From NCBI GenBank assembly GCA_947493255.1, contig CANLQK010000002.1, positions 434,001 through 498,000 of the forward strand: DNA of 64,000 nucleotides, written 5' to 3'. Position 1 is the stretch's first letter; each line of letters starts with the position of its first letter. Positions 1 through 64,000 of the stretch are shown here, piece after piece. The notes below the pieces were generated by a model. It made no database searches, had not been told where the DNA came from, and saw only the letters and a list, made by a program, of their open reading frames with translations. The position numbers and the translations under genes are program-made. The DNA is from an uncultured Paracoccaceae bacterium. Its GTDB lineage: Bacteria > Pseudomonadota > Alphaproteobacteria > Rhodobacterales > Rhodobacteraceae.

Positions 1-816
1 GATGAAGGCCGGATTACGACACTTGGTCGCGGCGGATCTGACACAACGGCAGTGGCATTTGCAGCGGCTTTTGAAGCAGAACGGTGCGATATTTATACTG
101 ATGTTGATGGTGTCTACACGACTGACCCACGGGTTACTGATAAGGCCCGCAAGCTCGACAAGATCGCATTCGAAGAGATGTTGGAACTGGCGTCATTGGG
201 CGCGAAAGTTTTGCAAACGCGATCTGTCGAATTGGCAATGCGGTACAAAGTGCGCCTGCGGGTGCTTAGCTCATTTGAAGAACAATCTGACGAAGCCGGA
301 ACGCTCGTCTGTGCGGAGGAAGAGATTATGGAATCTAACGTCGTGGCCGGTGTGGCCTTCAGCCGTGAAGAAGCAAAAATGACCTTGATTTCTGTGGCAG
401 ACCGCCCTGGGATCGCAGCCTCGATTTTCGGACCGTTGGCCGATGCAGGTGTGAATGTTGATATGATCGTTCAAAACATCAGCGAAGAAGGGCGTACCGA
501 TATGACGTTCTCGTGCCCCATCGATCAGGTGGCGCGTGCGGAAAAAGCGATGGCAGATGCCAAAGCCGCTGGTGACATCAACTTCCATGATCTTTTGGCT
601 GACCAAGAAGTCGCGAAAGTGTCTATCGTTGGGATTGGCATGCGTAGCCATGCGGGTATTGCTGCCAAGATGTTCAAGACGCTTCAGGATGAGGGTGTGA
701 ACATCAAGGTCATCGCAACATCTGAGATCAAGGTCAGTGTACTGATCGATCGCAAGTACATGGAACTTGCGGTTCAGGCGCTTCACGATGCATTTGGTCT
801 TGAGAAAACTACATGA
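1..816 (+). CDS. lysC: Aspartate kinase, C-terminal part (cut by window edge)
   Basis: Aspartokinase phosphorylates L-aspartate, the first step towards lysine, threonine and methionine. The reading frame is open from base 1, so the N-terminal part lies outside the window. The visible part begins in the kinase fold: [12 protein letters not shown] is the aspartate/ATP-binding loop and [13 protein letters not shown] follows. After about residue 110 come two tandem ACT domains, the first around [13 protein letters not shown] and the second around [15 protein letters not shown]. These give allosteric feedback by lysine and/or threonine. The stop overlaps the start of the GNAT gene as ATGA, so the two are translationally coupled. 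Identity is clear; only the 5' end is missing. Confidence 0.96.
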
Positions 817-1250
817 TCGTTCGCCCTGTTAAGGCGGATGACAAAGAGGCATGGGCTACGCTTTATGCGGCCTATGCGGAATTCTACAACGTACCTCAGA
901 CCTCAGAAATGCGAGACCGTGTTTGGGCATGGCTGAATGACCCGAAACACGAAGTCAGCGGCTTTGTCGCCGATGACGACGGTGCGTTGATCGGGTTTGC
1001 CCATGTTCGTGGATTTGCACGGCCTTTGGCCGCCGCGACAGGGTTGTACTTGGATGATTTGTACGTTTCACCAGATGCACGTGGCACTGGTGCTGGGCCC
1101 GCATTTCTTGAGGCAGCCAAAGGCTTTGCCGCGCGACAGGGACACAGCGTTGTACGCTGGATCACCGCTGCAGATAACTCACGAGCACGTGGGCTATACG
1201 ATAAGCATGCCAAGGCGACCGAATGGGTCACCTACGACATGGACGTTTAA
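813..1250 (+). CDS. GNAT family N-acetyltransferase
   Basis: A 145-residue Gcn5-related acetyltransferase that would transfer an acetyl group from acetyl-CoA to an unknown small amine or protein N terminus in the cytoplasm. The acetyl-CoA loop is seen as [15 protein letters not shown] near residues 90-104. It follows [10 protein letters not shown], the usual beta strand before the pyrophosphate loop, and [17 protein letters not shown] is the typical C-terminal helix. It starts inside the lysC stop codon (ATGA) and its end overlaps the convergent LysR gene by four bases. The substrate cannot be read from the sequence; a link to lysine metabolism is only positional. Confidence 0.85.
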
Positions 1251-2041
1251 CCGGCGGTTTCGTTTATTAAGGTTTCAACAATTCGATCAAGGCAACGGCG
1301 CACCTGCGGCAGGTGCCTGTCTGAGTCGTGGCTGACCACCCATTGATCATGACGTAAGTCTGCGATGTGTCCGGATTGGCGGGCAAGCCTCGGCACAGAG
1401 TCACCAATGAACGTTGGTAATACAGCGCGGGCGACACCCGCGATTGCGAGGTCCAACGCATTTCCTGCATGGGTGACCTCGATCTTTTCACCGGCTTGCT
1501 GAGCAACCCAATTGGCGGATGGTGTTTGGCCCAAGACGTGGACCCAAGTGTTACCCCCACCATAAATGGCGAAATTCACGGGGCCAATTTTTTGCGCTGC
1601 CAGTCCGATCTGGTTCGGGCGCTTGTTCCGCACACCAATCACGACCTCGCGGTGCAAAATATCCAACACCTGGTCTGCAGCGACAAACCGCAATGCCACG
1701 TCATTTTCTGCAATTTTTTGCGCATGTGAACATAGTAACTTCGTTGTCCAAACCCCCGCGGATATCTTCACCCTTTGGAAAGGGCTATCGGGAACCAATT
1801 GTTCCATCTGGCTTGCAATACCTGTTGCCCGTGCGAGTAAGTTCTGGCCTTCGTCCGTTAGGTCATACCCTTTGGCATGGCGGATAAATAAGTCACGCCC
1901 CGTGCTACGTTCTAGAGCCAACATGTGTCGGCCTAACGTCGGGCCGCTTAACCCTGTTTCACCGATTGCACCGGACAGGCCGCCATGATGGGCGACAGCC
2001 AGAAACAGGCGAAGATCGTCCCAATTCATCTGTTCATTCAT
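1247..2041 (-). CDS. LysR family transcriptional regulator
   Basis: A 264-residue LysR-type regulator. The N-terminal winged helix-turn-helix spans about residues 5-65 (WDDLRLFLAVAHHGGLSGA, then GLSGPTLGRHMLALE, the recognition-helix segment). It is followed by a substrate-binding domain that is shorter than the usual 290-310 residue total. It is divergent from the aldo/keto reductase at 2119 with 77 bases between them, so the reductase is the likely target. Its 3' end overlaps the GNAT gene by four bases in convergent orientation. The effector is unknown. Confidence 0.85.
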   Translation of the reverse strand: MNEQMNWDDLRLFLAVAHHGGLSGAIGETGLSGPTLGRHMLALERSTGRDLFIRHAKGYDLTDEGQNLLARATGIASQMEQLVPDSPFQRVKISAGVWTTKLLCSHAQKIAENDVALRFVAADQVLDILHREVVIGVRNKRPNQIGLAAQKIGPVNFAIYGGGNTWVHVLGQTPSANWVAQQAGEKIEVTHAGNALDLAIAGVARAVLPTFIGDSVPRLARQSGHIADLRHDQWVVSHDSDRHLPQVRRCLDRIVETLINETAG

Positions 2042-2094
2042 GAATTGAACGGTACATTATCATTCATTCTTGTCGCAAGCATAACGTGTCATTT

Positions 2095-2106
2095 TGTCTG
2101 TAGACA
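2095..2106. promoter_or_regulatory. Short palindrome in the LysR/reductase divergent spacer
   Basis: TGTCTGTAGACA is a palindrome of two 5-base arms around GT, just upstream of the ACAGGAG ribosome-binding site of the aldo/keto reductase. In a divergent LysR/target spacer it may be part of an operator, but LysR boxes usually fit T-N11-A, which this does not clearly show. Function is inference only. Confidence 0.25.
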
Positions 2107-2118
2107 CAGGAGTTACAG

Positions 2119-3099
2119 ATGACACAGATTGATGATTTACCCCGTATCGGATTGGGATGTTGGCCGCTTAGCGGATCGTTCTACGCTGGAACAAGCCCAT
2201 TGGGGTATGCAAATGCTGACCCTGCAGAAAGTGTGCGTGCACTTCATGCAGCCTATGACCACGGTATCCGAATTTTCGACACGGCAGCGGTTTATGGTGC
2301 CGGTAAGGGCGAACGCTTGTTGCAAAAGGCGTTGAGCGGCCGCGATGTCTTTATTGTCAGCAAGATCGGACTGGATTTCGACGAGGACACCGAGCAACTG
2401 ACTGGGATGAATACCGATCCCGCAGACGTTGTTCCCGCGATTGACCGATGTCTTAACCGACTTGGGCGTGATCATATTGACCTGATGTTGCTGCATCCAA
2501 ACGAAGTAACAATCGAACAGTCACATCCAATTTTTGACGAGATGGAAAAGGCGCGGGAGGCTGGAAAGATCAAGACCTTTGGCTGGAGCACCGATTTCCC
2601 GGACAAAATTTCGGCTCATACGCACCGCGATGGTTTTCGGGCGGTCGAACATGCCATGCATGTTTTCTTTGACGCCAAAGCAGTACGCGATGTGACGACA
2701 CGGGCTGGTTTGGCTGGGTTAGTTCGCTCTCCTCTTGCGATGGGTGTATTGTCTGGGAAATATGTTGGGGGTGCGCAGGTCGGGGTGGACGACGTCCGCA
2801 GTGCATCCACAGAATACAACGACTATTTCGTCGATGGGCAAGTGAACCCAAACTACTTGGCGCGGATCGCAGCGGTACGTGAATTGTTGCAGATTGGTGG
2901 GCGCACTTTGACGCAGGGTGCCTTGTCTTGGTGTTTGGCGGTTGGTCACAACACAATCCCTGTTCCAGGTGCGCGCACGGTGGCGCAGGTCGAAGAAAAC
3001 GCAGCAACCATTGGGTTTGCCCCGTTGCCGGACGCGGTCGTCCACGAAATCGCGGGATTGATCGATCAATCCGGCGGTGGGGATATTCGCGCACGTTAA
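2119..3099 (+). CDS. Aldo/keto reductase (aldose/fucose dehydrogenase-like)
   Basis: A 326-residue NAD(P)-dependent TIM-barrel oxidoreductase. IFDTAAVYGAGKGERLL near residue 53 contains the catalytic Asp and Tyr. SKIGLDF carries the Lys position, and HIDLMLLHPNE has the catalytic His. The C-terminal coenzyme-binding part is seen in NTIPVPGARTVAQVEEN. The N-terminal RIGLGCWPLSG and overall pattern resemble the L-fucose/D-threo-aldose dehydrogenase branch, so an aldose is a plausible substrate. ACAGGAG sits 7 bases before the ATG. The gene is divergent from a LysR regulator that probably controls it. Family is secure; substrate is inferred. Confidence 0.88.
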   Translation: MTQIDDLPRIGLGCWPLSGSFYAGTSPLGYANADPAESVRALHAAYDHGIRIFDTAAVYGAGKGERLLQKALSGRDVFIVSKIGLDFDEDTEQLTGMNTDPADVVPAIDRCLNRLGRDHIDLMLLHPNEVTIEQSHPIFDEMEKAREAGKIKTFGWSTDFPDKISAHTHRDGFRAVEHAMHVFFDAKAVRDVTTRAGLAGLVRSPLAMGVLSGKYVGGAQVGVDDVRSASTEYNDYFVDGQVNPNYLARIAAVRELLQIGGRTLTQGALSWCLAVGHNTIPVPGARTVAQVEENAATIGFAPLPDAVVHEIAGLIDQSGGGDIRAR

Positions 3100-3175
3100 C
3101 GCAACCTTTGCGAATGCAGGATTGCGACCCCCCTCGCGTGCAGCTAGTCTTCTGATTGAGGAAGCAGGGGACAGA

Positions 3176-5416
3176 ATGTCTGAGGGTATTGAGACAGGAA
3201 GCCGCAAATTGCTCGGCCGACTTCGGGATGTCATGGCAAGCGGCGAAGCTGGACAGGAACGTCTGGACAAAATCGTTGGGCTGATCGCCTCTTCGATGCA
3301 GGCCGAAGTGTGTTCGATTTACTTATTTCGCGATGCTGAAACGCTAGAGCTTTGTGCGACCGAAGGGTTACAGCAGGAAGCGGTTCACCAGACACGAATG
3401 CGCCTTGGTGAAGGTTTGGTTGGCCGTGTCGCCAAGACCAAGCGGGTTGTGAACACCGCTGATGCTCCTGCTGCGCGCGGCTTTCGTTATATGCCTGAAA
3501 CAGGCGAAGAACGGTATTCAAGTTTTTGCGGCATTCCCATCCAACGGGTCGGGTCGTCTATGGGCGTGTTGGTGGTTCAAAGCCGCGACGCGAGGGAATA
3601 CACTGCAGACGAGGTCTATGCCCTAGAGGTCGTTGCGATGGTGCTGGCCGAGATGACGGAACTGGGTGCGTTCGTGGGCGAAGGCGCCGCACTGCGCGCC
3701 CGCCATCAAGAGCCTGTTATGTACCGTGGGACCGTTGGCCAAGAAGGTGCCGCTGGCGGAAACGTTTATCTGCACGAACCCCGCGTTGTAGTGACAAACG
3801 TTATTGCTGATGATCCAGACGTGGAATTGAAACGGCTTCGCACTGCAGTTGATGAGTTGCGTATTTCTGTCGACGAAATGTTAACCCAAACTAAGACTGT
3901 AGACGCCGATCAAAAACAGGTTTTAGAAGCCTACCGTATGTTTGCAAATTCACGCGGGTGGATGAAGCGGATGGAAGCGGACATTGCTCAGGGTCTTTCT
4001 GCTGAAGCGGCAGTTGAAAAAGAACAATCGTTGGCCCGTAACCGGATGGGGCAAGCGGACAGCTACTTGCGTGACCGGCTACATGATCTTGATGATCTGT
4101 CGAACCGATTGTTAAGGATTTTGACAGGGCAGGGCGCTGATACAGGCGCCGAGATGCCCGAAAACCCTGTGCTTGTCGCCCGAAACATTGGGCCAGGTGA
4201 ACTGCTGGAGTATGGCAAGACACTGAAAGGGATTGTGCTAGAGGAAGGATCTGTTGGCAGCCACGCCGCGATCGTTGCACGGGCGTGGGCCATTCCATTG
4301 GTCATTCACGCCAATGGCGTAATAACGGAAGCATTGAATGGCGATACTATCCTTGTGGATGGCGAACAAGGCATCGTTCACTTGCGCCCAGATGAACAAG
4401 TTCAATCGGCATTCCGAGACAAGATTGCTATGCAAACCGAGGCGCAGGCGCGCTATGCTAGTTTGCGTGATGTTCCGGCCGTGTCGCAATGTGGCGAAGT
4501 CGTTTCGTTGCAGATGAATGCAGGGTTGATGGCGGATCTGCCGTCATTAGAAAATTCTGGTGCCGAGGGTGTTGGGTTATTCCGCACTGAGTTGCAGTTC
4601 TTGGTGCGTAGCCAGATGCCTAAACGAGCTGAATTATCCGCGCTGTATGCGCGTGTAATGGATGCAGCCCAAGGAAAACGGGTGGCGTTCCGGACGCTCG
4701 ATATCGGGTCAGACAAAGTACTGACCTATATGAAACCCAACGATGAACCCAACCCAGCGATGGGGTGGCGCGCAATTCGTGTTGGGTTGGAGAAGCCCGG
4801 CGTGTTGCGGATGCAGCTGCAGGCGTTGATCCGTGCGGCAAACGGGCGGCATCTAACAGTGATGTTCCCATTTGTTGCGCAGCTTGAGGAATTCCGGTCA
4901 GCACGGGCTGAGTTTAACAAAGCAATGGACCGCGAACGCAAATTGGGCCACCCGCTGCCGTCCAAGGTCGAAATCGGGGCGATGCTGGAAACTCCCAGCC
5001 TTGCATATGCACCGGATGTGTTTTTCCAAGAGGTCGATTTCATTTCGATTGGGGGCAACGACCTTAAACAGTTTTTCTTTGCAGCGGATCGCGAAAACGA
5101 ACGTGTACGCCGCCGTTATGACACGCTAAACGTTAGTTTTTTGACCTTCCTCGAACAGCTGATCACACGCTGCCAAACACATAATACGCCAGTAAGTTTT
5201 TGTGGTGAGGACGCAGGTCGTCCGATTGAGGCCGTTGTCTTTGCAGCGCTCGGTATGCGGAGTTTATCCATGCGCCCAGCATCGATTGGGCCGGTGAAAC
5301 ATTTGTTGCGGCGATTGAATTTGACCGACCTGAAAGCCGTGATTGATGAAGCCCGTGATCGCGGAGATCAGTCGGTGCGCGGCGCTGTCAACGAATGGCT
5401 AAGGGCCAGAGTTTAG
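3176..5416 (+). CDS. ptsP: Phosphoenolpyruvate--protein phosphotransferase PtsP (EI-Ntr)
   Basis: First phosphotransferase of the nitrogen-type PTS: it autophosphorylates on histidine from phosphoenolpyruvate and passes phosphate to NPr and EIIA-Ntr. Order: N-terminal GAF sensor domain (about residues 20-165), a helical NPr-binding region, the mobile domain with active His in GSVGSHAAIVARA, and the PEP-binding TIM barrel (TLDIGSDK, EIGAMLETPS, ISIGGNDLKQ, and the catalytic Cys in SFCGEDAGRP). The frame is open back to a GTG at 3077, but the ATG at 3176 has AGGGG just upstream and begins with the family's conserved SEGIETGSRKLL. This gives 746 residues, as usual. The end overlaps the convergent EcsC gene by four bases. 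Confidence 0.95.
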   Translation: MSEGIETGSRKLLGRLRDVMASGEAGQERLDKIVGLIASSMQAEVCSIYLFRDAETLELCATEGLQQEAVHQTRMRLGEGLVGRVAKTKRVVNTADAPAARGFRYMPETGEERYSSFCGIPIQRVGSSMGVLVVQSRDAREYTADEVYALEVVAMVLAEMTELGAFVGEGAALRARHQEPVMYRGTVGQEGAAGGNVYLHEPRVVVTNVIADDPDVELKRLRTAVDELRISVDEMLTQTKTVDADQKQVLEAYRMFANSRGWMKRMEADIAQGLSAEAAVEKEQSLARNRMGQADSYLRDRLHDLDDLSNRLLRILTGQGADTGAEMPENPVLVARNIGPGELLEYGKTLKGIVLEEGSVGSHAAIVARAWAIPLVIHANGVITEALNGDTILVDGEQGIVHLRPDEQVQSAFRDKIAMQTEAQARYASLRDVPAVSQCGEVVSLQMNAGLMADLPSLENSGAEGVGLFRTELQFLVRSQMPKRAELSALYARVMDAAQGKRVAFRTLDIGSDKVLTYMKPNDEPNPAMGWRAIRVGLEKPGVLRMQLQALIRAANGRHLTVMFPFVAQLEEFRSARAEFNKAMDRERKLGHPLPSKVEIGAMLETPSLAYAPDVFFQEVDFISIGGNDLKQFFFAADRENERVRRRYDTLNVSFLTFLEQLITRCQTHNTPVSFCGEDAGRPIEAVVFAALGMRSLSMRPASIGPVKHLLRRLNLTDLKAVIDEARDRGDQSVRGAVNEWLRARV

Positions 5417-6243
5417 TCGAAATTTGACGGTTTGGCCGCTTTTAGCAATGGGCTTTGTAGTCTCACCAGCGCTTCCGTGTAGGCATCTGAGACAGCATCG
5501 GCCCCATGTTCGCGCGCCAATTGGCGTAATCCAAAATGCACATGTGCGATGTCGGTGTAATAGCTGACAAATGTGAAATTTGTTCCCGCACCCGCCGCAG
5601 CCCCAAGAATCGGGATCGTTTGGCTTGCTAGTTTTTGCCCTAATACGGTGGCGAATTGAGGTGCGACTTTATTGATCAAGGTGTTGATGGCCGTGCCCGA
5701 AATGCTAATTCGCGCGCCGATAAAGCTTGTATCGATACCATCGTCGGCATCGCCCGGACCACCTTTTCCAAAAACTTGTAAACACTGGGCGCGCGTGTCC
5801 GTTGATGTTGGGTCTTCACCATAATGAGCCGCAATTTGCTGAACCGCACGGAAGATTACCGTTGTTGCCAACGGTAATTCGACAAGTGCTGTTGGTAGGC
5901 CACCCAACCCACCGAATGCACCCGAGACGGAGGCCAATGCTTTATGTGCTCGGTCGCTGGCCACATAGCGTCCAAGATAGCCGTGTGTTCGACCCGCTGC
6001 GTCGTAGCTAGCACGAAGACCGCGCGTTGCGGCTGCATCAAGACGTTTACGGTGACGTTCTGGCAACATTTTCATGCCGTCTTCAACCTGCCCACCCACA
6101 AATGAAACGACCTGCATGAGAACGCCAGTGGCGTTGTGTTGTCGGTGCGCAAATGCTTCGATCTTGGCACGTGCCTGCGGGGTGAGCGGCACCGGTCTTG
6201 GGGCCTGATTTTGGTTTATTGTCGTTTCTGGATCAGCATTCAT
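5413..6243 (-). CDS. EcsC family protein
   Basis: A 276-residue protein of the EcsC family, whose members are linked to ABC exporter function or secretion in Bacillus but have no settled biochemical role. It contains small-residue-rich hydrophobic stretches (SVSGAFGGLGGLPTALVELP near residue 108; IPILGAAAGAGTNF near 212) typical of the family, and a charged N-terminal third. It lies 31 bases downstream of the GNAT gene on the same strand, so the two may be co-transcribed. Its end overlaps ptsP by four bases in convergent orientation. Confidence 0.8.
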   Translation of the reverse strand: MNADPETTINQNQAPRPVPLTPQARAKIEAFAHRQHNATGVLMQVVSFVGGQVEDGMKMLPERHRKRLDAAATRGLRASYDAAGRTHGYLGRYVASDRAHKALASVSGAFGGLGGLPTALVELPLATTVIFRAVQQIAAHYGEDPTSTDTRAQCLQVFGKGGPGDADDGIDTSFIGARISISGTAINTLINKVAPQFATVLGQKLASQTIPILGAAAGAGTNFTFVSYYTDIAHVHFGLRQLAREHGADAVSDAYTEALVRLQSPLLKAAKPSNFD

Positions 6244-6274
6244 ACGACAAATATGGGGAGGAGTGGGGTGGTTT

Positions 6275-6748
6275 TCAATCTAGACGTTTGCGAACACGGC
6301 CGCGAACACCTGCCCATGCCCCAAACCCGAGTACCCGATCCGGGTTGGTTGGGGGCGGCATAACCACTCCGTTCAAAGGCTTAAAACCGAACCGCTGATA
6401 ATATGGTGCATCGCCAACAAGCAACACGCGGGGCCAGCCGGCAGACGCTGCCCGTTCCAAAACATCCCGTATCATCAACCCCCCTAGGCCTTCGCCTTGC
6501 CGGGTAGGGTGGACCGCCACCGGACCGAGTAGCAATGCGTCATTGGCTTCGATGCGGATGGGCCAACACCGAATTGCGCCGCCGACCGCGCCTTCGGCCG
6601 AGCGAACAACCCGACAAAAACCAGGGACCGGGGGGACTTCATCTCGTAATCGATAGGAAGATAACGCTTTGCGGCCGGGGGCAAAGCACAAGTCGTAAAG
6701 GGCTTCGATCTCCCACCAGTCGTCAGTTGTTTCGGGTGTCAGTTCCAT
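6275..6748 (-). CDS. GNAT family N-acetyltransferase (YhbS-like)
   Basis: A 157-residue acetyltransferase. The acetyl-CoA site is VHPTRQGEGLGGLMIRDVL near residues 77-95, preceded by the beta strand LLLGPVAV. LVGDAPYYQRFGFKPL is the signature of the YhbS-like branch. The frame continues upstream to 6805, but the ATG at 6748 (MELTPET) is preferred because the longer version would run into the divergent flavin reductase leader. The start lies only 70 bases from the divergent reductase start. Substrate unknown. Confidence 0.82.
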   Translation of the reverse strand: MELTPETTDDWWEIEALYDLCFAPGRKALSSYRLRDEVPPVPGFCRVVRSAEGAVGGAIRCWPIRIEANDALLLGPVAVHPTRQGEGLGGLMIRDVLERAASAGWPRVLLVGDAPYYQRFGFKPLNGVVMPPPTNPDRVLGFGAWAGVRGRVRKRLD

Positions 6749-6818
6749 GACACTGTTTTCCGCATGTTTTGCTTTCAATGCAAACAGGTTATGCAAATCG
6801 AGCAAACAGGAGATCGCG

Positions 6819-7424
6819 ATGTTTTACGAACCAAAGGACGGACATGGGTTGCCCCACAACCCATTCAACGCGGTGGTTACGCCACGCCCGATTGGGTGGA
6901 TTTCAACCCGCGGCGCGGATGGTTCCGACAATTTGGCCCCATATTCGTTTTTTAATGCCGTTGCATACGTGCCGCCGCAGGTAATGTTTGCGTCGACATC
7001 GGCCAAGGATGACCGAGGAGATACGAAAGACAGTGTGGCCAATATTCGCGAAACGGGCGTCTTTACCGTGAACATCGTAGAGTATGCCATGCGCGATGCA
7101 ATGAACCGGACCAGCGGCCCTTGGGGGCGCGAGGTGAATGAATTTGCGGATGCAGGGATCGACAAGGCTCAATGTGAGACTATCAATTGCGGTTACGTCT
7201 CAGGCGCTCCGGCCGCATTGGAATGTCGGATGACCCAGATTGTAAAGATTGAAGGAGAGCACAATTTCGTTGTCTTCGGCGAAGTGACTGGCGTGCATCT
7301 GCGAGACGATTGTATCATCGACGGGATGTTTGATGTGACGACATTCCAGCCGGTCGCGCGGTTGGGGTACAAAGACTATTCAGCGGTACGTGAGGTCTTT
7401 AGCCTGACGCGCCCTGAAGAATGA
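6819..7424 (+). CDS. Flavin reductase-like (FMN-binding) domain protein
   Basis: A 201-residue protein of the flavin reductase-like split-barrel fold. The N terminus has VVTPRPIGWISTRGADG followed by NLAPYSFFNAVAYVPP, the FMN-binding segments of this family. NIRETGVFTVNIV and GLxx-type segments follow. It probably uses NAD(P)H to reduce FMN or handles a flavin-dependent oxygenation. The ATG at 6819 is chosen over an upstream in-frame start because CAGGAG lies 7 bases before it and the family begins here. The gene is followed by an inverted repeat (7427-7477). Confidence 0.85.
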   Translation: MFYEPKDGHGLPHNPFNAVVTPRPIGWISTRGADGSDNLAPYSFFNAVAYVPPQVMFASTSAKDDRGDTKDSVANIRETGVFTVNIVEYAMRDAMNRTSGPWGREVNEFADAGIDKAQCETINCGYVSGAPAALECRMTQIVKIEGEHNFVVFGEVTGVHLRDDCIIDGMFDVTTFQPVARLGYKDYSAVREVFSLTRPEE

Positions 7425-7426
7425 CA

Positions 7427-7477
7427 GGGGGCGACGCTGTTTGAGCCCCAGTCTTAACTGTGGCTCAAAGGCGCCCC
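7427..7477. terminator. Stem-loop between convergent flavin reductase and SulP genes
   Basis: TTTGAGCC at 7440-7447 pairs with GGCTCAAA at 7462-7469, and outer GGGGCG/CGCCCC bases extend the stem. It sits in the 69-base gap between two convergent stop codons. There is no long T-tract, so it is a candidate bidirectional terminator rather than a sure one. Confidence 0.5.
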
Positions 7478-7493
7478 GCCCCCCGTCCCAATA

Positions 7494-9119
7494 TTAGTGA
7501 CCGCCGATAATTCCGGTGCGGACCGAATAGTCCACGGCGATTTCGTAATCTGGGTCATCGTCGCTATCCACGACAAGGTGTCCGGCCTTTGAAAGCAGGG
7601 AATGACAGTCGCGGGTCAGGTGACGCAATTGAATTGCTTTGCCTTGCTCTTCGTACTTTGCAGCAACATTTTCGATGGCTTGCAGAGCAGATTGGTCAGC
7701 AACGCGTGACCCTTCAAAGTCGATAATGACAGATTTGGGATCGTCTTTAACTTCGAACAGTTCGACAAAACCGTCGGCGGACCCAAAGAACAATGGGCCA
7801 TTGATTTTGTAGACCTTTGCCCCATCGGGAGTGATGTCTGTCGACGCGTAAATCCGTTTTGCATTGGACCAAGCGTAGGCAAGGGCCGATACGATCACGC
7901 CGACAACAACTGCGGTTGCCAAGTCTGTCATAACTGTAACGACAGTTACCAACACAATTACGAACGCATCAGTTAACGGGACCTTGGTCATGATTTTGAA
8001 CGAGTTCCACGCGAAGGTACCGATCACGACCATGAACATCACACCAACCAAGGCAGCGAGTGGGATCTTTTCGATCAGGCCGGATGCAAACAGGATGAAA
8101 GCGAGCAGGAACAATGCCGCGACGGTGCCGGCGATGCGGGTGCGGCCGCCAGATTTAACATTGATCATAGATTGACCGATCATCGCACAGCCACCCATGC
8201 CGCCGAAGAAACCTGTGACCGTATTCGCGACACCTTGGGCAATACATTCTTGCGATGCACCACCACGTTTGCCGACGATTTCGCCCACAAGATTCAGCGT
8301 TAGCAAACTTTCGATAAGGCCAATTGCGGCCAAGATGAAAGCATATGGGGCGATGATATAAAGCGTTTCCAGTGTGAATGGGACCGACGGAATGTGGAAC
8401 GGAGGCAGGCCGCCTTCGATGCTTGCTAGGTCGCCAACAAGTGGGACGTCTAGCCCAAGGCCAATCACGATAGCTGCGACAATTCCAATCCCTGCCAGTG
8501 GGGCCGGAATGATTTTGGTAACGCGAGGCCAAACCCAGATAATAGCCATAGTTAGAGCGGTTAGAGCCAGCATGAGATACAACTTAGAACCTGACAGCCA
8601 TTCACCTGCTGCTACTCCATGACCGCCGCCTTCAGCAGTGCCGGGCACCTGAAACTGACCAAGTTGGGCTAGGAAAATAACGATGGCCAACCCGTTCACA
8701 AACCCCAACATAACGGGGTGTGGGACAAGGCGAATAAACTTGCCCCAGTGCATGAAACCAACGACCAATTGAATGAGTCCCATAAGCACAACCGTTGCGA
8801 AAAGATATTCGACACCGTGTTGGGCGACCAAAGCCACCATAACCACTGCCAGAGCGCCAGTCGCACCCGAGATCATTCCAGGGCGACCGCCTATCAACGC
8901 TGTGATCAAACCAACAATGAATGCAGCATAAAGCCCGACGAGGGGTTCCACACCGGCGACAAAAGCGAAGGCCACCGCTTCGGGGACCAATGCCAAAGCG
9001 ACTGTCAGTCCTGACAGCACTTCGATGCGCAATCGATCGGGTGTTAGGTTTTTGGAGGAAGGTTTCAGATCGGCGTCTTCAAGACGACCAACGAGAGAAG
9101 CGAACATGGATTGACGCAC
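7494..9119 (-). CDS. SulP family inorganic anion transporter with STAS domain
   Basis: A 541-residue SLC26/SulP transporter for an anion such as sulfate or bicarbonate. The N-terminal half has 10-14 hydrophobic segments in the inner membrane, with the family pattern LSGLTVALALVPEAVAFAFV near residue 34, ISGATGALAVV near 84 and QSMINVKSGGRTRIAGTVAA near 318. The C-terminal STAS regulatory domain runs from about residue 435 (GPLFFGSADGFVELF, then VIIDFEGSRVADQSALQAIE). It is monocistronic, convergent with the flavin reductase and divergent from mtnP. Which anion is carried cannot be read from the sequence; no carbonic anhydrase gene is adjacent. Confidence 0.9.
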   Translation of the reverse strand: MRQSMFASLVGRLEDADLKPSSKNLTPDRLRIEVLSGLTVALALVPEAVAFAFVAGVEPLVGLYAAFIVGLITALIGGRPGMISGATGALAVVMVALVAQHGVEYLFATVVLMGLIQLVVGFMHWGKFIRLVPHPVMLGFVNGLAIVIFLAQLGQFQVPGTAEGGGHGVAAGEWLSGSKLYLMLALTALTMAIIWVWPRVTKIIPAPLAGIGIVAAIVIGLGLDVPLVGDLASIEGGLPPFHIPSVPFTLETLYIIAPYAFILAAIGLIESLLTLNLVGEIVGKRGGASQECIAQGVANTVTGFFGGMGGCAMIGQSMINVKSGGRTRIAGTVAALFLLAFILFASGLIEKIPLAALVGVMFMVVIGTFAWNSFKIMTKVPLTDAFVIVLVTVVTVMTDLATAVVVGVIVSALAYAWSNAKRIYASTDITPDGAKVYKINGPLFFGSADGFVELFEVKDDPKSVIIDFEGSRVADQSALQAIENVAAKYEEQGKAIQLRHLTRDCHSLLSKAGHLVVDSDDDPDYEIAVDYSVRTGIIGGH

Positions 9120-9343
9120 GGGATGGCACCTAACGGTTTGGGAGTGTTGCGCGCCGTGTACCGGAGGCGGTGGCTTGTGTCACCCCCGCAGGTCTACAGC
9201 TTTGCCCTGCATTGGCCGATGTTGTCCGAATGTCGCCCTAAGCCGATCAATGTGTGGTGTTTTTCTTCGCTTAACGCCCAAATTTGGGGACTTCACAATC
9301 AAGGTTAATCGCGTCAAGGTTGTTCGGCAATGCGAGGGGAACG

Positions 9344-10213
9344 ATGCAAACAAAAATAGGAATCATCGGCGGTTCTGGATTGTATGATATCGACGGGCTG
9401 CAGGATGCGTCATGGCAAATCGTAGATACGCCATGGGGCGCGCCGTCTGATGCGTTGCGGGTCGGTCGATTGGGCAACACAGAGATGGTGTTTTTGCCGC
9501 GCCATGGACGTGGTCATGTACATTCACCGTCAACAGTTCCGTATCGAGCGAACATTGATGCATTGAAACGGTTAGGGGTGACGGATGTGATTTCGGTGTC
9601 CGCTTGCGGATCTTTCCGCGAAGACATGGCACCGGGTGATTTCGTGGTCGTTAGCGATTTTATTGACCGTACATTTGCACGCGAAAAATCGTTCTTTGGA
9701 ACCGGTTGTGTTGCCCATGTTAGCGTCGCCCATCCGGTATGTTCGCGCCTTGGTGACGCCTGCGAGGGCGCGGCGCGGGCGGCGGACGTAAACGTACACC
9801 GCGGCGGAACCTATTTGGCGATGGAGGGACCGCAATTTTCGTCATTGGCCGAAAGCAAACTTTATCGGGAAGTTTGGGGCTGCGATGTGATTGGAATGAC
9901 CAACATGCCCGAAGCCAAACTGGCCCGCGAAGCAGAACTTTGCTATGCGTCCGTCGCTATGATTACCGACTATGACAGTTGGCACCCCGACCATGGCAGT
10001 GTCGAGATAACAGATATCATTGCGACCCTCGGGGATAATTCGAAAGCGGCAAAAGCCATGGTTGCGGACATTCCTGGAAGGCTAGGTGCGACACGTGAAC
10101 CATGCCCTTGCGGGTGTGATCGGGCCTTAGAGCATGCGATTATGACTGCCCCGGATGCACGCAACCCAGACGTTGTCGCAAAACTTGATGCCGTGGCGGG
10201 GCGGGTATTGTGA
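9344..10213 (+). CDS. mtnP: S-methyl-5'-thioadenosine phosphorylase
   Basis: Cleaves methylthioadenosine with phosphate to adenine and methylthioribose-1-phosphate, in methionine/adenine salvage. The 289-residue product starts with IGIIGGSGLYDIDGL and has MEGPQFSSLAES, the substrate-binding motif of the phosphorylase family, near residue 175, with phosphate contacts in LPRHGRGH. The ATG at 9344 is preceded by GAGGGGAAC; the open frame upstream to 9284 is not needed. It overlaps the DUF2927 gene (GTGA), and apt follows. The freed adenine would be recycled by Apt, so the cluster is a coherent salvage unit. Confidence 0.95.
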   Translation: MQTKIGIIGGSGLYDIDGLQDASWQIVDTPWGAPSDALRVGRLGNTEMVFLPRHGRGHVHSPSTVPYRANIDALKRLGVTDVISVSACGSFREDMAPGDFVVVSDFIDRTFAREKSFFGTGCVAHVSVAHPVCSRLGDACEGAARAADVNVHRGGTYLAMEGPQFSSLAESKLYREVWGCDVIGMTNMPEAKLAREAELCYASVAMITDYDSWHPDHGSVEITDIIATLGDNSKAAKAMVADIPGRLGATREPCPCGCDRALEHAIMTAPDARNPDVVAKLDAVAGRVL

Positions 10214-10869
10214 TCCGATGGTTCGCGGCTCTTTTCTTTCTTGGTGGACCTCTGGCAGCGCAAGAGTACATCGTAACGGATGGACCGTTGTCGGATGCCG
10301 ATTTCTATGGGGTTGTTTCTTGTGGCGCGCGTCCTGGGTCAACGTGTGATCAACCTTTAGTACGATGGACCAAACCTACAGTTACGGTAACTTTTGCACC
10401 GATACCTCCTGCATACCCTGACGAATTGGCAAAGGAAATGAGTGACAAATTAGACGTGTCGATTTCGCAAATTAATGGGTCAGCAGCTGGGTTGAATTTG
10501 CAGCGGGTTTCGAAATCGCAAAATGCGGACGTCTTATTGTACCTTCAGGCCATTCGAGCGGGCGACCCAATCCGCGGAACGCGCAACCCGGACCTAAACG
10601 GTGTTCCGATAGGGGCAGCACACGTACAAATTTTTTGGGACGACGATCACAGTATTACCGAGGCGGCCATCGTTTTTGCGGCTGACATCCCAATTGATCA
10701 GGCAGGCCCCATTATGTTGGAGGAATTGACCCAATCAATGGGCTTGATGACGGACATCCGAAACCCTTACTACGAGACTCGATCTGTCTTTTCTGAAGAC
10801 AGTAATTCTGTTCAAAAGCTAGGTGTGCAGGATCGCGCGGCCTTAGCAAGGCATTACCCCGAACACTAG
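10210..10869 (+). CDS. Exported DUF2927 domain protein
   Basis: A 219-residue exported protein beginning at a GTG that overlaps the mtnP stop. The N terminus (MIRWFAALFFLGGPLAAQ) is a signal peptide. The rest matches the DUF2927 pattern as I remember it, with VTVTFAPIPPAY and a C-terminal ILEELTQSMGL-like segment (here MLEELTQSMGLMTDI) where an Glu-Glu pair sits in a putative metal- or hydrolase-like site. Function is unknown. Its position between mtnP and apt looks like operon sharing rather than shared biochemistry. Confidence 0.75.
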   Translation: MIRWFAALFFLGGPLAAQEYIVTDGPLSDADFYGVVSCGARPGSTCDQPLVRWTKPTVTVTFAPIPPAYPDELAKEMSDKLDVSISQINGSAAGLNLQRVSKSQNADVLLYLQAIRAGDPIRGTRNPDLNGVPIGAAHVQIFWDDDHSITEAAIVFAADIPIDQAGPIMLEELTQSMGLMTDIRNPYYETRSVFSEDSNSVQKLGVQDRAALARHYPEH

Positions 10870-10890
10870 ACCGACAGGCAAGGAGCCACC

Positions 10891-11421
10891 ATGAAACGTG
10901 TCCAAGATTACATTCGAACGATCCCAGACTTTCCGTACGAAGGGATCATGTTCCGCGATGTGACGACCTTGTTTTCAAGCCCGCGTGGGTTTCGCATGGC
11001 GGTTGATCAATTACTTCATCCGCATACGGGCGCTGATATTGATGTCGTCGTCGGACTAGAGGCGCGCGGGTTTATTCTGGGCGGCGCTATTGCGCATCAA
11101 CTCGGCAAGGGGTTCGTGCCGATCCGTAAAAAGGGCAAGCTGCCTGGCAAGACTATCGAACAGGCCTACCAGCTAGAATACGGCGAGGCCGTGATGGAGA
11201 TCCATGATGACGCCATCGAGGCAGGGGCTAAGGTTTTGGTTGTTGATGATCTTTTGGCGACGGGCGGCACAGCCGAGGCCGGTATCAAGTTATTGGAGAA
11301 GCTGGGTGGCGTGGTCGTTGGGTGCTCGTTCATCATTGACCTGCCCGAACTAGGCGGCCGCAAGAAGCTAGAAACAATGGGAATGGACGTGCATGTTTTA
11401 TGCGAATTCGAAGGCGCTTAG
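10891..11421 (+). CDS. apt: Adenine phosphoribosyltransferase
   Basis: Converts adenine and PRPP to AMP. The 176-residue length is standard. The N terminus [19 protein letters not shown] is the family signature, [15 protein letters not shown] is the purine-side loop, and [17 protein letters not shown] near residue 118 is the PRPP-binding motif. AAGGAGCC precedes the ATG. It is the last gene of mtnP-DUF2927-apt, where MtnP supplies its substrate. Confidence 0.96.
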
Positions 11422-11442
11422 ACCGTCGAAAACACTATTGAA

Positions 11443-11871
11443 CTAGTTCGTTTTGCGTTTGGGTAAAAAGGGCAGTGGCGCGACAGGCACGCCGTCTTCA
11501 ATCAACTTTTTGGCGTCATCCAGTTTGGCTTCACCGTAAATGGCACGTTCGGGCGCATCCCCATCGTGCATTTTTCGGGCTTCTTTTGCGAATTCCATGC
11601 CAACATAATCGCTGTTGTCTTCGACATCTTTGCGCATTTTTGCCATCGCGGTTTCAACGTCAGACTGGGGCGCAGACAAATCTGGCGCGGTTGTTTTGGT
11701 ATTGCCTTTTGCCGGAACCGAAGGCGCCATGAGGGCACGTTCAACCTTTTCCGACCCGCAAATTGCACAGGACAAATGGCCCGCTGCCGCCAACGTGTCA
11801 AAGGCACTAGATGATTGAAACCAGCTTTCGAACTGGTGCTTTTGGTCACATGTTAATGTGTAGCGGATCAC
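11443..11871 (-). CDS. DUF1178 family protein
   Basis: A 142-residue soluble protein of the DUF1178 family. It begins MIRYTLTCDQKHQFESWFQS, the usual start, in which Cys and His open a possible zinc site, continued by CAICGSEKVERALMAP. The central part is charged and low in complexity. It lies convergent to apt and downstream of the Nudix gene on the same strand. Function unknown. Confidence 0.8.
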   Translation of the reverse strand: MIRYTLTCDQKHQFESWFQSSSAFDTLAAAGHLSCAICGSEKVERALMAPSVPAKGNTKTTAPDLSAPQSDVETAMAKMRKDVEDNSDYVGMEFAKEARKMHDGDAPERAIYGEAKLDDAKKLIEDGVPVAPLPFLPKRKTN

Positions 11872-11952
11872 GACTGACTCCAGCTTGGGCTTTTGGCCAT
11901 GGAAAGGCGAGGGGCGCGTTGCAGTAAAATGCGCTGCACCAGTAGTCTACGA

Positions 11953-12420
11953 TCACTCTGGTTTGAACTGCAACATGATCTCGCGCAATTCAGGTTCATC
12001 CACCATTTGTGCGGCTTTCTTACGTGAAACCCATTTGCGTTGACGCTGTTTCTTTTCCGGCCATTTGGTCAAGACGCGCTTTACACGTAATGGGTATACG
12101 ACGGCGATGCAGGGTAATTCGTCTTCTTCAGCTCTGACCTTATAGTAGCTATAAACGCCAATCGGGCGCGATTTGATTTTGCCACGCACGCCGGCCTCTT
12201 CATAGGCTTCTGTAGCGGCGGCATCCGTCGGGGTTTCGCCATGCATTGGCCAGCCCTTTGGAATGATCCAGCGGCCCGATCTGCGTGATGTGATGATACA
12301 AAACTGTAGCTTGTCGTCTTTGATACGGTAACAAAGCGCGGCGAACTGTGTCCGTAGTTCGGTTTTGGCAGCGTCGCCTAAATCGATCTGGCGCTGTTGC
12401 AAACCATTCATGTTTGCCAT
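11953..12420 (-). CDS. Nudix hydrolase
   Basis: A 155-residue Nudix protein that would hydrolyse a nucleoside diphosphate linked to another moiety. The Nudix box is near residues 63-86: KGWPMHGETPTDAAATEAYE followed by EAGV. The Arg that usually precedes the first helix Glu is Thr here, which is seen in the diphosphoinositol/Ap4A-like branch, so substrate is open. The ATG at 12420 (MANMNGL) is chosen over a longer frame reaching 12492 because the latter would overlap the divergent modA leader. The gene is divergent from modABC. Confidence 0.82.
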   Translation of the reverse strand: MANMNGLQQRQIDLGDAAKTELRTQFAALCYRIKDDKLQFCIITSRRSGRWIIPKGWPMHGETPTDAAATEAYEEAGVRGKIKSRPIGVYSYYKVRAEEDELPCIAVVYPLRVKRVLTKWPEKKQRQRKWVSRKKAAQMVDEPELREIMLQFKPE

Positions 12421-12481
12421 TTTACTAGGTCTTCTTCTTTGTGAAACTGCGCGTAACTCTTCAATTTCGAAACATAACTGA

Positions 12482-13252
12482 TTGGTCCACATATTGCAAA
12501 GTCACAGCTTACAAATCGTTAAACGCATATTTGGAATCGCTGCCGCCACTATGTTCAGTGTTCAGGCGCTGCAGGCAGAGGGTGTGACGATCTTTGCAGC
12601 CGCCAGCTTGCGTGAAGCGACCGAGGCATTGTCAGAGCAATATCACGCCTTAACCGACGAACAGCCCGTCCTTGTCTTTGCGTCGACGTCGACAGTGGCA
12701 CGTCAAGTTTCACAAGGGGCCCCTGCCGATGTCGCGTTATTGGCGGATCAGGACTGGGCGGATTGGTTGATCGGGCAGGGCGTCGTTTCGGAAAGCACCC
12801 CGTTTGCGGGAAACCGATTGGTGTTGGTGTCCGCGAGCACGCATTCTTTGCGGCAGGTCACGGACTTAACAGATGTTCTGGGCGGCCGTGTTTTGGCAAT
12901 GGCGCAGGCGGAAGCTGTGCCGGCCGGCCGCTATGGTAAAGCCGCGCTTGAATATAGTGGGCTTTGGGAAGAGTTATCGCCCCAGATTGTTCAAGCGGCG
13001 AATGTTCGTGCGGCGCTTCGGTTTGTAGAACGCGGCGAAGCACCATTTGGAATTGGGTACGCGAGCGATTTGGTGGCCTTACCCGATCTGCATGAAGTTT
13101 ATAGCTTTGCACCTGACAGCCATCCACCTATCGTTTACGTTGCCGCGCAAACGACGCCAGAGGGGGCGGAATTCATGACGTTTCTTCAATCGGATTCAGC
13201 GCAAGAAATCTTACAAACGTGGGGCTTTTCCCCTGCTCCGGACCAACGATGA
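12482..13252 (+). CDS. modA: Molybdate ABC transporter substrate-binding protein
   Basis: Periplasmic molybdate/tungstate-binding protein. It has an N-terminal signal peptide ending around VQALQA, then TIFAAASLREATEALS, the oxyanion-binding start of mature ModA. STSTVARQVSQGAPADV and IGYASDL follow in the order expected. The start is uncertain: TTG at 12482, TTG at 12494 and ATG at 12551 are all in frame; a TTG start best preserves a full signal peptide. It overlaps modB as ATGA. The modABC order is complete. I see no convincing ModE box upstream. Confidence 0.9.
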   Translation: MVHILQSHSLQIVKRIFGIAAATMFSVQALQAEGVTIFAAASLREATEALSEQYHALTDEQPVLVFASTSTVARQVSQGAPADVALLADQDWADWLIGQGVVSESTPFAGNRLVLVSASTHSLRQVTDLTDVLGGRVLAMAQAEAVPAGRYGKAALEYSGLWEELSPQIVQAANVRAALRFVERGEAPFGIGYASDLVALPDLHEVYSFAPDSHPPIVYVAAQTTPEGAEFMTFLQSDSAQEILQTWGFSPAPDQR

Positions 13253-13944
13253 CAGACTTTCTAGGACCCGCAGAATGGACGGCGTTGCGGCTATCCGTGC
13301 AAGTGGCGTTGTGCGCAACATTGTTCAGTTTACCGATTGGGTTCGCGGTTGCTTACGCTTTGTCACGGGGGGATTTTTTCGGGCGGCAGGCGCTGAATGT
13401 TCTGGTGCATTTGCCTTTGGTCATGCCCCCTGTTGTTACAGGCTATTTATTGTTGCTTGGGTTCGGGCGCACGGGCCCTTTGGGCGGGTTGTTTGAAGAC
13501 TTGTTCGGATTGGTCTTTGCTTTCCGTTGGACTGGCGCGGCTTTGGCGGCTGGGATTATGGGTTTTCCGTTGATGGTACGCGCAATCCGGTTGTCTCTTG
13601 ATGCGATTGAACCGGAATTAGAAGAAGCTGCTGGTACCTTGGGGGCCTCAAAATTGCGTGTCCTTTGTACGGTGACGTTGCCACTGATCTGGCCGGGTTT
13701 GTTGGCAGGTGCGGTTTTGGGGTTTGCTAAGGGTATGGGTGAATTTGGTGCGACAATCACATTTGTGTCTAACATTCCCGGACAGACCCAGACGTTGGCT
13801 TTATCAATTAATTCATTGCTAGAGGTGCCGGGAGGCGAAACGCTGGCGTTGCGATTGGCAGTTTTGTCTATCGCAATTGCTGCCATTGCTATCGCCCTAT
13901 CGGAAGTGCTGGCTGCGCGTGTGGTGCGCCGGAGGTCCGAGTGA
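13249..13944 (+). CDS. modB: Molybdate ABC transporter permease
   Basis: Inner-membrane permease of the molybdate importer, 231 residues with five or six hydrophobic segments. The EAA loop that docks on the ATPase is DAIEPELEEAAGTLGASKLR near residues 119-138. GAVLGFAKGMGEFGATITFV near 163 is highly characteristic of ModB. The ATG at 13249 overlaps the modA stop (ATGA), and the stop shares one base with modC (TGATG). This gives tight translational coupling. Confidence 0.95.
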   Translation: MTDFLGPAEWTALRLSVQVALCATLFSLPIGFAVAYALSRGDFFGRQALNVLVHLPLVMPPVVTGYLLLLGFGRTGPLGGLFEDLFGLVFAFRWTGAALAAGIMGFPLMVRAIRLSLDAIEPELEEAAGTLGASKLRVLCTVTLPLIWPGLLAGAVLGFAKGMGEFGATITFVSNIPGQTQTLALSINSLLEVPGGETLALRLAVLSIAIAAIAIALSEVLAARVVRRRSE

Positions 13945-14993
13945 TGTTGCAGGTTGATGTGCGTAAAGAGTTTGACGGGTTTTCCCTGAACGCTGCCTTT
14001 GATGCTCCAAATGGGATTACCGCGCTTTTTGGACCGTCGGGGTCCGGCAAAACCAGCGTGATCCGCGCTGTTTCAGGGCTTTTGGATTGCGATCAGTCGA
14101 CGGTCAGGCTCGGTGGGCGGGACATGAATGGGGTGCCAATACACAAACGCAAGTTGGGCTATGTCTACCAAAACGCGCGTCTGTTTCCGCATATGAATGT
14201 GCTGAAAAACCTGCGCTATGGGGGGCAGGTGGATGAAGCACAGATCGTGGCGTTGTTGGGGTTGGAACCATTATTGGATCGATATCCTTCGTCTTTGTCG
14301 GGGGGCGAAGCGCAGCGTGTTGCTCTTGGGAGAGCCCTTATGGCTGGGCCAGAGCTGTTGTTGCTTGATGAGCCGCTGTCGGCCCTCGATGCACCGCGCA
14401 AAGCAGAAGTGTTACCGTATCTTGAAGCACTACGGGATCAGTCGGACATTCCGATGCTTTATGTCAGCCACGATATGGCAGAAGTCGCGCGTTTGGCACG
14501 CTACATTGTTATTATGAATAAAGGGAAAGTCGCCTTATCAGGTGGTCTAGAGACCGTGTTGGCCGACCCTGCTGCGGTCCCTTTTGTCGGCGTGCAAGAT
14601 GCAGGTGCTGTACTGACGGGGCGTGTGGTTGGGCATGCGGACGACGGACTGACAAAGATTGAAACAGGGGCGGGGGCCATTTGGGTTCCGTCATCGGGTG
14701 GGCGTGGCTTAGGTCGTGCTGGCGGTACGGTGCGTGTGCGTGTGCCGGCGCAGGATGTGATTTTGGCGCGCAGCGCACCGCAGGGCATTTCGGCATTGAA
14801 TGTATTGCCTGTATTCATTGAAACAATCGAACACGGGCGAGGGCCGAGCGTTATCGTCGGCCTAAAATCGAATGATACTCAGCTCATTGCACGGGTGACA
14901 AAACGATCTGCACAGACGTTGGAATTGGCTGTTGGGGATCATGTTTACGCTATCTTAAAGGCAACGGCGATTGCGCCCACGGATGTGGGATAA
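13944..14993 (+). CDS. modC: Molybdate ABC transporter ATP-binding protein
   Basis: ATPase subunit of the molybdate importer, 349 residues. Walker A is GPSGSGKTSV near residue 30, the signature motif is LSGGEAQRVALGRAL near 120, and Walker B is LLLLDEPLSALD. The C-terminal third is a TOBE/MOP-like molybdate-sensing domain (VIVGLKSNDTQLIARVT). The frame allows GTG at 13941 or ATG at 13944; GGAGG at 13931 is placed well for either. It closes the operon. Confidence 0.95.
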   Translation: MLQVDVRKEFDGFSLNAAFDAPNGITALFGPSGSGKTSVIRAVSGLLDCDQSTVRLGGRDMNGVPIHKRKLGYVYQNARLFPHMNVLKNLRYGGQVDEAQIVALLGLEPLLDRYPSSLSGGEAQRVALGRALMAGPELLLLDEPLSALDAPRKAEVLPYLEALRDQSDIPMLYVSHDMAEVARLARYIVIMNKGKVALSGGLETVLADPAAVPFVGVQDAGAVLTGRVVGHADDGLTKIETGAGAIWVPSSGGRGLGRAGGTVRVRVPAQDVILARSAPQGISALNVLPVFIETIEHGRGPSVIVGLKSNDTQLIARVTKRSAQTLELAVGDHVYAILKATAIAPTDVG

Positions 14994-15085
14994 TGGTATC
15001 GTTACGTAGCGATTAGCCTTTGCAGTGGATAACTGGTCGCCCGCCTGATATTGGGCGCGCAAGAATGTTGCGAAAGGACTAAAAG

Positions 15086-15910
15086 ATGAGCGCCACAGCC
15101 AAAAAACGCGCGCCGATGCCCGACGATATTCGGGCTGCAAAAGGGGGCACTCCGCTCGTCAGCCTGACAGCATATACAACGCCGATGGCGGAAATGATGG
15201 ATGAACATTGCGATTTTGTTTTGGTCGGGGACAGTGTCGGCATGGTTCTACATGGTCTCCCTTCGACTTTGGGCGTGACGATGGACATGATGGTCATGCA
15301 CGGCAAGGCAGTGGCACGCGGCATAAATTCGGCGATGATGGTCATTGATATGCCATTCGGGTCATATGAAGAAGGCCGCGAACAAGGGTTTCGTAACGGT
15401 GCGCTGTTGATGGCAGAAACCGGCGCTGGGGCTGTTAAGCTGGAAGGCGGCGTCGAGATGGCTGAAACCATTCGATTCATGGTTGCACGTGGCGTCCCCG
15501 TGATGGCCCATATCGGGCTGACGCCGCAGTCTATCAATACCTTGGGTGGCTATAAGGTACAGGGGCGCGGTGATGCGCGTGCTGCATTGATTGCAGATGC
15601 GAAGGCTGTTGCGGACGCAGGGGCCTTTGCTGTTGTATTGGAGAAAGTTCCAGAAGGGCTGGCTGATGAGATCACGGCGTTGATCGATATACCGACAATC
15701 GGGATTGGCGCGTCGGCGGGATGTGACGGCCAGATCCTGGTGGTTGATGATATGCTTGGGCTGTTTACGGCGTTTAAGGCGAAATTCGTCAAACGGTACG
15801 CCCATTTAGGTGAAGAAGGCGCAGCCGCAATCTCTGCTTATGCAAAAGACGTGCGCGCCCGCGCTTTTCCTGCAGCCGAACATGTGTTCGCAGACGAGGC
15901 CCCTAAATGA
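15086..15910 (+). CDS. panB: 3-methyl-2-oxobutanoate hydroxymethyltransferase
   Basis: First committed step of pantothenate synthesis: transfers a hydroxymethyl group from methylene-tetrahydrofolate to ketoisovalerate. The 274-residue protein shows [11 protein letters not shown] near residue 45, the metal-binding Asp region ([13 protein letters not shown]), [15 protein letters not shown] near 141 and the active Glu in [19 protein letters not shown] precedes the ATG. It overlaps panC by four bases (ATGA). Confidence 0.96.
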
Positions 15911-16749
15911 GTGTCCCGATCATTCGCAGCCTAGATGCGCTACGTGAGATGACTGCGGGTTGGCGGAGCAATGGTGAAACCGTTGGTGTGGTGCCGACGA
16001 TGGGGGCGCTGCATCAAGGTCATCTGTCTTTGGTGCGGGCCGCACGGGAGGCGTGTGACCGCGTCATTGTGACAATTTTTGTGAACCCTAAACAGTTTAA
16101 CAATCCGGAAGATCTGGAAAATTATCCACGTACGGAAGAAGATGACGCGCGAAAATTGGAACCCTTTGAGGTAGACGCGATTTATGTTCCCGACGGTGAC
16201 ACAATGTACCCAAAGGGCTTTGCAACAAATGTGTCTGTCGAAGGCTTGACCGATATGCTATGTGGCGCGGCGAGGCCCGGCCATTTTGACGGTGTTGCAA
16301 CTGTTGTGACCAAGCTATTTCTGCAAACGCAGGCAGATCAGGCGTTTTTTGGTGAAAAAGATTTTCAGCAATTGCAGGTCGTGACCCGTTTGGCAGCCGA
16401 CCTTGATATTCCGATCACCGTTGTCGGATGCCCAACCATTCGAGAAGAAGACGGATTGGCGATGTCGTCGCGCAATTTGTTGCTGTCTGATCGCAGCCGG
16501 ATTAAAGCGCCGCTTTTGGCGCAAGTTATGAATGATGTGGCCGAAGCCTTGCAAAACGGAGCGAAGATGTCTGATGTGGCACCGAACGCCGAGGCGCGTT
16601 TGATCGCCGGTGGATTCAATTCGGTCGATTATTTGGAAATGCGCGATGGGGCGGATCTATCAATTTTGGATGATGCCAAGCCGAAGGCCCGGCTTTTTGC
16701 CGCTGCTTGGCTGGCCGGTGTGCGGCTGATCGACAATATCGCTGTTTGA
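15907..16749 (+). CDS. panC: Pantoate--beta-alanine ligase
   Basis: Joins pantoate and beta-alanine using ATP, giving pantothenate. The 280-residue product has [15 protein letters not shown] with the HxGH nucleotide motif near residue 34, [28 protein letters not shown], and MSSRN, the KMSKS-like loop. It is translated from an ATG inside the panB stop. The pair panB-panC is a standard two-gene operon. Confidence 0.96.
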
Positions 16750-16803
16750 AGCTGTGCCACGTTGTTTAGGTCTGGTCGCACAAATGGCACCCCACCTTCC
16801 CGT

Positions 16804-18093
16804 TTAGTGCAAGAGCACCTTAGCCAGTGACAATGCCATAACCTGCGCACTGTCGAGCATGTCGTCGACTTCGATGTATTCGTCGGGTTTGTGTGCAAGT
16901 TCTAAGATGCCTGGTCCATAGGCGATGCAGTTTTTGAGCCGGCCTATGCGGTCTATGTGCTTTTGGTCATAGGTGCCGGGGGAGGCGACATAGTCGGGCG
17001 CACGCCCGAGGACATCAGCAATGGCCGCGGATACAGTTCGAACCACTGGTGCATTTTTGTCTGTCATCGATGGAAGCACCGCGTTTAGCTCTCGAAGGGC
17101 ATAGTCGAAATTGGGTCGGTTTGTTTTGAGTGCGTCCAATAGCGATGTGACCTCGTTGCGCACAACATCCAGCGGTTCTTCAATCAGGAACCGGCGATCG
17201 ATGACGATCCGGCAACGGTCCGGCACACAGTGAGCAGGCAGGCCCGTAGAATCGTCGGTTTGTTCTGCTTGGCCACCGTGGATCGAATTGATGTTCATTG
17301 TGGAGTGGCGTGCGCCGTCGGGGATAACGGGCATATCAGTGTGGCGTTTGGCCATTGCTGGGAAAAGGTCAGTCTCGAACTTGTCCAAGACCGCGCCCAT
17401 GTGGCGTACGGCGCAATCCCCTAAGAATGGCATCGACCCATGTGCGATTTCGCCAAAGGTTTCGATTTCTGCCCACCAACCACCGCGGTGGCCAAGGCAA
17501 ATGCGGTCATGTCCCAAGGGTTCTGGTATGATGACATGTTGTACGCGGGATGGGTCGAAAAAACCTTTTCCAGCTAAATACGCGACGCCACCATAGCCGC
17601 CCGATTCCTCGTCGGCCGTACCGGAAATTTCGATTGCCCCATGAAAATCTGGATGTTCTTCGAGAAATGCCTCGACGGCGATAATCGATGCTGCAAGGCC
17701 ACCCTTCATGTCGCATGCACCGCGACCGTAGATCCTTCCATCGATCAAGACACCACCGAAGGGGTCATGCGTCCATCCGTTACCAACCTCGACAACGTCA
17801 ATGTGGCTGTTGAAATGTACACAATCGCCTGTGTGGGGGCCATCACAGCGTGCAACGATATTCCATCGCGGGAACCGGTCACTGTCACCGGGGGTGCCGT
17901 GGGCTCGGATCAACTGGGTAGCAAAACCATAGTTAGCGAGGCGTCGATCCAGATAGTCACAGATGTCTCGGTAATTTTCGCCTGGTGGGTTGAGGGTCGG
18001 GATGCGGATCAAGTCTTGGGTCAAGGAAATTAGTGCATCCCTTTTGGCAAGGACACGATCTGTCAGTGCTTGGTTGTGAAGAGCAGAGGCCAT
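16804..18093 (-). CDS. M20 family deacylase (ArgE/DapE-like)
   Basis: A 429-residue zinc-dependent amidohydrolase of the ArgE/DapE/Acy1 group. HFNSHIDVV supplies the first metal His and catalytic Asp, GRGACDMKGG the bridging Asp, and GTADEESGGYGG the catalytic Glu-Glu pair. IIPEPLGHDRICLGHRGGWW opens the dimerisation insert. The ATG at 18093 (MASAL) is preferred over an upstream TTG at 18117. The substrate is an N-acyl amino acid or similar and cannot be specified. It is monocistronic and convergent with panC. Confidence 0.85.
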   Translation of the reverse strand: MASALHNQALTDRVLAKRDALISLTQDLIRIPTLNPPGENYRDICDYLDRRLANYGFATQLIRAHGTPGDSDRFPRWNIVARCDGPHTGDCVHFNSHIDVVEVGNGWTHDPFGGVLIDGRIYGRGACDMKGGLAASIIAVEAFLEEHPDFHGAIEISGTADEESGGYGGVAYLAGKGFFDPSRVQHVIIPEPLGHDRICLGHRGGWWAEIETFGEIAHGSMPFLGDCAVRHMGAVLDKFETDLFPAMAKRHTDMPVIPDGARHSTMNINSIHGGQAEQTDDSTGLPAHCVPDRCRIVIDRRFLIEEPLDVVRNEVTSLLDALKTNRPNFDYALRELNAVLPSMTDKNAPVVRTVSAAIADVLGRAPDYVASPGTYDQKHIDRIGRLKNCIAYGPGILELAHKPDEYIEVDDMLDSAQVMALSLAKVLLH

Positions 18094-18284
18094 GTAACAA
18101 CATTGGCGATCTTCCAACAGTGCCGCAATGGTTGATTACAGCAAGGCTAGTTTGGAAGGTCACCTTTGGGCGCAATTTTACTGTGCTCGCAGTCAAGGTC
18201 GCTCGATACGGATGTTCGCAAAATGCCTAGAATTCGGGCGTTAGATTGCTTGTAGTTCGGCATGGTTTCGGCCAGTGTTTTGGT

Positions 18285-19070
18285 ATGAAAGTGTCTTGCG
18301 ACCTGATTGTTTTTACAGATCTCGATGGTACCTTAATCGATCATCATACCTATGATTATGCACCTGCATCACCAGCGCTTAATTCGATTAAGAACTTGTC
18401 TGTTGGACTTGTTTTGGCATCCAGCAAGACCGCACCAGAGGTAAGCAAGCTGCGATCAGAAATCGGTGTCGAAAAATGGCCCGCGATTGTAGAAAACGGT
18501 GCTGGCATCCTCGCGCCGTTTGATACGGGTTGCCATGATGACAGTTCATACCAAACAGTTCGGGCTGCGTTGGAACAGGTGCCTGATGACCTACGCAGAC
18601 TGTTTTGCGGGTTTGGTGATATGTTCGTGGACCAAGTGATGCGCATAACAGGGCTTTCGCAAACGGATGCCGAATTGGCGCAAAGTCGTAGCTTTTCCGA
18701 GCCGGGAATATGGTCGGGCGCATCGGCCCAGAAGGATATTTTCTTAGATATCTTGAAAGACCATGGTGTGAGAGCACAACAAGGTGGGCGGTTTTTGACG
18801 TTGTCCTTAGGCGCTAATAAAGTCGACCAAATGCGCGATATAATCACCGCATATGCCCCCCTTAATACAATTGCGTTAGGAGATGCGCCTAACGACATTG
18901 CGATGTTGGAAGCTGCAGACATTGGCATCGTCGTTGCTAATCCGTCGGGGCCTTCGTTGCCAACGTTAAGAGGCGAAAAAGAGGGGCGTATCATCCGAAC
19001 CAAAGATGCAGGCCCTGTTGGCTGGAATACGGCAGTTCTCGACGCGTTGATGCACCTTAACCTAAAATAG
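18285..19070 (+). CDS. HAD phosphatase, mannosyl/glucosyl-3-phosphoglycerate phosphatase-like
   Basis: A 261-residue Cof-type HAD phosphatase. FTDLDGTLID near residue 10 is the nucleophile motif, LASSKT is motif II, and LGDAPNDIAMLEAADIGIVV near 203 is motif IV. The cap and NGAGI segment fit the mannosyl-3-phosphoglycerate phosphatase group. It probably removes phosphate from the product of the glycosyltransferase encoded 11 bases downstream, giving a charged compatible solute. The frame continues upstream to a TTG at 18246; the ATG at 18285 is the better start. The pairing supports the call, but the sugar (glucose or mannose) is not decided. Confidence 0.75.
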   Translation: MKVSCDLIVFTDLDGTLIDHHTYDYAPASPALNSIKNLSVGLVLASSKTAPEVSKLRSEIGVEKWPAIVENGAGILAPFDTGCHDDSSYQTVRAALEQVPDDLRRLFCGFGDMFVDQVMRITGLSQTDAELAQSRSFSEPGIWSGASAQKDIFLDILKDHGVRAQQGGRFLTLSLGANKVDQMRDIITAYAPLNTIALGDAPNDIAMLEAADIGIVVANPSGPSLPTLRGEKEGRIIRTKDAGPVGWNTAVLDALMHLNLK

Positions 19071-19081
19071 GACACACATTT

Positions 19082-20299
19082 ATGGCTGACTTCCACCAAA
19101 ACGGAAACATTACGACATTGCATAACTTGCGAGTGCGTTCGGCCGAAGAAATTGAGGCGGAACTTAGAACATTCGCCACGACACGTAAGATCTCGTTGAT
19201 CCTCCCCTGCCTTTTTTCGGAGCTCGAGGGTAAAGCTATGCCTCATATTCTGACGGAACTTGCGAAGGTCGACTACTTGCACCGCATCATTATTGGATTG
19301 GACGCAGCTAACGAAGAGCAGTTCCGATATGCCAAGACGTTCTTTAAGGGGCTGAATCAGGATCACATTGTCATCTGGAACGACAGCCCGCGAATGTTAG
19401 CGTTGGGGAAACGATTGGATGAATTGGGACTGGCACCAAATGAGCAAGGTAAAGGAAAAAACGTTTGGTCTGCGCTAGGGTATTTGATGAGCTGCGCGGA
19501 CAGCGCCGTCATGGCGATCCATGATTGTGATATCTTGACCTATGAGAAAGAAATGCTTGCAAGGTTGGTCTACCCGATGGCTAACCCGACGTTCCCGTAT
19601 CAATTGGCAAAAGGATATTACGCCCGTATTGGTAACGACAAACTGAATGGGCGAGTGACACGGCTTCTTGTCAGCCCGCTCTTGATTGCACTTAACCGTG
19701 TGTTCGGAGCACGGGATTACATCGATTACCTCCGTAGTTTTCGCTACCCGTTGTCGGGTGAATTTGCGATGCGCACAGCAGTCTTGCCAGACCTTAGAAT
19801 TCCTTCTGATTGGGGGCTGGAAATCGGCGTATTGTCAGAAGCTTGGCGCAACCTTGCTCCCAAAGCCGTATGCCAGGTCGAGATATCCGATGCATATGAT
19901 CATAAACATCAGGAGCTTAGCCCGGATGAGGCTGCAAAAGGGCTGAACCGAATGTCTACCGATATCTGTAAGGCATTATTCAGAAAACTTGCTGCGGACG
20001 GAAGCGTGTTTACGCCTAACGTTTTCCGAACACTGAAAGCCACCTACTATCGGTCAGCACTAGATCTTTTGGATAGTTACTGCAGCGACGCAAAGATGAA
20101 CGGGATGTCGATAGACCGTCACTCAGAAGAACGTTCGATCGAGCTGTTTGCAGAAAACATTATGCACGCAGGGCAATTGTTTCTTGAGAATCCGCACGAG
20201 ACACCTTTCATCCCTACATGGAACCGTGTTCACGCCGCTGACCCAACGTTTCTCGCAGATATGAACGCAGCAGCCCACGCGGACGATGCCGAATTCTAG
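19082..20299 (+). CDS. Glycosyltransferase, glucosyl-3-phosphoglycerate synthase-like
   Basis: A 405-residue GT-A-fold glycosyltransferase. ISLILPCLFSELEG near residue 36 is the nucleotide-sugar strand, and MAIHDCDILTYEKEML near 143 holds the DxD-type metal motif (DCD). SLxG-like LSGEFAMRT and DWGLEIGVLSEA are segments I associate with glucosyl-3-phosphoglycerate synthases. Together with the upstream phosphatase this would make glucosylglycerate (or mannosylglycerate), a solute of salt stress and nitrogen limitation. The role is inferred from the pair; the family is more certain than the donor sugar. Confidence 0.65.
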   Translation: MADFHQNGNITTLHNLRVRSAEEIEAELRTFATTRKISLILPCLFSELEGKAMPHILTELAKVDYLHRIIIGLDAANEEQFRYAKTFFKGLNQDHIVIWNDSPRMLALGKRLDELGLAPNEQGKGKNVWSALGYLMSCADSAVMAIHDCDILTYEKEMLARLVYPMANPTFPYQLAKGYYARIGNDKLNGRVTRLLVSPLLIALNRVFGARDYIDYLRSFRYPLSGEFAMRTAVLPDLRIPSDWGLEIGVLSEAWRNLAPKAVCQVEISDAYDHKHQELSPDEAAKGLNRMSTDICKALFRKLAADGSVFTPNVFRTLKATYYRSALDLLDSYCSDAKMNGMSIDRHSEERSIELFAENIMHAGQLFLENPHETPFIPTWNRVHAADPTFLADMNAAAHADDAEF

Positions 20300-20358
20300 C
20301 AGGAGCCTTTTGTCGCGCTTCATTGCGCAACAAACGCCTTGATAGCTCGGGGGATTTG

Positions 20359-21720
20359 ATGAACCGTGCAGTTATGGCTTCTTTTCCGATCCAGATTCAT
20401 AACGCGATAGAGCATGCGGGCCCGCTTCCTAAGGCTGCCGACCTTGTTGTTATCGGGGGTGGTGTGATCGGTGTGATGACTGCGTGGTTTGCCGCACGTA
20501 AAGGTATGAGCGTGGTCGTAGTTGAAAAGGGCCGTGTTGCTGGGGAACAATCAAGCCGGAACTGGGGCTGGATCCGGCAGCAAGGACGTGACCCGGCAGA
20601 ACTGCCGATAATGATTGCGGCAAACAAGATCTGGCGTGAACTAGATGCACCTTTGCGGTCCGAGATTGGTTTGCGCCAAACCGGCACGTTATACTTGGCC
20701 CGCACCGAGGCCCAAATGGCAAAACACATTGCGTGGCTAGACGAAGCGCGCGCGTATGATTTGGACAGCCGCTTACTGAACCGGTCCCAAGTCTGCGAAA
20801 TGTTACCAGACGCTAAACATGACTGGATCGGCGGATTGTGGACGGCGTCTGACTTGCGGGCCGAGCCATGGGTCGCCGTGCCTGCTTTGGCGCGTGCGGC
20901 AGTCGTTGATGGGGTCCAAATAGTGGAACATTGTGCAGCGCGCGGCTTGGAAAGGTCTGCAGGGGCCGTAACTGGCGTTGTGACCGAACATGGTGTTATT
21001 GCTTGCGACCGTGTCGTGTTGGCAGGGGGGGCATGGTCGTCGTTGTTCTTGCGACGCCATGGCGTTGATATCCCGCAGTTGTCGGTTCGCTCGACTGTAG
21101 CGGCAACGACGCCTATGCCAGATGTTTATGCAGGTGGCGCAGTGGATGACCGATTAGCGTTTCGTCGGCGCGAAGATGGCGGTTATAGCCTCGCGCCAGA
21201 AGGCCGACAGGAGATTTTCGTTGGGCCAGATGCGTTTAGGGCATTACGGCAATACCTACCAGTGTTACGTGCCGACCCATTGGGCACAGTCTTTCGACCA
21301 GCGGCGCCGCGTGGGTTTCCGGATGCTTGGGGCACACCGCGGAATTGGCGGATGGACGAACCTAGCCCTTTTGAAGCTATGCGCATTTTGGATCCACGGC
21401 CAAACCACAAAAAGATCGTCAAGATTACTGCGCTGATGGCAAAAACGTTCCCAAGGATTGGTGATGTTAAGGTTGCGACCGCTTGGGCTGGCATGATCGA
21501 CACACTACCTGATGTCGTGCCGGTGGTAGACCAAGCGTGCGACATTCCCGGCTTAATTATTGCAACGGGCATGTGCGGCCATGGTTTTGGGATTGGACCG
21601 GGGTTTGGGAAAGTTATTGCTGATTTAGCTAATGGCGACGAATCTGAGTTTGATTTACATCGGTTTCGTCTTTCGCGTTTCACGGATGGATCGGGGCTGG
21701 ATATAGGGCCAACAGTTTAA
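20359..21720 (+). CDS. FAD-dependent amino-acid oxidoreductase (DadA-like)
   Basis: A 453-residue DAO-fold flavoprotein. The Rossmann FAD motif is DLVVIGGGVIGVMTAWFAA near residue 28. EQSSRNWGWIRQQGRDPAEL is a segment common in DadA-like oxidases of Rhodobacteraceae, and the C-terminal FAD-binding loop is TGMCGHGFGIGPGFG. It likely oxidises an amine or D-amino acid. The ATG at 20359 follows GGGGGA; an open frame extends to a TTG at 20323. No transporter or regulator is attached, so the substrate stays open. Confidence 0.82.
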   Translation: MNRAVMASFPIQIHNAIEHAGPLPKAADLVVIGGGVIGVMTAWFAARKGMSVVVVEKGRVAGEQSSRNWGWIRQQGRDPAELPIMIAANKIWRELDAPLRSEIGLRQTGTLYLARTEAQMAKHIAWLDEARAYDLDSRLLNRSQVCEMLPDAKHDWIGGLWTASDLRAEPWVAVPALARAAVVDGVQIVEHCAARGLERSAGAVTGVVTEHGVIACDRVVLAGGAWSSLFLRRHGVDIPQLSVRSTVAATTPMPDVYAGGAVDDRLAFRRREDGGYSLAPEGRQEIFVGPDAFRALRQYLPVLRADPLGTVFRPAAPRGFPDAWGTPRNWRMDEPSPFEAMRILDPRPNHKKIVKITALMAKTFPRIGDVKVATAWAGMIDTLPDVVPVVDQACDIPGLIIATGMCGHGFGIGPGFGKVIADLANGDESEFDLHRFRLSRFTDGSGLDIGPTV

Positions 21721-22816
21721 TTTTAGTGCAATTATCGCTGTGGAGTACCGCTACTTATGAGACTTTTGGAAATGAAACATTCGCAACGCATTTTTTGAAT
21801 GCCAGTTTCTCTTTCGATGCTTTGGGAGTGAATACAGTGTTCTCGGTAACACGCTGTCTGCACGTTGAAACATCTACCCGCTTAAGCATGATCTCTGGTT
21901 GACGTATACAATTGGCGGCACAAGCCTGAATTGCAATAGGGGCTGCTAATATGTTTGACGGGATGGGCAGCAACGCAGCCGAGACTAGAGGGTGGTGCCA
22001 ACCTGTTTTCATACGGACGACTCGACTCGGTATCGGTAGGAACTTGATAAATGCAAATCGAGAAGCTTGGATGTCTGGAATGTTCGATGTTCATCATCAT
22101 CACGTCATATCAATGTAGCTTCCGAAACTCGTAAGTTATCGGGCTATTCGCGCACGCCCTGTTGGCAGGACCATTTCGTTAACTGCACTCACAAAGAATA
22201 CGAACCTTATCTATTGCCTCAACACTGCTATCGAAGAACACGGGTCACATCGCAGGATGCCGCAAGTTGAGGCGTGGCTAATGGTTCAATCTTACGAAGT
22301 GCAACTGTTGAACTGCGTGCCTTTCGACGGTGCGAGAACGCTTTATGTCGTTGGGCTAAGGTGCAATCCGCGCATGTTGCCTTGCTTCGACCGCAGTTCC
22401 ATAGAACTGCTATTCGGTCGGAACCGGGCCAAAGGTGGATTGCCATAAGGGGTCGTGATCACATTATTCATGATGAGGCGTTGCAATTTGACGATCATTG
22501 GAGGCGAATATCAGACTCAAGGGGTGTCCGTTGGAAATTGTCGAATGCCGATACGGGAATACTAGCGCCGAGGTCTCAACGAATACCAATTACGAAAAAT
22601 TTCGGCATAGCCTCTGCCACTTCTCTAAAGAAATGAGTGCGCAAATGGCGACGTGGATCAGTCATACACCAAATACCGTCATTCCGAGGGACTTGTGGCA
22701 TACCTCTTTGAGAGCCGATCATGATGATCCCAAAGCCTAACTTAGAAGGTCTTCTTTGATGGATATCGAACACATAAAACACCCTGGCCTCATTGCTAAG
22801 ACGTTTGGCGATGTTA
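21721..22816. other. Gene-free stretch of about 1.1 kb
   Basis: No reading frame here has a recognisable product, a good ribosome-binding site and coding-like composition together. Short open frames on both strands (for example around 21755-22012 and 22274-22636) look like chance. The base composition is more AT-rich and patchy than in the neighbouring genes, and it may be decayed sequence. I saw no transposase remnant, tRNA or repeat array. Confidence 0.55.
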
Positions 22817-24229
22817 TCAGGGTAGTAATGTTGAGTGAGTGTCGGTGCGCCTACCATCTGCGGTTGGCAACGATTTTGCGATCTCTTGGTTTGCAACACG
22901 GCTAGCAACGAACAGCGCAATAATCCAGCCCGTACTCACAGCCGTGCCGATCCCGTACCAAACGCCCCACACGCCAAAGTCAAACACTCCGATATAAAGC
23001 CAAATGAATAAGGCTACACCGATACCTTGTCGGTAGACACTGATCCAAAGCGTCCAGATCGGACGCTTAAGTCCTTGTAGAAAGGAGTTAATTGCAAAGA
23101 GCATCATATAGATCGGAAAAAGAAAACCATCGACCAGCAGATAACTAGCACCGGTATCGATCACGGCTGGGTTGTCGGTGAAAAACGTCATCGCGTATCT
23201 TCCGCCAAACCACAAAAGAGGCATCGCAAAAGCCGAGATCGCAAAGCCGATCTTCCAACACAAAAACAGCGCATCCATGACCCGTTGGTGATCCGAGGCG
23301 CCAAAGTTTTGACCGATGATCGGAAGCAATGCGCCAGTCATCCCCAAGACCGGAAGCAGCAATATTTGTTCGATACGCAAGGCCACGCCGTAAGCTGCGA
23401 TTGCGTCTTCACCAAAACCCTTCAACGCGTATTGCACCACAAAACCCGAGATAAACATCACCATCATTGCTGTGCTTGCTGGCAATAGCTGAGTGGTGAT
23501 CTGTCGGAATTTCGTAGGGTCGGGTCTAAATTCAGTCAGCTTTGAACCGCGCAACACGTCAAGGGCGAAAACACCGCGCAACACCCATAGCATCACACCA
23601 GTCTGACTTATCACCGTGGACAGCGCGATGCCGTTAAAGCCCATACCTTCCCAGATGCCAGGCACACCGAACATAAGCAACGGATTGAGCATGATGTTAG
23701 TGAAAAACGCGACGACCAAACCGCGTTGCAAAGTAACCGTGTCGCCATGTGCTTGCAGGATACCGTTTGCACCGTAAGCCAAGAAAAAGCCCGGCAGTGA
23801 TAACACAAGCCAATTGAAGTAACCTGTTGCAGCATCGCGGTATCCGCTAGGCTCAGACACCAGGGCAATCAGGTAAGGGCCGCCGACCCATCCAAGGATC
23901 ATCAACACAAGCGTCGCGATAATCCCGTAGACGATGCCTTGTAGAGCGAAAGCTCGCACGCTGCTGGTGTCACGCGATCCTTTGGCGTTGCTAATGAGTG
24001 CTGACATTGCAGCACCCAGCCCGAAACCGATGGCCATCATAATAAAGAACGCCTGGAACCCGATTGCCAGGCCAGCTTGCGCCTCGGTCGACAAGCGTCC
24101 CGCCCAATAAACATCGACTACGTTATACAGCGTCGAAAACAACATCCCGAACGCCGAAGGTACAGCAAGAGCGCGAAAATGCGGCAGCAGCGGGCCTTGG
24201 GTCAGGTCTATATCGCGCGCAACACTCAT
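22817..24229 (-). CDS. MATE family efflux transporter
   Basis: A 470-residue inner-membrane antiporter with about 12 hydrophobic segments in two similar halves. The N terminus LRALAVPSAFGMLFSTL-like stretch (here FRALAVPSAFGMLFSTLYNV) and VDVYWAGRLSTEAQAGLAIG match the MATE start. The second half restarts with ALRIEQILLLPVLGMTGALL. It probably exports drugs or metabolites with sodium or protons. The start overlaps the end of the ABC permease gene by four bases, so it may be co-transcribed with the amino-acid importer. Confidence 0.9.
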   Translation of the reverse strand: MSVARDIDLTQGPLLPHFRALAVPSAFGMLFSTLYNVVDVYWAGRLSTEAQAGLAIGFQAFFIMMAIGFGLGAAMSALISNAKGSRDTSSVRAFALQGIVYGIIATLVLMILGWVGGPYLIALVSEPSGYRDAATGYFNWLVLSLPGFFLAYGANGILQAHGDTVTLQRGLVVAFFTNIMLNPLLMFGVPGIWEGMGFNGIALSTVISQTGVMLWVLRGVFALDVLRGSKLTEFRPDPTKFRQITTQLLPASTAMMVMFISGFVVQYALKGFGEDAIAAYGVALRIEQILLLPVLGMTGALLPIIGQNFGASDHQRVMDALFLCWKIGFAISAFAMPLLWFGGRYAMTFFTDNPAVIDTGASYLLVDGFLFPIYMMLFAINSFLQGLKRPIWTLWISVYRQGIGVALFIWLYIGVFDFGVWGVWYGIGTAVSTGWIIALFVASRVANQEIAKSLPTADGRRTDTHSTLLP

Positions 24230-24969
24230 GCTTCGCTCGCTTGCATCTTTCGTTCAAGCCGTCGCACAAAAGCTGAAACCACGAGGATCAGAACAAGATA
24301 TTCTAGAACAAGCACCGTATAGATTTCCAAGGGCCGGTATTCAGAGACCGACAATTCATTGGCCTTACGGGTTAATTCTTGCATCCCGATAACAGACACA
24401 AGCGACGACATTTTCAGCATGTAAACCAACTGATTGCCCAATGCTGGCAAAATACGCCGAATTGCTTGGGGCAGGATTACATACCGCATCGTGTCGTGGT
24501 AATTCAACGACACGGACTTTGCCGCCTCGTACTGCCCGCGTGCGATCGATTGGATGCCGCCGCGGAAAATTTCGGCTTGAAACGCGCTGTCTGATAAAGC
24601 CAAGGCCAAAACACCGGCCCAAAACACGTTCAATGTGATGCCCGATAGTGCAGGCAGCCCGTAGTAGACCCATAAGATCAGCACAAGGATTGGCACGGCG
24701 CGCACTATCTCGACGTAAGTGCGATTGAACCTGCGCCAGCCCTTCTTTTCGGACAATCCGGGTAACGCCACCAGCAACCCGACAATCACAGAAATCGATA
24801 TTGCCGTCACAGACAACAAGATCGTGTAATACATCCCAGACAGCATGAACTTGAGATTGATAATGCCCTTAGGCGTGGTCGGGTCGACCACGTACCAGCC
24901 CCAGTTTCCCGAGCATCCTGTGAGCAGTAATAAGGAGGCAAATAATGCGATACATTTCATGCGGGACAT
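24226..24969 (-). CDS. Polar amino-acid ABC transporter permease with lipoprotein-like N terminus
   Basis: A 247-residue inner-membrane permease of the His/Glu/Gln/Arg/opine family. The EAA loop is SIARGQYEAAKSVSLNYHDT near residue 143, and MRYVILPQAIRRILPALGNQ follows, a strong family signature. The N terminus is odd: MKCIALFASLLLLTGCSG has the form of a lipoprotein signal with lipobox LLTGC ahead of the first permease segment. ATG at 24969 is chosen because it lies one base after the ATPase stop; an upstream frame would overlap that gene. It is coupled to the ATPase upstream and the MATE gene downstream. Confidence 0.88.
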   Translation of the reverse strand: MSRMKCIALFASLLLLTGCSGNWGWYVVDPTTPKGIINLKFMLSGMYYTILLSVTAISISVIVGLLVALPGLSEKKGWRRFNRTYVEIVRAVPILVLILWVYYGLPALSGITLNVFWAGVLALALSDSAFQAEIFRGGIQSIARGQYEAAKSVSLNYHDTMRYVILPQAIRRILPALGNQLVYMLKMSSLVSVIGMQELTRKANELSVSEYRPLEIYTVLVLEYLVLILVVSAFVRRLERKMQASEA

Positions 24970-24970
24970 C

Positions 24971-25732
24971 TCAGTGTTGCAAGATTTGTTTGAGGAACGT
25001 CGCAAAGCGTTGCGACTTTGGCGCGGTGAAGACCTGATCAGGCGGGCCGATCTCGACGATTTCACCTTGATCCATAAACACCATTGTATCCGCCACTTTA
25101 CGTGCAAAGCCCATCTCGTGTGTCACAACAATCATTGTCATCCCCGATGAGGCAAGCTCGGTCATAACATCCAAGACTTCTGCGATCATTTCAGGGTCAA
25201 GGGCAGAGGTTGGCTCATCAAAAAGCAGTATCTTGGATTCCATGCATAACGCGCGGGCAATCGCCACACGCTGTTGCTGACCGCCCGACAATTGGCGGGG
25301 AAATTTATCGGCCTGATCGGGGATGCGTACCCTTTCCAGATAAGTCATGGCCCGCTCATCGGCCTCTTTGTCTGACAGACCCAAAACACGACGTGGACCA
25401 AGGGTCAGGTTTTCGAGCACGGTTAGATGCGGGAACAGATTGAACTGTTGGAACACCATCCCGACCGCACCTCGAATCTTGTCGTGACTTGCTGAATCAT
25501 CTGTCAACTCGACGCCGTTGACGTTAATTTGACCGCTTTCATGCGCCTCAAGTCGGTTGATACAGCGGATCAGGGTCGATTTCCCCGATCCTGACGGGCC
25601 GCAAATCACCATGCGTTCGCCCTGCGCGACATCCAAATTGACGGCCTTCAGGGCCCGAAAGTCACCGTAAAACTTAGAAACTTCGCGCATTTTGATGACT
25701 GGCTCGATCATAGGCGCGTTATCATTCGTCAT
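24971..25732 (-). CDS. Polar amino-acid ABC transporter ATP-binding protein
   Basis: A 253-residue ATPase of the GlnQ/HisP type. Walker A is GPSGSGKSTLIRCINRLE near residue 46, the Q-loop is VFQQFNLFPHLTVLEN, the signature is LSGGQQQRVAIARAL near 148, and Walker B is ILLFDEPTSALDPEM with the switch His in VTHEMGFA. The ATG at 25732 follows AAGGAAATT; the open frame beyond it to 26011 covers the divergent substrate-binding gene's leader and is not real. It energises the permease encoded next. Confidence 0.93.
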   Translation of the reverse strand: MTNDNAPMIEPVIKMREVSKFYGDFRALKAVNLDVAQGERMVICGPSGSGKSTLIRCINRLEAHESGQINVNGVELTDDSASHDKIRGAVGMVFQQFNLFPHLTVLENLTLGPRRVLGLSDKEADERAMTYLERVRIPDQADKFPRQLSGGQQQRVAIARALCMESKILLFDEPTSALDPEMIAEVLDVMTELASSGMTMIVVTHEMGFARKVADTMVFMDQGEIVEIGPPDQVFTAPKSQRFATFLKQILQH

Positions 25733-25853
25733 GGAATTTCCTTTTTGGGACGGCGGGACGTCAAAATAGTGCAATTGAGCCCGCGTCAATCTTTGCATTG
25801 CTTCTAACAAGTGGCAAACTAAGTCTGGATCGTTACTCCAAAAGGGAAGACCC

Positions 25854-26633
25854 ATGAAATTCTTTAAAATTGCCGCGACGACCGTTTTGTTGGCAACAAG
25901 CGCGGTAACCGCGTCAGCGCAATCCGCACTAAATGAAATCCTGAGTGAAGGCGTGCTAAAGGTTGGCACGACTGGGGATTGGAACCCAATGACAATGCGC
26001 GATGTCGCCACAAATTCCTATGTTGGTTATGACATCGACGTAATGACAGAGCTTGCCGCCGATCTGGGTGTTGAAGTCGAATTCGTGGCTACGGATTGGA
26101 AAACACTGGTCAGTGGCGTTACGGCCGGTCAATACCACATCACGGGATCCGCATCTGTATCACCAGCACGTGCAAAGGCAGCTGGTTACTCTGATAGCTA
26201 TTTCTCATTGGCAACCGTCCCTTTGACACTGCGCGAAAACGCAGAACGCTTCACGTCTTGGGATGATCTCAACAGCCCTGATGTCTCTGTCGCTGCAACA
26301 CTGGGCACTACCCAAGAGGCGCAGGTTCGCCAGTACTTCCCTGACGCGGAACACCGGATCGTCGAAGCCCCGGCACGTGACTTCCAAGAGGTTTTAGCGG
26401 GGCGTGCAGATGCCAACATCACGTCGAACGTTGAAGCAAACCAATTGGTTGCCCAATACGATCAACTGATGATCGTTCCGGTCGCAGAAGCGCGTTCCCC
26501 GACGCCGATCGCGATGCTTTTGCCGCAAGATGACCAAGTTTGGATCAACTACGTGAACACATGGATCACGCTTAAGCAGGAACAGGGTTTCTTCGAAGAG
26601 TTAGGTGTTAAATGGCAACTGCTTGCTGAATAA
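25854..26633 (+). CDS. Amino-acid ABC transporter substrate-binding protein
   Basis: A 259-residue periplasmic protein of the SBP family 3. The signal peptide (MKFFKIAATTVLLATSAVTASA) is cleaved near ASA|QS. LKVGTTGDWNPMTMRD and YVGYDIDVMTELAADLGV are the ligand-binding starts, and ITGSASVSPARAKAAGYSDS contains the carboxylate-binding region. It is transcribed away from the ATPase-permease-MATE unit with 121 bases between starts. It is followed by a clear intrinsic terminator. A polar amino acid or cyclic carboxylate is the likely ligand. Confidence 0.9.
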   Translation: MKFFKIAATTVLLATSAVTASAQSALNEILSEGVLKVGTTGDWNPMTMRDVATNSYVGYDIDVMTELAADLGVEVEFVATDWKTLVSGVTAGQYHITGSASVSPARAKAAGYSDSYFSLATVPLTLRENAERFTSWDDLNSPDVSVAATLGTTQEAQVRQYFPDAEHRIVEAPARDFQEVLAGRADANITSNVEANQLVAQYDQLMIVPVAEARSPTPIAMLLPQDDQVWINYVNTWITLKQEQGFFEELGVKWQLLAE

Positions 26634-26658
26634 GCCAGACATGTGAATTGAAAACAAA

Positions 26659-26690
26659 GCTGCCCGCTGTCCTGCGGGCGGCCTTTTTAT
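26659..26690 (+). terminator. Intrinsic terminator after the amino-acid binding protein
   Basis: GCTGCCCGC at 26659-26667 pairs with GCGGGCGGC at 26674-26682 (one G-T pair), with a 6-base loop and then CTTTTTATT. This is a classical rho-independent terminator, 25 bases after the stop codon at 26633 and just before the GST gene. Confidence 0.88.
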
Positions 26691-26706
26691 TGTAAGGGAC
26701 CCTCAG

Positions 26707-27360
26707 ATGCTAACGATCTACGCAGTGCCCGTTTCGGTTTACAACGCGAAGCTACGTATTTTGTTACGGCACAAAGGCGTTCCCTTTTCAGAGCAGCCAC
26801 CACCGGGGGGCTATGGCTCTGCAGAATACAAATCACTGGTGCCTTCAGGAAATTTGCCCGCCATGATTCATGGCGATCTGATATTGGCAGATTCCGAAGC
26901 CATTGCAGAATATATCGAAGAAGCGTTCCCAGAAACACCGATGCTGCCTGACACCATTAACCTACGCGCCAAAGCCCGTGAGAAAAGCCGCTTGCATGAC
27001 ACGCGTCTGGAACCTGCCGTACGGGCGATTTACCCAAACGTTGCCTATGATGGTCGTGACACCGAAGCTGTCAAAGCGGGCGGCGACACGATTTCAAAAC
27101 ATCTACAATCGCTCGCATTGTTCCTCGAAACAGACCCGTTGGCCTCTGATATCCTCTGGATGTGCGACTGTGGGTTCGCCGTGACCTTTGCTTGGATCAA
27201 GGCGTTTGAAGCAACAATTGAGTTGCCGATCGATTGGCCAGCTTCGGTGCTGGCATATGACGCGCGTCTACAAAATCATCCGGCTGTTGATCATGAAATG
27301 ACGCAATATCGGGCGGCAATGGATACCTATCTGGAGAAGGCACAGCGGCCTTTGAAATAA
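26707..27360 (+). CDS. Glutathione S-transferase family protein
   Basis: A 217-residue cytosolic GST. The N-terminal thioredoxin-fold domain has YAVPVSVYNAKLRILLRHKG near residue 5, the cis-Pro in SGNLPAMIHGDL and the glutathione gamma-glutamyl site LADSEAIAEYIEE near residue 61. The C-terminal helical domain follows from about residue 90. It probably conjugates or reduces with glutathione; the substrate is unknown. The gene starts 16 bases after the preceding terminator, so its promoter would have to overlap or lie within that region. Confidence 0.87.
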   Translation: MLTIYAVPVSVYNAKLRILLRHKGVPFSEQPPPGGYGSAEYKSLVPSGNLPAMIHGDLILADSEAIAEYIEEAFPETPMLPDTINLRAKAREKSRLHDTRLEPAVRAIYPNVAYDGRDTEAVKAGGDTISKHLQSLALFLETDPLASDILWMCDCGFAVTFAWIKAFEATIELPIDWPASVLAYDARLQNHPAVDHEMTQYRAAMDTYLEKAQRPLK

Positions 27361-27908
27361 GCCGAAAAGGGTTGGTCGCACGATCTTCAAAAATGGAAAT
27401 CGAAGACAGCTTTAAAATACTAGATAATTTTAGAAGAAGCACATTATCATTGAGAAACATAACCTTAGCTTGCGTTTGCATTCAAAAATGGCCGCTACCA
27501 AAGTTTCTGTGATTGTTCACCCCGCCCAAATTGTATGACTTCGCCTGTCTTAGGATTTAGTGACAGCAGCGGATGTCTGGTCTGGCGCAGTACTGCGACA
27601 TAATCCGACATTGGATAAACGTAGGTATGGGAAGCTGCAGCGCGGCAAGCATTCTGATCGCCGAGGTCCGGTTTGGGCCGTTAGCAACACACACTAAAGG
27701 CGGAAGGAGCCTCCCAGAGGCAATTCGTCGGTAGATTTGTAGATTTCATGCGAGGCCATCAGTGGCAAGGTGCGAAGAAAATGCACCACGTTGAGATCAG
27801 CTTACTGGAACATAGAAAAGCTATAATGAATGCCGTGATACATGAGATCAAAAAAAGAATGTATCAACTCTTAGCCTTACTGAATCCGGTTAAGTAATTG
27901 ATTTTAAT
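27361..27908. other. Gene-free stretch on the host side of attL
   Basis: About 550 bases of AT-rich sequence without a supportable gene. It lies between the GST gene and the left end of the genomic island, so before integration it would have been part of the spacer downstream of the tRNA-Cys gene. I see no tRNA or terminator with a T-tract. Confidence 0.5.
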
Positions 27909-27925
27909 TGGAGGCGAGTACCGGA
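27909..27925. repeat. Left attachment site (attL)
   Basis: Identical over 17 bases to 50490-50506, the 3' end of tRNA-Cys on the minus strand. The likeness continues imperfectly: CGGTGTACA at 27933-27941 matches 50514-50522 at the same offset. This is the trace of the tRNA T-arm left by integration. Confidence 0.88.
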
Positions 27926-28247
27926 TTGTCCACGGTGTACATTTTTGCGTTGTTTATAAAGGGAAAAATGGGCAGCTTACAGTCCTGTATACAGTCCATT
28001 TCTGCGGTCAAAATTTATAGAGAAGTCCGCGAAATGAAGCCGTTTCAGGACCAAACGTCACCCGGTATGGGAGTTGTTCAAAAAGCCATTTGTCGTAGAA
28101 GAAGGGAAGTTACACTTCCTTCGGTTGGCCACATAAAACAATATACTAGTATATAAAATGGTGCAGAAATATTGAAGCAAAGTGTTGTAGAAAATAGATC
28201 AATTCCAGTTGATTTTATTAGTCCGATACACCCTTTGTGTTTCAGCA

Positions 28248-28664
28248 CTAATGCTCCGTCCGACAGTGCCTGTGATCCGCCAACGAGGTCAGCACATAGC
28301 AGTCATTCGAACTCCCATCACCATCGCATCCTTCGGAGATGCGCACCAGTTCAGTTTCTAGGGCTGTTAGCCGCCGCAGCTTCTCACGGACATCGGCTAG
28401 TTGGTCCTGTGCTATCTCGGTGGCCTCTTGGCAGGAGCGGTCTGGATGTTGCTGTAAATCAATCAACGCGCTGATGGCTTCGATGGAGAATCCAAGGTCA
28501 CGGGCATGTCTGATGAATCCCAGCCGCTCCAGACCATCTTTGTCATATCGACGTTGATTTCCTTCGGTGCGACCTGCGGACACTAGCAATCCAACCTGTT
28601 CGTAGTAACGAATGGTCGGAACTTTCACGCCTGTCTGCTTTGACAACTGCCCGATAGAAAACAT
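28248..28664 (-). CDS. MerR family regulator, divalent-metal type
   Basis: A 138-residue MerR-type metal sensor. The winged helix is FSIGQLSKQTGVKVPTIRYY with YEQVGLL, and the dimerisation helix starts at DRSCQEATEIA. A Cys at the place equivalent to CueR Ser77 points to a divalent ion (Zn, Cd, Pb or Co) rather than Cu(I), following known rules of the family. The C-terminal metal loop is CDGDGSSNDCYVLTSL, with HRHC beyond it. It is divergent from the transglutaminase operon, and its DNA site lies between them at 28677-28707. First gene inside the island. Confidence 0.9.
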   Translation of the reverse strand: MFSIGQLSKQTGVKVPTIRYYEQVGLLVSAGRTEGNQRRYDKDGLERLGFIRHARDLGFSIEAISALIDLQQHPDRSCQEATEIAQDQLADVREKLRRLTALETELVRISEGCDGDGSSNDCYVLTSLADHRHCRTEH

Positions 28665-28676
28665 GCGATTTACCCC

Positions 28677-28707
28677 TTGAAGCTCTAGTGACTAGAGGTT
28701 GTAGATA
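28677..28707 (+). promoter_or_regulatory. MerR-type operator/promoter with 19-bp spacer
   Basis: TTGAAG (-35, 28677-28682) and TAGATA (-10, 28702-28707) are separated by 19 bases, the overlong spacing that MerR regulators correct by twisting DNA. Inside the spacer is a perfect dyad: CTCTAGT at 28683-28689 and ACTAGAG at 28691-28697 around one base. It drives the transglutaminase gene and is divergent to the MerR gene, and it also fixes the transglutaminase start as downstream of about 28714. Confidence 0.85.
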
Positions 28708-28736
28708 GAGTGGGACACAAAGAAAAGGCGATTCGT

Positions 28737-29507
28737 ATGTCCTCTGATCCAATGACCCAAGAGACCCCGCTGCTCGATTATTCATCAGGCCCGATCCAGT
28801 CACTGATTGCGGATCGTGGGTGGTCAGGACTGGAACCCGCTGAACGGGCAGAAGCCGCCTATGAGTTTGTCAGAAATGAAATCGCATTTGGCTATAACAG
28901 CGACGATAACTTGCCAGCCTCTGACGTGCTGCGGGGTGGCTACGGTCAGTGCAATACAAAGACCACGCTTCTGATGGCATTGCTTCGGGCCATAGGGTTG
29001 CAGTGCCGCTTCCATGGCTTCACGATCCACAAGTCCCTGCAACGTGGTATCGTTCCAGAAATCGTCTACCCCCTCGCACCTTCCAACATCCTGCACTCTT
29101 GGGTCGAGGTGTTCATTGACGGGAGGTGGGTGACCCTTGAGGGTTTCATCCTTGATGAGGCCGTTCTGACTGCCCTGCAAACGGCTTTCCCCGATCAAGA
29201 TAGTATCTGTGCCTATGGTGCTGGCACGGACAACCTCCATGCCCCTGCTGTCGGCTGGTCTGGGCGTGACACATATATCCAGAGAGCGGGGATCAACGCC
29301 GACTTTGGCACATTTGATTCACCAGATGCATTTTTTGCGGAACATCGGCAACTGCGTGGGATCAAGCGGCTGCTCTATCGTCTCGTGATCCGCCACTGGA
29401 TGAACGCACGTGTAGTACGTCTTCGTCGTGGCGTTGTGCCGACCATCCCTAACGGTCCTGCAACTGCATTGCCCCCTCAACAGCCTTATGTGAAGGAGGT
29501 TGTGTGA
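28737..29507 (+). CDS. Transglutaminase-like protein under MerR control
   Basis: A 256-residue protein with a transglutaminase-like (papain-fold) domain. The catalytic Cys is in GGYGQCNTKTTLLMALLRAI near residue 66 and the His in ILHSWVEVFIDGRWVTLEGF near 110. Where the third residue (Asp in DPT) is usual, this protein has Glu-Gly (TLEG), a notable change. The start at ATG 28737 is fixed by the promoter at 28677-28707; in-frame GTG 28710 would precede transcription. It overlaps the CDF transporter gene by one base. As a likely protease, amidase or cross-linker in a metal-responsive operon its role is unknown. Confidence 0.82.
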   Translation: MSSDPMTQETPLLDYSSGPIQSLIADRGWSGLEPAERAEAAYEFVRNEIAFGYNSDDNLPASDVLRGGYGQCNTKTTLLMALLRAIGLQCRFHGFTIHKSLQRGIVPEIVYPLAPSNILHSWVEVFIDGRWVTLEGFILDEAVLTALQTAFPDQDSICAYGAGTDNLHAPAVGWSGRDTYIQRAGINADFGTFDSPDAFFAEHRQLRGIKRLLYRLVIRHWMNARVVRLRRGVVPTIPNGPATALPPQQPYVKEVV

Positions 29508-30142
29508 TGTCGGGTTTCTGTGGACACGAAGCCAAGTTCGAAGGTGTATCTGCCGACTATAAACGCCGCCTGTGGGTTGTCATCGCCCTGAATGCCACGA
29601 TGTTTGTGGTCGAGATGTCGGCGGGTCACTATGCCCAGTCTCAAGCCCTTCGGGCCGATGCGTTGGACTTCTTGGGCGACGCCCTGACCTACGGTATCTC
29701 ACTAGCGGTCATTGGTGCGTCCATTCAGGTGCGCACGAACGCTGCATTGGCAAAAGGGTTGAGCCTCTTCCTGATGGGCCTCTGGGTCTTCGGATCAACC
29801 CTTTACCGCGTATTCTACGTTGGAGTGCCTGAAGCGGGTATTATGGGCGTCGTTGGAGTTATGGCACTGACAACAAACCTGGCCAGCGTTCTGCTGCTGG
29901 TTCGATATAAGGATGGAGACGCCAACGTTAGATCGGTGTGGCTGTGTTCACGCAACGACGCCATCGGCAATGTAGCTGTTGTCTTAGCCGCCCTCGGTGT
30001 CTGGGGAACCGCGACAGGTTGGCCAGACCTGATCGTTGCGGGGATTATGGCGACGTTATTCCTGTCGTCAGCGTTCCAGATTGTGCGTCAGGCGTTGCAG
30101 GAACGAAGAGATGCCATGAAGCACATCCACAGGACAACATGA
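29507..30142 (+). CDS. Cation diffusion facilitator-like transporter
   Basis: A 211-residue membrane protein of CDF type. About six hydrophobic segments are seen. The metal site of the second helix is ADALDFLGDALTYGISLAV near residue 51, with the Asp pair, and the fifth helix contains SRNDAIGNVAVVLAA near 148. The N terminus has Cys and His (SGFCGHEAKF). It lacks the long C-terminal cytoplasmic domain of most CDF pumps, so it is a short member. AAGGAGGT precedes the ATG. It probably exports Zn, Cd or Co in response to the divergent MerR regulator. Confidence 0.85.
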   Translation: MSGFCGHEAKFEGVSADYKRRLWVVIALNATMFVVEMSAGHYAQSQALRADALDFLGDALTYGISLAVIGASIQVRTNAALAKGLSLFLMGLWVFGSTLYRVFYVGVPEAGIMGVVGVMALTTNLASVLLLVRYKDGDANVRSVWLCSRNDAIGNVAVVLAALGVWGTATGWPDLIVAGIMATLFLSSAFQIVRQALQERRDAMKHIHRTT

Positions 30143-30690
30143 TGGTCGTTCTGATTACATCCATAGGGGTCGTTATTGCGTTCGGGACCTTGGCTGCGAT
30201 TGTCTGGTCCATCGTTTATCCCGAACGCCGACTGTGGCCGCCAAAAGAGTATACCGCACTGACACCTATCTTGGTTTGGCTGCCAACGTTCACCCTGTTT
30301 GGCACCATGATTGTTGTTGGTGTCATGGAGTGGGGTTCTTGGTCCATTCCCGCTGCGATCAGATACGGTTTGGGAGGGACGTTGATCGCCCTTGGTAATC
30401 TGGGTGTTTGGTCGGAAGTGATGAAGTTTGGCGTCGATCAAGCAGGCGGTGCTTCTGGTGTGCTACGGACAGGAGGGCTGTATCGGTATTCTCGTAACCC
30501 GCAATATGTATCCGACATCATGATCGTTTTGGGGTGGGTCATGATGTCAGCATCGCCATCGGCATTCGTGATCGGGTTGGTGTCAGTATCGGTTCTCATT
30601 GTAGCCCCATTTGCGGAAGAGCCTTGGTTAAGACGGACCTACGGTAAGAAATATGCCGATTACGCTGCCAAGGTCAGGAGGTTCCTATGA
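30139..30690 (+). CDS. Isoprenylcysteine carboxyl methyltransferase family membrane protein
   Basis: A 183-residue integral membrane protein with about five hydrophobic segments. The C-terminal half has the ICMT/PEMT pattern: TGGLYRYSRNPQYVSDIMIV near residue 111, then EEPWLRRTYGKKYADYAAKV, the S-adenosylmethionine-binding region of this family. It may methylate a lipid, thiol or metal ligand. It starts at an ATG overlapping the CDF stop (30139 or 30142), so it is the third gene of the MerR-controlled operon. Substrate unknown. Confidence 0.82.
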   Translation: MMVVLITSIGVVIAFGTLAAIVWSIVYPERRLWPPKEYTALTPILVWLPTFTLFGTMIVVGVMEWGSWSIPAAIRYGLGGTLIALGNLGVWSEVMKFGVDQAGGASGVLRTGGLYRYSRNPQYVSDIMIVLGWVMMSASPSAFVIGLVSVSVLIVAPFAEEPWLRRTYGKKYADYAAKVRRFL

Positions 30691-30757
30691 CGCGAAAGGG
30701 ACCAGTTGACCATTGTGCGCTCAGCCGAGACCTTAAGGCTTTGGCTCAAATCAACGG

Positions 30758-31150
30758 TTAACCGAGATAATCGATGATCGGACAATCGGGGCGTTGATCA
30801 CCACGGCAAGATGTCACCAGGTGAGCTAACTCATCATGAAGCGATTGAAGTTCACGTTGCTTCTCTTCGATCTCTTCCAACCGCTTGGACGCGATCCGTT
30901 TCACTTCTGAACTGGTGCGGTCCTGATCCTGGTATAGTCCGAGAAGCTCACGGCATTCTTCGATGGTGAAGCCAAACTCTCGTGATCTTCGGATGAAGAC
31001 GAGCTTTCTGACGGAAGCATCGTCATAGGTGCGGTACCCTGCATCAGAACGTGACGGAGCCTGAACAAGGCCGATGTCAGCGTAGTAACGCACGGTTTTG
31101 ACGGGGAGAGCCGCAGCCTTCGACGCAGCAGAAATATTCACAGAACTCAC
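30758..31150 (-). CDS. CueR-like Cu(I)-responsive MerR regulator
   Basis: A 130-residue MerR protein that looks like CueR. The C-terminal loop is CRGDQRPDCPIIDYLG, that is Cys-x7-Cys before a Pro-Ile-Ile, as in CueR. The dimer helix has RTSSEVKRIA, with Ser at the CueR Ser77 position, so a monovalent ion (Cu or Ag) is likely. The HTH is NISAASKAAALPVKTVRYYA. The start is GTG at 31150 or 31141, the latter giving MNISAAS. It is divergent from the operons at 31245 and 32065, which both carry its apparent operator. Confidence 0.9.
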   Translation of the reverse strand: MSSVNISAASKAAALPVKTVRYYADIGLVQAPSRSDAGYRTYDDASVRKLVFIRRSREFGFTIEECRELLGLYQDQDRTSSEVKRIASKRLEEIEEKQRELQSLHDELAHLVTSCRGDQRPDCPIIDYLG

Positions 31151-31153
31151 CTC

Positions 31154-31184
31154 TTGACCTTCCAGTTACTGGAGAGATTAGGTT
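31154..31184 (+). promoter_or_regulatory. CueR-type operator/promoter, first copy
   Basis: TTGACC (-35, 31154-31159) and TAGGTT (-10, 31179-31184) are 19 bases apart. Within lies TCCAGT-T-ACTGGA (31161-31173), an inverted repeat close to the well-known Cue/Hmr operator. It drives the glutaredoxin-MauE gene and divides it from the CueR-like gene. Confidence 0.87.
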
Positions 31185-31244
31185 GGTGATGAACGAGTTT
31201 CAAGGTACCAGTCGAATGGATGCCCGCACCTGCGTAAGGAAAGA

Positions 31245-32003
31245 ATGATCATGCCCAAGGATACCGTCAACAAAACTGCCACCCTCTATCGGATGGTGAT
31301 GACCGACCACATGTGTCCTTACGGATTGAAGTCGAAAGACTTGCTGGAACGTCAGGGCTTTCAAGTTGATGATCGCCACCTCACCAGCCGCGATGAGGTT
31401 GATGCGTTCAAAGCCAAGCATGATGTGAAGACAACGCCACAGACGTTCATTGGTGTAACCCGCATTGGTGGCTTCGATGACCTGAGTGTACACTTTGGGA
31501 AAGCCACCAAGGCTGATGATGCCACTACCTATAAGCCCGTGGTTACCTTGTTCACGGTTGCTGCGTTGATGGCTGTTGCAGTCACCTGGCTCACACTTGG
31601 CACTATGTTCACGGGTCGGGCGGTTGAGTTGTTCATCTCGATTTCAATGGTCTTGTTGGGTCTACAGAAACTGCAAGATGTTGAACGGTTCGCCACCATG
31701 TTCCTGAACTACGACCTGCTTGCTCAGCGTTGGGTTCCCTATGGCTACGTCTATCCTTTCGTTGAGACGGGAGCGGGGCTGCTCATGATGGCGGGCGTTC
31801 TCACCTGGTTGTCTGCACCAGCCGCGTTGTTTGCGGCAAGCATCGGCGCGATCAGTGTGTTCAAGGCGGTCTACATCGACAAACGCGAACTCAAGTGCGC
31901 CTGTGTCGGCGGTGACAGTAAAGTTCCGCTTGGGTTTGTGTCGCTTACCGAGAACCTGATGATGATCGGCATGGCGGTCTGGATGCTCTCGAAGCTGCGA
32001 TAA
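31245..32003 (+). CDS. Glutaredoxin-MauE/DoxX fusion membrane protein
   Basis: A 252-residue two-part protein. Residues 12-75 are glutaredoxin-like, with MTDHMCPYGLKSKDLLE (CPYG replaces the CPYC centre, a monothiol type) and TTPQTFIGVTRIGGFDDL, the cis-Pro and glutathione-binding part. Residues 90-252 form a four-helix membrane domain of the MauE/DoxX kind, with FLNYDLLAQRWVPYGYVYP, IDKRELKCACVGGDSKVPLG (Cys-Ala-Cys pair). It may supply reductant or chaperone copper across the membrane. The start is ATG 31245, with GTAAGGAAAG before it; ATG 31251 is possible. It sits under the first CueR-type operator. Confidence 0.85.
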   Translation: MIMPKDTVNKTATLYRMVMTDHMCPYGLKSKDLLERQGFQVDDRHLTSRDEVDAFKAKHDVKTTPQTFIGVTRIGGFDDLSVHFGKATKADDATTYKPVVTLFTVAALMAVAVTWLTLGTMFTGRAVELFISISMVLLGLQKLQDVERFATMFLNYDLLAQRWVPYGYVYPFVETGAGLLMMAGVLTWLSAPAALFAASIGAISVFKAVYIDKRELKCACVGGDSKVPLGFVSLTENLMMIGMAVWMLSKLR

Positions 32004-32011
32004 GAAAACGT

Positions 32012-32042
32012 TTGACCTTCCACCAACTGGAAGGATTAGCGA
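32012..32042 (+). promoter_or_regulatory. CueR-type operator/promoter, second copy
   Basis: TTGACC (32012-32017) and TAGCGA (32037-32042) are again 19 bases apart with TTCCA-CCAAC-TGGAA in the spacer. It shares TTGACCTTCCA with the site at 31154 and stands 9 bases after the previous stop. It would give the cytochrome/CopCD/oxidase genes their own copper-induced promoter. Confidence 0.85.
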
Positions 32043-32064
32043 TGGTAAAAAGACGTGAGGATCA

Positions 32065-32508
32065 GTGCCTTCAATGAAATCGACTATCGCTATTGCTGCA
32101 ATTTTGGTTGCAGGTGGTGTGGGCTACGCGATGTGGCCCACAGTACCCCACACCACAACGACAGACGTTGCCATCGCCATGGAAGACGGAGTTCTTGCAA
32201 ATGTCCTGCTGCCCGACACGCTATCCCAGAATGCCCAGATCGGGCAATTCGCCTACGAGGCCAAATGCGCGGCTTGCCACGGGGGGAACGCTGCGGGCCA
32301 AGATGGCGTCGCACCGCCGCTGGTCCACGTTATCTATGAGCCAAGCCATCACGGCGATGAGGCGTTCCAACGGGCCGCTGCTGTGGGCGTTCGGGGACAC
32401 CATTGGCCATTTGGCGACATGCCCCCTGTTGAGGGGGTAACAAGGGGCGATGTCACGATGATCATCGCCTACATTCGGGAACTGCAACGTGCCAACGGGA
32501 TCAATTGA
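32065..32508 (+). CDS. Exported c-type cytochrome
   Basis: A 147-residue (144 from the internal ATG) single-haem cytochrome c. A signal anchor (MKSTIAIAAILVAGGVGYAM) comes first, and the haem motif CAACHGG near residue 72 starts the domain. GDMPPV supplies the methionine ligand. VRGHHWPFGDMPP is His-rich and might bind copper. GTG at 32065 lies 4 bases after GAGG, ATG at 32074 lies 13 bases after it; both keep the signal. It is the first gene of the copper operon under the second CueR-type site and could accept electrons from the oxidase or Cu(I). Confidence 0.87.
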   Translation: MPSMKSTIAIAAILVAGGVGYAMWPTVPHTTTTDVAIAMEDGVLANVLLPDTLSQNAQIGQFAYEAKCAACHGGNAAGQDGVAPPLVHVIYEPSHHGDEAFQRAAAVGVRGHHWPFGDMPPVEGVTRGDVTMIIAYIRELQRANGIN

Positions 32509-32535
32509 TCTCAAACAACAAGACTGGAAACAACA

Positions 32536-32877
32536 ATGAAAGCTATTCTACTTGCAGGCATGATCGGGATTTGGGCCACGGGTGCGATGGCGCACTCGCC
32601 CCTCGATGCAACGACACCAGCTAACGAGGCCACCGTCACGGAGATGCCGACCGAAGTCTTGATGGGCTTCAAGGGTGACATACGCCTGACGCGGGTCGTG
32701 ATCACACATGCCGAAACACACAGCATGGACATGGACCTTGGCGAACAAACGGCTTTCACGCAGGAGTTTGCCTTACCAATGCACGACATGGGAGCGGGAA
32801 CCTATGTGATCGAATGGCGTGGGCTTGGTGTGGATGGCCATGCTCTGAACGGTAGCTTTAGCTTCACTGTCGAATAA
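32536..32877 (+). CDS. copC: Copper resistance protein CopC
   Basis: Periplasmic copper-binding protein of 113 residues. A signal peptide (MKAILLAGMIGIWATGAMA) is cut before HSPL, so the mature protein begins with the N-terminal His that binds Cu(II). The later GVDGHALNGSF carries the second conserved Asp-Gly-His. Fold and length are those of short CopC proteins. It stands directly before copD with a 2-base gap. A Cu(II) binder that passes metal to CopD is the known family role. Confidence 0.92.
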   Translation: MKAILLAGMIGIWATGAMAHSPLDATTPANEATVTEMPTEVLMGFKGDIRLTRVVITHAETHSMDMDLGEQTAFTQEFALPMHDMGAGTYVIEWRGLGVDGHALNGSFSFTVE

Positions 32878-32879
32878 CA

Positions 32880-33728
32880 ATGCCTGATACGCTTGGACTG
32901 GCGGCCATCGTCACGAAATTTGCCCTCTACCTCGGCGTGATGACTGCGGCTGGCACTGTCATGGCGACGCTGATGTTTCGGCTAGATCGCACACGTGGTT
33001 TGGCCGCAGCATTCGCCGTTCTAGGATTGACGGCGACCATCCTTGCCTTCTCATTACGCGGAGCCAACCTGACGGGTGATCTCAGCGGTATGACTGATCC
33101 AGAGATGCTGGGCCTGCTATGGACGACGCCTGTAGGTACGGCATTGCTATTGCGTTTGGTGGGTCTAGGTCTGTTGATCGCTGGCTTGTTCATGGGGCGT
33201 GTTGGAGCTTGGGTCTCGGCTCTGGGGGGAGTCGTGGCGATCTGGTCATTCGATCACGTCGGACACATCTCTAGCCGAGACACGACGCTGCTCGACATCG
33301 CTTTGACGTTGCATTTGCTGACCGTCGCACTGTGGATCGGCGTTCTCACGCCATTGAAGCGCCTAGCATCGATACCCGACACCTTTAACATTGCTGCGAA
33401 CGTGGGGCACCGATTTGGCGTTGTTGCGACTGTCACAGTCCCCGTGCTGATCATCGTTGGTGGTTACATGGGCTACCAGCTTGTTGGGTCGTTCACCGCA
33501 CTTATCGGGACTGGATACGGGCAAGCATTGATCATCAAGGTTCTTCTCATAGGTGCTCTGCTGGGGTTGGCTGCGGCCAATAAACTTCGGTTCATTCCCG
33601 CGCTCCGAGCAGGTGATCCAGCCGCTGCAAGCCATCTCTCTAAATCTATATCTGTTGAATGGCTGGTCATCCTTGCTGTGCTTGGCACGACCGCTGTTTT
33701 GACAACACACCTGACTCTGCCAACATGA
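32880..33728 (+). CDS. copD: CopD family copper transport membrane protein
   Basis: A 282-residue inner-membrane protein with eight hydrophobic segments in the CopD pattern. DHVGHISSRDT near residue 122 and LTLHLLTVALWIGVLTPL near 138 hold the His residues thought to bind copper. FGVVATVTVPVLIIVGGYMG is a later helix. CopD is linked to copper import or handling together with CopC. The ATG is 2 bases after the copC stop. The stop overlaps a possible ATG, and the multicopper oxidase follows. Confidence 0.88.
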   Translation: MPDTLGLAAIVTKFALYLGVMTAAGTVMATLMFRLDRTRGLAAAFAVLGLTATILAFSLRGANLTGDLSGMTDPEMLGLLWTTPVGTALLLRLVGLGLLIAGLFMGRVGAWVSALGGVVAIWSFDHVGHISSRDTTLLDIALTLHLLTVALWIGVLTPLKRLASIPDTFNIAANVGHRFGVVATVTVPVLIIVGGYMGYQLVGSFTALIGTGYGQALIIKVLLIGALLGLAAANKLRFIPALRAGDPAAASHLSKSISVEWLVILAVLGTTAVLTTHLTLPT

Positions 33729-33736
33729 GGCACCAC

Positions 33737-35035
33737 ATGAATAGACGACACTTCTTGGCCTCCGTTTCAGCCACCGCGATCTTACCTATGCCCATATTCG
33801 CAGCCGAAGATACGTTACGATTGAAGGCAGAAGCGGTGACGCAACAAATCTTACCAGATGGAAATGGTGTGACTTCCATGCTGGGCTTCAATGGATCAAT
33901 GCCAGGTCCAGAACTAAGGGTGCGTCGTGGTGAGCGTGTGAACATCGATGTCGAGAACGATCTTGAAGAAGGCACCGCAGTGCATTGGCACGGCATCAGG
34001 CTGGAAAACCAGATGGATGGTGTGCCGATACTGACGCAAGAGTTGATCGAACCCTCCGACACCAAAACCTATAGCTTTATACCGCCAGACGAAGGCACTT
34101 ATTGGTATCATTCCCATTACATTTCTCATGAACAAGTCGCACGTGGCATGATGGGACCACTGATTGTTGAGGACGAAACGCCCCCAGATATCGATCACGA
34201 CATCACCGTGTTGATGGCAGATTGGCAGATGCAGGAAGATGGTAGCCTGTCCAAAGAGTTTACCGATATGCACAGTGTCGCCCATGGCGGTTACATGGGG
34301 AATTTCGCCCGTGCTTTCTTGTCCCAAGATCAGGTGAAGACTGGAGATCGTGTTAGGTTTCGACTGATCAACGCAGCGACGAATCGCATCTTTCCTGTCG
34401 CGATCAGTGGCGTCAGCGGATTGGTTGTGGCCTTGGATGGCATGGCTCTATCGGAGCCACGTCCTATGGCCGAGCTTACCCTCGCACCCGCACAACGGGC
34501 CGACCTGATCGTAGACATCACTGGTCCCGTTGGATTTGATATGTTGACCCGTCAGGGATCATATAGATTGGCTGATTTGACTGTAAGCGGCACCAATACG
34601 GATAGGCAGGCTGGAGCGATCATGGCGCTGTCACCGTCCAACCTGCCAACACCTGCTGAACCCACGCAGCATCTGACGTTGACGATGATGGGTGGTGCAA
34701 TGGGCGGTCGCCACGATGGCGACAATATCTGGGCCTTCAACAACGTCTCGGACCTACAAGATGACCCGTTCGGATCATTCCAAAATGGCGAGACTGTGCG
34801 GATTACATTTGTGAACGACACCTCGTTTCCGCACGGCATCCACGTGCACGGTCACCATTTCTACGAGGTTGAAGAGAACGGAGCCTTGGGCGACCTGCGT
34901 GACACAACTCTAGTAGACGCGGGTGAAAGCCGTGATGTCATCTGTGTCTTCGACAACCCCGGTCGTTGGCTGCTGCACTGCCACATGCTCAGCCACGCCG
35001 TTGGCGGGATGCGCACATGGGTGAATGTGGCATGA
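33737..35035 (+). CDS. Multicopper oxidase (copper resistance, Tat-exported)
   Basis: A 432-residue periplasmic oxidase. It begins MNRRHFLASVSATAI with a twin-arginine pattern, in line with folded export. All four copper motifs are present: HWHGIR, YWYHSHY, HGIHVHGHHFYEV, and HCHMLSHAVGGM with the type-1 Cys and His residues. The order and length fit the CopA/CumA/CueO type, which oxidise Cu(I) to Cu(II) in the periplasm. The ATG at 33737 follows GAGG; the open frame starts earlier, inside copD. It overlaps the next cytochrome gene as ATGA. Confidence 0.92.
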   Translation: MNRRHFLASVSATAILPMPIFAAEDTLRLKAEAVTQQILPDGNGVTSMLGFNGSMPGPELRVRRGERVNIDVENDLEEGTAVHWHGIRLENQMDGVPILTQELIEPSDTKTYSFIPPDEGTYWYHSHYISHEQVARGMMGPLIVEDETPPDIDHDITVLMADWQMQEDGSLSKEFTDMHSVAHGGYMGNFARAFLSQDQVKTGDRVRFRLINAATNRIFPVAISGVSGLVVALDGMALSEPRPMAELTLAPAQRADLIVDITGPVGFDMLTRQGSYRLADLTVSGTNTDRQAGAIMALSPSNLPTPAEPTQHLTLTMMGGAMGGRHDGDNIWAFNNVSDLQDDPFGSFQNGETVRITFVNDTSFPHGIHVHGHHFYEVEENGALGDLRDTTLVDAGESRDVICVFDNPGRWLLHCHMLSHAVGGMRTWVNVA

Positions 35036-35457
35036 GGTGGGTGATCGCAATCTTGCTATCGCTGGCATCGCCAGTCGCCGCTGATCACAACTGGGATCAT
35101 CGCAACATCGTTGCGGGTCAAAGCCTGTATGCAGACAACTGCGCATCGTGCCACGGTGCCAACCTTGAGGGGCAGCCGAATTGGCAATCCCCGAACGCCG
35201 ATGGTGTGCTTCCAGCACCGCCTCATGACGAGACAGGTCACACGTGGCACCATGACGATGAACTGCTGTTCGAGTATACCAAGCTCGGTGGGGCTGCTGC
35301 ATTGGAGGTTAGTGGTGTCACTGGGGTCAATAGCGGGATGCCAAGCTTCGGCGAAACCCTCACAGATGACGAGATATGGGATATCCTCGCCTACATCAGA
35401 TCAACTTGGTCTGAACGGGAACGCGATGTCCAAGCCAGCAGGAACCCTCCCCACTAA
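35032..35457 (+). CDS. Exported c-type cytochrome
   Basis: A 141-residue monohaem cytochrome c. The signal peptide is MRWVIAILLSLASPVAA, cut before DHNWDHR, and the haem motif CASCHG is at about residue 38. GMPSFGETLTDDEIWDILAY supplies the Met ligand and the typical C-terminal helix. It starts inside the stop codon of the multicopper oxidase (ATGA), so the two are coupled. The cytochrome is a plausible electron partner of the oxidase or of a terminal reductase. Confidence 0.88.
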   Translation: MRWVIAILLSLASPVAADHNWDHRNIVAGQSLYADNCASCHGANLEGQPNWQSPNADGVLPAPPHDETGHTWHHDDELLFEYTKLGGAAALEVSGVTGVNSGMPSFGETLTDDEIWDILAYIRSTWSERERDVQASRNPPH

Positions 35458-35475
35458 CAATTCAGTGGAGTCGTT

Positions 35476-35700
35476 TCATCCACAACAGGACTTGCCCTCT
35501 TGTATCGGCGGGCAAGGAACCGTTGCATACGAACAGTAAACGCAGCAGTCACCGCTCAATGGCTTGAGTACAGTTTGGCATGACTTGCATTCATAAAACC
35601 ACTGACACGCATCTGTTGGCATCATTTCAGTTTCGACATGCCTGCAGTCGGGACAGGTCAGTGTGGACTCAAGAACAACTACTGTTTCCGTCGTAGCCAT
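35476..35700 (-). CDS. GDCCVxC domain protein (Cys form)
   Basis: A 74-residue protein with many Cys. LTCPDCRHVETEMMP has a CxxC pair, CQWFYECKSC a second, and SGDCCVYCSYATVPCPP is the GDCCVxC centre. This family is often a selenoprotein, with Sec in one of these places; here every one of them is encoded by a Cys codon. It is translated from an ATG 22 bases inside the end of the MerF-like gene. Homologs often lie next to mer genes, so a mercury or metal-binding/reducing role is likely. Confidence 0.85.
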   Translation of the reverse strand: MATTETVVVLESTLTCPDCRHVETEMMPTDACQWFYECKSCQTVLKPLSGDCCVYCSYATVPCPPIQEGKSCCG

Positions 35701-35885
35701 ATCGCGTACCCCGTAAGAATAAGAAACCCTGCCAGAATTGGCAGCAAAACTGCGTCGTTGTACAGCACACCCAATAACCCAGTAAGTCCGAATGCGGTCA
35801 AAACGATTGGCAGCAACGGCGTAAAGCAACACAGCGCAGCAAGCAGCGTCCCCCCAATGCCAAATACCAGTAGTTTATTTTTCAT
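35679..35885 (-). CDS. MerF-like mercury transport protein
   Basis: A 68-residue two-helix membrane protein. GGTLLAALCCFTPLLPIVLT near residue 11 has the CC pair within the first helix, and GLTGLLG is a turn. The second helix lies near LPILAGFLILTGYAIW and ends in basic residues (RRKQ). The MerF/MerT fold and length fit. The ATG at 35885 is chosen over a longer frame. It is divergent from merR and has the MerR-type site 72 bases upstream. Confidence 0.85.
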   Translation of the reverse strand: MKNKLLVFGIGGTLLAALCCFTPLLPIVLTAFGLTGLLGVLYNDAVLLPILAGFLILTGYAIWLRRKQ

Positions 35886-35956
35886 ATTGCTGTCCCTCGT
35901 CGTCCCGACTGTGCGGTTATCGCCAAAGTTTGATTTGCATTGGCACCCGCCATCCA

Positions 35957-35987
35957 ATCATAGCTCCTGTAGCGACTACAGGAGCAA
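35957..35987 (-). promoter_or_regulatory. MerR-type operator/promoter with 19-bp spacer
   Basis: Read on the minus strand, TTGCTC (-35, 35987-35982) and TATGAT (-10, 35962-35957) are separated by 19 bases. Over them is a perfect inverted repeat with 10-base arms, GCTCCTGTAG at 35963-35972 and CTACAGGAGC at 35976-35985. It faces the MerF-like/GDCCVxC pair; the divergent merR start is at 35993, so the regulator may repress itself. Confidence 0.88.
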
Positions 35988-35992
35988 GAGAA

Positions 35993-36400
35993 ATGTTTAC
36001 CATCGGGAAAGCTTCGCAGAAGAGCGGCGTCCACATTGAGACGATCCGTTATTACGAACGTGAGGGGCTTGTTCCGAAACCTGATCGCTCGGCGGCAGGG
36101 CGACGCCTGTATACCGCTGATGAAATCGCAAAGTTGCGTTTCGTAAAGCGTTGCCGTGATCTTGGGTTTCCGATGTCGATCATCCAAACGTTGCTTTCAC
36201 TGAACGACGAGCAAGGCCGTTCGTGTAAGGAAGTGAAGAGCATGGCCGAAGACCAACTAGTCGCGATCAATGCCAAGATTGATAGTCTTGAACGACTTCG
36301 TGCGGCCTTACAGAGCCTGTCTGCGAGTTGTGATGAGGGGACATCTTCATGCCCGATGCTGGACAGCTTGATGAGCGAGGCTCCAACGGTGCCACTTTAG
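35993..36400 (+). CDS. merR: MerR family regulator (mercury-type)
   Basis: A 135-residue MerR protein. HTH: FTIGKASQKSGVHIETIRYY, then YEREGLVPKPDRSAAGRRLY. A Cys at the divalent-ion position (GRSCKEVKSMA) and the C-terminal CDEGTSSCPMLDSL give the three thiols typical of a Hg(II) sensor, although the last two Cys are six residues apart, closer than in Tn501 MerR. It is divergent from the MerF-like/GDCCVxC operon, with the operator in between. Mercury is a good guess, and other thiophilic metals are possible. No merA reductase is seen in the window. Confidence 0.82.
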   Translation: MFTIGKASQKSGVHIETIRYYEREGLVPKPDRSAAGRRLYTADEIAKLRFVKRCRDLGFPMSIIQTLLSLNDEQGRSCKEVKSMAEDQLVAINAKIDSLERLRAALQSLSASCDEGTSSCPMLDSLMSEAPTVPL

Positions 36401-36428
36401 CTGACTATCAGCCAATTGATCTGAATGA

Positions 36429-36995
36429 TTACGTTAGGCTGTACTGTCCACGGCCTGTTTGAACCACACGACCGTCATCACACAATGCCCGCAGTGCGCG
36501 ATAGCAGGCTTCTTGACTGAGATTGATGCGGGTGGCCAACTCGGTCACCGTAGCATCGAAGTACCCTGCCTGAACCGCAGCCAAGATGCGGTCCTTGGCC
36601 GACGGGATTGCCAGCAACTCGATATGTGCGCGGTACAGTTGGACCTGAATTGCAAGCAACCTTGTGAAGCCTTCGGAGAACTCTAGATTGGATTGCAATG
36701 TGGCTTTGACATCTGCCTTTGCGATCTTCGTGACGCTCCCAGATTCAGTGCAAATCGCATCGCAATGGTAGGTCTCTGAGAAGACTGATGCCTCAGCAAA
36801 CAGCCCGCCCGACACCGCCCTATGAAGGGTCAAAGTGTCGCCTCCTAGCCCAGTGCGTTTCAGCGTCACGCACCCAGAGACGACACGGTAAAGGCCCGAT
36901 GTTGTCTGGTTCTGGCGAAACAGCACGTCACCTTTTTGCATGTCAATTGTGCGACACGCAGTCCTGGGTAGATGGGAGAAAGGATCAGAAGCCAT
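36429..36995 (-). CDS. Crp/Fnr family transcriptional regulator
   Basis: A 188-residue regulator. The cyclic-nucleotide-binding-like domain is QKGDVLFRQNQTTSGLYRVV, then GGLFAEASVFSETYHCDAIC near residue 63. The winged helix is TELATRINLSQEACYRALRA near residue 150. The Cys pattern does not give the four-Cys iron-sulfur cluster of Fnr. The ATG at 36995 follows MASDPFS; a longer frame to 37112 overlaps the divergent exported protein. The effector is not visible. It likely controls the neighbouring exported gene. Confidence 0.82.
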   Translation of the reverse strand: MASDPFSHLPRTACRTIDMQKGDVLFRQNQTTSGLYRVVSGCVTLKRTGLGGDTLTLHRAVSGGLFAEASVFSETYHCDAICTESGSVTKIAKADVKATLQSNLEFSEGFTRLLAIQVQLYRAHIELLAIPSAKDRILAAVQAGYFDATVTELATRINLSQEACYRALRALCDDGRVVQTGRGQYSLT

Positions 36996-37059
36996 ATGAT
37001 TGAGATCATAAGCGACCAGAGCGAAGTTGGATAGGGTTATCAAGAAATAGGAGGATTCA

Positions 37060-37581
37060 ATGAAGCTAGGACTTTTATCAGCAGCCATGATGTTCGTCGC
37101 ATCCAACGCCATGGCACAACATGCGCATACGTCGGGGTCACCAAACGAAACGGGTCAGTCACAGTTCGCAGCGATTGCTGAAATCGTGACATTGCTGCGT
37201 GACGACACAGACGCTGACTGGGCGCAGGTAGATATCAAAGCACTGCGTGATCACCTCGTGGATATGGACAACGTGACGACGAGGGCATCGGTTGAGCGAA
37301 AGGTCGATGAGTTGAGTGTGACGTTCACAGTCACGGGAGATGATGTGGTAGCATCGTCCATCAGACGCATGGTGTTGGCACATAGCCCGATGTTGCAGGG
37401 ATCATCGGATTGGACCGTCACCGCTGGAGAAATAGATAGTGGCGCATCGATGCTGGTTCAGGTCGAGTCAGATGAAGAGCTAAACCAAGTGCTGGGATTG
37501 GGATTCTTTGGATTGATGACAATCGGTGCGCATCACCAACAGCACCATCTCATGATCGCGACTGGGCGGTCGCCACACTAA
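37060..37581 (+). CDS. Exported protein with C-terminal His cluster
   Basis: A 173-residue protein I do not recognise well. The signal peptide is MKLGLLSAAMMFVASNAMAQ, with HAHTS near the mature N terminus. The body contains alternating helix and strand with ADWAQVDIKALRDHLVDMDN, and LAHSPMLQG. The C terminus has MTIGAHHQQHHLMIATG, a likely metal site. AATAGGAGG precedes the ATG closely. It is divergent from the Crp-type regulator and closes the metal-resistance part, so a periplasmic metal binder is a fair guess only. Confidence 0.72.
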   Translation: MKLGLLSAAMMFVASNAMAQHAHTSGSPNETGQSQFAAIAEIVTLLRDDTDADWAQVDIKALRDHLVDMDNVTTRASVERKVDELSVTFTVTGDDVVASSIRRMVLAHSPMLQGSSDWTVTAGEIDSGASMLVQVESDEELNQVLGLGFFGLMTIGAHHQQHHLMIATGRSPH

Positions 37582-37804
37582 CCGCTTCGTTTCTCACAAA
37601 CGGTCGTTTTTGAAGCTCTTGGAGCACTGGTTCCCGCATCCTCTCGTAAGCTAAATAGCTCAAGGGATGAATTTCTCGATAACTACTATCGAAACCCAAT
37701 GCCTGTCCCAGTAAAACTTTGAACAGTTTTGACAGGGATGTGCCGCTACGGATCAAGTTCGCCTTTCTTGCTGAAAGCCTCAAGCAAGGCGAACTCAGAT
37801 GCGT

Positions 37805-38248
37805 TTATGAGGAATTTTCTAGAATGCCCTCAACGAGGCCGTTGTAGCGGGGCGGGTCAAACTCACTGTCAGTTGTTTCAAATACACGTGTGGTTTCCAG
37901 TCGCAGGACTTCCACGACAGCGGTGCGTACCGCCTTCGGATCAGGTCGGCTGTCCAGTTGCTGGATGATCCGTTCGATGTGTTCGACCACGATGCCGAGG
38001 CGCTCAAAATCAGTGTGCGTCGGTGCGGTCACGGTCTCACCCTCAAACAAGTCAGAGACCGACAGGCTGTAGGCGGCGGCGATATCGACAAGCCGATGGG
38101 CGTGGAGCTTGGTCTCGCCGCTCTCCCAACGCCATAACGTAGTCTTGGGTACACCAAGCAGTTCCGCACCCTGATCGAGTGATAGTCCCTTGGATGCACG
38201 GGCCTTCTGAAGGACTTTGCCAAATGATGTCGTGGACGCATTTTTCAT
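37805..38248 (-). CDS. XRE family regulator (CI-like)
   Basis: A 147-residue repressor-like protein. The Xre HTH is FGKVLQKARASKGLSLDQGA, then ELLGVPKTTLWRWESGET, near residues 10-65. The rest is helical and charged, with no LexA-type peptidase. AAAGGAGGC precedes the ATG at 38248. It stands opposite a small Cro-like gene, with two similar 15-bp inverted repeats between them, like a lambda-type CI/Cro switch. Its longer open frame upstream is an overlap with the opposite strand. Confidence 0.85.
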   Translation of the reverse strand: MKNASTTSFGKVLQKARASKGLSLDQGAELLGVPKTTLWRWESGETKLHAHRLVDIAAAYSLSVSDLFEGETVTAPTHTDFERLGIVVEHIERIIQQLDSRPDPKAVRTAVVEVLRLETTRVFETTDSEFDPPRYNGLVEGILENSS

Positions 38249-38259
38249 GCCTCCTTTTA

Positions 38260-38338
38260 TTCCACGTTGCGGAACGTGAGGAAAGTTTAACGAACAGAAT
38301 AGTTCAAAAAGACTTGCGAATCGTTCCGTATAACGGAA
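38260..38338. promoter_or_regulatory. Paired 15-bp operators of the CI/Cro-like pair
   Basis: TTCCACGTTGCGGAA (38260-38274) and TTCCGTATAACGGAA (38324-38338) share the form TTCC-N7-GGAA. One lies 12 bases upstream of the CI-like start and the other ends two bases before the Cro-like start. They are probable binding sites for one or both regulators; a third half-site GGAAC occurs at the Cro-like ATG. Confidence 0.65.
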
Positions 38339-38339
38339 T

Positions 38340-38594
38340 ATGGAACATATGAAACTTGCACAATACCTGACTGAGAATGGTTTGACCCTGCATGAGTTCG
38401 CAAAGGCCTGCGGCACCAGTGCCAGTACGATTCTACGGATCAAGGACGGAGAGGTCGCACCATCAAAGCGCGTAGCACGTGCATTGTGGAATGCGACCAA
38501 CGGTCAGGTCACGCCGAATGACCTGTACGGGCTGCATTACGCAGGCTCCAAAGATGCGGATGGTGCTGGGCCGAATGCAGATGAAAAACAGTAA
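38340..38594 (+). CDS. Small Cro/XRE-like regulator
   Basis: An 84-residue single-domain HTH protein: LAQYLTENGLTLHEFAKACG, then TSASTILRIKDGEVAPSKRV. It is like Cro/YdaS-type regulators. The start is ATG 38340 or ATG 38349 (MKLAQYL); the former lies right after the operator at 38324-38338. It faces the CI-like gene and would run into the small membrane protein gene, which starts 14 bases before its stop. Confidence 0.8.
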   Translation: MEHMKLAQYLTENGLTLHEFAKACGTSASTILRIKDGEVAPSKRVARALWNATNGQVTPNDLYGLHYAGSKDADGAGPNADEKQ

Positions 38595-38925
38595 GAAGGA
38601 TCGCATATTGCCTGCTAACACGAACGAACTGACCCCTAAGAACATTTTTATTACCTTGGCTTTCATCGCCATCGGGGGATACGTCGGGTACGCCACTGCG
38701 TTTCCTACTGATCGAAAACAGGTGCGGTCGTGCATCTCATCGATGCTGGAGTCATCGAGAGGGCAAGTTGGCTATGGTGAATTGCGCGACAAGCTTTCCG
38801 GCCTCGATGCCGCTGAAGTCGTCGAGGTTGTCAGTGAGCGTCGCCGTGACTTTGGTGGCAGTGAACTCGTGACTATCGAATATCTGATCGATGGACGGAC
38901 CAGCCGCGTTATGTGTGGGCAATAG
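38581..38925 (+). CDS. Small membrane-anchored hypothetical protein
   Basis: A 114-residue protein I do not recognise. One hydrophobic segment (NIFITLAFIAIGGYVGYATA, near residue 20) follows a basic N terminus, with a likely periplasmic rest that has two Cys (RSCISSML and the C-terminal VMCGQ). The ATG at 38581 (or 38575) overlaps the Cro-like gene by 14 bases, and the lipoprotein lyase-like gene starts seven bases after its stop. It appears to be the second gene of a four-gene unit starting at 38340. Confidence 0.6.
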   Translation: MKNSKKDRILPANTNELTPKNIFITLAFIAIGGYVGYATAFPTDRKQVRSCISSMLESSRGQVGYGELRDKLSGLDAAEVVEVVSERRRDFGGSELVTIEYLIDGRTSRVMCGQ

Positions 38926-38932
38926 GAATTTC

Positions 38933-39808
38933 ATGAAGCTCGTCAGTACACTCCTCATCTTGCTTGCTGTTTCGGCCTGTGTGTCCGCTTCAACCTCGGT
39001 TCAACGTAGCGCCGACGCACCGCTAGGCTACTACCGTGCACTCATGCCACATGAACATGGGTTTCGATATTCCGTTGAAGGAGAACCCGTTCGAGCCGGA
39101 CAAGTGAGTGAACGATATGAACTGCGTGATGGGGATTGCGGCGGGAGCGACTGTAGCAATCCAAGATACCGAAGTGAGGTGGGCATCCATCGCGAACATA
39201 CTCAGGCGAGAATTGGAGAAGACATTTGGTACGGCTGGTCGTTCTACAACCAGAACATCCAGTCTTACGCGCAAAACGTCAGCCTCATGAATGTCTTTGG
39301 TCAATGGAAAATGGGTGGTAGCAACCCACCCAACATCAAACTGGTCCAAATTGGACGTGGTGAAGCCTACCGAAACGGCAACCGCAGCCATGATGTCGTG
39401 ATCCAGCTTGACGATGCGAACGAAGGTCTTGGCTGGGGGGAAGCCCGCAACTGGGGAATCGTATGTCGTCTGTTCAGCATCGACGAGGCCCGTGGGCGTT
39501 GGACCGACATCGTGATCAACACCAACTTTAGCACGGGTGACGATGGATATCTTCGTGTCTGGATCAATGGACAGCAACGATGTGATTATTCTGGGCCAAT
39601 CACTGTTATCACCGACACGTCCTTGTATCCGGGTCCAAACTTCCGACGGGGCATATATGTCAGTTCCACACGCCGATGGGACCGTGTCCAACCCAACCAA
39701 CCGAAACCAACGATGATTACATTCTATGATGAGTTTCGCACCGGACGGTCACGCCAAGACGTAGATATTCGACTGATCGAACAACAAGGGGGCGTCGCAG
39801 TTGACTGA
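38933..39808 (+). CDS. Lipoprotein with heparin-lyase-I-like (polysaccharide lyase) fold
   Basis: A 291-residue lipoprotein. MKLVSTLLILLAVSACVSAS has a lipobox (LAVSAC). The rest looks like a jelly-roll polysaccharide lyase domain of the heparin lyase I type: SERYELRDGDCG, WYGWSFYNQNI, FGQWKMGG, IVCRLFSIDEARGRWTDIVI, and RRGIYVSSTRRWD. It may cleave an acidic polysaccharide in the periplasm or at the outer membrane. AGGAATTTC precedes the ATG at 38933. It is followed by another exported protein gene (39828). The fold call is from memory and should be tested. Confidence 0.62.
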   Translation: MKLVSTLLILLAVSACVSASTSVQRSADAPLGYYRALMPHEHGFRYSVEGEPVRAGQVSERYELRDGDCGGSDCSNPRYRSEVGIHREHTQARIGEDIWYGWSFYNQNIQSYAQNVSLMNVFGQWKMGGSNPPNIKLVQIGRGEAYRNGNRSHDVVIQLDDANEGLGWGEARNWGIVCRLFSIDEARGRWTDIVINTNFSTGDDGYLRVWINGQQRCDYSGPITVITDTSLYPGPNFRRGIYVSSTRRWDRVQPNQPKPTMITFYDEFRTGRSRQDVDIRLIEQQGGVAVD

Positions 39809-39827
39809 TCTAGTGAGAGGTAGTGCC

Positions 39828-40601
39828 GTGATTAAAGCTCAAGCCATAATGGCGTTCATCGCGATGGTCGTAAGTGGAGGTGCGTATGCCCAGAACATCG
39901 ATGGTCTGTATCAACCGTCGGCTGCGAATTGGTCTTGCTCTCCAGATCAAGTTGGCTTGGATGGCGGTGCTTTGGCAATCCAGAACGGTATCTTTGAGGG
40001 GGTCGAAAATCGTTGCGATCTAACCAATCCACAGTCCTCTGGTCGTGGCACAGAGTTCACGGCGGTTTGTTCTGCTGAAGGCACAACCTATGAACAGCAG
40101 ATGACGATCACGCCGACAGCCAATGGCGTCAGTATCCAGCGTGACGGTTTCACATCCTATTGGAAACGTTGTGAGAGCGCACCAGCGTCCGCCAATACGG
40201 CGTCCCCACCTCAGGGTGGTTGGGGCTACGACAATGGTACAGCATTCATCTTGGCGGCTAACAATTCATTTGAATTGTCCTGTGAACCCTATTCGGCATC
40301 TTCGACCTACCCCACGGCACGATTGTCAGCGCCATGCCCAACCTGCTTCCCCATGGAGACCAGCATCTACACACTACGGGTCGATGGTCAGTTTAACCAA
40401 GACTATGAGTTTGAACGGGTAAGCAATGCCGAAGGATCGATTTCAGGCTTAGACTACTATCCCCGATGGAACGAGGGTCTGGTAACCGCGTTGATGGCGG
40501 GATCGGTTCTTGAAGTAGTCGAGCAAAGTAATGTGATCGCCACCTTCCCTTTGGCAGGCTCTAGCCGTGCCATCGGCCAGCTTCGTCAACGGTGTAACTG
40601 A
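39828..40601 (+). CDS. Exported hypothetical protein
   Basis: A 257-residue exported protein I do not recognise. The signal peptide is MIKAQAIMAFIAMVVSGGAY, cut after AYAQ. The mature part begins NIDGLYQPSAANWSCSPDQ and has several Cys; the pattern of short beta-rich repeats suggests an extracytoplasmic binding fold. The GTG at 39828 lies after AGAGGT; an open frame begins at a TTG at 39801 that overlaps the lipoprotein stop. It probably belongs to one transcript with 38340-39808. Confidence 0.62.
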   Translation: MIKAQAIMAFIAMVVSGGAYAQNIDGLYQPSAANWSCSPDQVGLDGGALAIQNGIFEGVENRCDLTNPQSSGRGTEFTAVCSAEGTTYEQQMTITPTANGVSIQRDGFTSYWKRCESAPASANTASPPQGGWGYDNGTAFILAANNSFELSCEPYSASSTYPTARLSAPCPTCFPMETSIYTLRVDGQFNQDYEFERVSNAEGSISGLDYYPRWNEGLVTALMAGSVLEVVEQSNVIATFPLAGSSRAIGQLRQRCN

Positions 40602-40733
40602 TCCGCGTTGGTATTGATTTCCACAGATCAGAAGTCCGCCATCTTCGAAAGGTTGCTTCAACGGAATGCCATCAGGGCGGAACTAGGCATTCGGCCCCTA
40701 AATATTCCTGTGCTTTACGAGAGGAAGAAACGA

Positions 40734-40958
40734 ATGACAGCCGAAGCTCGATATGACGAGATCATGACCCCATATGTCGATACGGCCTTCAGCAAGATCG
40801 ACTGGCCCGACAGTTTCACAGGCCGGATTTTACTCGCAGTTAAGACCTACCGAGAATGTGTGGCACAATGTGAGCGTGAGACGGGATACGCTAACCCTCG
40901 CCGTGGCTGTCCAGATATTCTCGAACTCATACATCAGCACGTTCCACCGCTATCTTGA
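40734..40958 (+). CDS. Small hypothetical protein
   Basis: A 74-residue protein without a family I know: TAEARYDEIMTPYVDTAFSK, then helix-rich DSFTGRILLAVKTYRECVAQ. GAGAGGAAGAAACGA lies directly before the ATG at 40734, which makes this start better than an in-frame TTG at 40608 that would add 42 residues. It ends one base before the end of the convergent 52-residue RHH gene. No function can be given. Confidence 0.55.
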   Translation: MTAEARYDEIMTPYVDTAFSKIDWPDSFTGRILLAVKTYRECVAQCERETGYANPRRGCPDILELIHQHVPPLS

Positions 40959-41117
40959 TCAAGTATCTTCAGCTTCTGGCAGACTGTTCCACCAGTGCTC
41001 GACAGCCTCATCCAGCAACGCTCCCAACGGGATGCGTGATGTCTCTTTGACCTCTTGTAGACGTTCATATGTGGTCGTCTTGACGGCTCGAATTGTTACT
41101 TGCTTACGCTCTGACAT
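40959..41117 (-). CDS. Ribbon-helix-helix (CopG/Arc-like) protein, 52 residues
   Basis: A short gene. The translated protein has the RHH order: strand ERKQVTIRAVK, helix A TYERLQEVKETSRIP, and helix B LGALLDEAVEHWW. These are small dimeric DNA-binding proteins such as antitoxins or copy control factors. GGAGGATCAGGTT stands before the ATG, a strong ribosome-binding site. No toxin gene follows on the same strand; the convergent gene ends at the neighbouring base. An inverted copy of TATTTAGGG lies 20 bases upstream and may be its operator. Confidence 0.72.
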   Translation of the reverse strand: MSERKQVTIRAVKTTTYERLQEVKETSRIPLGALLDEAVEHWWNSLPEAEDT

Positions 41118-41269
41118 AACCTGATCCTCCTATCTCTATTTAGGGTCCGGACGGCATCAGCACAGCACCTGAACTAGAAGTTCTACTTTAAGGACAGACA
41201 CTTAGGGGATATCATCGAGAAATCGCTGAAGCCCCAGAACTTTTGCCCCTAAATATATTGGTGTGAAGG

Positions 41270-41303
41270 CACTGCAAATGCACACGTCATGGCATTTGCA
41301 GTG
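41270..41303. repeat. Perfect 12-bp inverted repeat upstream of a recombinase gene
   Basis: CACTGCAAATGC (41270-41281) and GCATTTGCAGTG (41292-41303) are perfect inverted repeats separated by ten bases. They lie 88 bases before the start of the serine recombinase at 41392. There is no T-tract, so it is a likely operator or recombination-related site rather than a terminator. Confidence 0.6.
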
Positions 41304-41391
41304 CGATTGTTATGATCAGATTGATGGTCAAGAGGAGCAAAAACCTCGCTGTGGGTGATCTACTAGTTAAGGTTTTACATGTGGTGAAATT

Positions 41392-42372
41392 ATGATTTCA
41401 AAGACCATTCAAAGGAAGATTGCTTCAGGTCAGATCATACTTTACCGAAGAGTCAGCACACAAGCACAAGCAGGAACAGGCTATGCTGATCAACTTGATA
41501 CCGTGAAACTGTTCTATCCTGATTTCAGTATTGTTCAGTCTACAATCTATGATGTCAAAGAAGTTATGTCCGGCCTCAAAGACGCAGAAGTGCGAATGGC
41601 CTCAGGATTGGGTAAGGTACAGCGCCACTTAAAACGAAATCCTGGCGCAATTGTGCTGGTCTCAGACGCCAATCGGATTGCCCGTAGACCTGACGTATTT
41701 GAACTCATCAAAGCACAAGGTCTCGGACATCGCATCTTTGATGCATCGACAGGTATGTCAGTCAATGATGTCATCAAGAATGGGGCGCACATTGCTATAG
41801 CCAAACAAACCAAAGCACAGGAGAAGTCACGGCTGAAGGGGATGAAACGGTATATCCAGAATGGCGGAGAGATGGGCTACGATGGCATCTCTAGCCAATC
41901 GTCAAAGGGAACAGCCACCAAGAAACAATTGGCTTTAGAACGCGAGGAAGCGGTTCTTAACACCGTATCGCAGATGACGTTCCACAGCCGTGGGCAGGCT
42001 GTCGCTTATGCCGACATCTGTAATGAACTAGATCGCCGTGAGGTTCGCACAGGTCAAGGACGCCCCTTCAGTCCTGAACGGCTTGCACAGCTTCGCAAAA
42101 AGAACCCTGATAGATGGAAGCGTCCATGCGATAGCTACCACAGACCAAGGCGTCGCATCCGACATCTCGTAAAGAGAACACAACTTGAATACCGAATGAG
42201 ACGTAGGCGTCAGCTTAGAATGAAGCGACTACTCGATGCGACGACATATAAACTCATCTGGTCAAACCTAACCCAGCGAAGGGACTGGAGGATGCAAAAG
42301 CCGTGGCAGTGCTGGAACTACCATGCGTTCAGCACGAACAAGTATCTGCGCCGCAATGGTGTGCCGCCGTGA
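41392..42372 (+). CDS. Serine recombinase (resolvase/invertase type)
   Basis: A 326-residue protein. The N-terminal resolvase domain has ILYRRVSTQAQAGTGYADQL, in which the Ser of YRRVS is the catalytic nucleophile, and VSDANRIARRPDVFELIKAQ, the Arg-rich active-site helix. After about residue 150 comes a recombinase-like part (KGMKRYIQNGGEMGYDGISS) and then a strongly basic C terminus (RPRRRIRHLVKR). This is shorter than large serine integrases and longer than resolvases. It is likely an invertase- or transposon-related enzyme. Its role in this island is open. Confidence 0.75.
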   Translation: MISKTIQRKIASGQIILYRRVSTQAQAGTGYADQLDTVKLFYPDFSIVQSTIYDVKEVMSGLKDAEVRMASGLGKVQRHLKRNPGAIVLVSDANRIARRPDVFELIKAQGLGHRIFDASTGMSVNDVIKNGAHIAIAKQTKAQEKSRLKGMKRYIQNGGEMGYDGISSQSSKGTATKKQLALEREEAVLNTVSQMTFHSRGQAVAYADICNELDRREVRTGQGRPFSPERLAQLRKKNPDRWKRPCDSYHRPRRRIRHLVKRTQLEYRMRRRRQLRMKRLLDATTYKLIWSNLTQRRDWRMQKPWQCWNYHAFSTNKYLRRNGVPP

Positions 42373-42504
42373 CAAGTCAAGCATCATGGCAAACCACAGT
42401 TCTTAGTAACCACTGAGAAGTGATGGCAAAACATGCAGCCTTTGGTGAACAACGATTGATGCCCATTGCATAAAATGGGTGCAAGAACCGAACAATAAGC
42501 GTCG

Positions 42505-42948
42505 CTAAGCCTTGTTGTCTCTTTCCCATATTCTTCTAACTTCCTGCGCTTCTTCTGCTGAAACACTGGGTAAGCTCCGCATTTCACCAACTGTAATGTC
42601 GTCAAGTATCCCGGCTGTAAAATATGATACTGGACTTTGGCCTTCCCACTTAATCGATGCCCCACTCGCATCAGCTATTTCTGAGAATTGCACTGAAACC
42701 CGTCGATCATGATCCTTAATTACGTCTGACACACGCCCAACAAGAAAAGGTTGCCTATGGCGGCTAGGCTGCCCAGGCTGACGTTTATCGTGTGCATTGT
42801 GGATAAGGACCACAGTATCAACGCGAGATGCTCTGGCTTGGTTCAAAACCCACCAGCCACTCCCACCACCCTGTATGGTATCGCTTACACTCTTGCACGT
42901 CATGAGAACGAGAATTTCAGACAATCTATGGTCTCCAACTTTAGTCAA
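42505..42948 (-). CDS. Hypothetical protein
   Basis: A protein of about 147 residues with no family I can name. SGWWVLNQARASRVDTVVLI and HRQPFLVGRVSDVIKD read like a soluble alpha/beta domain. The C terminus is charged. The start is uncertain: TTG at 42948 or ATG at 42903 (MTCKSVS), neither with a strong ribosome-binding site. It stands between two serine recombinase genes, in a region of mobile-element character. Codon use looks coding-like over its whole length. Confidence 0.6.
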   Translation of the reverse strand: MTKVGDHRLSEILVLMTCKSVSDTIQGGGSGWWVLNQARASRVDTVVLIHNAHDKRQPGQPSRHRQPFLVGRVSDVIKDHDRRVSVQFSEIADASGASIKWEGQSPVSYFTAGILDDITVGEMRSLPSVSAEEAQEVRRIWERDNKA

Positions 42949-43216
42949 ATGGGGCGTAGCCAGTTATTGAATCCGTTAGAGCTATCGCCTTCGACGACAT
43001 CGGCAGGTTGTAATAACGCTTCTGGTACCCGTTTTTGGAATCAGCTTTAAGTGACGTTCATCCCGTCATTCAATCAAGTGGATTAAGTTGAAATTGGCAA
43101 CCCGCCTGCGGCCTTAATCTCTCCGATTGAGCATCAGTTTTCGTCAGATTGAAATGACGGGTCGCATTATCACTGATAATGCAGGAATCTTCTCAGCCTA
43201 AAGACCTCATCCAGTC

Positions 43217-43328
43217 TGTCCGCAAAAGTATGCCGTAGCGGACATCACACAACCTTCCGAAAATATGTCCGTTAGACCTACCAACAACTTACGGACACCG
43301 ATATAAACGGACAGGAATCATACGGACA
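43217..43328. other. Probable res site of the adjacent resolvase
   Basis: Several CGGACA/TGTCCG half-sites lie just upstream of the resolvase gene. 43217-43244 is a 28-bp element with TGTCCGC and GCGGACA ends. 43266-43297 is a 32-bp element from TGTCCG to CGGACA. Single CGGACA copies follow at 43308-43313 and 43323-43328. This fits the three-subsite res sites of Tn3-type resolvases (28-bp crossover site, wider second site), where the resolvase also controls its own promoter. Confidence 0.7.
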
Positions 43329-43342
43329 TTTTCGGAGGCGAT

Positions 43343-43975
43343 TTGAAAACCATTCTCTACGCTCGTGTTTCCACAAGGGACCAGACACTCGAACATCAAA
43401 TCACCCAAGCAGAGGCAGCAGGTTTCAAGGTCGATGAAGTGATCGCTGATCATGGGGTGTCTGGGGTGCAGCAGAGACTGCAAGATAGGTCAGAGGGTCG
43501 CAGGCTTTTTGACAAACTCCGCTCAGGTGATGTGCTCGTGCTGCGTTGGTTGGATAGACTAGGACGTAACTACGAAGATGTAACCGATGCGGTTCGTCAC
43601 TTCATCCGACAAGGGGTCATCATCCGAACCGTCATCAATGGCATGACCTTTGACGGTTCCACCACCGATCCAGTTCAACAAGCAGTACGGGATGCAATGA
43701 TCGCGTTTCTGGCAGCAACCGCACAGGCGCAGGCTGAAGCAACTAAAGTTGCTCAGCAAGCTGGCATTCAACTTGCTAAGGAAAAAGGGGATCGGTTCCG
43801 TGGACGCAAACCTTCATATGATCGCGCTACGTTTGAGTTGGCGCAGAGTCTTTTGGGTCTTGGCAATGGTCCTAGTGCCGTATCCAAGCAAACGGGACTA
43901 TCACGCCAGACATTGATCCGTATTCGGGATGAACCAGAGATTGCCGCCGCCGCAATGGAGAGATGGGGGCTTTAA
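43343..43975 (+). CDS. Tn3-type resolvase/invertase (serine recombinase)
   Basis: A 210-residue resolvase. TILYARVSTRDQTLEHQITQ near residue 3 has the catalytic Ser. LRSGDVLVLRWLDRLGRN near residue 60 is the Arg-containing active-site strand. The long helix E (AFLAATAQAQAEATKVAQQ) and the C-terminal HTH (GNGPSAVSKQTGLSRQTLI) complete the fold. The TTG start at 43343 is supported by GGAGGCGAT just before it. Multiple CGGACA sites precede it. No transposase belongs to it in the window. Confidence 0.88.
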   Translation: MKTILYARVSTRDQTLEHQITQAEAAGFKVDEVIADHGVSGVQQRLQDRSEGRRLFDKLRSGDVLVLRWLDRLGRNYEDVTDAVRHFIRQGVIIRTVINGMTFDGSTTDPVQQAVRDAMIAFLAATAQAQAEATKVAQQAGIQLAKEKGDRFRGRKPSYDRATFELAQSLLGLGNGPSAVSKQTGLSRQTLIRIRDEPEIAAAAMERWGL

Positions 43976-44038
43976 ATAGCCGTGAATTGTAAGGGCGGCA
44001 CCAAGAAAGGCAGTTGTGGAGACTTCTTCTGCGTCTGG

Positions 44039-44674
44039 TCAGATCGCTTTGTTTGTAAGCTTTGGATTGTAATTTTTACGACGCATTGGCAAAGACAGAT
44101 CATACTGATTAGTGCGACCTGCAGTTGCGGTTGCATCCACCAACCAACGCAAATTTTCTGGTTGGTTTTCAATGCGGGACCACGGCACAACTGACATCGA
44201 AACGTTCGGGTTCATAAGGTTATCTATAACTCGCTCTGGCATATCTGGATATCGTGACTGATAGTCAGACTTCTGCGACAAGCTCATCCATGATCCCCTG
44301 TAGTCAGGGTATATTACGGCCTTTTCGTCAGGAAGGCCGCAATGCCAACTTGTTGAAGGTGTTGATGGAAGATCAATTATCAATACACCTGATTTTTTGT
44401 TTACACGCCCGTCGATCATTGAGGATTTCAGTTCCCAATCAATGTGTTTGCGGAATCTAGTCTCGGTCCCACACAGCAAGATCGTTACTTCGGTGTCTCG
44501 CAGATAATCGTCCCTAATGATGCGACGAATGGATTCGCTGGGTAGATCATCATCGATGTCACCCACCTCGACAGAACCATCTTGGAAAGCGCCGTATATA
44601 CGACCGAGTCCAGCCAGATGTTCACGGTAGTACTGATCATTGTCATGATGATAGCTAACAAATACTTTCGTCAT
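44039..44674 (-). CDS. TIR-like (MTH538/ThsB-type) protein, distal gene of the five-gene operon
   Basis: A 211-residue soluble protein. It opens with TKVFVSYHHDNDQYYREHLA, the TIR-like strand and loop, followed by TEVTILLCGTETRFRKHIDW, and W80-E81 within KHIDWELKSSM at the place of the conserved W-x-x-E motif of ThsB-like TIRs. GVLIIDLPS and VIYPDYRGSW continue the fold, and a C-terminal helical part follows. Known ThsB proteins use NAD to make a signal molecule upon phage infection; that use here is an inference. GGAGAC precedes the ATG. It is transcribed as the last gene of the operon after a 70-base gap. Confidence 0.8.
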   Translation of the reverse strand: MTKVFVSYHHDNDQYYREHLAGLGRIYGAFQDGSVEVGDIDDDLPSESIRRIIRDDYLRDTEVTILLCGTETRFRKHIDWELKSSMIDGRVNKKSGVLIIDLPSTPSTSWHCGLPDEKAVIYPDYRGSWMSLSQKSDYQSRYPDMPERVIDNLMNPNVSMSVVPWSRIENQPENLRWLVDATATAGRTNQYDLSLPMRRKNYNPKLTNKAI

Positions 44675-44744
44675 TTTCGTCTCCTAAAGTCCAACCGCCA
44701 TCCAGCTATTCGCGACATCTTTCCGCCCCGAGTCAAATCGAGTG

Positions 44745-45425
44745 CTATTCATCGATTGCGATAATGCTCTCAGGGTCACCAGTTGCCAGTTGATACATCG
44801 CCCGTCGGTATTCGATCAGCTTTGCGTTGATCTCGAGAAGGTCTTTTACCAACTCGTCGTACTTCGGGAATTCCTGCTGAACGGACTGCGGGTCTCTAAC
44901 GGCATCATCGTTCAGCGTCGCTTCGTACCATCTTCGATAACGGGCTTGCCATTGGGTGAGGTGCGGTCGAAGTCCTTCATTCAACACCTGAACAGAAGCC
45001 CGCACAATCGCACGGGTTCCCTTGCTCTTGAGTTTGTGAGCGGGAACCTCTTTGATCAGGTCGCGGGTTACGCCGAAGAAGCTATACCAAGAGTCATAGA
45101 CCTCAGAGATCACATCGTGTTCGGGATCAATCGCCAGCCCAACCTTTCTTGTGCTTAGTTCCACCCAGATCGCATAGGCGATTTGTCGGTCGGTCCTGTT
45201 TGGTTTGAAACTGACATTGGTGTCACCAATGCCGATGCCTGCACTGTCGAGTTCAAAACTGCCCAAACCGATCCGACCACGAAAGCAAAGCCAAATCAGA
45301 AACGCCGCTGCAAGGAGCAACACCACAGGCGCAACCCATGCTCCAAGCTCGAGTGACATGCTTAAGTCCTCGGATATCGAGAAAGAGAAGAGCGGTTCAT
45401 TTGATTGAGAGGTTGGGTCAGTCAT
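44745..45425 (-). CDS. Single-pass membrane protein of the five-gene operon
   Basis: A 226-residue protein with one strongly hydrophobic segment (LGAWVAPVVLLLAAAFLIWL, near residue 27) and a mostly soluble, cytoplasmic C-terminal domain. That domain contains SFELDSAGIGIGDTNVSFKP and YAIWVELSTRKVGLAIDPEH, then helices (YDSWYSFFGVTRDLIKEV), and ends in ELVKDLLEINAKLIEYRRAM. I believe I have seen close relatives in other bacteria next to TIR genes but cannot name a family. It could be an effector that acts on the membrane. Its start overlaps the MazG-like stop as ATGA. Confidence 0.75.
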   Translation of the reverse strand: MTDPTSQSNEPLFSFSISEDLSMSLELGAWVAPVVLLLAAAFLIWLCFRGRIGLGSFELDSAGIGIGDTNVSFKPNRTDRQIAYAIWVELSTRKVGLAIDPEHDVISEVYDSWYSFFGVTRDLIKEVPAHKLKSKGTRAIVRASVQVLNEGLRPHLTQWQARYRRWYEATLNDDAVRDPQSVQQEFPKYDELVKDLLEINAKLIEYRRAMYQLATGDPESIIAIDE

Positions 45426-46552
45426 GTGTCGAGCTTCTTGAATTGCAGAGTTCGCGTGTCACGATCACCTATTATTAGACCTCCCTTGTTTCTGCGAACC
45501 TGACGAAACACCCCGTATCCGTCAAGGATACACTTCTCCCAAAGATTCATAGGGCATTGAGCAACCTCGTAACCCCGCACAAAGTCTTGGATATGTTTCA
45601 ACAGGTCCAAGGACACGCTAGTGTGGCCTTCGAAATAGTCGAGTTCCTTTGCTTTTGAGAACAACCAGGCGGCCAATCCCTCCTCAACGACAACACCACG
45701 GCCACCGTCTTGGCTCTCATCGATAAGTTGGTCACTCTTGCGTTTGCGCTTTAGCAACCCACGCATCGTGGGCGACCAATGCAGAATCGCAGCATGCGCA
45801 AAGTGGATCACGTCGTGGTAGCGAAAACCGTCACCTTCAGCGATATTGTCTGTCAGTGGGTCACCTATGAAGACACCGTTCCAACGCAGGTAAACCTTCC
45901 CGTTGTCACGTTCCCGCATCTCAATGGCGAATTGTCGAGGAAGCTGCTCATATTCAACGAAACCAGTATCAAAGTCAGGTTGTGATGACAAATCAAGCTT
46001 GCCAAAGCGCGATCTCGTCTTCTTGGCATTCGCAGTCAACACTTCGGAAAAACTGACGTTGCATTCACCCAGCACAGTCAGAAAATTTCGAACAAACGAC
46101 TTCATGACATCCAGTCGCTCATCATGGTTCATCGATTGGACCCGCAGCATGTCCGCACTGGTGCGTCCGATGTTGACCAATGCCTGATCACAAACCTCTT
46201 GTTTGGGGCCTATCTTGTTGGAGATGGTCACTGGGCAGAGCGGATCGTCAGACGCAATCACCGACTGGGTTTCATTGGGGGCTGACGTATTGAGTTCTAA
46301 CAGCAACTGAGCCACTGAAATATCGAACCGTCGAGCTAAAGCAGTGAAATACCAAAACGCATCGCCAAGTTCGTCGATGACATTTGCGCGGAAGCCGATG
46401 TATGCCTTCTTCTCCCGCTTCAACTTTTTGACTGCTGACATCACGCCACCCACTTCGCCGAAGAGACCAAGCAATATGGGTTGGGTCTCTCCCTCTTCGA
46501 AACGATCAGTTGCCTGCACTTCATCGCAATATGCGTTGATATCATAAGTCAT
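45422..46552 (-). CDS. MazG-like two-domain protein of the five-gene operon
   Basis: A 376-residue protein. Residues 20-100 are MazG-like (all-alpha NTP pyrophosphatase): GLFGEVGGVMSAVKK, then VIDELGDAFWYFTALARRFD. The second metal motif E61-x-x-D64 is complete, but in the first (E-x-x-E) only E33 remains. Residues about 215-360 are a second helical domain with YHDVIHFAHAAILHWSPTMR and a DGGRGVVVEEGLAAW segment, whose His, Asp and Glu residues would suit a metal or nucleotide site. The ATG at 46552 follows GGGGAGGCACAC and overlaps the Nmad2 stop. It could trim or destroy a nucleotide signal. Confidence 0.82.
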   Translation of the reverse strand: MTYDINAYCDEVQATDRFEEGETQPILLGLFGEVGGVMSAVKKLKREKKAYIGFRANVIDELGDAFWYFTALARRFDISVAQLLLELNTSAPNETQSVIASDDPLCPVTISNKIGPKQEVCDQALVNIGRTSADMLRVQSMNHDERLDVMKSFVRNFLTVLGECNVSFSEVLTANAKKTRSRFGKLDLSSQPDFDTGFVEYEQLPRQFAIEMRERDNGKVYLRWNGVFIGDPLTDNIAEGDGFRYHDVIHFAHAAILHWSPTMRGLLKRKRKSDQLIDESQDGGRGVVVEEGLAAWLFSKAKELDYFEGHTSVSLDLLKHIQDFVRGYEVAQCPMNLWEKCILDGYGVFRQVRRNKGGLIIGDRDTRTLQFKKLDT

Positions 46553-47175
46553 GTGTGCCTCCCCTCGATGGCATTGCCCCATGCCTCAGGAAGCCCTCTT
46601 AACCCCCAGTCGAACGACTCTAACAGCCAGTCTTTGATGGCCTGCTGCATCTCTGGGGAATAGCTTTTATATGTCCGAACGTCGCGAGGGAACGGTTCTC
46701 CAAGTCGACCGAATATGTGCTGTGGCGGAGTGACCGCGTCCGCACCAAAGTAGACGTATTGCCGTGCCAGCAACACGCGGTCGGCTTGGGTGTCTTGGCG
46801 AAGGTTGTCGGTATTAACTGAACCATCTCTCATACTGTGATGGGAGTTTGCTTGTCGAAACCCATCGGCACTCCCGTCACGCTGATAGATGTTATCGCCA
46901 AAGAACCCCTTATGAACCCCCTCAAGAACGGGTTTCTTCATCTGAAATCTGGGATCATTCCAATATTGATCGAACGTCATGATTTCATCGACAATCATCG
47001 CATAGACGACTTTGCCCCATAGCCCATTGGCTTTCGAACCTGCCCCAATTACCCAGTCACCGATATCGGCATGACCTCGTATCAACGGCTTGCAACACGC
47101 GAGAGTGCAGACTCCATGGAAAGGATTAGGGGCAAAACCGTAGTCACGAGCAACCTTGTAAGACCAGACAGTCAT
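46549..47175 (-). CDS. Nmad2-type (nucleotide modification associated) domain protein
   Basis: A 208-residue protein that matches the Nmad2 domain as I remember it: SYKVARDYGFAPNPFHGVCT near residue 5, LACCKPLIRGHADIGDWVIG, GKVVYAMIVDEIMTFDQYWN, then KKPVLEGVHKGFFGDNIYQR and ADSHHS-like HHSMRDGSVN. This domain is thought to take part in handling modified bases, by analogy with phage and bacterial modification clusters. It is rarely studied. The ATG at 47175 overlaps the TIR stop (ATGA). There is no DNA-modification enzyme nearby. Confidence 0.8.
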   Translation of the reverse strand: MTVWSYKVARDYGFAPNPFHGVCTLACCKPLIRGHADIGDWVIGAGSKANGLWGKVVYAMIVDEIMTFDQYWNDPRFQMKKPVLEGVHKGFFGDNIYQRDGSADGFRQANSHHSMRDGSVNTDNLRQDTQADRVLLARQYVYFGADAVTPPQHIFGRLGEPFPRDVRTYKSYSPEMQQAIKDWLLESFDWGLRGLPEAWGNAIEGRHT

Positions 47176-47645
47176 TGGCACTTTACCCTTTTGAACAAGA
47201 TGGGGTCGGAAACCGTCCCGTCCTGTTTTTCTCGACCGTTGAAGTCACCTGTCAGTGCATCAACAACGCGCCCACCGTCCCAGCCGACCATGGCGTCCGC
47301 TAACTGCTTCAACTTGGCAGGAGGTTCACATCCAGCATGTCCATGCGCCCACACCCCAACAATACGTTTACCCAAGCTGGCAGCCCGCAAAATTTCCTTA
47401 TCAACCCATCCACTATTTTTAGTCTGTGGCGTGATGTAGACGACCATGACGCTGCACCACTTGATGCGAGGGCCAATAATCTTGTTGAGAATGTAGTCGG
47501 CATTCTTAGCCTTGTTCGGCTTTTCTTTGTTAATGGATCCGTCTCGAACAGTGAGACCATGGTTGCGCGTCAATGTCTTCAGCTTTGCCAAGCCCGCATC
47601 ATCCTCATGAATGTGGCTGATAAAAATATTTTTGCTACCCTTCAT
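47172..47645 (-). CDS. TIR-like (MTH538/ThsB-type) protein, first gene of the five-gene operon
   Basis: A 157-residue protein with a TIR-like start, KNIFISHIHEDDAGLAKLKT, then IGPRIKWCSVMVVYITPQT and SGWVDKEILRAASLGKRIVG with W80 and E84 (W-V-D-K-E), the motif of ThsB-like TIRs. VVGWDGGRVVDALTG-like ends (MVGWDGGRVVDALTGDFNGR) complete it. It differs strongly from the TIR-like gene at the other end of the operon. The ATG at 47645 is chosen because GAAGGA lies 6 bases before it; ATG 47651 is also in frame. It probably cleaves or cyclises NAD or senses infection. Confidence 0.8.
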   Translation of the reverse strand: MKGSKNIFISHIHEDDAGLAKLKTLTRNHGLTVRDGSINKEKPNKAKNADYILNKIIGPRIKWCSVMVVYITPQTKNSGWVDKEILRAASLGKRIVGVWAHGHAGCEPPAKLKQLADAMVGWDGGRVVDALTGDFNGREKQDGTVSDPILFKRVKCQ

Positions 47646-47755
47646 AGTCATTCCTTCTCAATCACCAAGGTTTCGACGTCATTACAAAGCCAGCTTCTTT
47701 GGCGCATGTATCGCCGCAACCAGGTGGTGCGAGAGTGGGCAACTAAGAAGTATCG

Positions 47756-47821
47756 CTACTCTGAACAGCATCCGACTCATCTAATCGTTTGTCAAGAACG
47801 AAAAATACGTCTACTCTGAAC
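47756..47821. promoter_or_regulatory. Overlapping divergent promoters with direct repeats
   Basis: CTACTCTGAAC occurs at 47756-47766 and again at 47811-47821. A -35-like TTGTCA (47789-47794) points to the XRE gene with TACTCT 17 bases on, and TTGACA on the minus strand (47795-47790) points to the TIR operon with GATGCT 17 bases on. The two -35 boxes overlap. Each repeat lies at one promoter's -10 region or start, so one regulator (the XRE protein) might control both. The promoters are weak matches. Confidence 0.4.
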
Positions 47822-47844
47822 TTTAGGAAAACGGGAGATTCTTC

Positions 47845-48168
47845 ATGACGACGCCCATGGGTGAGCGCATACGCGAACGGCGTAAGGCGAGGCAGTTAAC
47901 CCTCGACCAACTGGCTGACAAAGCAGAATGCAGCAAGAGTTACATCTGGGAGTTGGAGAATAAAACGCCACCTAGACCATCGGCCGACAAACTCGCTGCA
48001 ATCGCATCAGTGCTAGGAACTACAGTAGATGTATTGATAGGCACCCCCATCAACTCAACAGATGATTTGGCACCAGAGGATAAAGTTTTCTTTAGGAAGT
48101 TTAGCGGCTTAGATGCGGACAAACAGCAAACGATGCGGCGGATGCTAGACCTCTGGGATGATGAATGA
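47845..48168 (+). CDS. XRE family regulator
   Basis: A 107-residue HTH regulator: GERIRERRKARQLTLDQLAD, KAECSKSYIWELENKTPPRP, then LAAIASVLGTTVDVLIG, with a helical C terminus. Such proteins paired with an ImmA/IrrE protease are typical switches of integrating elements, cut when DNA damage or infection is sensed. GGGAGATTC precedes the ATG. It overlaps the protease gene (ATGA) and is divergent from the TIR operon, which it may repress. Confidence 0.88.
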   Translation: MTTPMGERIRERRKARQLTLDQLADKAECSKSYIWELENKTPPRPSADKLAAIASVLGTTVDVLIGTPINSTDDLAPEDKVFFRKFSGLDADKQQTMRRMLDLWDDE

Positions 48169-49049
48169 ACAAGCATAAGACCCCAGACCGCTGGGCCAAT
48201 GATCTGACATTGATGATGACGCAGGTACTGGGGCAAGATCGGTTCCCTGTGGATGTGGCAAAGTTAGCGACTGAGTACTCGCAGCAGGTCTTTCCTTCTG
48301 ACCCGATAACGAAGGTTGTTAGTCGCCCCTTCGATGGATTTGAGGGGGCGCTCATCCCTCGTGGGGGCGGTTCGAAAGAATGGGGGATTGGTTATTCATC
48401 TAGAATCAAGTCCACTGGTCGGGCCAATTTCACGCTGGCCCATGAGTTCGGGCACTACCTACTTCATCGTGAGAAGTACCCTGACGGGTTGCAGTGTACC
48501 CTGGAGCAGATGGGGCAATGGGATAGCGAATATAATCTTGTCGAGGCTGAGGCCAACAAGTTCGCGGCGGGCCTACTGATGCCTCTTGATGACTTTCGGG
48601 CCAATATCCCACCCAAGTCTAAGGCCGACTTTCAGCAGCTTGGCGAGTGTGCGGAACGGTATCAAGTGTCGCTAATGGCGGCTACACTTCGATGGCTGTC
48701 ATACACGCAGCAAAGGGCCATGTTGGTAGTATCTCGTGAGGGGTTTATTCTTTGGGCGAGATCAAGTGAACCAGCACTCAAGTCAGGTGCATACATAAAG
48801 GTATCGGGCCTCGCTCCAAAATCAGTTCCAATTGCATCGCCTATAGTCGTCCGTTCTGGGTGTGTGGGTCTAGCCGAGCAGGTTCAGCATGACAAAGGCG
48901 TCTGGCTCGGAGAAGCAGCAACCGAACATTCCTTGATATCGGAACGCCATGATATTGGGCTTTCATTACTGATCCTTGCAAGCAGCGGACCCTCTATTGG
49001 AGTGCTTGAAGAAACTGAACCCGATGTCGTGGATCGCCTGCGCTTCTGA
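48165..49049 (+). CDS. ImmA/IrrE family metallopeptidase
   Basis: A 294-residue protein with the zinc motif HEFGHYLLH (FTLAHEFGHYLLHREK, near residue 92) and a downstream Glu in NLVEAEANKFAAGLLMP, the third zinc ligand. The C-terminal third is a separate sensor-like part. In ICEBs1 and Deinococcus relatives cleave an XRE repressor on a signal. Here the repressor gene is directly upstream and overlaps by four bases. It probably de-represses the TIR operon, the integrase or both. Confidence 0.88.
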   Translation: MNKHKTPDRWANDLTLMMTQVLGQDRFPVDVAKLATEYSQQVFPSDPITKVVSRPFDGFEGALIPRGGGSKEWGIGYSSRIKSTGRANFTLAHEFGHYLLHREKYPDGLQCTLEQMGQWDSEYNLVEAEANKFAAGLLMPLDDFRANIPPKSKADFQQLGECAERYQVSLMAATLRWLSYTQQRAMLVVSREGFILWARSSEPALKSGAYIKVSGLAPKSVPIASPIVVRSGCVGLAEQVQHDKGVWLGEAATEHSLISERHDIGLSLLILASSGPSIGVLEETEPDVVDRLRF

Positions 49050-49076
49050 TATCGTCGCTCTTTGGCTCGCATCAAG

Positions 49077-50420
49077 CTACCTCTTGACGAGGTTCAAGAA
49101 ACCAAGGTCGATCCTTTCAACCGCAATCGCTCTTGGGATCAGCAGCGGGCCAAAGCCATACTTTCCCGATGTATCTCTCGCCGAATGCCCTGTGATCTTA
49201 TCGTTTACCCGCTTCTCAACCATATTGTCTTTCATTGAACGCTCGATATCCGCCAGAGTGATTTCACCAGACTCGAGTTGGTGGACCATCTTAACGGTGA
49301 CACCTGCATTTTCAAGCATCTGCTTGAATGTGCCTCGTAAAGAGTGAACGACTTTACGTTCATGCTGTGTCACATTGCGAACATAAGGCATCAGTTGCTT
49401 GCTTGCGGCATTCTGAGCTTTGCCATCTGCATCCAGCTTGTAGTCGAAAATCCGTCCCGTTCCGCCCGAAAGTAAACACTCTGCTTTGGAGTGGATCGGT
49501 ACCACACGATGCGATCCGTCCGTTTTGACTTTGGTCTCATCTGGCCGCAGATCAATATACATCAGCCCAGCGAAGTCTGTTTTCACCTGCTCCCAAGTCA
49601 GAAGGGCAATCTCGTCCAGTCGGGCACCCGTGATGGCCAGAAGCGTCAAACACAGTCGATCTTGAGGCTCCATGTCTTGAGCAAACAGATCGTTTAATTC
49701 ATCTGGATCAAATGGCAGGTACGGTAGGGATTCCTGGCCGAAGTCTGCAAGCTTCAGGTTGGCCAATGGGTTGTCCTCAATATGACCTTCCCGTTCGCAC
49801 CAGTTCAGAAACGCTACGACTTTGGTGTTCAACGAACGAATGGTTTTGTTGGCTCGGCCCTGCTTATGGCTCCACTTTGCATATTGGTAGCCATGGACTT
49901 TGGTGATGTCCTTTACATGCAGGTCGCCGACGACTTTGACGAACTCGTTCAGCTTATTGCGTCGCGAGGTGCGTTCCTTGTGGTTGCTCTTGTTTCTTTC
50001 TTCCATGTCCTCGATCCACTTTGGCAAAAGCCTTGTGATCTTGAGGGCAGGGTCCTTATCTAGGCCGTGCTTCTGGATGAGCAGTGGGTTGGTAGTGAAG
50101 ACCTTTGAGAAGTCGCCAATCGTTGACGTGTACGCGGCCTCTTCAGTGTCGGCGACGTACTGGCCATGCAAACCAGTAAGCTTCCGATCAAATTCTGCAT
50201 AGATTTCGTTGGCCAAAGCAACGAGCTTGGTTTTGGCGATCTTTTCGTCCGTTGTACCTGTCGAACGCATCATCTGCTTCTGAGAACCTTTCCTCAGGGC
50301 GTCAGGCATCGTCACGCAAACGTAGTATTTGCCGCCTTTTGCTGAAAGCGGCACGAGGGTCGGGGGGTGATAATCGGGTCGATTTACCAGCCCGATATAG
50401 TCCAAGTTACAGTCCATCAT
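49077..50420 (-). CDS. Tyrosine-type site-specific integrase
   Basis: A 447-residue phage-type integrase. An N-terminal core-binding domain spans about residues 110-215. The catalytic domain has Arg in ITGARLDEIALLTWEQVK, His-x-x-Arg in VVHSLRGTFKQML, a His/Trp-site GHSARDTSGKYGFG and the nucleophile Tyr in the last of these. It stands 73 bases from the 3' end of tRNA-Cys, where its attachment site is found. It would integrate and excise the island of 27909-50506. The start is ATG 50420 or the next codon. Confidence 0.9.
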   Translation of the reverse strand: MMDCNLDYIGLVNRPDYHPPTLVPLSAKGGKYYVCVTMPDALRKGSQKQMMRSTGTTDEKIAKTKLVALANEIYAEFDRKLTGLHGQYVADTEEAAYTSTIGDFSKVFTTNPLLIQKHGLDKDPALKITRLLPKWIEDMEERNKSNHKERTSRRNKLNEFVKVVGDLHVKDITKVHGYQYAKWSHKQGRANKTIRSLNTKVVAFLNWCEREGHIEDNPLANLKLADFGQESLPYLPFDPDELNDLFAQDMEPQDRLCLTLLAITGARLDEIALLTWEQVKTDFAGLMYIDLRPDETKVKTDGSHRVVPIHSKAECLLSGGTGRIFDYKLDADGKAQNAASKQLMPYVRNVTQHERKVVHSLRGTFKQMLENAGVTVKMVHQLESGEITLADIERSMKDNMVEKRVNDKITGHSARDTSGKYGFGPLLIPRAIAVERIDLGFLNLVKR

Positions 50421-50489
50421 ACGGTCTAATGTAGGTGGAACTTATTGAATTTCAATGCTTTCAGGGGGTTAAGTCCAAAATGGACTATA

Positions 50490-50506
50490 TGGAGGCGAGT
50501 ACCGGA
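50490..50506. repeat. Right attachment site (attR) in tRNA-Cys
   Basis: TGGAGGCGAGTACCGGA, identical to 27909-27925. Read on the minus strand this is the acceptor stem, discriminator base and encoded CCA of tRNA-Cys, so integration left the tRNA whole on this side. Confidence 0.88.
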
Positions 50507-50563
50507 ATCGAACCGGTGTACACGGATTTGCAATCCGCTGCGTCACCACTCCGCCAACTCGCC
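50493..50563 (-). tRNA. tRNA-Cys (anticodon GCA)
   Basis: The minus strand folds as a 71-nt cloverleaf starting GGCGAGT and ending ACTCGCC with discriminator T, followed by an encoded CCA at 50490-50492. The anticodon loop ATTGCAA gives anticodon GCA and the T-loop is GGTTCGATTCC. It is intact and serves as integration site of the island. Confidence 0.95.
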
Positions 50564-50736
50564 GCCTATGGTGCATCGTTCGTTTAGCTGTGAACGTAAG
50601 CCGGTTCAATAGCTCAAAATGCCATTCCAGACATATCTTGCCAACAATGACACAAATGGGTGCTTTTGGGACATTGCGGCACGGCGGGGGGTATGGCATG
50701 TATGGGCGGTAGATTCTGAACGAAAGAGTTTAGCTC

Positions 50737-51390
50737 GTGGCCGACTATACATCCCGCCGTACCATGATGGTTGATACGCAAGTACGCCCATCTGACGTAA
50801 CTAAGTTTCCAATCATCGACGCCTTATTGGCTGTTCCGCGTGAAGAATACGTACCGGACAACCAACGTGAGGCGGCCTATATTGGTGAGAATATCCACAT
50901 TAGCGACGATCGAGTGATGCTGGAAGCGCGCACGTTCGGTAAGATGTTGGATGCCCTCGACATACAACCAAGTGATGTTGTGCTCGATCTAGGATGTGGG
51001 CTTGGCTATTCGACCGCAGTTTTGGCGCGGATGGCTGACTTCGTTGTTGCAGTTGAAGATGACGCTGCTCTTGCGGAAGAGGCTCAGGCCATCTTAACGG
51101 CACAAGGCGTGGACAATGCCGCAGTTTTTGAGGCGCCCCTAGAAGATGGGGCGGCGAAAAATGGCCCGTATGATGTTGTTATTCTGCAAGGTGGCGTGAC
51201 GGTTGTCCCGGATGCGTTATTGACACAGATCAAAGAGGGTGGCCGGATTATTGCGATTTTCGCAGAAGGCGCGTTGGGTGAAGTTCGCATCGGCCGAAAG
51301 ATCGATGGTGTTGTAAACTGGCGGATGGCCTTCAACGCCGGCGCCCCTGTGTTGCGTGGTTTCACCAAAGAGGTCGCGTTTAGCTTTTAG
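50737..51390 (+). CDS. pcm: Protein-L-isoaspartate O-methyltransferase
   Basis: Repairs aged proteins by methylating L-isoaspartyl residues with S-adenosylmethionine. The 217-residue product shows RRTMMVDTQVRPSDVT at the N terminus, VPREEYVPD, and VVLDLGCGLGYSTAVLARMA near residue 80, the AdoMet motif I. DVVILQGGVTVVP is the motif II region. The start is GTG at 50737. It is the first gene to the right of the island, followed by a TolC-type gene 49 bases later. Confidence 0.9.
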   Translation: MADYTSRRTMMVDTQVRPSDVTKFPIIDALLAVPREEYVPDNQREAAYIGENIHISDDRVMLEARTFGKMLDALDIQPSDVVLDLGCGLGYSTAVLARMADFVVAVEDDAALAEEAQAILTAQGVDNAAVFEAPLEDGAAKNGPYDVVILQGGVTVVPDALLTQIKEGGRIIAIFAEGALGEVRIGRKIDGVVNWRMAFNAGAPVLRGFTKEVAFSF

Positions 51391-51439
51391 GTATTCGCGC
51401 ACGTTAGTTGTAATACTTGGTTTTAGAAGAGGATCCAAA

Positions 51440-52804
51440 ATGGCCTTCAAGCGTCTTATTGCAGCTGGAATTCTGGCGGTTTCGGTAATTTCGGCTCCTG
51501 TTCAGGCCGAAACCCTCGCCGATACCTTGCGCGATGCATATCATAATTCGGGCTTGTTGGATCAAAACCGTGCTCTGTTGCGGGCAGCGGACGAAGGTGT
51601 CGCTCAGTCCCTTGCCGCGCTGCGCCCGGTTATCACTTGGGAAGCCGAAGCCGCCTACGGGCGTGTAACTGGGACGAGGCCGCGTATTGCCGATAGCCTA
51701 AGCGCCAGCGTGACAGTCTCAGCCAGCCTGTTACTTTATGATCATGGTGCGAGCGAACTTGCGACCGAAGCGCAGAAGGCATTGGTCCTGCAAACGCGGC
51801 AGGGCTTGATTGGGATTGAACAAGACATCCTATTGCGCGGTGTTACCGCCTATATGAACGTGCGCCGTGCGTCCGAGTTTTTAGCGCTGCGCCGTAGTAA
51901 TGTTACAGTCATCCAGCGCGAACTGCAGGCGGCACGAGACAGATTTGAAGTCGGTGAAGTTACCCGAACGGATGTGTCTTTGGCCGAGGCAGAGCTTGCA
52001 GCTGCTCAAAGCCAGTTGGCGGCCGCAGAAGGCGATTTGGTTCAGGCAAATGAAGAGTTTCGCGCAGCGATTGGGCGTGCACCCGGAGCGTTAGAAGTCG
52101 TTTCTCCAGCACGTGTCGAGGCGAATATTGAAAGCGCTCGGTCTTACGCGCAACAAAATCACCCCGATGTTATAGCAGCACAGCATGCTGTAACAGCAGC
52201 TGAGCTCAATATTCGGCGCGCGCAGGCAAATCTAAACCCGACGCTGTCATTACGTGGCTCACTTGAAGCAGATGACGCCGGCGATGTGACGCAAGGTTTG
52301 AGCCTCACGTATGGTGGAACAATCTATGCAGGTGGGCAGTTGCAATCGCTGGTCCGCGAAGCTCAGGCCAACCGCGATGCCAACCGAGCTGGGCTTCTGC
52401 TAGCCGTCCAGTCTGTGAGTCAGAACCTTGGGAACGCATATGCGATCCTTCAGGTTGCGCAAGCCAGTAGTCAGGCAACAGATTTGCAGATCCGCGCAGC
52501 GCAGACGGCGTTTCGGGGGATTCGGGAAGAAGCAACATTGGGCGCACGAACCACATTAGATGTGTTGAACGCCGAACAGGATCTACTGAATGCACGTGTA
52601 TCCAAGGTGTCTGCGGACGCAGATAGTGTGATCGCAAGCTATCAAGTCTTGTCCACAATGGGGCTTTTGACAGCAGAACACCTGAATCTTGGTGTTCAAA
52701 CCTATGATCCCACTGCGTATTACAATCTCGTTAGCGATGCACCGACAGCACGCTCTGAACAGGGGCAAGCTTTGGATCGCGTTTTGCAGGCTATCGGAGA
52801 TTAG
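51440..52804 (+). CDS. TolC family outer membrane channel protein
   Basis: A 454-residue outer-membrane efflux duct of the TolC/OEP type. The signal peptide is MAFKRLIAAGILAVSVISAP, cut at VQA|ET. LADTLRDAYHNSGLLDQNRA starts the first helical repeat. The paired repeats with ARDRFEVGEVTRTDVSLAEA (about residue 165) and EATLGARTTLDVLNAEQDLL (about 365) are the family signatures. It would serve type I secretion or drug efflux with a separate inner-membrane pump. The ATG at 51440 follows AGAGGATCC; an open frame starts inside pcm. Usual pcm-tolC order of this group. Confidence 0.92.
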   Translation: MAFKRLIAAGILAVSVISAPVQAETLADTLRDAYHNSGLLDQNRALLRAADEGVAQSLAALRPVITWEAEAAYGRVTGTRPRIADSLSASVTVSASLLLYDHGASELATEAQKALVLQTRQGLIGIEQDILLRGVTAYMNVRRASEFLALRRSNVTVIQRELQAARDRFEVGEVTRTDVSLAEAELAAAQSQLAAAEGDLVQANEEFRAAIGRAPGALEVVSPARVEANIESARSYAQQNHPDVIAAQHAVTAAELNIRRAQANLNPTLSLRGSLEADDAGDVTQGLSLTYGGTIYAGGQLQSLVREAQANRDANRAGLLLAVQSVSQNLGNAYAILQVAQASSQATDLQIRAAQTAFRGIREEATLGARTTLDVLNAEQDLLNARVSKVSADADSVIASYQVLSTMGLLTAEHLNLGVQTYDPTAYYNLVSDAPTARSEQGQALDRVLQAIGD

Positions 52805-52893
52805 ATCAAAAGCGGACTATCGGTTGTTTGGAATCAAGTGGCACGTTAAGGTACAAGCCTGAGGCGAATGCAGAAATAACCGCAGGATAGCGA

Positions 52894-53907
52894 ATGTCCG
52901 ACCCCGTTACGAATGTCGAAATTGAAGATGTGCTTTCTTCCATCCGTAGGCTTGTAAGCGATGGAGATAAGGCTCGTTCGCGCGAGGCTGCGTCTGCCGC
53001 GGTGGCCATTACGCAGGCCGAAGAGTTATCTGCCGAAGAACCCGAAACCGCCGAATCGGCTTCTAGCCGTTTTGTTCTTACGCCGGCTCTAATGGTTGTA
53101 GATGGAGACGTTGCCGATGAAAGTACGCGCGTAGAGGTTGAAGATGGAACCGATGATGGTTGGTTTAGGTCTGACGATGACGCAGATGGGAAAACAAGCG
53201 AAGTTAATGACGCCGATACGGCGCCTTCCAATGTCGCTGAAACAGAAAACCATGACCAAGACGAAAAAACGTCTCAACATGACGTGACTGATGGCCCGCT
53301 TGAGCTAACGAACATGGTGTGGGGGCCGCTAGTCGTCGAAGACGGAAAATCAGCGGAAGATGAGGCGCAGCCTGAACCGGAAATCCTCGTTGAAGAAGCA
53401 ACTCAAGTCGAACCCGCCGCAACCTCACCAGATAGATCAGAATTGGTCGCATCAATCACAGAGCTCGAAGCCGCGATTGGTGGCGGCGCTGAAGAATATG
53501 AACCCGATGGCAGCGAGGTTATGGGCCAAACGATAGCTTGGCCTGGCGCTGTTGCCCGTTCCTTTGAAGACGTTGAAGATGCGCAAGTTGATGCTCAAGA
53601 TGAGACACCTGAAGGCAGTCACGAACCGCTGACAGAAGATAATGCGCAAGAGAGTGGCCAAACGCCAGGTCACGATGAGGCAAACGGTGCAGAAAGCTCT
53701 GCCGGAGACGTTTACGAAGACGACGATTTGGATGGCCTGCTTGAAGCAGGAGGCGTCGCGCTAGACGAAGAAGCTTTACGTGCTCTTGTGTCCGAGGTGG
53801 TTCGGGAAGAACTTACGGGTCCATTGGGGGAACGTATCACTCGCAACGTCCGCAAACTTGTGCGCCGTGAAATCTATCGTATCCTGTCCAGTCAGGAATT
53901 TGACTAG
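52894..53907 (+). CDS. PopZ-like (DUF2497-type) acidic polar protein
   Basis: A 337-residue very acidic protein. It has a short N-terminal helix ([18 protein letters not shown]), a long Glu/Asp/Ala-rich disordered middle (about residues 35-275), and a conserved C-terminal helical block ([20 protein letters not shown], then [17 protein letters not shown]). This order is that of PopZ, which forms a polar hub and binds ParB in Caulobacter and relatives. The match is to architecture more than to sequence. The end overlaps cobQ by four bases in convergent orientation. Confidence 0.7.
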
Positions 53908-55361
53908 GTTCGAATGGGTTCAGCCAAGGCAAATATTCTATCGATGTCCAAACAGTCTTCTAAATGAACCGCGAGCGCATCTAAAGTTGTCTCGACGTCG
54001 GCTTCATAAGCCATTGCCTGCACCGGTGCCCCAATGTCGCTCATAAAGTTCTGCCGAAACTCGTCTGCGGCAAACAGACCATGCAAATAACATCCCCTGA
54101 CGTGACCGCTGGCGTTGGCAGCGCCTTCTATACGGCCATCCAATGACAACCAGCCGTTGGCTCTATCGGGCCCCACGGTTTCGCCAATATGAATTTCATA
54201 ACCCGAAACAGGTGCACCGCTGCTGATATGGACAGCGTCGCTCAATGTCAGGCGTTTTTGCGCAGACATTACTGTGGTCACGTCTAACAGCCCTAGGCCG
54301 CGTACGCGGGTTGCTGGGCCTTCAATGCCTTCAGGGTCGGCAATCTCGCGCCCTAACATCTGGTAGCCACCACAAATGCCTAACACATGGCCGCCACGTC
54401 TGACGTGGGCGAACAGGTCGGTATCCCACCCTTGGGCGCGGAAATGTGCCAGATCTGCAATTGTCGACTTTGAACCTGGGATTAACACCAAGTCGGCATC
54501 GCCCGGCAAAGGTCGGCCCGCTTCGATGATTTCAACGGTCACATCTGGCTGCGCGGCCAAAGGGTCAAGGTCATCGAAATTTGCGATCCTGTTCAGGCGA
54601 GGGACAGCGACCTTGATGGCACCACCTGCGCGGGTTGCGACATCCATTACGTCTTCTGCGGGGAGCTTCCATGCATCCTTGAACCATGGAACGATCCCAA
54701 GACTAACCCAATCCGTGTGCCGTGCAATTGCGGTCATACCGTCCTCAAATAGCGTGGTATCGCCACGAAATTTGTTGATCGCAAAGGCCTTGATCCGTGC
54801 GCGGTCATCTGGTGGCAGGATCACATCCGTTCCGACCAACTGCGCAATAACACCGCCCCGATCTATGTCCCCAACCAAGATCACGGGGCAATCCGCAGCC
54901 TCGGCAAAGCCCATGTTGGCGATGTCACCAGAACGAAGGTTTATTTCTGCGGGCGAACCCGCGCCTTCGACAAATATCAGGTCATGATGTGCTGCCAATC
55001 GATGGTAGCTTTCCAAAACCTTTGGAATGAGTTCAGCTTTGCGGCTCCCGTACTTACGGGCCTTCATGGTAGCAAACCGTTGCCCCTGAACAATGACCTG
55101 TGCCCCCACATCGGTCTCTGGTTTCAGTAACACTGGATTCATATTTGTGTGAGGCACTAGGCCACAGGCGCGAGCTTGTAGTGCTTGCGCACGGCCAATT
55201 TCACCACCATCCGAAGTGACCGCTGCGTTATTTGACATATTTTGCGGCTTAAATGGTGCAACGGATAGCCCACGTTTGACCGCGGCACGACATAACCCTG
55301 CAACCAACATGGACTTCCCCACGTTGGACCCTGCACCCTGAATCATGATTGCCTTTGCCAT
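53904..55361 (-). CDS. cobQ: Cobyric acid synthase
   Basis: Amidates four side-chain carboxylates of adenosyl-cobyrinate a,c-diamide with glutamine in cobalamin synthesis. The 485-residue protein has an N-terminal synthetase domain ([40 protein letters not shown]) and a C-terminal class I-like GATase domain, with the Cys nucleophile in [15 protein letters not shown] near residue 335. The ATG at 55361 follows GGAGGCTCGTC; the open frame upstream to 55712 is antisense to the next gene. It stands opposite a membrane-protein gene. Confidence 0.95.
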
Positions 55362-55411
55362 GACGAGCCTCCACTTTGCATGTCTAACAGGCACGCGCCG
55401 CGAGGGAAGCC

Positions 55412-55990
55412 ATGAACACACCTGCACATCTGATTTTCGGCCTTGCCGCGTTCGGAAAACCTGATTCCGGAAAGGTGACCATGGCGGCATTGGTAGGCGC
55501 ATTGATCCCTGATGCATCGCTTTACTTGCTGGCAGGCGCTCATCTGCTGATTTTAGGGACAGACCCTCAGGTGGTGTTCGGTCAGTTGTATTTCTCCGAG
55601 ACATGGCAAGCCATTTTCCGCGTGGATAATTCGGTCGTGCTGTGGGGAATCGCATTGGCCTTCGTAGTTTGGGCACGGTCGGCTTGGGCCATAGCGCTAT
55701 GCGGTGCGGCACTGCTTCATCTAGGATTGGACTTCTTGTTTCACGTTGATGACGGACGTGCGCATTTTTGGCCCCTAACGACGTGGATTTTTGAAAGCCC
55801 TGTTAGTTATTGGGACCCAAATCACTACGGCAGGGTCGTTGGGGCGATCGAAGTCTTGGTGTCTGCGGTGATTTGTGTCTGGCTTTGGAAGCGGTTCAAA
55901 ACAGGCTTGATGCGCGTGATCATCGCCTTTTTGGCCGTGGCGGAAATCGCACCAAGTATCTTGTTCGCTGTGATGTTTTCAACGAACTGA
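55412..55990 (+). CDS. Membrane protein beside cobQ
   Basis: A 192-residue protein with about five hydrophobic segments. The N terminus [20 protein letters not shown] and [20 protein letters not shown], with His and Asp residues at the membrane edge, recall the YdjM/metal-dependent membrane hydrolase-like fold. Roseobacter relatives beside cobQ are often annotated as cobalamin-related by position only. It is divergent from cobQ with 50 bases between starts. A bidirectional terminator follows. Confidence 0.75.
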
Positions 55991-56017
55991 CCCCCAACGT
56001 TTGTGCAGCACAAAAAA

Positions 56018-56047
56018 ACGCGGCCCCGAGCAGAGGGCCGCGTTTTT
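56018..56047. terminator. Bidirectional intrinsic terminator
   Basis: ACGCGGCCC at 56018-56026 and GGGCCGCGT at 56035-56043 form a perfect 9-bp stem, with A7 in front and T5 behind. It stops both the membrane-protein gene and the convergent DUF6280-like gene. Confidence 0.92.
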
Positions 56048-56073
56048 GGCAGACTTGAAATAAAGCTAAGCGC

Positions 56074-56406
56074 TTAAGCAGCGCGGGCTTCTTGATCGGC
56101 AGCTTCGGCCACTGCGCGGCGTTCGCTCTCCTCGCGGGAGAGGGCAACAGATGTACGAACACCTTTACCCACGAAGTCCATCAAACCCTCAACAACACGT
56201 TCGTTGGGGTCGATGCCGGCGCAAGACAAAACTTCACGGCCATCCCGTGAGCGCGCCCAGCGGGCGATCTGTTCGGGGCCGTTGCCATATTTCTTGTCGT
56301 CTGCAATTGCGTCATCCAACGCGGCCAATACCACGGCAGCAAACAGCTTGCGTGCGCGGTTGCCTTGTTCATTGTTAAACGCTGTGCCGTCGACGAAATC
56401 TCGCAT
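56074..56406 (-). CDS. DUF6280-like small protein
   Basis: A 110-residue, largely helical soluble protein: RDFVDGTAFNNEQGNRARKL, AVVLAALDDAIADDKKYGNG, ARWARSRDGREVLSCAGIDP. I associate this with the DUF6280 family of Rhodobacterales, from memory. It has no known catalytic motif. It begins from the ATG at 56406, has its own terminator and lies divergent from efp. Confidence 0.72.
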   Translation of the reverse strand: MRDFVDGTAFNNEQGNRARKLFAAVVLAALDDAIADDKKYGNGPEQIARWARSRDGREVLSCAGIDPNERVVEGLMDFVGKGVRTSVALSREESERRAVAEAADQEARAA

Positions 56407-56641
56407 ATTCGGTCCTTAGTTTTGTTGTCTTGTTTTTTTGGTCTTGTATCGAGCGTGACCGCCAATATGCCTACTTTTTCCCGATTCGGGGTTCTTTATT
56501 TGGAATGGCAGCCATGCGCTTATGACATACCTCCGAGATTCGGTAAACAGCATATGGTGAGCTTGCACGGGGTCTCACCCCACGATATAGGCACGGTTCA
56601 AGCTCCTTCAACCTTTTGACAACTTTTGGACACATTTCGAC

Positions 56642-57205
56642 ATGGCAAAAATCAACGGTAACGAAATCCGGATTGGCAACGTGCTTGAACACAACGGTGG
56701 TTTGTGGGCAGCGGTCAAAGTCGATCATGTGAAACCTGGCAAGGGTGGTGCGTTTGCACAGGTCGAGATGCGAAACCTGCGCAACGGGTCGAAATTGAAC
56801 GAGCGTTTTCGGTCCGCCGATAAGGTCGAGAAGGTCCGTCTCGAGCAAAAAGATCAACAATTTCTTTATGAGAATGACGGAATGTTGGTTTTCATGGATA
56901 CCGAAACCTATGAGCAAATCGAACTGCCCGCGGAATTATTGGGCGAGCGCCGCCCGTTTTTGCAAGACGGTATGATTGCTGTAATCGAGTATCACGAAAG
57001 CGAAGCATTGAACGCGTCTTTACCGCAAAAGGTCACCTGTAAAATCGTGGAAACAGAACCTGTTGTGAAAGGCCAAACAGCTGCCAATTCGTTTAAGCCA
57101 GCGATATTGGATAACGGTGTTCGCGTTATGGTGCCGCCGTTTGTTGGCCAAGACGAGGATATCATCGTCAGCACTGAGACAATGGATTACGTCGAACGCG
57201 CCTAA
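56642..57205 (+). CDS. efp: Elongation factor P
   Basis: Helps ribosomes through polyproline stretches. The 187-residue, three-barrel protein has [20 protein letters not shown] at the start and the modified-lysine loop [10 protein letters not shown] at about residues 30-39. The C-terminal OB-fold has [20 protein letters not shown]. The ATG at 56642 lies after a poorly conserved ribosome-binding site. It is followed by a terminator at 57233. Confidence 0.96.
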
Positions 57206-57232
57206 TCCAACGTTAAGTTATGAAATTGCAAT

Positions 57233-57258
57233 CGCCGCCCCAAAGTGGGCGGCGTTTT
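57233..57258 (+). terminator. Intrinsic terminator after efp
   Basis: CGCCGCCC (57233-57240) and GGGCGGCG (57247-57254) pair perfectly around a 6-base loop, followed by TTTT and a later run of T. It lies 27 bases after the efp stop. Confidence 0.88.
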
Positions 57259-57361
57259 CAGTTTTTGTAGGTGCGTGAATTGATCTGAGCCAATCGCGGC
57301 CGCCTGTGGTTCTCGTCGGTAAGTTTGACGTCTATGGTCGAAGGGTATGTAACCCAATGGT

Positions 57362-58093
57362 CTAGGTTCTTCGCACCGTCGCAGGTCCGGCCTGCATCGG
57401 TACTGTCGCACGGTCGAATCTAAGGTACGCAATTCCCAGACCGCCAGACTGTGTGAACACTGTCCCCGCTGGTTTTCCATTAGATGTGATCGGCGTGCCG
57501 ACAGGGGCTGGAACCGATAGTTCAACCTGTACCAAACCCTTTCTGAGTTCGGTTTTGTGTTTCATCCGTGCCGCAATTTCTTGGCCGACGTAACATCCTT
57601 TTCGAAAATCGATGCCGTTGAGGCGTTCGAACCCTGCTTCCAAAATGTAAGTATCTGGAGTGAGTTCGATACCTGTCTCGGGGATGACATGAGCAACGCG
57701 AATAGCGTCCCAATCGGTGTTGTCGACAAGGGCCGTTTCGCTGAAGAGGCGCCATCCAAGGTCTGGATGTCTTGGATCGGGCAGGGCGCCAGCCGGTGCG
57801 ACGCCTGTTCCGCGTGATATGGTTAATTGGCTTTCCTCGATTTGTACGTTAGCCCGAAGGCGATACATGGAAAGTCGTTGTGCCAAAGTTGGAGCGACTT
57901 CGGTTGCAACATCGATGAAGAGCGCGTCTTCCTTCGCGGTTATGAAGAAGTCAGCGATAAATTTGCCCTGCGGCGTGAGCAGCGCTGAGTAGACGAGGGC
58001 GCCATCTGCCTTTTCTACATCGTTTGTGACCAGTCCTTGCAAGAAGGAGCGGTTGTCGGAGCCTGACAGACGGATAATTGTGCGATTTGACAT
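57362..58093 (-). CDS. ygfZ: Folate-binding YgfZ-like protein (iron-sulfur cluster maintenance)
   Basis: A 243-residue GcvT-like protein. The YgfZ signature with the functional Cys is FRKGCYVGQEIAARMKHK near residue 159. IRLSGSDNRSFLQGLVTNDV opens the protein as usual. Members bind tetrahydrofolate and help keep or repair [4Fe-4S] enzymes. It is transcribed downstream of the MsbA-like gene (9 bases apart), so the two are likely one transcript. Confidence 0.9.
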   Translation of the reverse strand: MSNRTIIRLSGSDNRSFLQGLVTNDVEKADGALVYSALLTPQGKFIADFFITAKEDALFIDVATEVAPTLAQRLSMYRLRANVQIEESQLTISRGTGVAPAGALPDPRHPDLGWRLFSETALVDNTDWDAIRVAHVIPETGIELTPDTYILEAGFERLNGIDFRKGCYVGQEIAARMKHKTELRKGLVQVELSVPAPVGTPITSNGKPAGTVFTQSGGLGIAYLRFDRATVPMQAGPATVRRT

Positions 58094-58102
58094 GAAGGAT
58101 AC

Positions 58103-59974
58103 CTATGCACGCGGAGTGCGTCTGAAAAGTCGAGAGAGCCAACTGATTTTCTCGCCAGCGGGTTTCGCCATTTTAGTCGCCGTAGAAGCCTTGGGTGCGG
58201 CGTCGATGACTTGTTTGCCGTCGCGAAATTGTAGGCGGTAAAGATCGGCGTAAAGCCCACCACGGGCGAGGAGTTCGTCGTGAGTACCTTGGTCGACGAC
58301 CGCCCCTTTATCCATAACAACGATCTTGTGAGCGTTTTGTATTGTGGACAGCCTATGCGCAATCACCAGGGTTGTGCGACCTTGTGCCAACCGATCTAGC
58401 GCGCCCTGAACGATGGCTTCAGACTTTGTATCTAGTGCGCTTGTCGCTTCATCAAGGAGCAATACAGGAGTGTCGCGCAACAGGGCGCGTGCAATGGCGA
58501 CGCGTTGGCGTTGACCACCCGAAAGATTTGAACCGCGCGGTCCCGCGCTACTGTCCAACCCATTCGGCAGTTTTTCCAAGAAGTCAGCGACATGGGCATC
58601 TTTCAGCGTTTGTTGAAGCTTATCTTCATCAGCATTTAATTGGCCCAACAAGATGTTGTCGCGCAGGGTTTCATCGAAAAGGGCTGCATCCTGCGAAACG
58701 GTCGAGATCAAGCTGCGCAAATCAGATAACGCAAAATCCGCGATGTTTGTTTCGTTCACTTGCACTGTTCCTGATTGCGGGTCGACGAGGCGGGAAAGGA
58801 CATTGAACAATGTGCTTTTTCCTGCGCCAGACGCCCCCACAAGCGCGGTCGTTTTTCCCGCTTCTGCTGTGAAACTTGTGCCATTTAAGACAGGAAGATC
58901 GTCGTAATGCAGGTGCAAGTCTTTAAAATGTACGCTGGGCGCTTTGTCGGGAAGCGGCGCGGAAGTGGTCGGTGAAATTAGTGTGGGCTGTGTATCAAAC
59001 AAGTCTAACAAACGATCGATTGCCGCTGCGGCCTGCTGCCACAAACCCGAGAGGTTTCCTAACCGGCGAAGGGGATCGAAAGCGATCGCCATTGCTGTGA
59101 AGAAGGCCATAAAATCACCAACGGTTTTGTCACCATCGATGATCTGCCCACCACCATAAACCAATACCGCGACGAACCCGACACCAGCCATTAGGTCTAC
59201 GAAACTGGGTATAAGCGCCTGTCCAAACGCCGCTTCAGTTTCCGTGCGCACACGACTTTTTGTAAGCGCGTCGTAGCGAGACGCCTGATAGTCTTCCAAG
59301 CTGTTTAGTTTAATCGGGTTGATACCGTGGAACACTTCGTCGAGCCGCGTGGACATCTGCGCCGCGACTTCGCGCGCCTTTCTTGCTTTGCGGCGCACAA
59401 AGGATTGGATCAAAAGCGATGGGAGGATGATCAACGGAATGCCCATCAGGGCGATCAGCGTCCAAACCCAATCAATAAAGAGAGCAACAGAAAACAGCGT
59501 TACTACCGCGATCAGGTCGCGCCCAAGGCCAAGAATAAGCCCTGTCCAGACGCGCCCCAATTCCTGCACGTCACCTTGGACGCGCTCGATTAGGGTGCCG
59601 GGCGAATGGTATTGATGAAATGCAGTGTCCAGATGCATCAAGTGGCGCAGTAGATCTGTCCGAATATCAGCCGAGCTCTGTTCGGCGATGCGTTTCAGGA
59701 TTGTTTTTTGAATGACGGACGTAACCGCACGGGTTGCGAAAACACCGAACAAAATCGCCCCAACAATCCACATCACTTCAGTCCGGCCGCCGATGAAAAT
59801 CGTGTCGAACATTGGTTTCATCATGTAGCTGAGTGCGCCGAAGGTTGCGCCTTCTAGCGTCATCATCGCCACAGCAACGATCAGCCACGGCCAATGGCGC
59901 CGCAAATAGTTACGCCATAGCCAGCCAAGCATCATTTTGCTGGATCTTTCGCTCGATCGGATAGGGTTCGTCAT
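58103..59974 (-). CDS. MsbA-like ABC exporter (fused permease-ATPase)
   Basis: A 623-residue half-transporter. The N-terminal 340 residues hold six hydrophobic helices (SYMMKPMFDTIF and AVTSVIQKTILKRIAEQSSA in the first half). The ATPase has Walker A ALVGASGAGKSTLFNVLSRL near residue 395, signature LSGGQRQRVAIARALL near 497 and Walker B VLLLDEATSALD. Related proteins flip lipid A core or other lipids in the inner membrane. The ATG at 59974 follows AGGCTCACT; the open frame upstream overlaps the divergent gene's leader. It precedes ygfZ by nine bases. Confidence 0.9.
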   Translation of the reverse strand: MTNPIRSSERSSKMMLGWLWRNYLRRHWPWLIVAVAMMTLEGATFGALSYMMKPMFDTIFIGGRTEVMWIVGAILFGVFATRAVTSVIQKTILKRIAEQSSADIRTDLLRHLMHLDTAFHQYHSPGTLIERVQGDVQELGRVWTGLILGLGRDLIAVVTLFSVALFIDWVWTLIALMGIPLIILPSLLIQSFVRRKARKAREVAAQMSTRLDEVFHGINPIKLNSLEDYQASRYDALTKSRVRTETEAAFGQALIPSFVDLMAGVGFVAVLVYGGGQIIDGDKTVGDFMAFFTAMAIAFDPLRRLGNLSGLWQQAAAAIDRLLDLFDTQPTLISPTTSAPLPDKAPSVHFKDLHLHYDDLPVLNGTSFTAEAGKTTALVGASGAGKSTLFNVLSRLVDPQSGTVQVNETNIADFALSDLRSLISTVSQDAALFDETLRDNILLGQLNADEDKLQQTLKDAHVADFLEKLPNGLDSSAGPRGSNLSGGQRQRVAIARALLRDTPVLLLDEATSALDTKSEAIVQGALDRLAQGRTTLVIAHRLSTIQNAHKIVVMDKGAVVDQGTHDELLARGGLYADLYRLQFRDGKQVIDAAPKASTATKMAKPAGEKISWLSRLFRRTPRA

Positions 59975-60103
59975 AGTGAGCCTGTTCTTGGGTGTTGTTT
60001 CCATACGCGGAAACACAATGCGGGGAAAGATGCGTGGTGCATTGACGGGCGTGCAGTTGCAGGTAGAGTTCAAGTATCTGCTCTCCCACATAGGAACCTT
60101 TGT

Positions 60104-61306
60104 ATGTTTGCCAATGGTCTTTCGTATCTCGCCATTCCTGGTCCTTCAGTCATGCCCGACCGCGTTTTACGCGCGATGCACCGGCCTGCACCCAACATTT
60201 ATACCGGAGAGCTTCATGCGATTACGCGCGGCGTGATCCCTGACCTAAAGTCCGTCGCGCGCACTGAACATAGTGTGGCCATCTACATTGCGAACGGACA
60301 CGGCGTTTGGGAGGCCGCGCTGTCTAATGTCATCGGAGAAGGAGACACGGTTCTGGTCTTGGCCACTGGCCGATTCTGCGAAGGCTGGGGCGAAATGGCC
60401 AAAGGGCTGGGGGCTAAGGTTGAAACGTTAGACTTTGGCAACTCGAATGCAGTCGATTTGGCGCAGGTCGAAGCTGCGTTAAAGGCCGATACAAAGGGCC
60501 GCATCAAGGCGGTTTTGACCGTATTGGTTGATACATCGACAGGGGTAAAGAACGACATTAAAGGCATACGGGCCGCAATAGATGCTGCCGGCCACAACGG
60601 TTTGTTGATGTGCGATTGCATCGCGTCGCTAGGCTGTGATGCCTATCACATGGATGATTGGGGCGTCGATATTACTGTCGCGGCCAGTCAAAAAGGTCTG
60701 ATGACGCCGCCAGGTATCGGGTTCGTCTGGTTCAACGCCAAGGCTGATGCTGTGCGCGAAACAATGCCACGTGTCTCCAGCTATTGGGATTGGCGCCCTC
60801 GGATAGACCCAGACGAATACTACAAATTTTTTAACGGGACAGCACCAACACACCACATATACGGGCTTCGCGAAGCGCTCGACATGATCGCCGAAGAAGG
60901 CCTCGAAAACACGTGGGCACGGCATGAAGGATTGGCCAAGGCAATTTGGGCTGCAATCGATGCTTGGTCGACAGAAGGTCCCATGCGGATAAACGTAGCC
61001 GACCCCGCTGCGCGCTCACATGCTGTGACGTCCCTTAGACTAGAAGAAGGGCAGGGCGATGCGTTGCGTGCGTGGTGTGAGCAGAAGATGGGTGTCGTGC
61101 TTGGTGTCGGGCTTGGCCGATCTCCGGCCAGCGCATTCTTGCGGTTTGGTCATATGGGCCATGTCAGTGGGCATATGGTGCTTGGGTTCTTAGGCACGGT
61201 CGATGCGGGCCTAAAGGCACTTGGCATTCCGCATGGCTCCGGTGCACTGGAAGCAGCGTCAGCTGTTCTCGCGGATGCGGCGGGCGCGGACATAAGCCTG
61301 CCCTAG
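60104..61306 (+). CDS. Class V aminotransferase (serine-glyoxylate-type)
   Basis: A 400-residue PLP enzyme. The PLP lysine is in VAASQKGLMTPPGIGFVWF near residue 190. IPGPSVMPDRVLRAMHRPAP opens the protein, and MCDCIASLGCDAYHMDDWGV supplies the Asp that contacts the ring. This group acts as serine- or alanine-glyoxylate/pyruvate transaminase. It is common in serine-cycle and photorespiratory pathways. The end overlaps the small membrane protein gene on the other strand by 48 bases. Confidence 0.9.
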   Translation: MFANGLSYLAIPGPSVMPDRVLRAMHRPAPNIYTGELHAITRGVIPDLKSVARTEHSVAIYIANGHGVWEAALSNVIGEGDTVLVLATGRFCEGWGEMAKGLGAKVETLDFGNSNAVDLAQVEAALKADTKGRIKAVLTVLVDTSTGVKNDIKGIRAAIDAAGHNGLLMCDCIASLGCDAYHMDDWGVDITVAASQKGLMTPPGIGFVWFNAKADAVRETMPRVSSYWDWRPRIDPDEYYKFFNGTAPTHHIYGLREALDMIAEEGLENTWARHEGLAKAIWAAIDAWSTEGPMRINVADPAARSHAVTSLRLEEGQGDALRAWCEQKMGVVLGVGLGRSPASAFLRFGHMGHVSGHMVLGFLGTVDAGLKALGIPHGSGALEAASAVLADAAGADISLP

Positions 61307-61459
61307 TCTCAGGGCCCCATCCAACAAAAGGCTTGAGATGATCACCCAAACGAACCCCGCAGTGGACGCAAGGGTCCAAAAAGCCACGAATAGAATACCG
61401 GCTGAGGTAACCAAGAACGCATTCGTGTAGTTTTCCACACGGCCTGGATATTGTTTCAT
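61259..61459 (-). CDS. Small two-helix membrane protein
   Basis: A 66-residue protein: NAFLVTSAGILFVAFWTLAS and FVWVIISSLLLDGALRLGQA are two hydrophobic helices, with a basic C terminus (YVRARRIREN). AAAGGAGAC lies seven bases before the ATG, a good site. Its last 48 bases overlap the aminotransferase gene on the other strand. Its function is unknown; I believe it is conserved near hisC in this group. Confidence 0.7.
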   Translation of the reverse strand: MKQYPGRVENYTNAFLVTSAGILFVAFWTLASTAGFVWVIISSLLLDGALRLGQAYVRARRIRENS

Positions 61460-61514
61460 GGCAGTCTCCTTTCCGCTGCGGTCAGAAGCTTAACCCAAGT
61501 TGGCCAAAAAACAC

Positions 61515-62639
61515 TTAAACCTTTCGTGCAGCGGCCAAGGCAATGGGGAGCGCTTTGGCGACTTTGGCCAGATCTTTGGGTGTGCCACATGAAATTCGGA
61601 TACAGCGATCTTGCGGTGCTACAAACGGCATGCGCACGAAAATACCTTGCTCGACCATACTCGCCAAAACAGCGCGCGCGAAATCACCGTCTTTTCCGCA
61701 ATCAATTGCTACAAAATTGGTTGCAGATTTAAGCGCCTTTAGCCCGTTATCCGCGGCAATTTGATAAAGCGCCTGACGTGCATCCTCAACCTTGTCCTTC
61801 ACCTCGCTTAACCACTCTTGATCAGCCAAGGCGGCGAGCGCACCCGCCTGTGATATCCGGCTCATACCAAAATGGTTTCGAACCCGATTGAAGGCGGTAA
61901 TCAATGACTTATGGCCAATCGCATACCCAACTCGTGCACCTGCCATTCCGTATGCTTTCGAGAACGTCCTCATCCGAATGACGCGCGAATCTAGGGTATT
62001 GAGAACCGGTGCCGCCTCTGGCGGTGCCAACTCAATATAGGCTTCATCCAAGACCAAAAGACAGCCGTCAGGCAAGCTTTGGATCATGTGTTGGATCGTT
62101 GTTGCGTTGTGGTAAGTGCCCATTGGGTTGTCTGGGTTGGACAGATAAACCAACTTCGCATTTACTTCATGGGCTTTGGCGACAAGATGATCTGGGTCTT
62201 CATGATCGGCGGTGTAGTTAACCGTATGAAGCGTGCCGCCGTATCCCATAACGTGGTAATTGAAAGTCGGATAGGCGCCGGCACTTGTTACCACGGCATC
62301 ACCCGCAGTTACTGTAAGCCGGACGATACTATCCAACAGCCCGTCGATCCCCGCACCGACCACAATTTCGTCCGGACTTATATCATGGGTAAAGGCAAGG
62401 GCCTGTCGCAGTTCGTGGCTTTCTGGGTCGCCATACATCCATGATCCTTTTGCGGCCGCCTGCATAGCTTTGATCGCTTTGGGCGAAGGGCCGAACACAT
62501 TTTCATTTGCGCCAAGGCGGGCGGCAAAGGCTTTTCCCTGAAGGCGCTCTTGCGCCTCTGGCCCAACAAACGGAACGGTATCAGGCAAAGATGCTGCAAG
62601 CGGCGTCAGACGCGGATCATTAGATTTTGAATTCGACAT
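61515..62639 (-). CDS. hisC: Histidinol-phosphate aminotransferase
   Basis: A 374-residue class I/II PLP aminotransferase for histidine synthesis, possibly also for aromatic amino acids. RLGANENVFGPSPKAIKAM near residue 39 is the HisC start. YLSNPDNPMGTYHN near 146 holds the Asn that touches PLP. The Schiff-base Lys is in RTFSKAYGMAGARVGYAIG near 224, and FVRMPFVAPQDRCIRISCG is the end. The longer N terminus (Ser/Asn-rich) is normal for this group. It is followed by the small membrane protein. Confidence 0.9.
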   Translation of the reverse strand: MSNSKSNDPRLTPLAASLPDTVPFVGPEAQERLQGKAFAARLGANENVFGPSPKAIKAMQAAAKGSWMYGDPESHELRQALAFTHDISPDEIVVGAGIDGLLDSIVRLTVTAGDAVVTSAGAYPTFNYHVMGYGGTLHTVNYTADHEDPDHLVAKAHEVNAKLVYLSNPDNPMGTYHNATTIQHMIQSLPDGCLLVLDEAYIELAPPEAAPVLNTLDSRVIRMRTFSKAYGMAGARVGYAIGHKSLITAFNRVRNHFGMSRISQAGALAALADQEWLSEVKDKVEDARQALYQIAADNGLKALKSATNFVAIDCGKDGDFARAVLASMVEQGIFVRMPFVAPQDRCIRISCGTPKDLAKVAKALPIALAAARKV

Positions 62640-62713
62640 ATGGGGACTTTGGAGCCTTATGTCCCCGTTGAAAAGGTTTAAGGCAGCCCCATATAGCTAA
62701 CAGGAGGAAATTT

Positions 62714-62878
62714 ATGGCAAATTTCACGCGACGCGGGTTCTTAGTAACCACCGCTGCAACCCTTGGGGCACGTGCTGCCGTTCCATTTGCAAAATCTGGC
62801 GGTGGCCGTCGGATCCTGACGTTGGTCTATGACAAATCGTTGGGGATGATGCGAGCGGTCGAAAAAATCGTGCCCTAG
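62714..62878 (+). CDS. Tiny twin-arginine-signal protein (54 residues)
   Basis: A short gene with AGGAGGAAATTT before the ATG. The protein begins MANFTRRGFLVTTAATLGAR, a twin-arginine signal (R-R-G-F-L), and continues for only about 30 residues to KSLGMMRAVEKIVP. Such short proteins at this place next to valS are, as I recall, conserved in Roseobacters. It may be exported by Tat or bound to a partner. Function is unknown. A strong terminator follows two bases after its stop. Confidence 0.72.
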   Translation: MANFTRRGFLVTTAATLGARAAVPFAKSGGGRRILTLVYDKSLGMMRAVEKIVP

Positions 62879-62880
62879 GT

Positions 62881-62912
62881 GTCCTCGGGGCGAGGGTATG
62901 CGCCCCGAGGAC
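62881..62912. terminator. Strong bidirectional terminator
   Basis: GTCCTCGGGGCG (62881-62892) and CGCCCCGAGGAC (62901-62912) form a perfect 12-bp stem around an 8-base loop. It ends the tiny Tat-protein gene and the convergent valS gene, whose stop is at 62920. Confidence 0.9.
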
Positions 62913-62919
62913 CTATTTT

Positions 62920-64000
62920 CTAGATTTCGTTCAGCTGGGCCAATGCGGCGCTAAGTTGGGCGATTTCTTCTTCCCGTAGGGCCAAGTTTGCTTTGGCTTC
63001 TTCGACCACTTCGGGTGTCGCGTTGGCGGCGAATTTAGGGTTGCCGAGGCGACCCTTTAGGCCACCGGCCTCTTTTTCAACCTTCGCTAGAGACTTCGAA
63101 ATACGTGCTTTTTCCGCGTCGACGTCGATGATGTCGGCCAGTGGGATTGCGAATGTCGCGCCTTTGGTGCCGACCATGGCAGACCCTTTGGGAGCCTCGC
63201 CAACAGTAAGGTCTTCGACCCGTGCTAGACGTTTGATCAGCGCCTCGGAACCGGCCCATGCGGCGCGGGCTGCGTCGTCGGCTTCGGTTTGGACGAGCGG
63301 GACGAACAAACCGGCTGGAACGTTCATCTGAGCGCGGGTTGATCTAATGTTTTCAATGATTTGGATGACCCAAGACATCTCAGAATCCGCCGCATCATTG
63401 ATTAGGTCCAGACCATATTCAGGCCATGCTTGGTGCGCCAGAAGGGTGTCGTTGCCATCAATTGCCCAAAGTTCTTCGGTGATGAACGGCATGACCGGAT
63501 GCATCAGGATAAGACATTGATTTAGAACCCAATTCATGACCTGACGGGTTTCCGATTTCTCGGCGTCTGACCCATCCATCAACAAGGGTTTGGACAGTTC
63601 AACGTACCAGTCACACACCTTGCCCCAGACGAATTTATACATCGTGTCGGCGGCGTCGTTGAAGCGGTAGGCGGCCAGCGCTGCGTCGATGTCCGACAGG
63701 GCGCGGGCGGTTTCGCCGATGATCCATTTGTTGACCGATTTTTCGGGGCACAAGGCGTACACATCCTGTGCACCACCTGTATGTACAGAGTCTGCACCGA
63801 AGGCGTTGTTCATTTCGGCGAAACGGCAGGCGTTCCAGATTTTAGTGCCGAAATTCCGGTAGCCCGCGATGCGCTGTGTGTCGAGTTTCAGCGCGCCGCC
63901 AAGGGAGGCCATGGCGGTGTTGGTGAAGCGCAGAGCGTCAGCGCCGTATTCGTCGATGATGTCGAGCGGGTCGATGACGTTGCCGGTGGATTTCGACATT
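62920..64000 (-). CDS. valS: Valine--tRNA ligase, C-terminal part (cut by window edge)
   Basis: Charges tRNA-Val with valine. The visible part begins in the KMSKS loop ([20 protein letters not shown]), continues with [20 protein letters not shown] and the anticodon-binding domain ([15 protein letters not shown] near residue 165). The last 60 residues are the coiled-coil arm ([40 protein letters not shown]). The N-terminal catalytic domain lies beyond the right edge. Its stop is followed by a strong terminator. Confidence 0.97.

Follow-up and report, generated by a model that had tools for sequence, protein, structure and literature searches.

Thoeris is one of the described immune systems closest to the five-gene operon analysed here: the operon likewise encodes a ThsB-type TIR protein with a conserved glutamate, and a signal-then-effector logic can be expected of it. 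Unlike Thoeris, it has no recognisable ThsA among its five genes, carries two TIR genes and adds genes for Nmad2, a MazG_C protein and a membrane protein with a soluble domain that we call X (TM-X). Thoeris type III (NCBIfam models ThcA, NF058525, and ThcB4, NF058526) likewise joins a TIR protein with a small partner. Burroughs et al. (2015) are said to have described nucleotide-centric SLOG-TIR systems. The relatives of our operon resemble these in that 32 of 80 loci (the best 80 of 386) have SLOG cluster2 proteins, in some cases with a TIR fusion, in the vicinity of Nmad2, but the operon in the window (the whole 64,000-nucleotide stretch of DNA that was analysed) has X and no SLOG.

According to the available part of its text, the DefensePredictor paper (Science 2026; PMC13092281), which cites Burroughs et al. 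as reference 59, validated defence genes with thymidylate-synthase and 5-hmdU-kinase domains and predicted systems with MazG, MazG-C, dUTPase, UDG and NMAD domains; TS, dNMPk, 5hmdUk and NMAD share one figure legend. This is the partner set of the TIR-Nmad2 loci. Within the same portion of the source, the word "TIR" is absent from the main text, and neither the TIR-Nmad2 pairing nor domain X nor an exchange of X and SLOG was found described. No phage test of this operon was found in the literature.

Genes of the operon

The layout given by the first-pass annotation was confirmed by reading the sequence: five open reading frames lie on the minus strand between 44039 and 47645 (Table 1), with ATGA overlaps at 47172-47175, 46549-46552 and 45422-45425 and a 70-base gap (44675-44744) between the TM-X and TIR2 genes. 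An in-frame ATG is also present at 47651, upstream of the TIR1 start.

Table 1. Positions of the operon genes and of the surrounding island features in the window
Feature	Position	Strand	Evidence
TIR1, ThsB-type TIR, conserved Nmad2 partner	47172..47645	-	PF08937, PADLOC ThsB
Nmad2, predicted YTH/ASCH-like modified-base/nucleotide reader	46549..47175	-	PF18753 4.5e-62
MazG-like + MazG_C protein, predicted nucleotide-processing enzyme, divergent MazG site	45422..46552	-	PF18722, PHROG 229
TM-X, TM helix + soluble domain X, predicted receptor/effector	44745..45425	-	hydropathy, model, X profile
TIR2, second ThsB-type TIR	44039..44674	-	PF08937
CapH-like HTH regulator, divergent from operon	47845..48168	+	PADLOC capH 2.7e-30
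CapP-like ImmA/IrrE-type peptidase	48165..49049	+	PADLOC capP 3.3e-64; Peptidase_M78 1.1e-15
Phage-type (tyrosine) integrase of island	49077..50420	-	PF00589 2.8e-6, PF13102 6.5e-6
tRNA-Cys, probable integration site; repeated 17-base stretch at 50490-50506	50490..50563	-	ARAGORN; exact repeat
Second, distal copy (17 bases, exact) of the end of tRNA-Cys; probable attachment site	27909..27925	+	exact repeat

The family assignments of the first reading (TIR, Nmad2, MazG, membrane protein) were borne out, by Pfam for four of the genes; the MazG domain itself stayed below threshold and the membrane protein matched no family above the cut-off. PF08937 (ThsB_TIR) matched both TIR1 (2.1e-18) and TIR2 (3.1e-16). 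The PADLOC ThsB model PDLC00418 also matched TIR1 (9.5e-54), whose match to solved ThsB1 (9b7d) was weak (E 0.0015). Of the 75 TIR1 rows aligned, with the window's among them, 74 have Glu84. TIR1 is predicted to be an NAD+-using signal enzyme.

The predicted Nmad2 structure matches McrB N-terminal, THYN1, ASCH and YTH folds, several of which were solved with modified DNA or RNA. Nmad2 is thus a predicted reader of the YTH/ASCH type, whose ligand would be a modified base or nucleotide.

The MazG-like protein is matched by MazG_C (PF18722, 1.5e-76), its MazG domain falling below the Pfam cut-off (16.9 against 22 bits, E 0.0077), and by PHROG 229, a MazG-like pyrophosphatase (3.6e-31, residues 26-370). 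In a 39-row MazG alignment E33 and D64 are invariant and E61 is kept in at least 90% of rows. A nucleotide-processing enzyme is predicted. The proteins of PHROG 229 are distant phage relatives of MazG-MazG_C, and a search of 50,697 phage records with the protein (P0003) gave matches to two records, which belong to a single phage; the matching part is residues 26-88. A relationship of MazG_C to the 5-hmdU-kinase helical domain was considered and rejected, profile comparison being negative (E 0.12 over 12 columns).

As the first-pass annotation had stated, no ThsA effector of SIR2-SLOG or Macro type was found among the five genes with Pfam, PADLOC or NCBIfam. Its description of the system as new stands in part: PADLOC names TIR1 as ThsB, and partner domains appear in the available part of PMC13092281. 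No PADLOC 2023 or NCBIfam 2026 model matched Nmad2, MazG-MazG_C, X or the kinase beyond chance level in the members scanned.

Gene neighbourhoods of Nmad2 relatives

The comparison set consisted of the best 80 of 386 Nmad2 relatives, i.e., 80 loci with 81 Nmad2 genes. Profiles for TIR, Nmad2, MazG and UDG were iterated twice on full-length hits and may over-call fused proteins; the remaining profiles each started from a single seed and went through one trimmed round. Among these best 80 loci, 79 Nmad2 genes have a callable upstream neighbour, and for 74 of them this is a TIR gene, directly adjoining and in the same orientation. The exceptions are L031, L038, L040, L077 and one of the two Nmad2 genes in L090; in three of these five, a protein of 149-178 aa takes the place of TIR. 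The one such protein scanned gave a weak nucleoside deoxyribosyltransferase match (0.0063), a fold described as a sister of the TIR fold in the available part of PMC9503650. As PF08937 is rare (23 matches in 101 whole genomes, relatives and own, with TIR1 and TIR2 being two of these), the pairing exceeds chance. Comparison of gene content thus shows TIR1 and Nmad2 to be a conserved two-gene core, which is spread over many bacterial groups.

This result bears on the idea of an ordinary Thoeris in which TIR1 and TIR2 are ThsB, ThsA lies elsewhere or is unrecognised, and Nmad2 and MazG are passengers. The PADLOC name of TIR1 is in its favour, but passengers would hardly adjoin TIR1 in 74 of 79 cases of the best-80 set and across many bacterial groups. 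The ThsA STALD and ThsA_Macro models (PF18185 and PF20016) gave no match in the own genome, a result to be read with the fact that the control genomes also gave none. We regard this explanation as highly improbable.

Two loci, L016 and L026, share the order of all five genes. Protein identity is 75-89% and synonymous change is at or near saturation; TIR2 occupies the same place in both (82-84% identity). Relatives of the TM protein and of the MazG-like protein recur near Nmad2 elsewhere. This co-occurrence, which the first reading had named beforehand as a test that could fail, was upheld, as was its view of the operon as one functional unit. Some of the best 80 loci are surrounded or adjoined by type I restriction genes.

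A nucleotide-metabolism gene is present within 5 kb of Nmad2 in 72 of the best 80 loci and absent from 8. Two sets can be distinguished, one with MazG-MazG_C, to which a UDG-like protein may be added, the other with a 5-hmdU-kinase-like (HMUDK) protein and relatives of thymidylate synthase, dTMP kinase or dCTP deaminase, where the Pfam names of partner families rest on single representatives. UDG was found in 24 and HMUDK in 41 of these 80 loci, never together (p 1.5e-10). A DNA-similarity search for E. coli homologues of the TS/kinase set returned none; it used a single 3.4-kb query and says little. On the best Nmad2 tree the nucleotide label changes 8 times and the receptor label at least 11 times, 5 of the latter being forced by strong branches.

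The fold matches of Nmad2 would also suit a scheme in which it recognises modified bases of phage DNA or RNA, as McrB, EVE or YTH domains do, and brings or activates TIR, with MazG and UDG cleaning the modified-nucleotide pool. This scheme leaves the retention of TS/kinase sets with the pair unexplained, and there is no nuclease among the five genes; we consider it quite unlikely. Neither Nmad2 nor X had a match at E 0.01 in the 50,697 phage records. This speaks against another possibility that was considered and rejected, a base-modification pathway of phage origin. The distant phage relatives in PHROG 229, and three phage papers with the wording "nucleotide modification associated domain" (for an Nmad of some type), point the other way.

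Domain X and SLOG

Hydropathy places an N-terminal transmembrane helix of TM-X at residues ~31-51, followed by domain X. No family in Pfam, PADLOC, NCBIfam or PHROG passed the cut-off, and the predicted X fold is a helical bundle with only generic structure matches among those listed. ThcA was rejected as a relative: NF058525 homologues, judged by eye, look SLOG-like, unlike X, and TM-X (P0004) gave no NF058525 match up to E 1. NF058525 matches above the cut-off were present in 5 of 249 genomes, and the own genome held no match.

An X-only profile that was not built from patatin-like proteins located X no more than 5 kb from Nmad2 in 29 of the best 80 loci. X also stands alone, or at the N-terminus of proteins of 837-889 aa, both of the two scanned having a patatin match. 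The X model missed the patatin-like protein of L064. X or SLOG is near Nmad2 in 61 of the best 80 loci, X in 29 and SLOG2 in 32, with the two together in only 4 (Fisher p 3e-4). Because X is also carried by patatin-like proteins, and for the most part alternates with SLOG, TM-X is better seen as receptor plus effector than as the one-helix membrane effector of the first reading, whose effector role is kept. We read X as the putative messenger receptor of the effector, taking the place of SLOG. Comparison thus shows the core to be usually accompanied by apparent pyrimidine deoxynucleotide enzymes and an X or SLOG protein; the window has all three traits of this class, namely TIR upstream of Nmad2, a nucleotide gene (MazG-MazG_C) and an X protein as candidate receptor.

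Proposed signalling and regulation

With moderate confidence, we propose that the operon encodes abortive-infection-type anti-phage signalling built on the TIR-Nmad2 pair. Nmad2 would bind a modified pyrimidine nucleotide (or base), the level of which would be set by the MazG-MazG_C enzyme and would shift in phage infection. This would turn on TIR, and the TIR protein(s) would convert NAD+ into an ADP-ribose-derived messenger. X of TM-X would bind this messenger, as SLOG would in loci without X; the TM-X helix would then assemble into a membrane-damaging effector, a phospholipase acting instead in X-patatin loci. The best reading of the operon is Thoeris-like TIR signalling with TIR putatively gated by a modified-nucleotide reader and with a membrane effector; by gene content it is not Thoeris.

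A different use of the same parts is conceivable, in which the product of MazG (or of TS, kinases and deaminase) is a modified pyrimidine nucleotide to which TIR joins ADP-ribose from NAD+, yielding a new hybrid messenger for X or SLOG, with Nmad2 helping base choice. Two mutually exclusive enzyme sets could give chemically related products, X and SLOG mostly alternate, and TIR proteins do transfer ADP-ribose to other acceptors in type II Thoeris. However, MazG enzymes normally degrade nucleotides and 8 of the best 80 loci have no nucleotide gene within 5 kb; we consider such a messenger unlikely. We are similarly doubtful of a guard or decoy arrangement, where MazG/TS-type enzymes maintain a modified nucleotide that would keep TIR off by binding to Nmad2, until phage enzymes that remodel pyrimidines remove it and TIR is set free. 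The attached TS, dTMP kinase, dCTP deaminase and UDG families act around the dUTP/dTTP node, which phages remodel, but the direction of control is not readable from sequence. Nucleotide decoys are described for the Panoptes system in the available part of PMC12657218.

A bolder reading, somewhat less likely than not, takes the operon as an additional class of TIR immunity. A modified pyrimidine nucleotide, purpose-made or monitored and read by a YTH-like Nmad2, would control or join the TIR messenger, and the unnamed domain X would replace SLOG as receptor and be attached to different killers, such as a membrane helix or a patatin lipase. The operon links immune signalling by TIR proteins, so far mainly a matter of NAD+ chemistry, to dedicated enzymes of unusual pyrimidine nucleotides and a predicted modified-base reader, with X as a new candidate receptor domain. 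What turns bacterial TIRs on, and what role is played in defence islands by the numerous orphan genes for "nucleotide modification", become testable.

The XRE/ImmA switch noted earlier beside the operon proved to be a CapH/CapP-like pair. Repression by CapH/CapP, relieved by DNA damage or infection, is known from other systems, and by analogy the pair may repress the operon until either event. As in CBASS and other immune operons with CapH/CapP regulators, a divergent HTH gene and a peptidase gene stand beside an immune-type operon; unlike CBASS, no CD-NTase match was obtained among the window proteins scanned with Pfam. capP was not found beside the two sister operons.

The integrase-tRNA island setting was likewise upheld. 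No empty integration site was defined: the left-flank gene did not adjoin the tRNA in G003, the one relative checked. At 27909, 28-35 bases match, at 91-93%, the sequence that immediately precedes the tRNA match in the loci of 3 of 9 relatives. In at least 5 relatives the contig also holds a partial copy of tRNA-Cys, several kilobases or so away from the main match. The host is a marine bacterium, and the operon lies in a mobile island.

A conserved five-gene operon on a putative integrated element

The window sequence bore out the first-pass description of five genes with overlaps and a 70-base gap, and the family assignments also held: TIR1 and TIR2 both hit the ThsB TIR family, Nmad2 is encoded by the second gene, and the MazG-like third protein carries MazG_C preceded by a weak MazG domain. 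For the fourth product, TM-X (P0004; an N-terminal transmembrane helix and a soluble domain, X), searches of Pfam, PADLOC, NCBIfam and PHROGs yielded no family match exceeding chance. Two PF08937 genes were found in the genome at E 1e-5, both in this operon, and among 101 relatives' genomes the TM protein is present in one, the operon's own.

All five genes occur in the same order in two roseobacters (L016 and L026), with protein identities of 75-89%. For these genes dN was 0.07-0.17; dS was saturated and not computable in seven of ten comparisons and 2.8-4.1 in the other three. Each gene is thus under strong purifying selection. A third roseobacter (L017) keeps the first four genes, and its contig stops ca. 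300 bases beyond. The operon is a real, conserved, immune-type unit, a variant of TIR signalling systems.

The integrase-tRNA island beside an XRE/ImmA switch, also proposed at first reading, was recovered as capH- and capP-like genes upstream of the operon and divergent from it, followed by an integrase and tRNA-Cys. Since the tRNA-Cys end has an exact 17-base copy, the mobile element probably starts at that copy. The island also holds genes for a polysaccharide lyase, a regulator with a cyclic-nucleotide-binding domain and two resolvase-family proteins. In five or more congeneric species, partial tRNA-Cys copies lie on the same contig as the main match, kilobases from it, so the site seems to have been used repeatedly for integration. 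Directly upstream of the L016 and L026 operons lie divergent genes for 108-118 aa proteins that cluster loosely with the window capH; no capP match was found beside either operon.

Coordinates of features in the window and at loci elsewhere
Feature	Location	Coordinates
Five-gene operon (minus strand)	window	44039-47645
Copy of tRNA-Cys end	window	27909-27925
Probable mobile element	window	27909-50506
Span from copy of tRNA-Cys end through tRNA-Cys (probable integration site)	window	27909-50563
Polysaccharide lyase	window	38891-39808
Regulator with cyclic-nucleotide-binding domain	window	36429-37112
Resolvase-family protein	window	41392-42372
Resolvase-family protein	window	43343-43975
TM-X with four TIR genes	L002	1382-6543
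Two divergent TIR-Nmad2 pairs	L004	900-9300
149-178 aa family gene before Nmad2	L031	3970-4506
149-178 aa family gene before Nmad2	L038	4468-4917
149-178 aa family gene before Nmad2	L077	7534-7986
Nmad2 adjoining Nmad3	L111	5343-6191
TIR-Nmad2 and type I restriction genes	L041	3322-16588
TIR-Nmad2 and type I restriction genes	L035	2430-8000

TIR-Nmad2 pairing and partner genes

One scan of an 84,980-species genome collection gave 386 Nmad2 relatives, of which the best 80 loci, selected by likeness to the window's Nmad2, were kept; judged from their record titles, they span many bacterial phyla. In these best 80 of 386, which hold 81 Nmad2 genes, the upstream neighbour could be called in 79 cases and is a same-strand TIR gene in 74 of them. 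Immediately downstream, 35 of the 81 are followed by MazG. The TIR glutamate is conserved in 74 of 75 aligned rows. Within 5 kb of Nmad2, the 80 loci contain TIR (74), MazG (53), 5-hmdU-kinase-like (HMUDK, 41), SLOG2 (32), X (29), UDG (24), thymidylate synthase (19), dTMP kinase (12), dCTP deaminase-like (9) and SLOG3 (5) genes. Relatives of the operon genes thus occur together elsewhere, in keeping with their initial reading as one unit. Partner families, named from Pfam scans of representatives only, were the 5-hmdU DNA kinase helical domain, thymidylate synthase, dCTP deaminase-like, thymidylate kinase, SLOG cluster2 (alone or with TIR), SLOG cluster3, UDG and patatin.

At three loci (L031, L038 and L077) the gene right before Nmad2 belongs to a 149-178 aa family, not TIR; the one member scanned weakly matched nucleoside 2-deoxyribosyltransferase (E 0.0063), a sister fold of TIR according to the available text of PMC9503650.

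The Pfam Nmad2 model gave six matches in 398 genomes of the phylum, own included. Only one of the five others is TIR-linked (L108); close to the rest are a beta-propeller gene at L109, a transposase at L110, Nmad3 at L111 and a ParA-like gene at L112. The link is therefore a property of one large Nmad2 branch rather than of every Nmad2. At L111, the adjacency of Nmad3 (1.1e-82) to a TIR-less Nmad2 suggests a different role for that branch.

In the 39-row MazG family alignment, E33 and D64 are present in all rows and E61 in at least 90%. The usual MazG first motif has a second glutamate at a position that is mostly S in this alignment and G in the window, so the activity of the MazG-MazG_C protein is uncertain.

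Module exchange and the X domain

UDG and HMUDK never occur together in the 80 loci (present in 24 and 41 loci, respectively; Fisher p 1.5e-10, kinship ignored), and X and SLOG2 do so in four (present in 29 and 32; p 3e-4, kinship ignored). Counts agree when only the 47 loci flanked by 5 kb of sequence each way are taken (UDG with HMUDK, 0, from 15 and 25; X with SLOG2, 2, from 19 and 22). On the 81-protein Nmad2 tree the receptor label changes 11 times, five of these forced by strong branches, against a mean of 18.9 for shuffled labels; receptor type is thus clustered, though it moved repeatedly. The nucleotide label changes eight times, and independent pairs on the tree were too few to reach significance.

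Six small X proteins, trimmed to their soluble part, served to build a model of X. With it, X is found N-terminally in proteins of 837-889 aa at seven of the 80 loci and on plasmid L004 (E 4e-13 to 7e-6), both Pfam-scanned members of these eight (L004 and L079) matching patatin; X is also C-terminal in a 544 aa protein (L033), and small proteins carry it too. P0004 as sole query reached 30 proteins and missed the patatin-like ones. A strong hydrophobic segment stands at the N-terminus of 18 of 37 X proteins (window duplicate excluded) and is lacking in 10; the other nine are long. In the AlphaFold model of the TM protein (pLDDT 81, 22 sequences), residues 31-51 form a helix, and there is a helical bundle; among the matches listed, comparison with the PDB gave generic bundles only. 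Since the same domain is joined to different killers and for the most part alternates with SLOG, we infer that X is a messenger receptor.

X without Nmad2 was found in four other genomes among 398, two with SLOG2 genes adjoining X and two with neither SLOG2 nor TIR within the stretch examined. A Lactiplantibacillus plasmid (L008) carries X together with two TIRs. On an Aureispira plasmid (L002), TM-X accompanies a deoxyribosyltransferase-like gene and four genes annotated as TIR, one of which Pfam identifies as a TIR-SLOG2 fusion; cas1/cas6 are nearby. On the Mesorhizobium plasmid L004, two TIR-Nmad2 pairs adjoin, one next to MazG-UDG and a dTMP-kinase-like gene and the other to X-patatin.

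Proposed mechanism and relation to described systems

A modified pyrimidine ligand, its level set by MazG-MazG_C, would let Nmad2 gate TIR1, the ligand acting perhaps as activator, guard or substrate. The TIRs may then produce an ADP-ribose-type messenger, to be bound by X, whereupon the TM helix would damage the membrane; CapH/CapP would control operon expression. Since the rival readings are partly variants of the gating step, the confidence given to each is partly shared with the others and need not add up to one.

The first-pass annotation took the system to be undescribed, which stands in part. The one paper found with the same parts list, DefensePredictor (PMC13092281), reports in its available text E. 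coli validation of defence genes with 5-hydroxymethyluracil kinase and thymidylate synthase, groups TS, dNMPk, 5hmdUk and NMAD in one figure legend, predicts MazG, MazG-C, dUTPase and NMAD in defence, and credits Burroughs 2015 with earlier prediction of several of these domains; 'TIR' is absent from the main text as available. The class is thus partly known and partly validated. In the accessible text of the EVE/DCD survey PMC7641849, 'Nmad' is absent and 'TIR' matches only 'tiRNA'. No description of the TIR-Nmad2 core, the X domain, X-patatin fusions or the X/SLOG swap was found in the literature searched.

Some TIR-Nmad2 modules are embedded in type I restriction loci or adjoin them (L041, with HsdM, HsdS and Schlafen; L035, with HsdR), a setting shared by L027, L023, L034, L061, L055 and L029, as judged by sequence cluster with single representatives Pfam-scanned.
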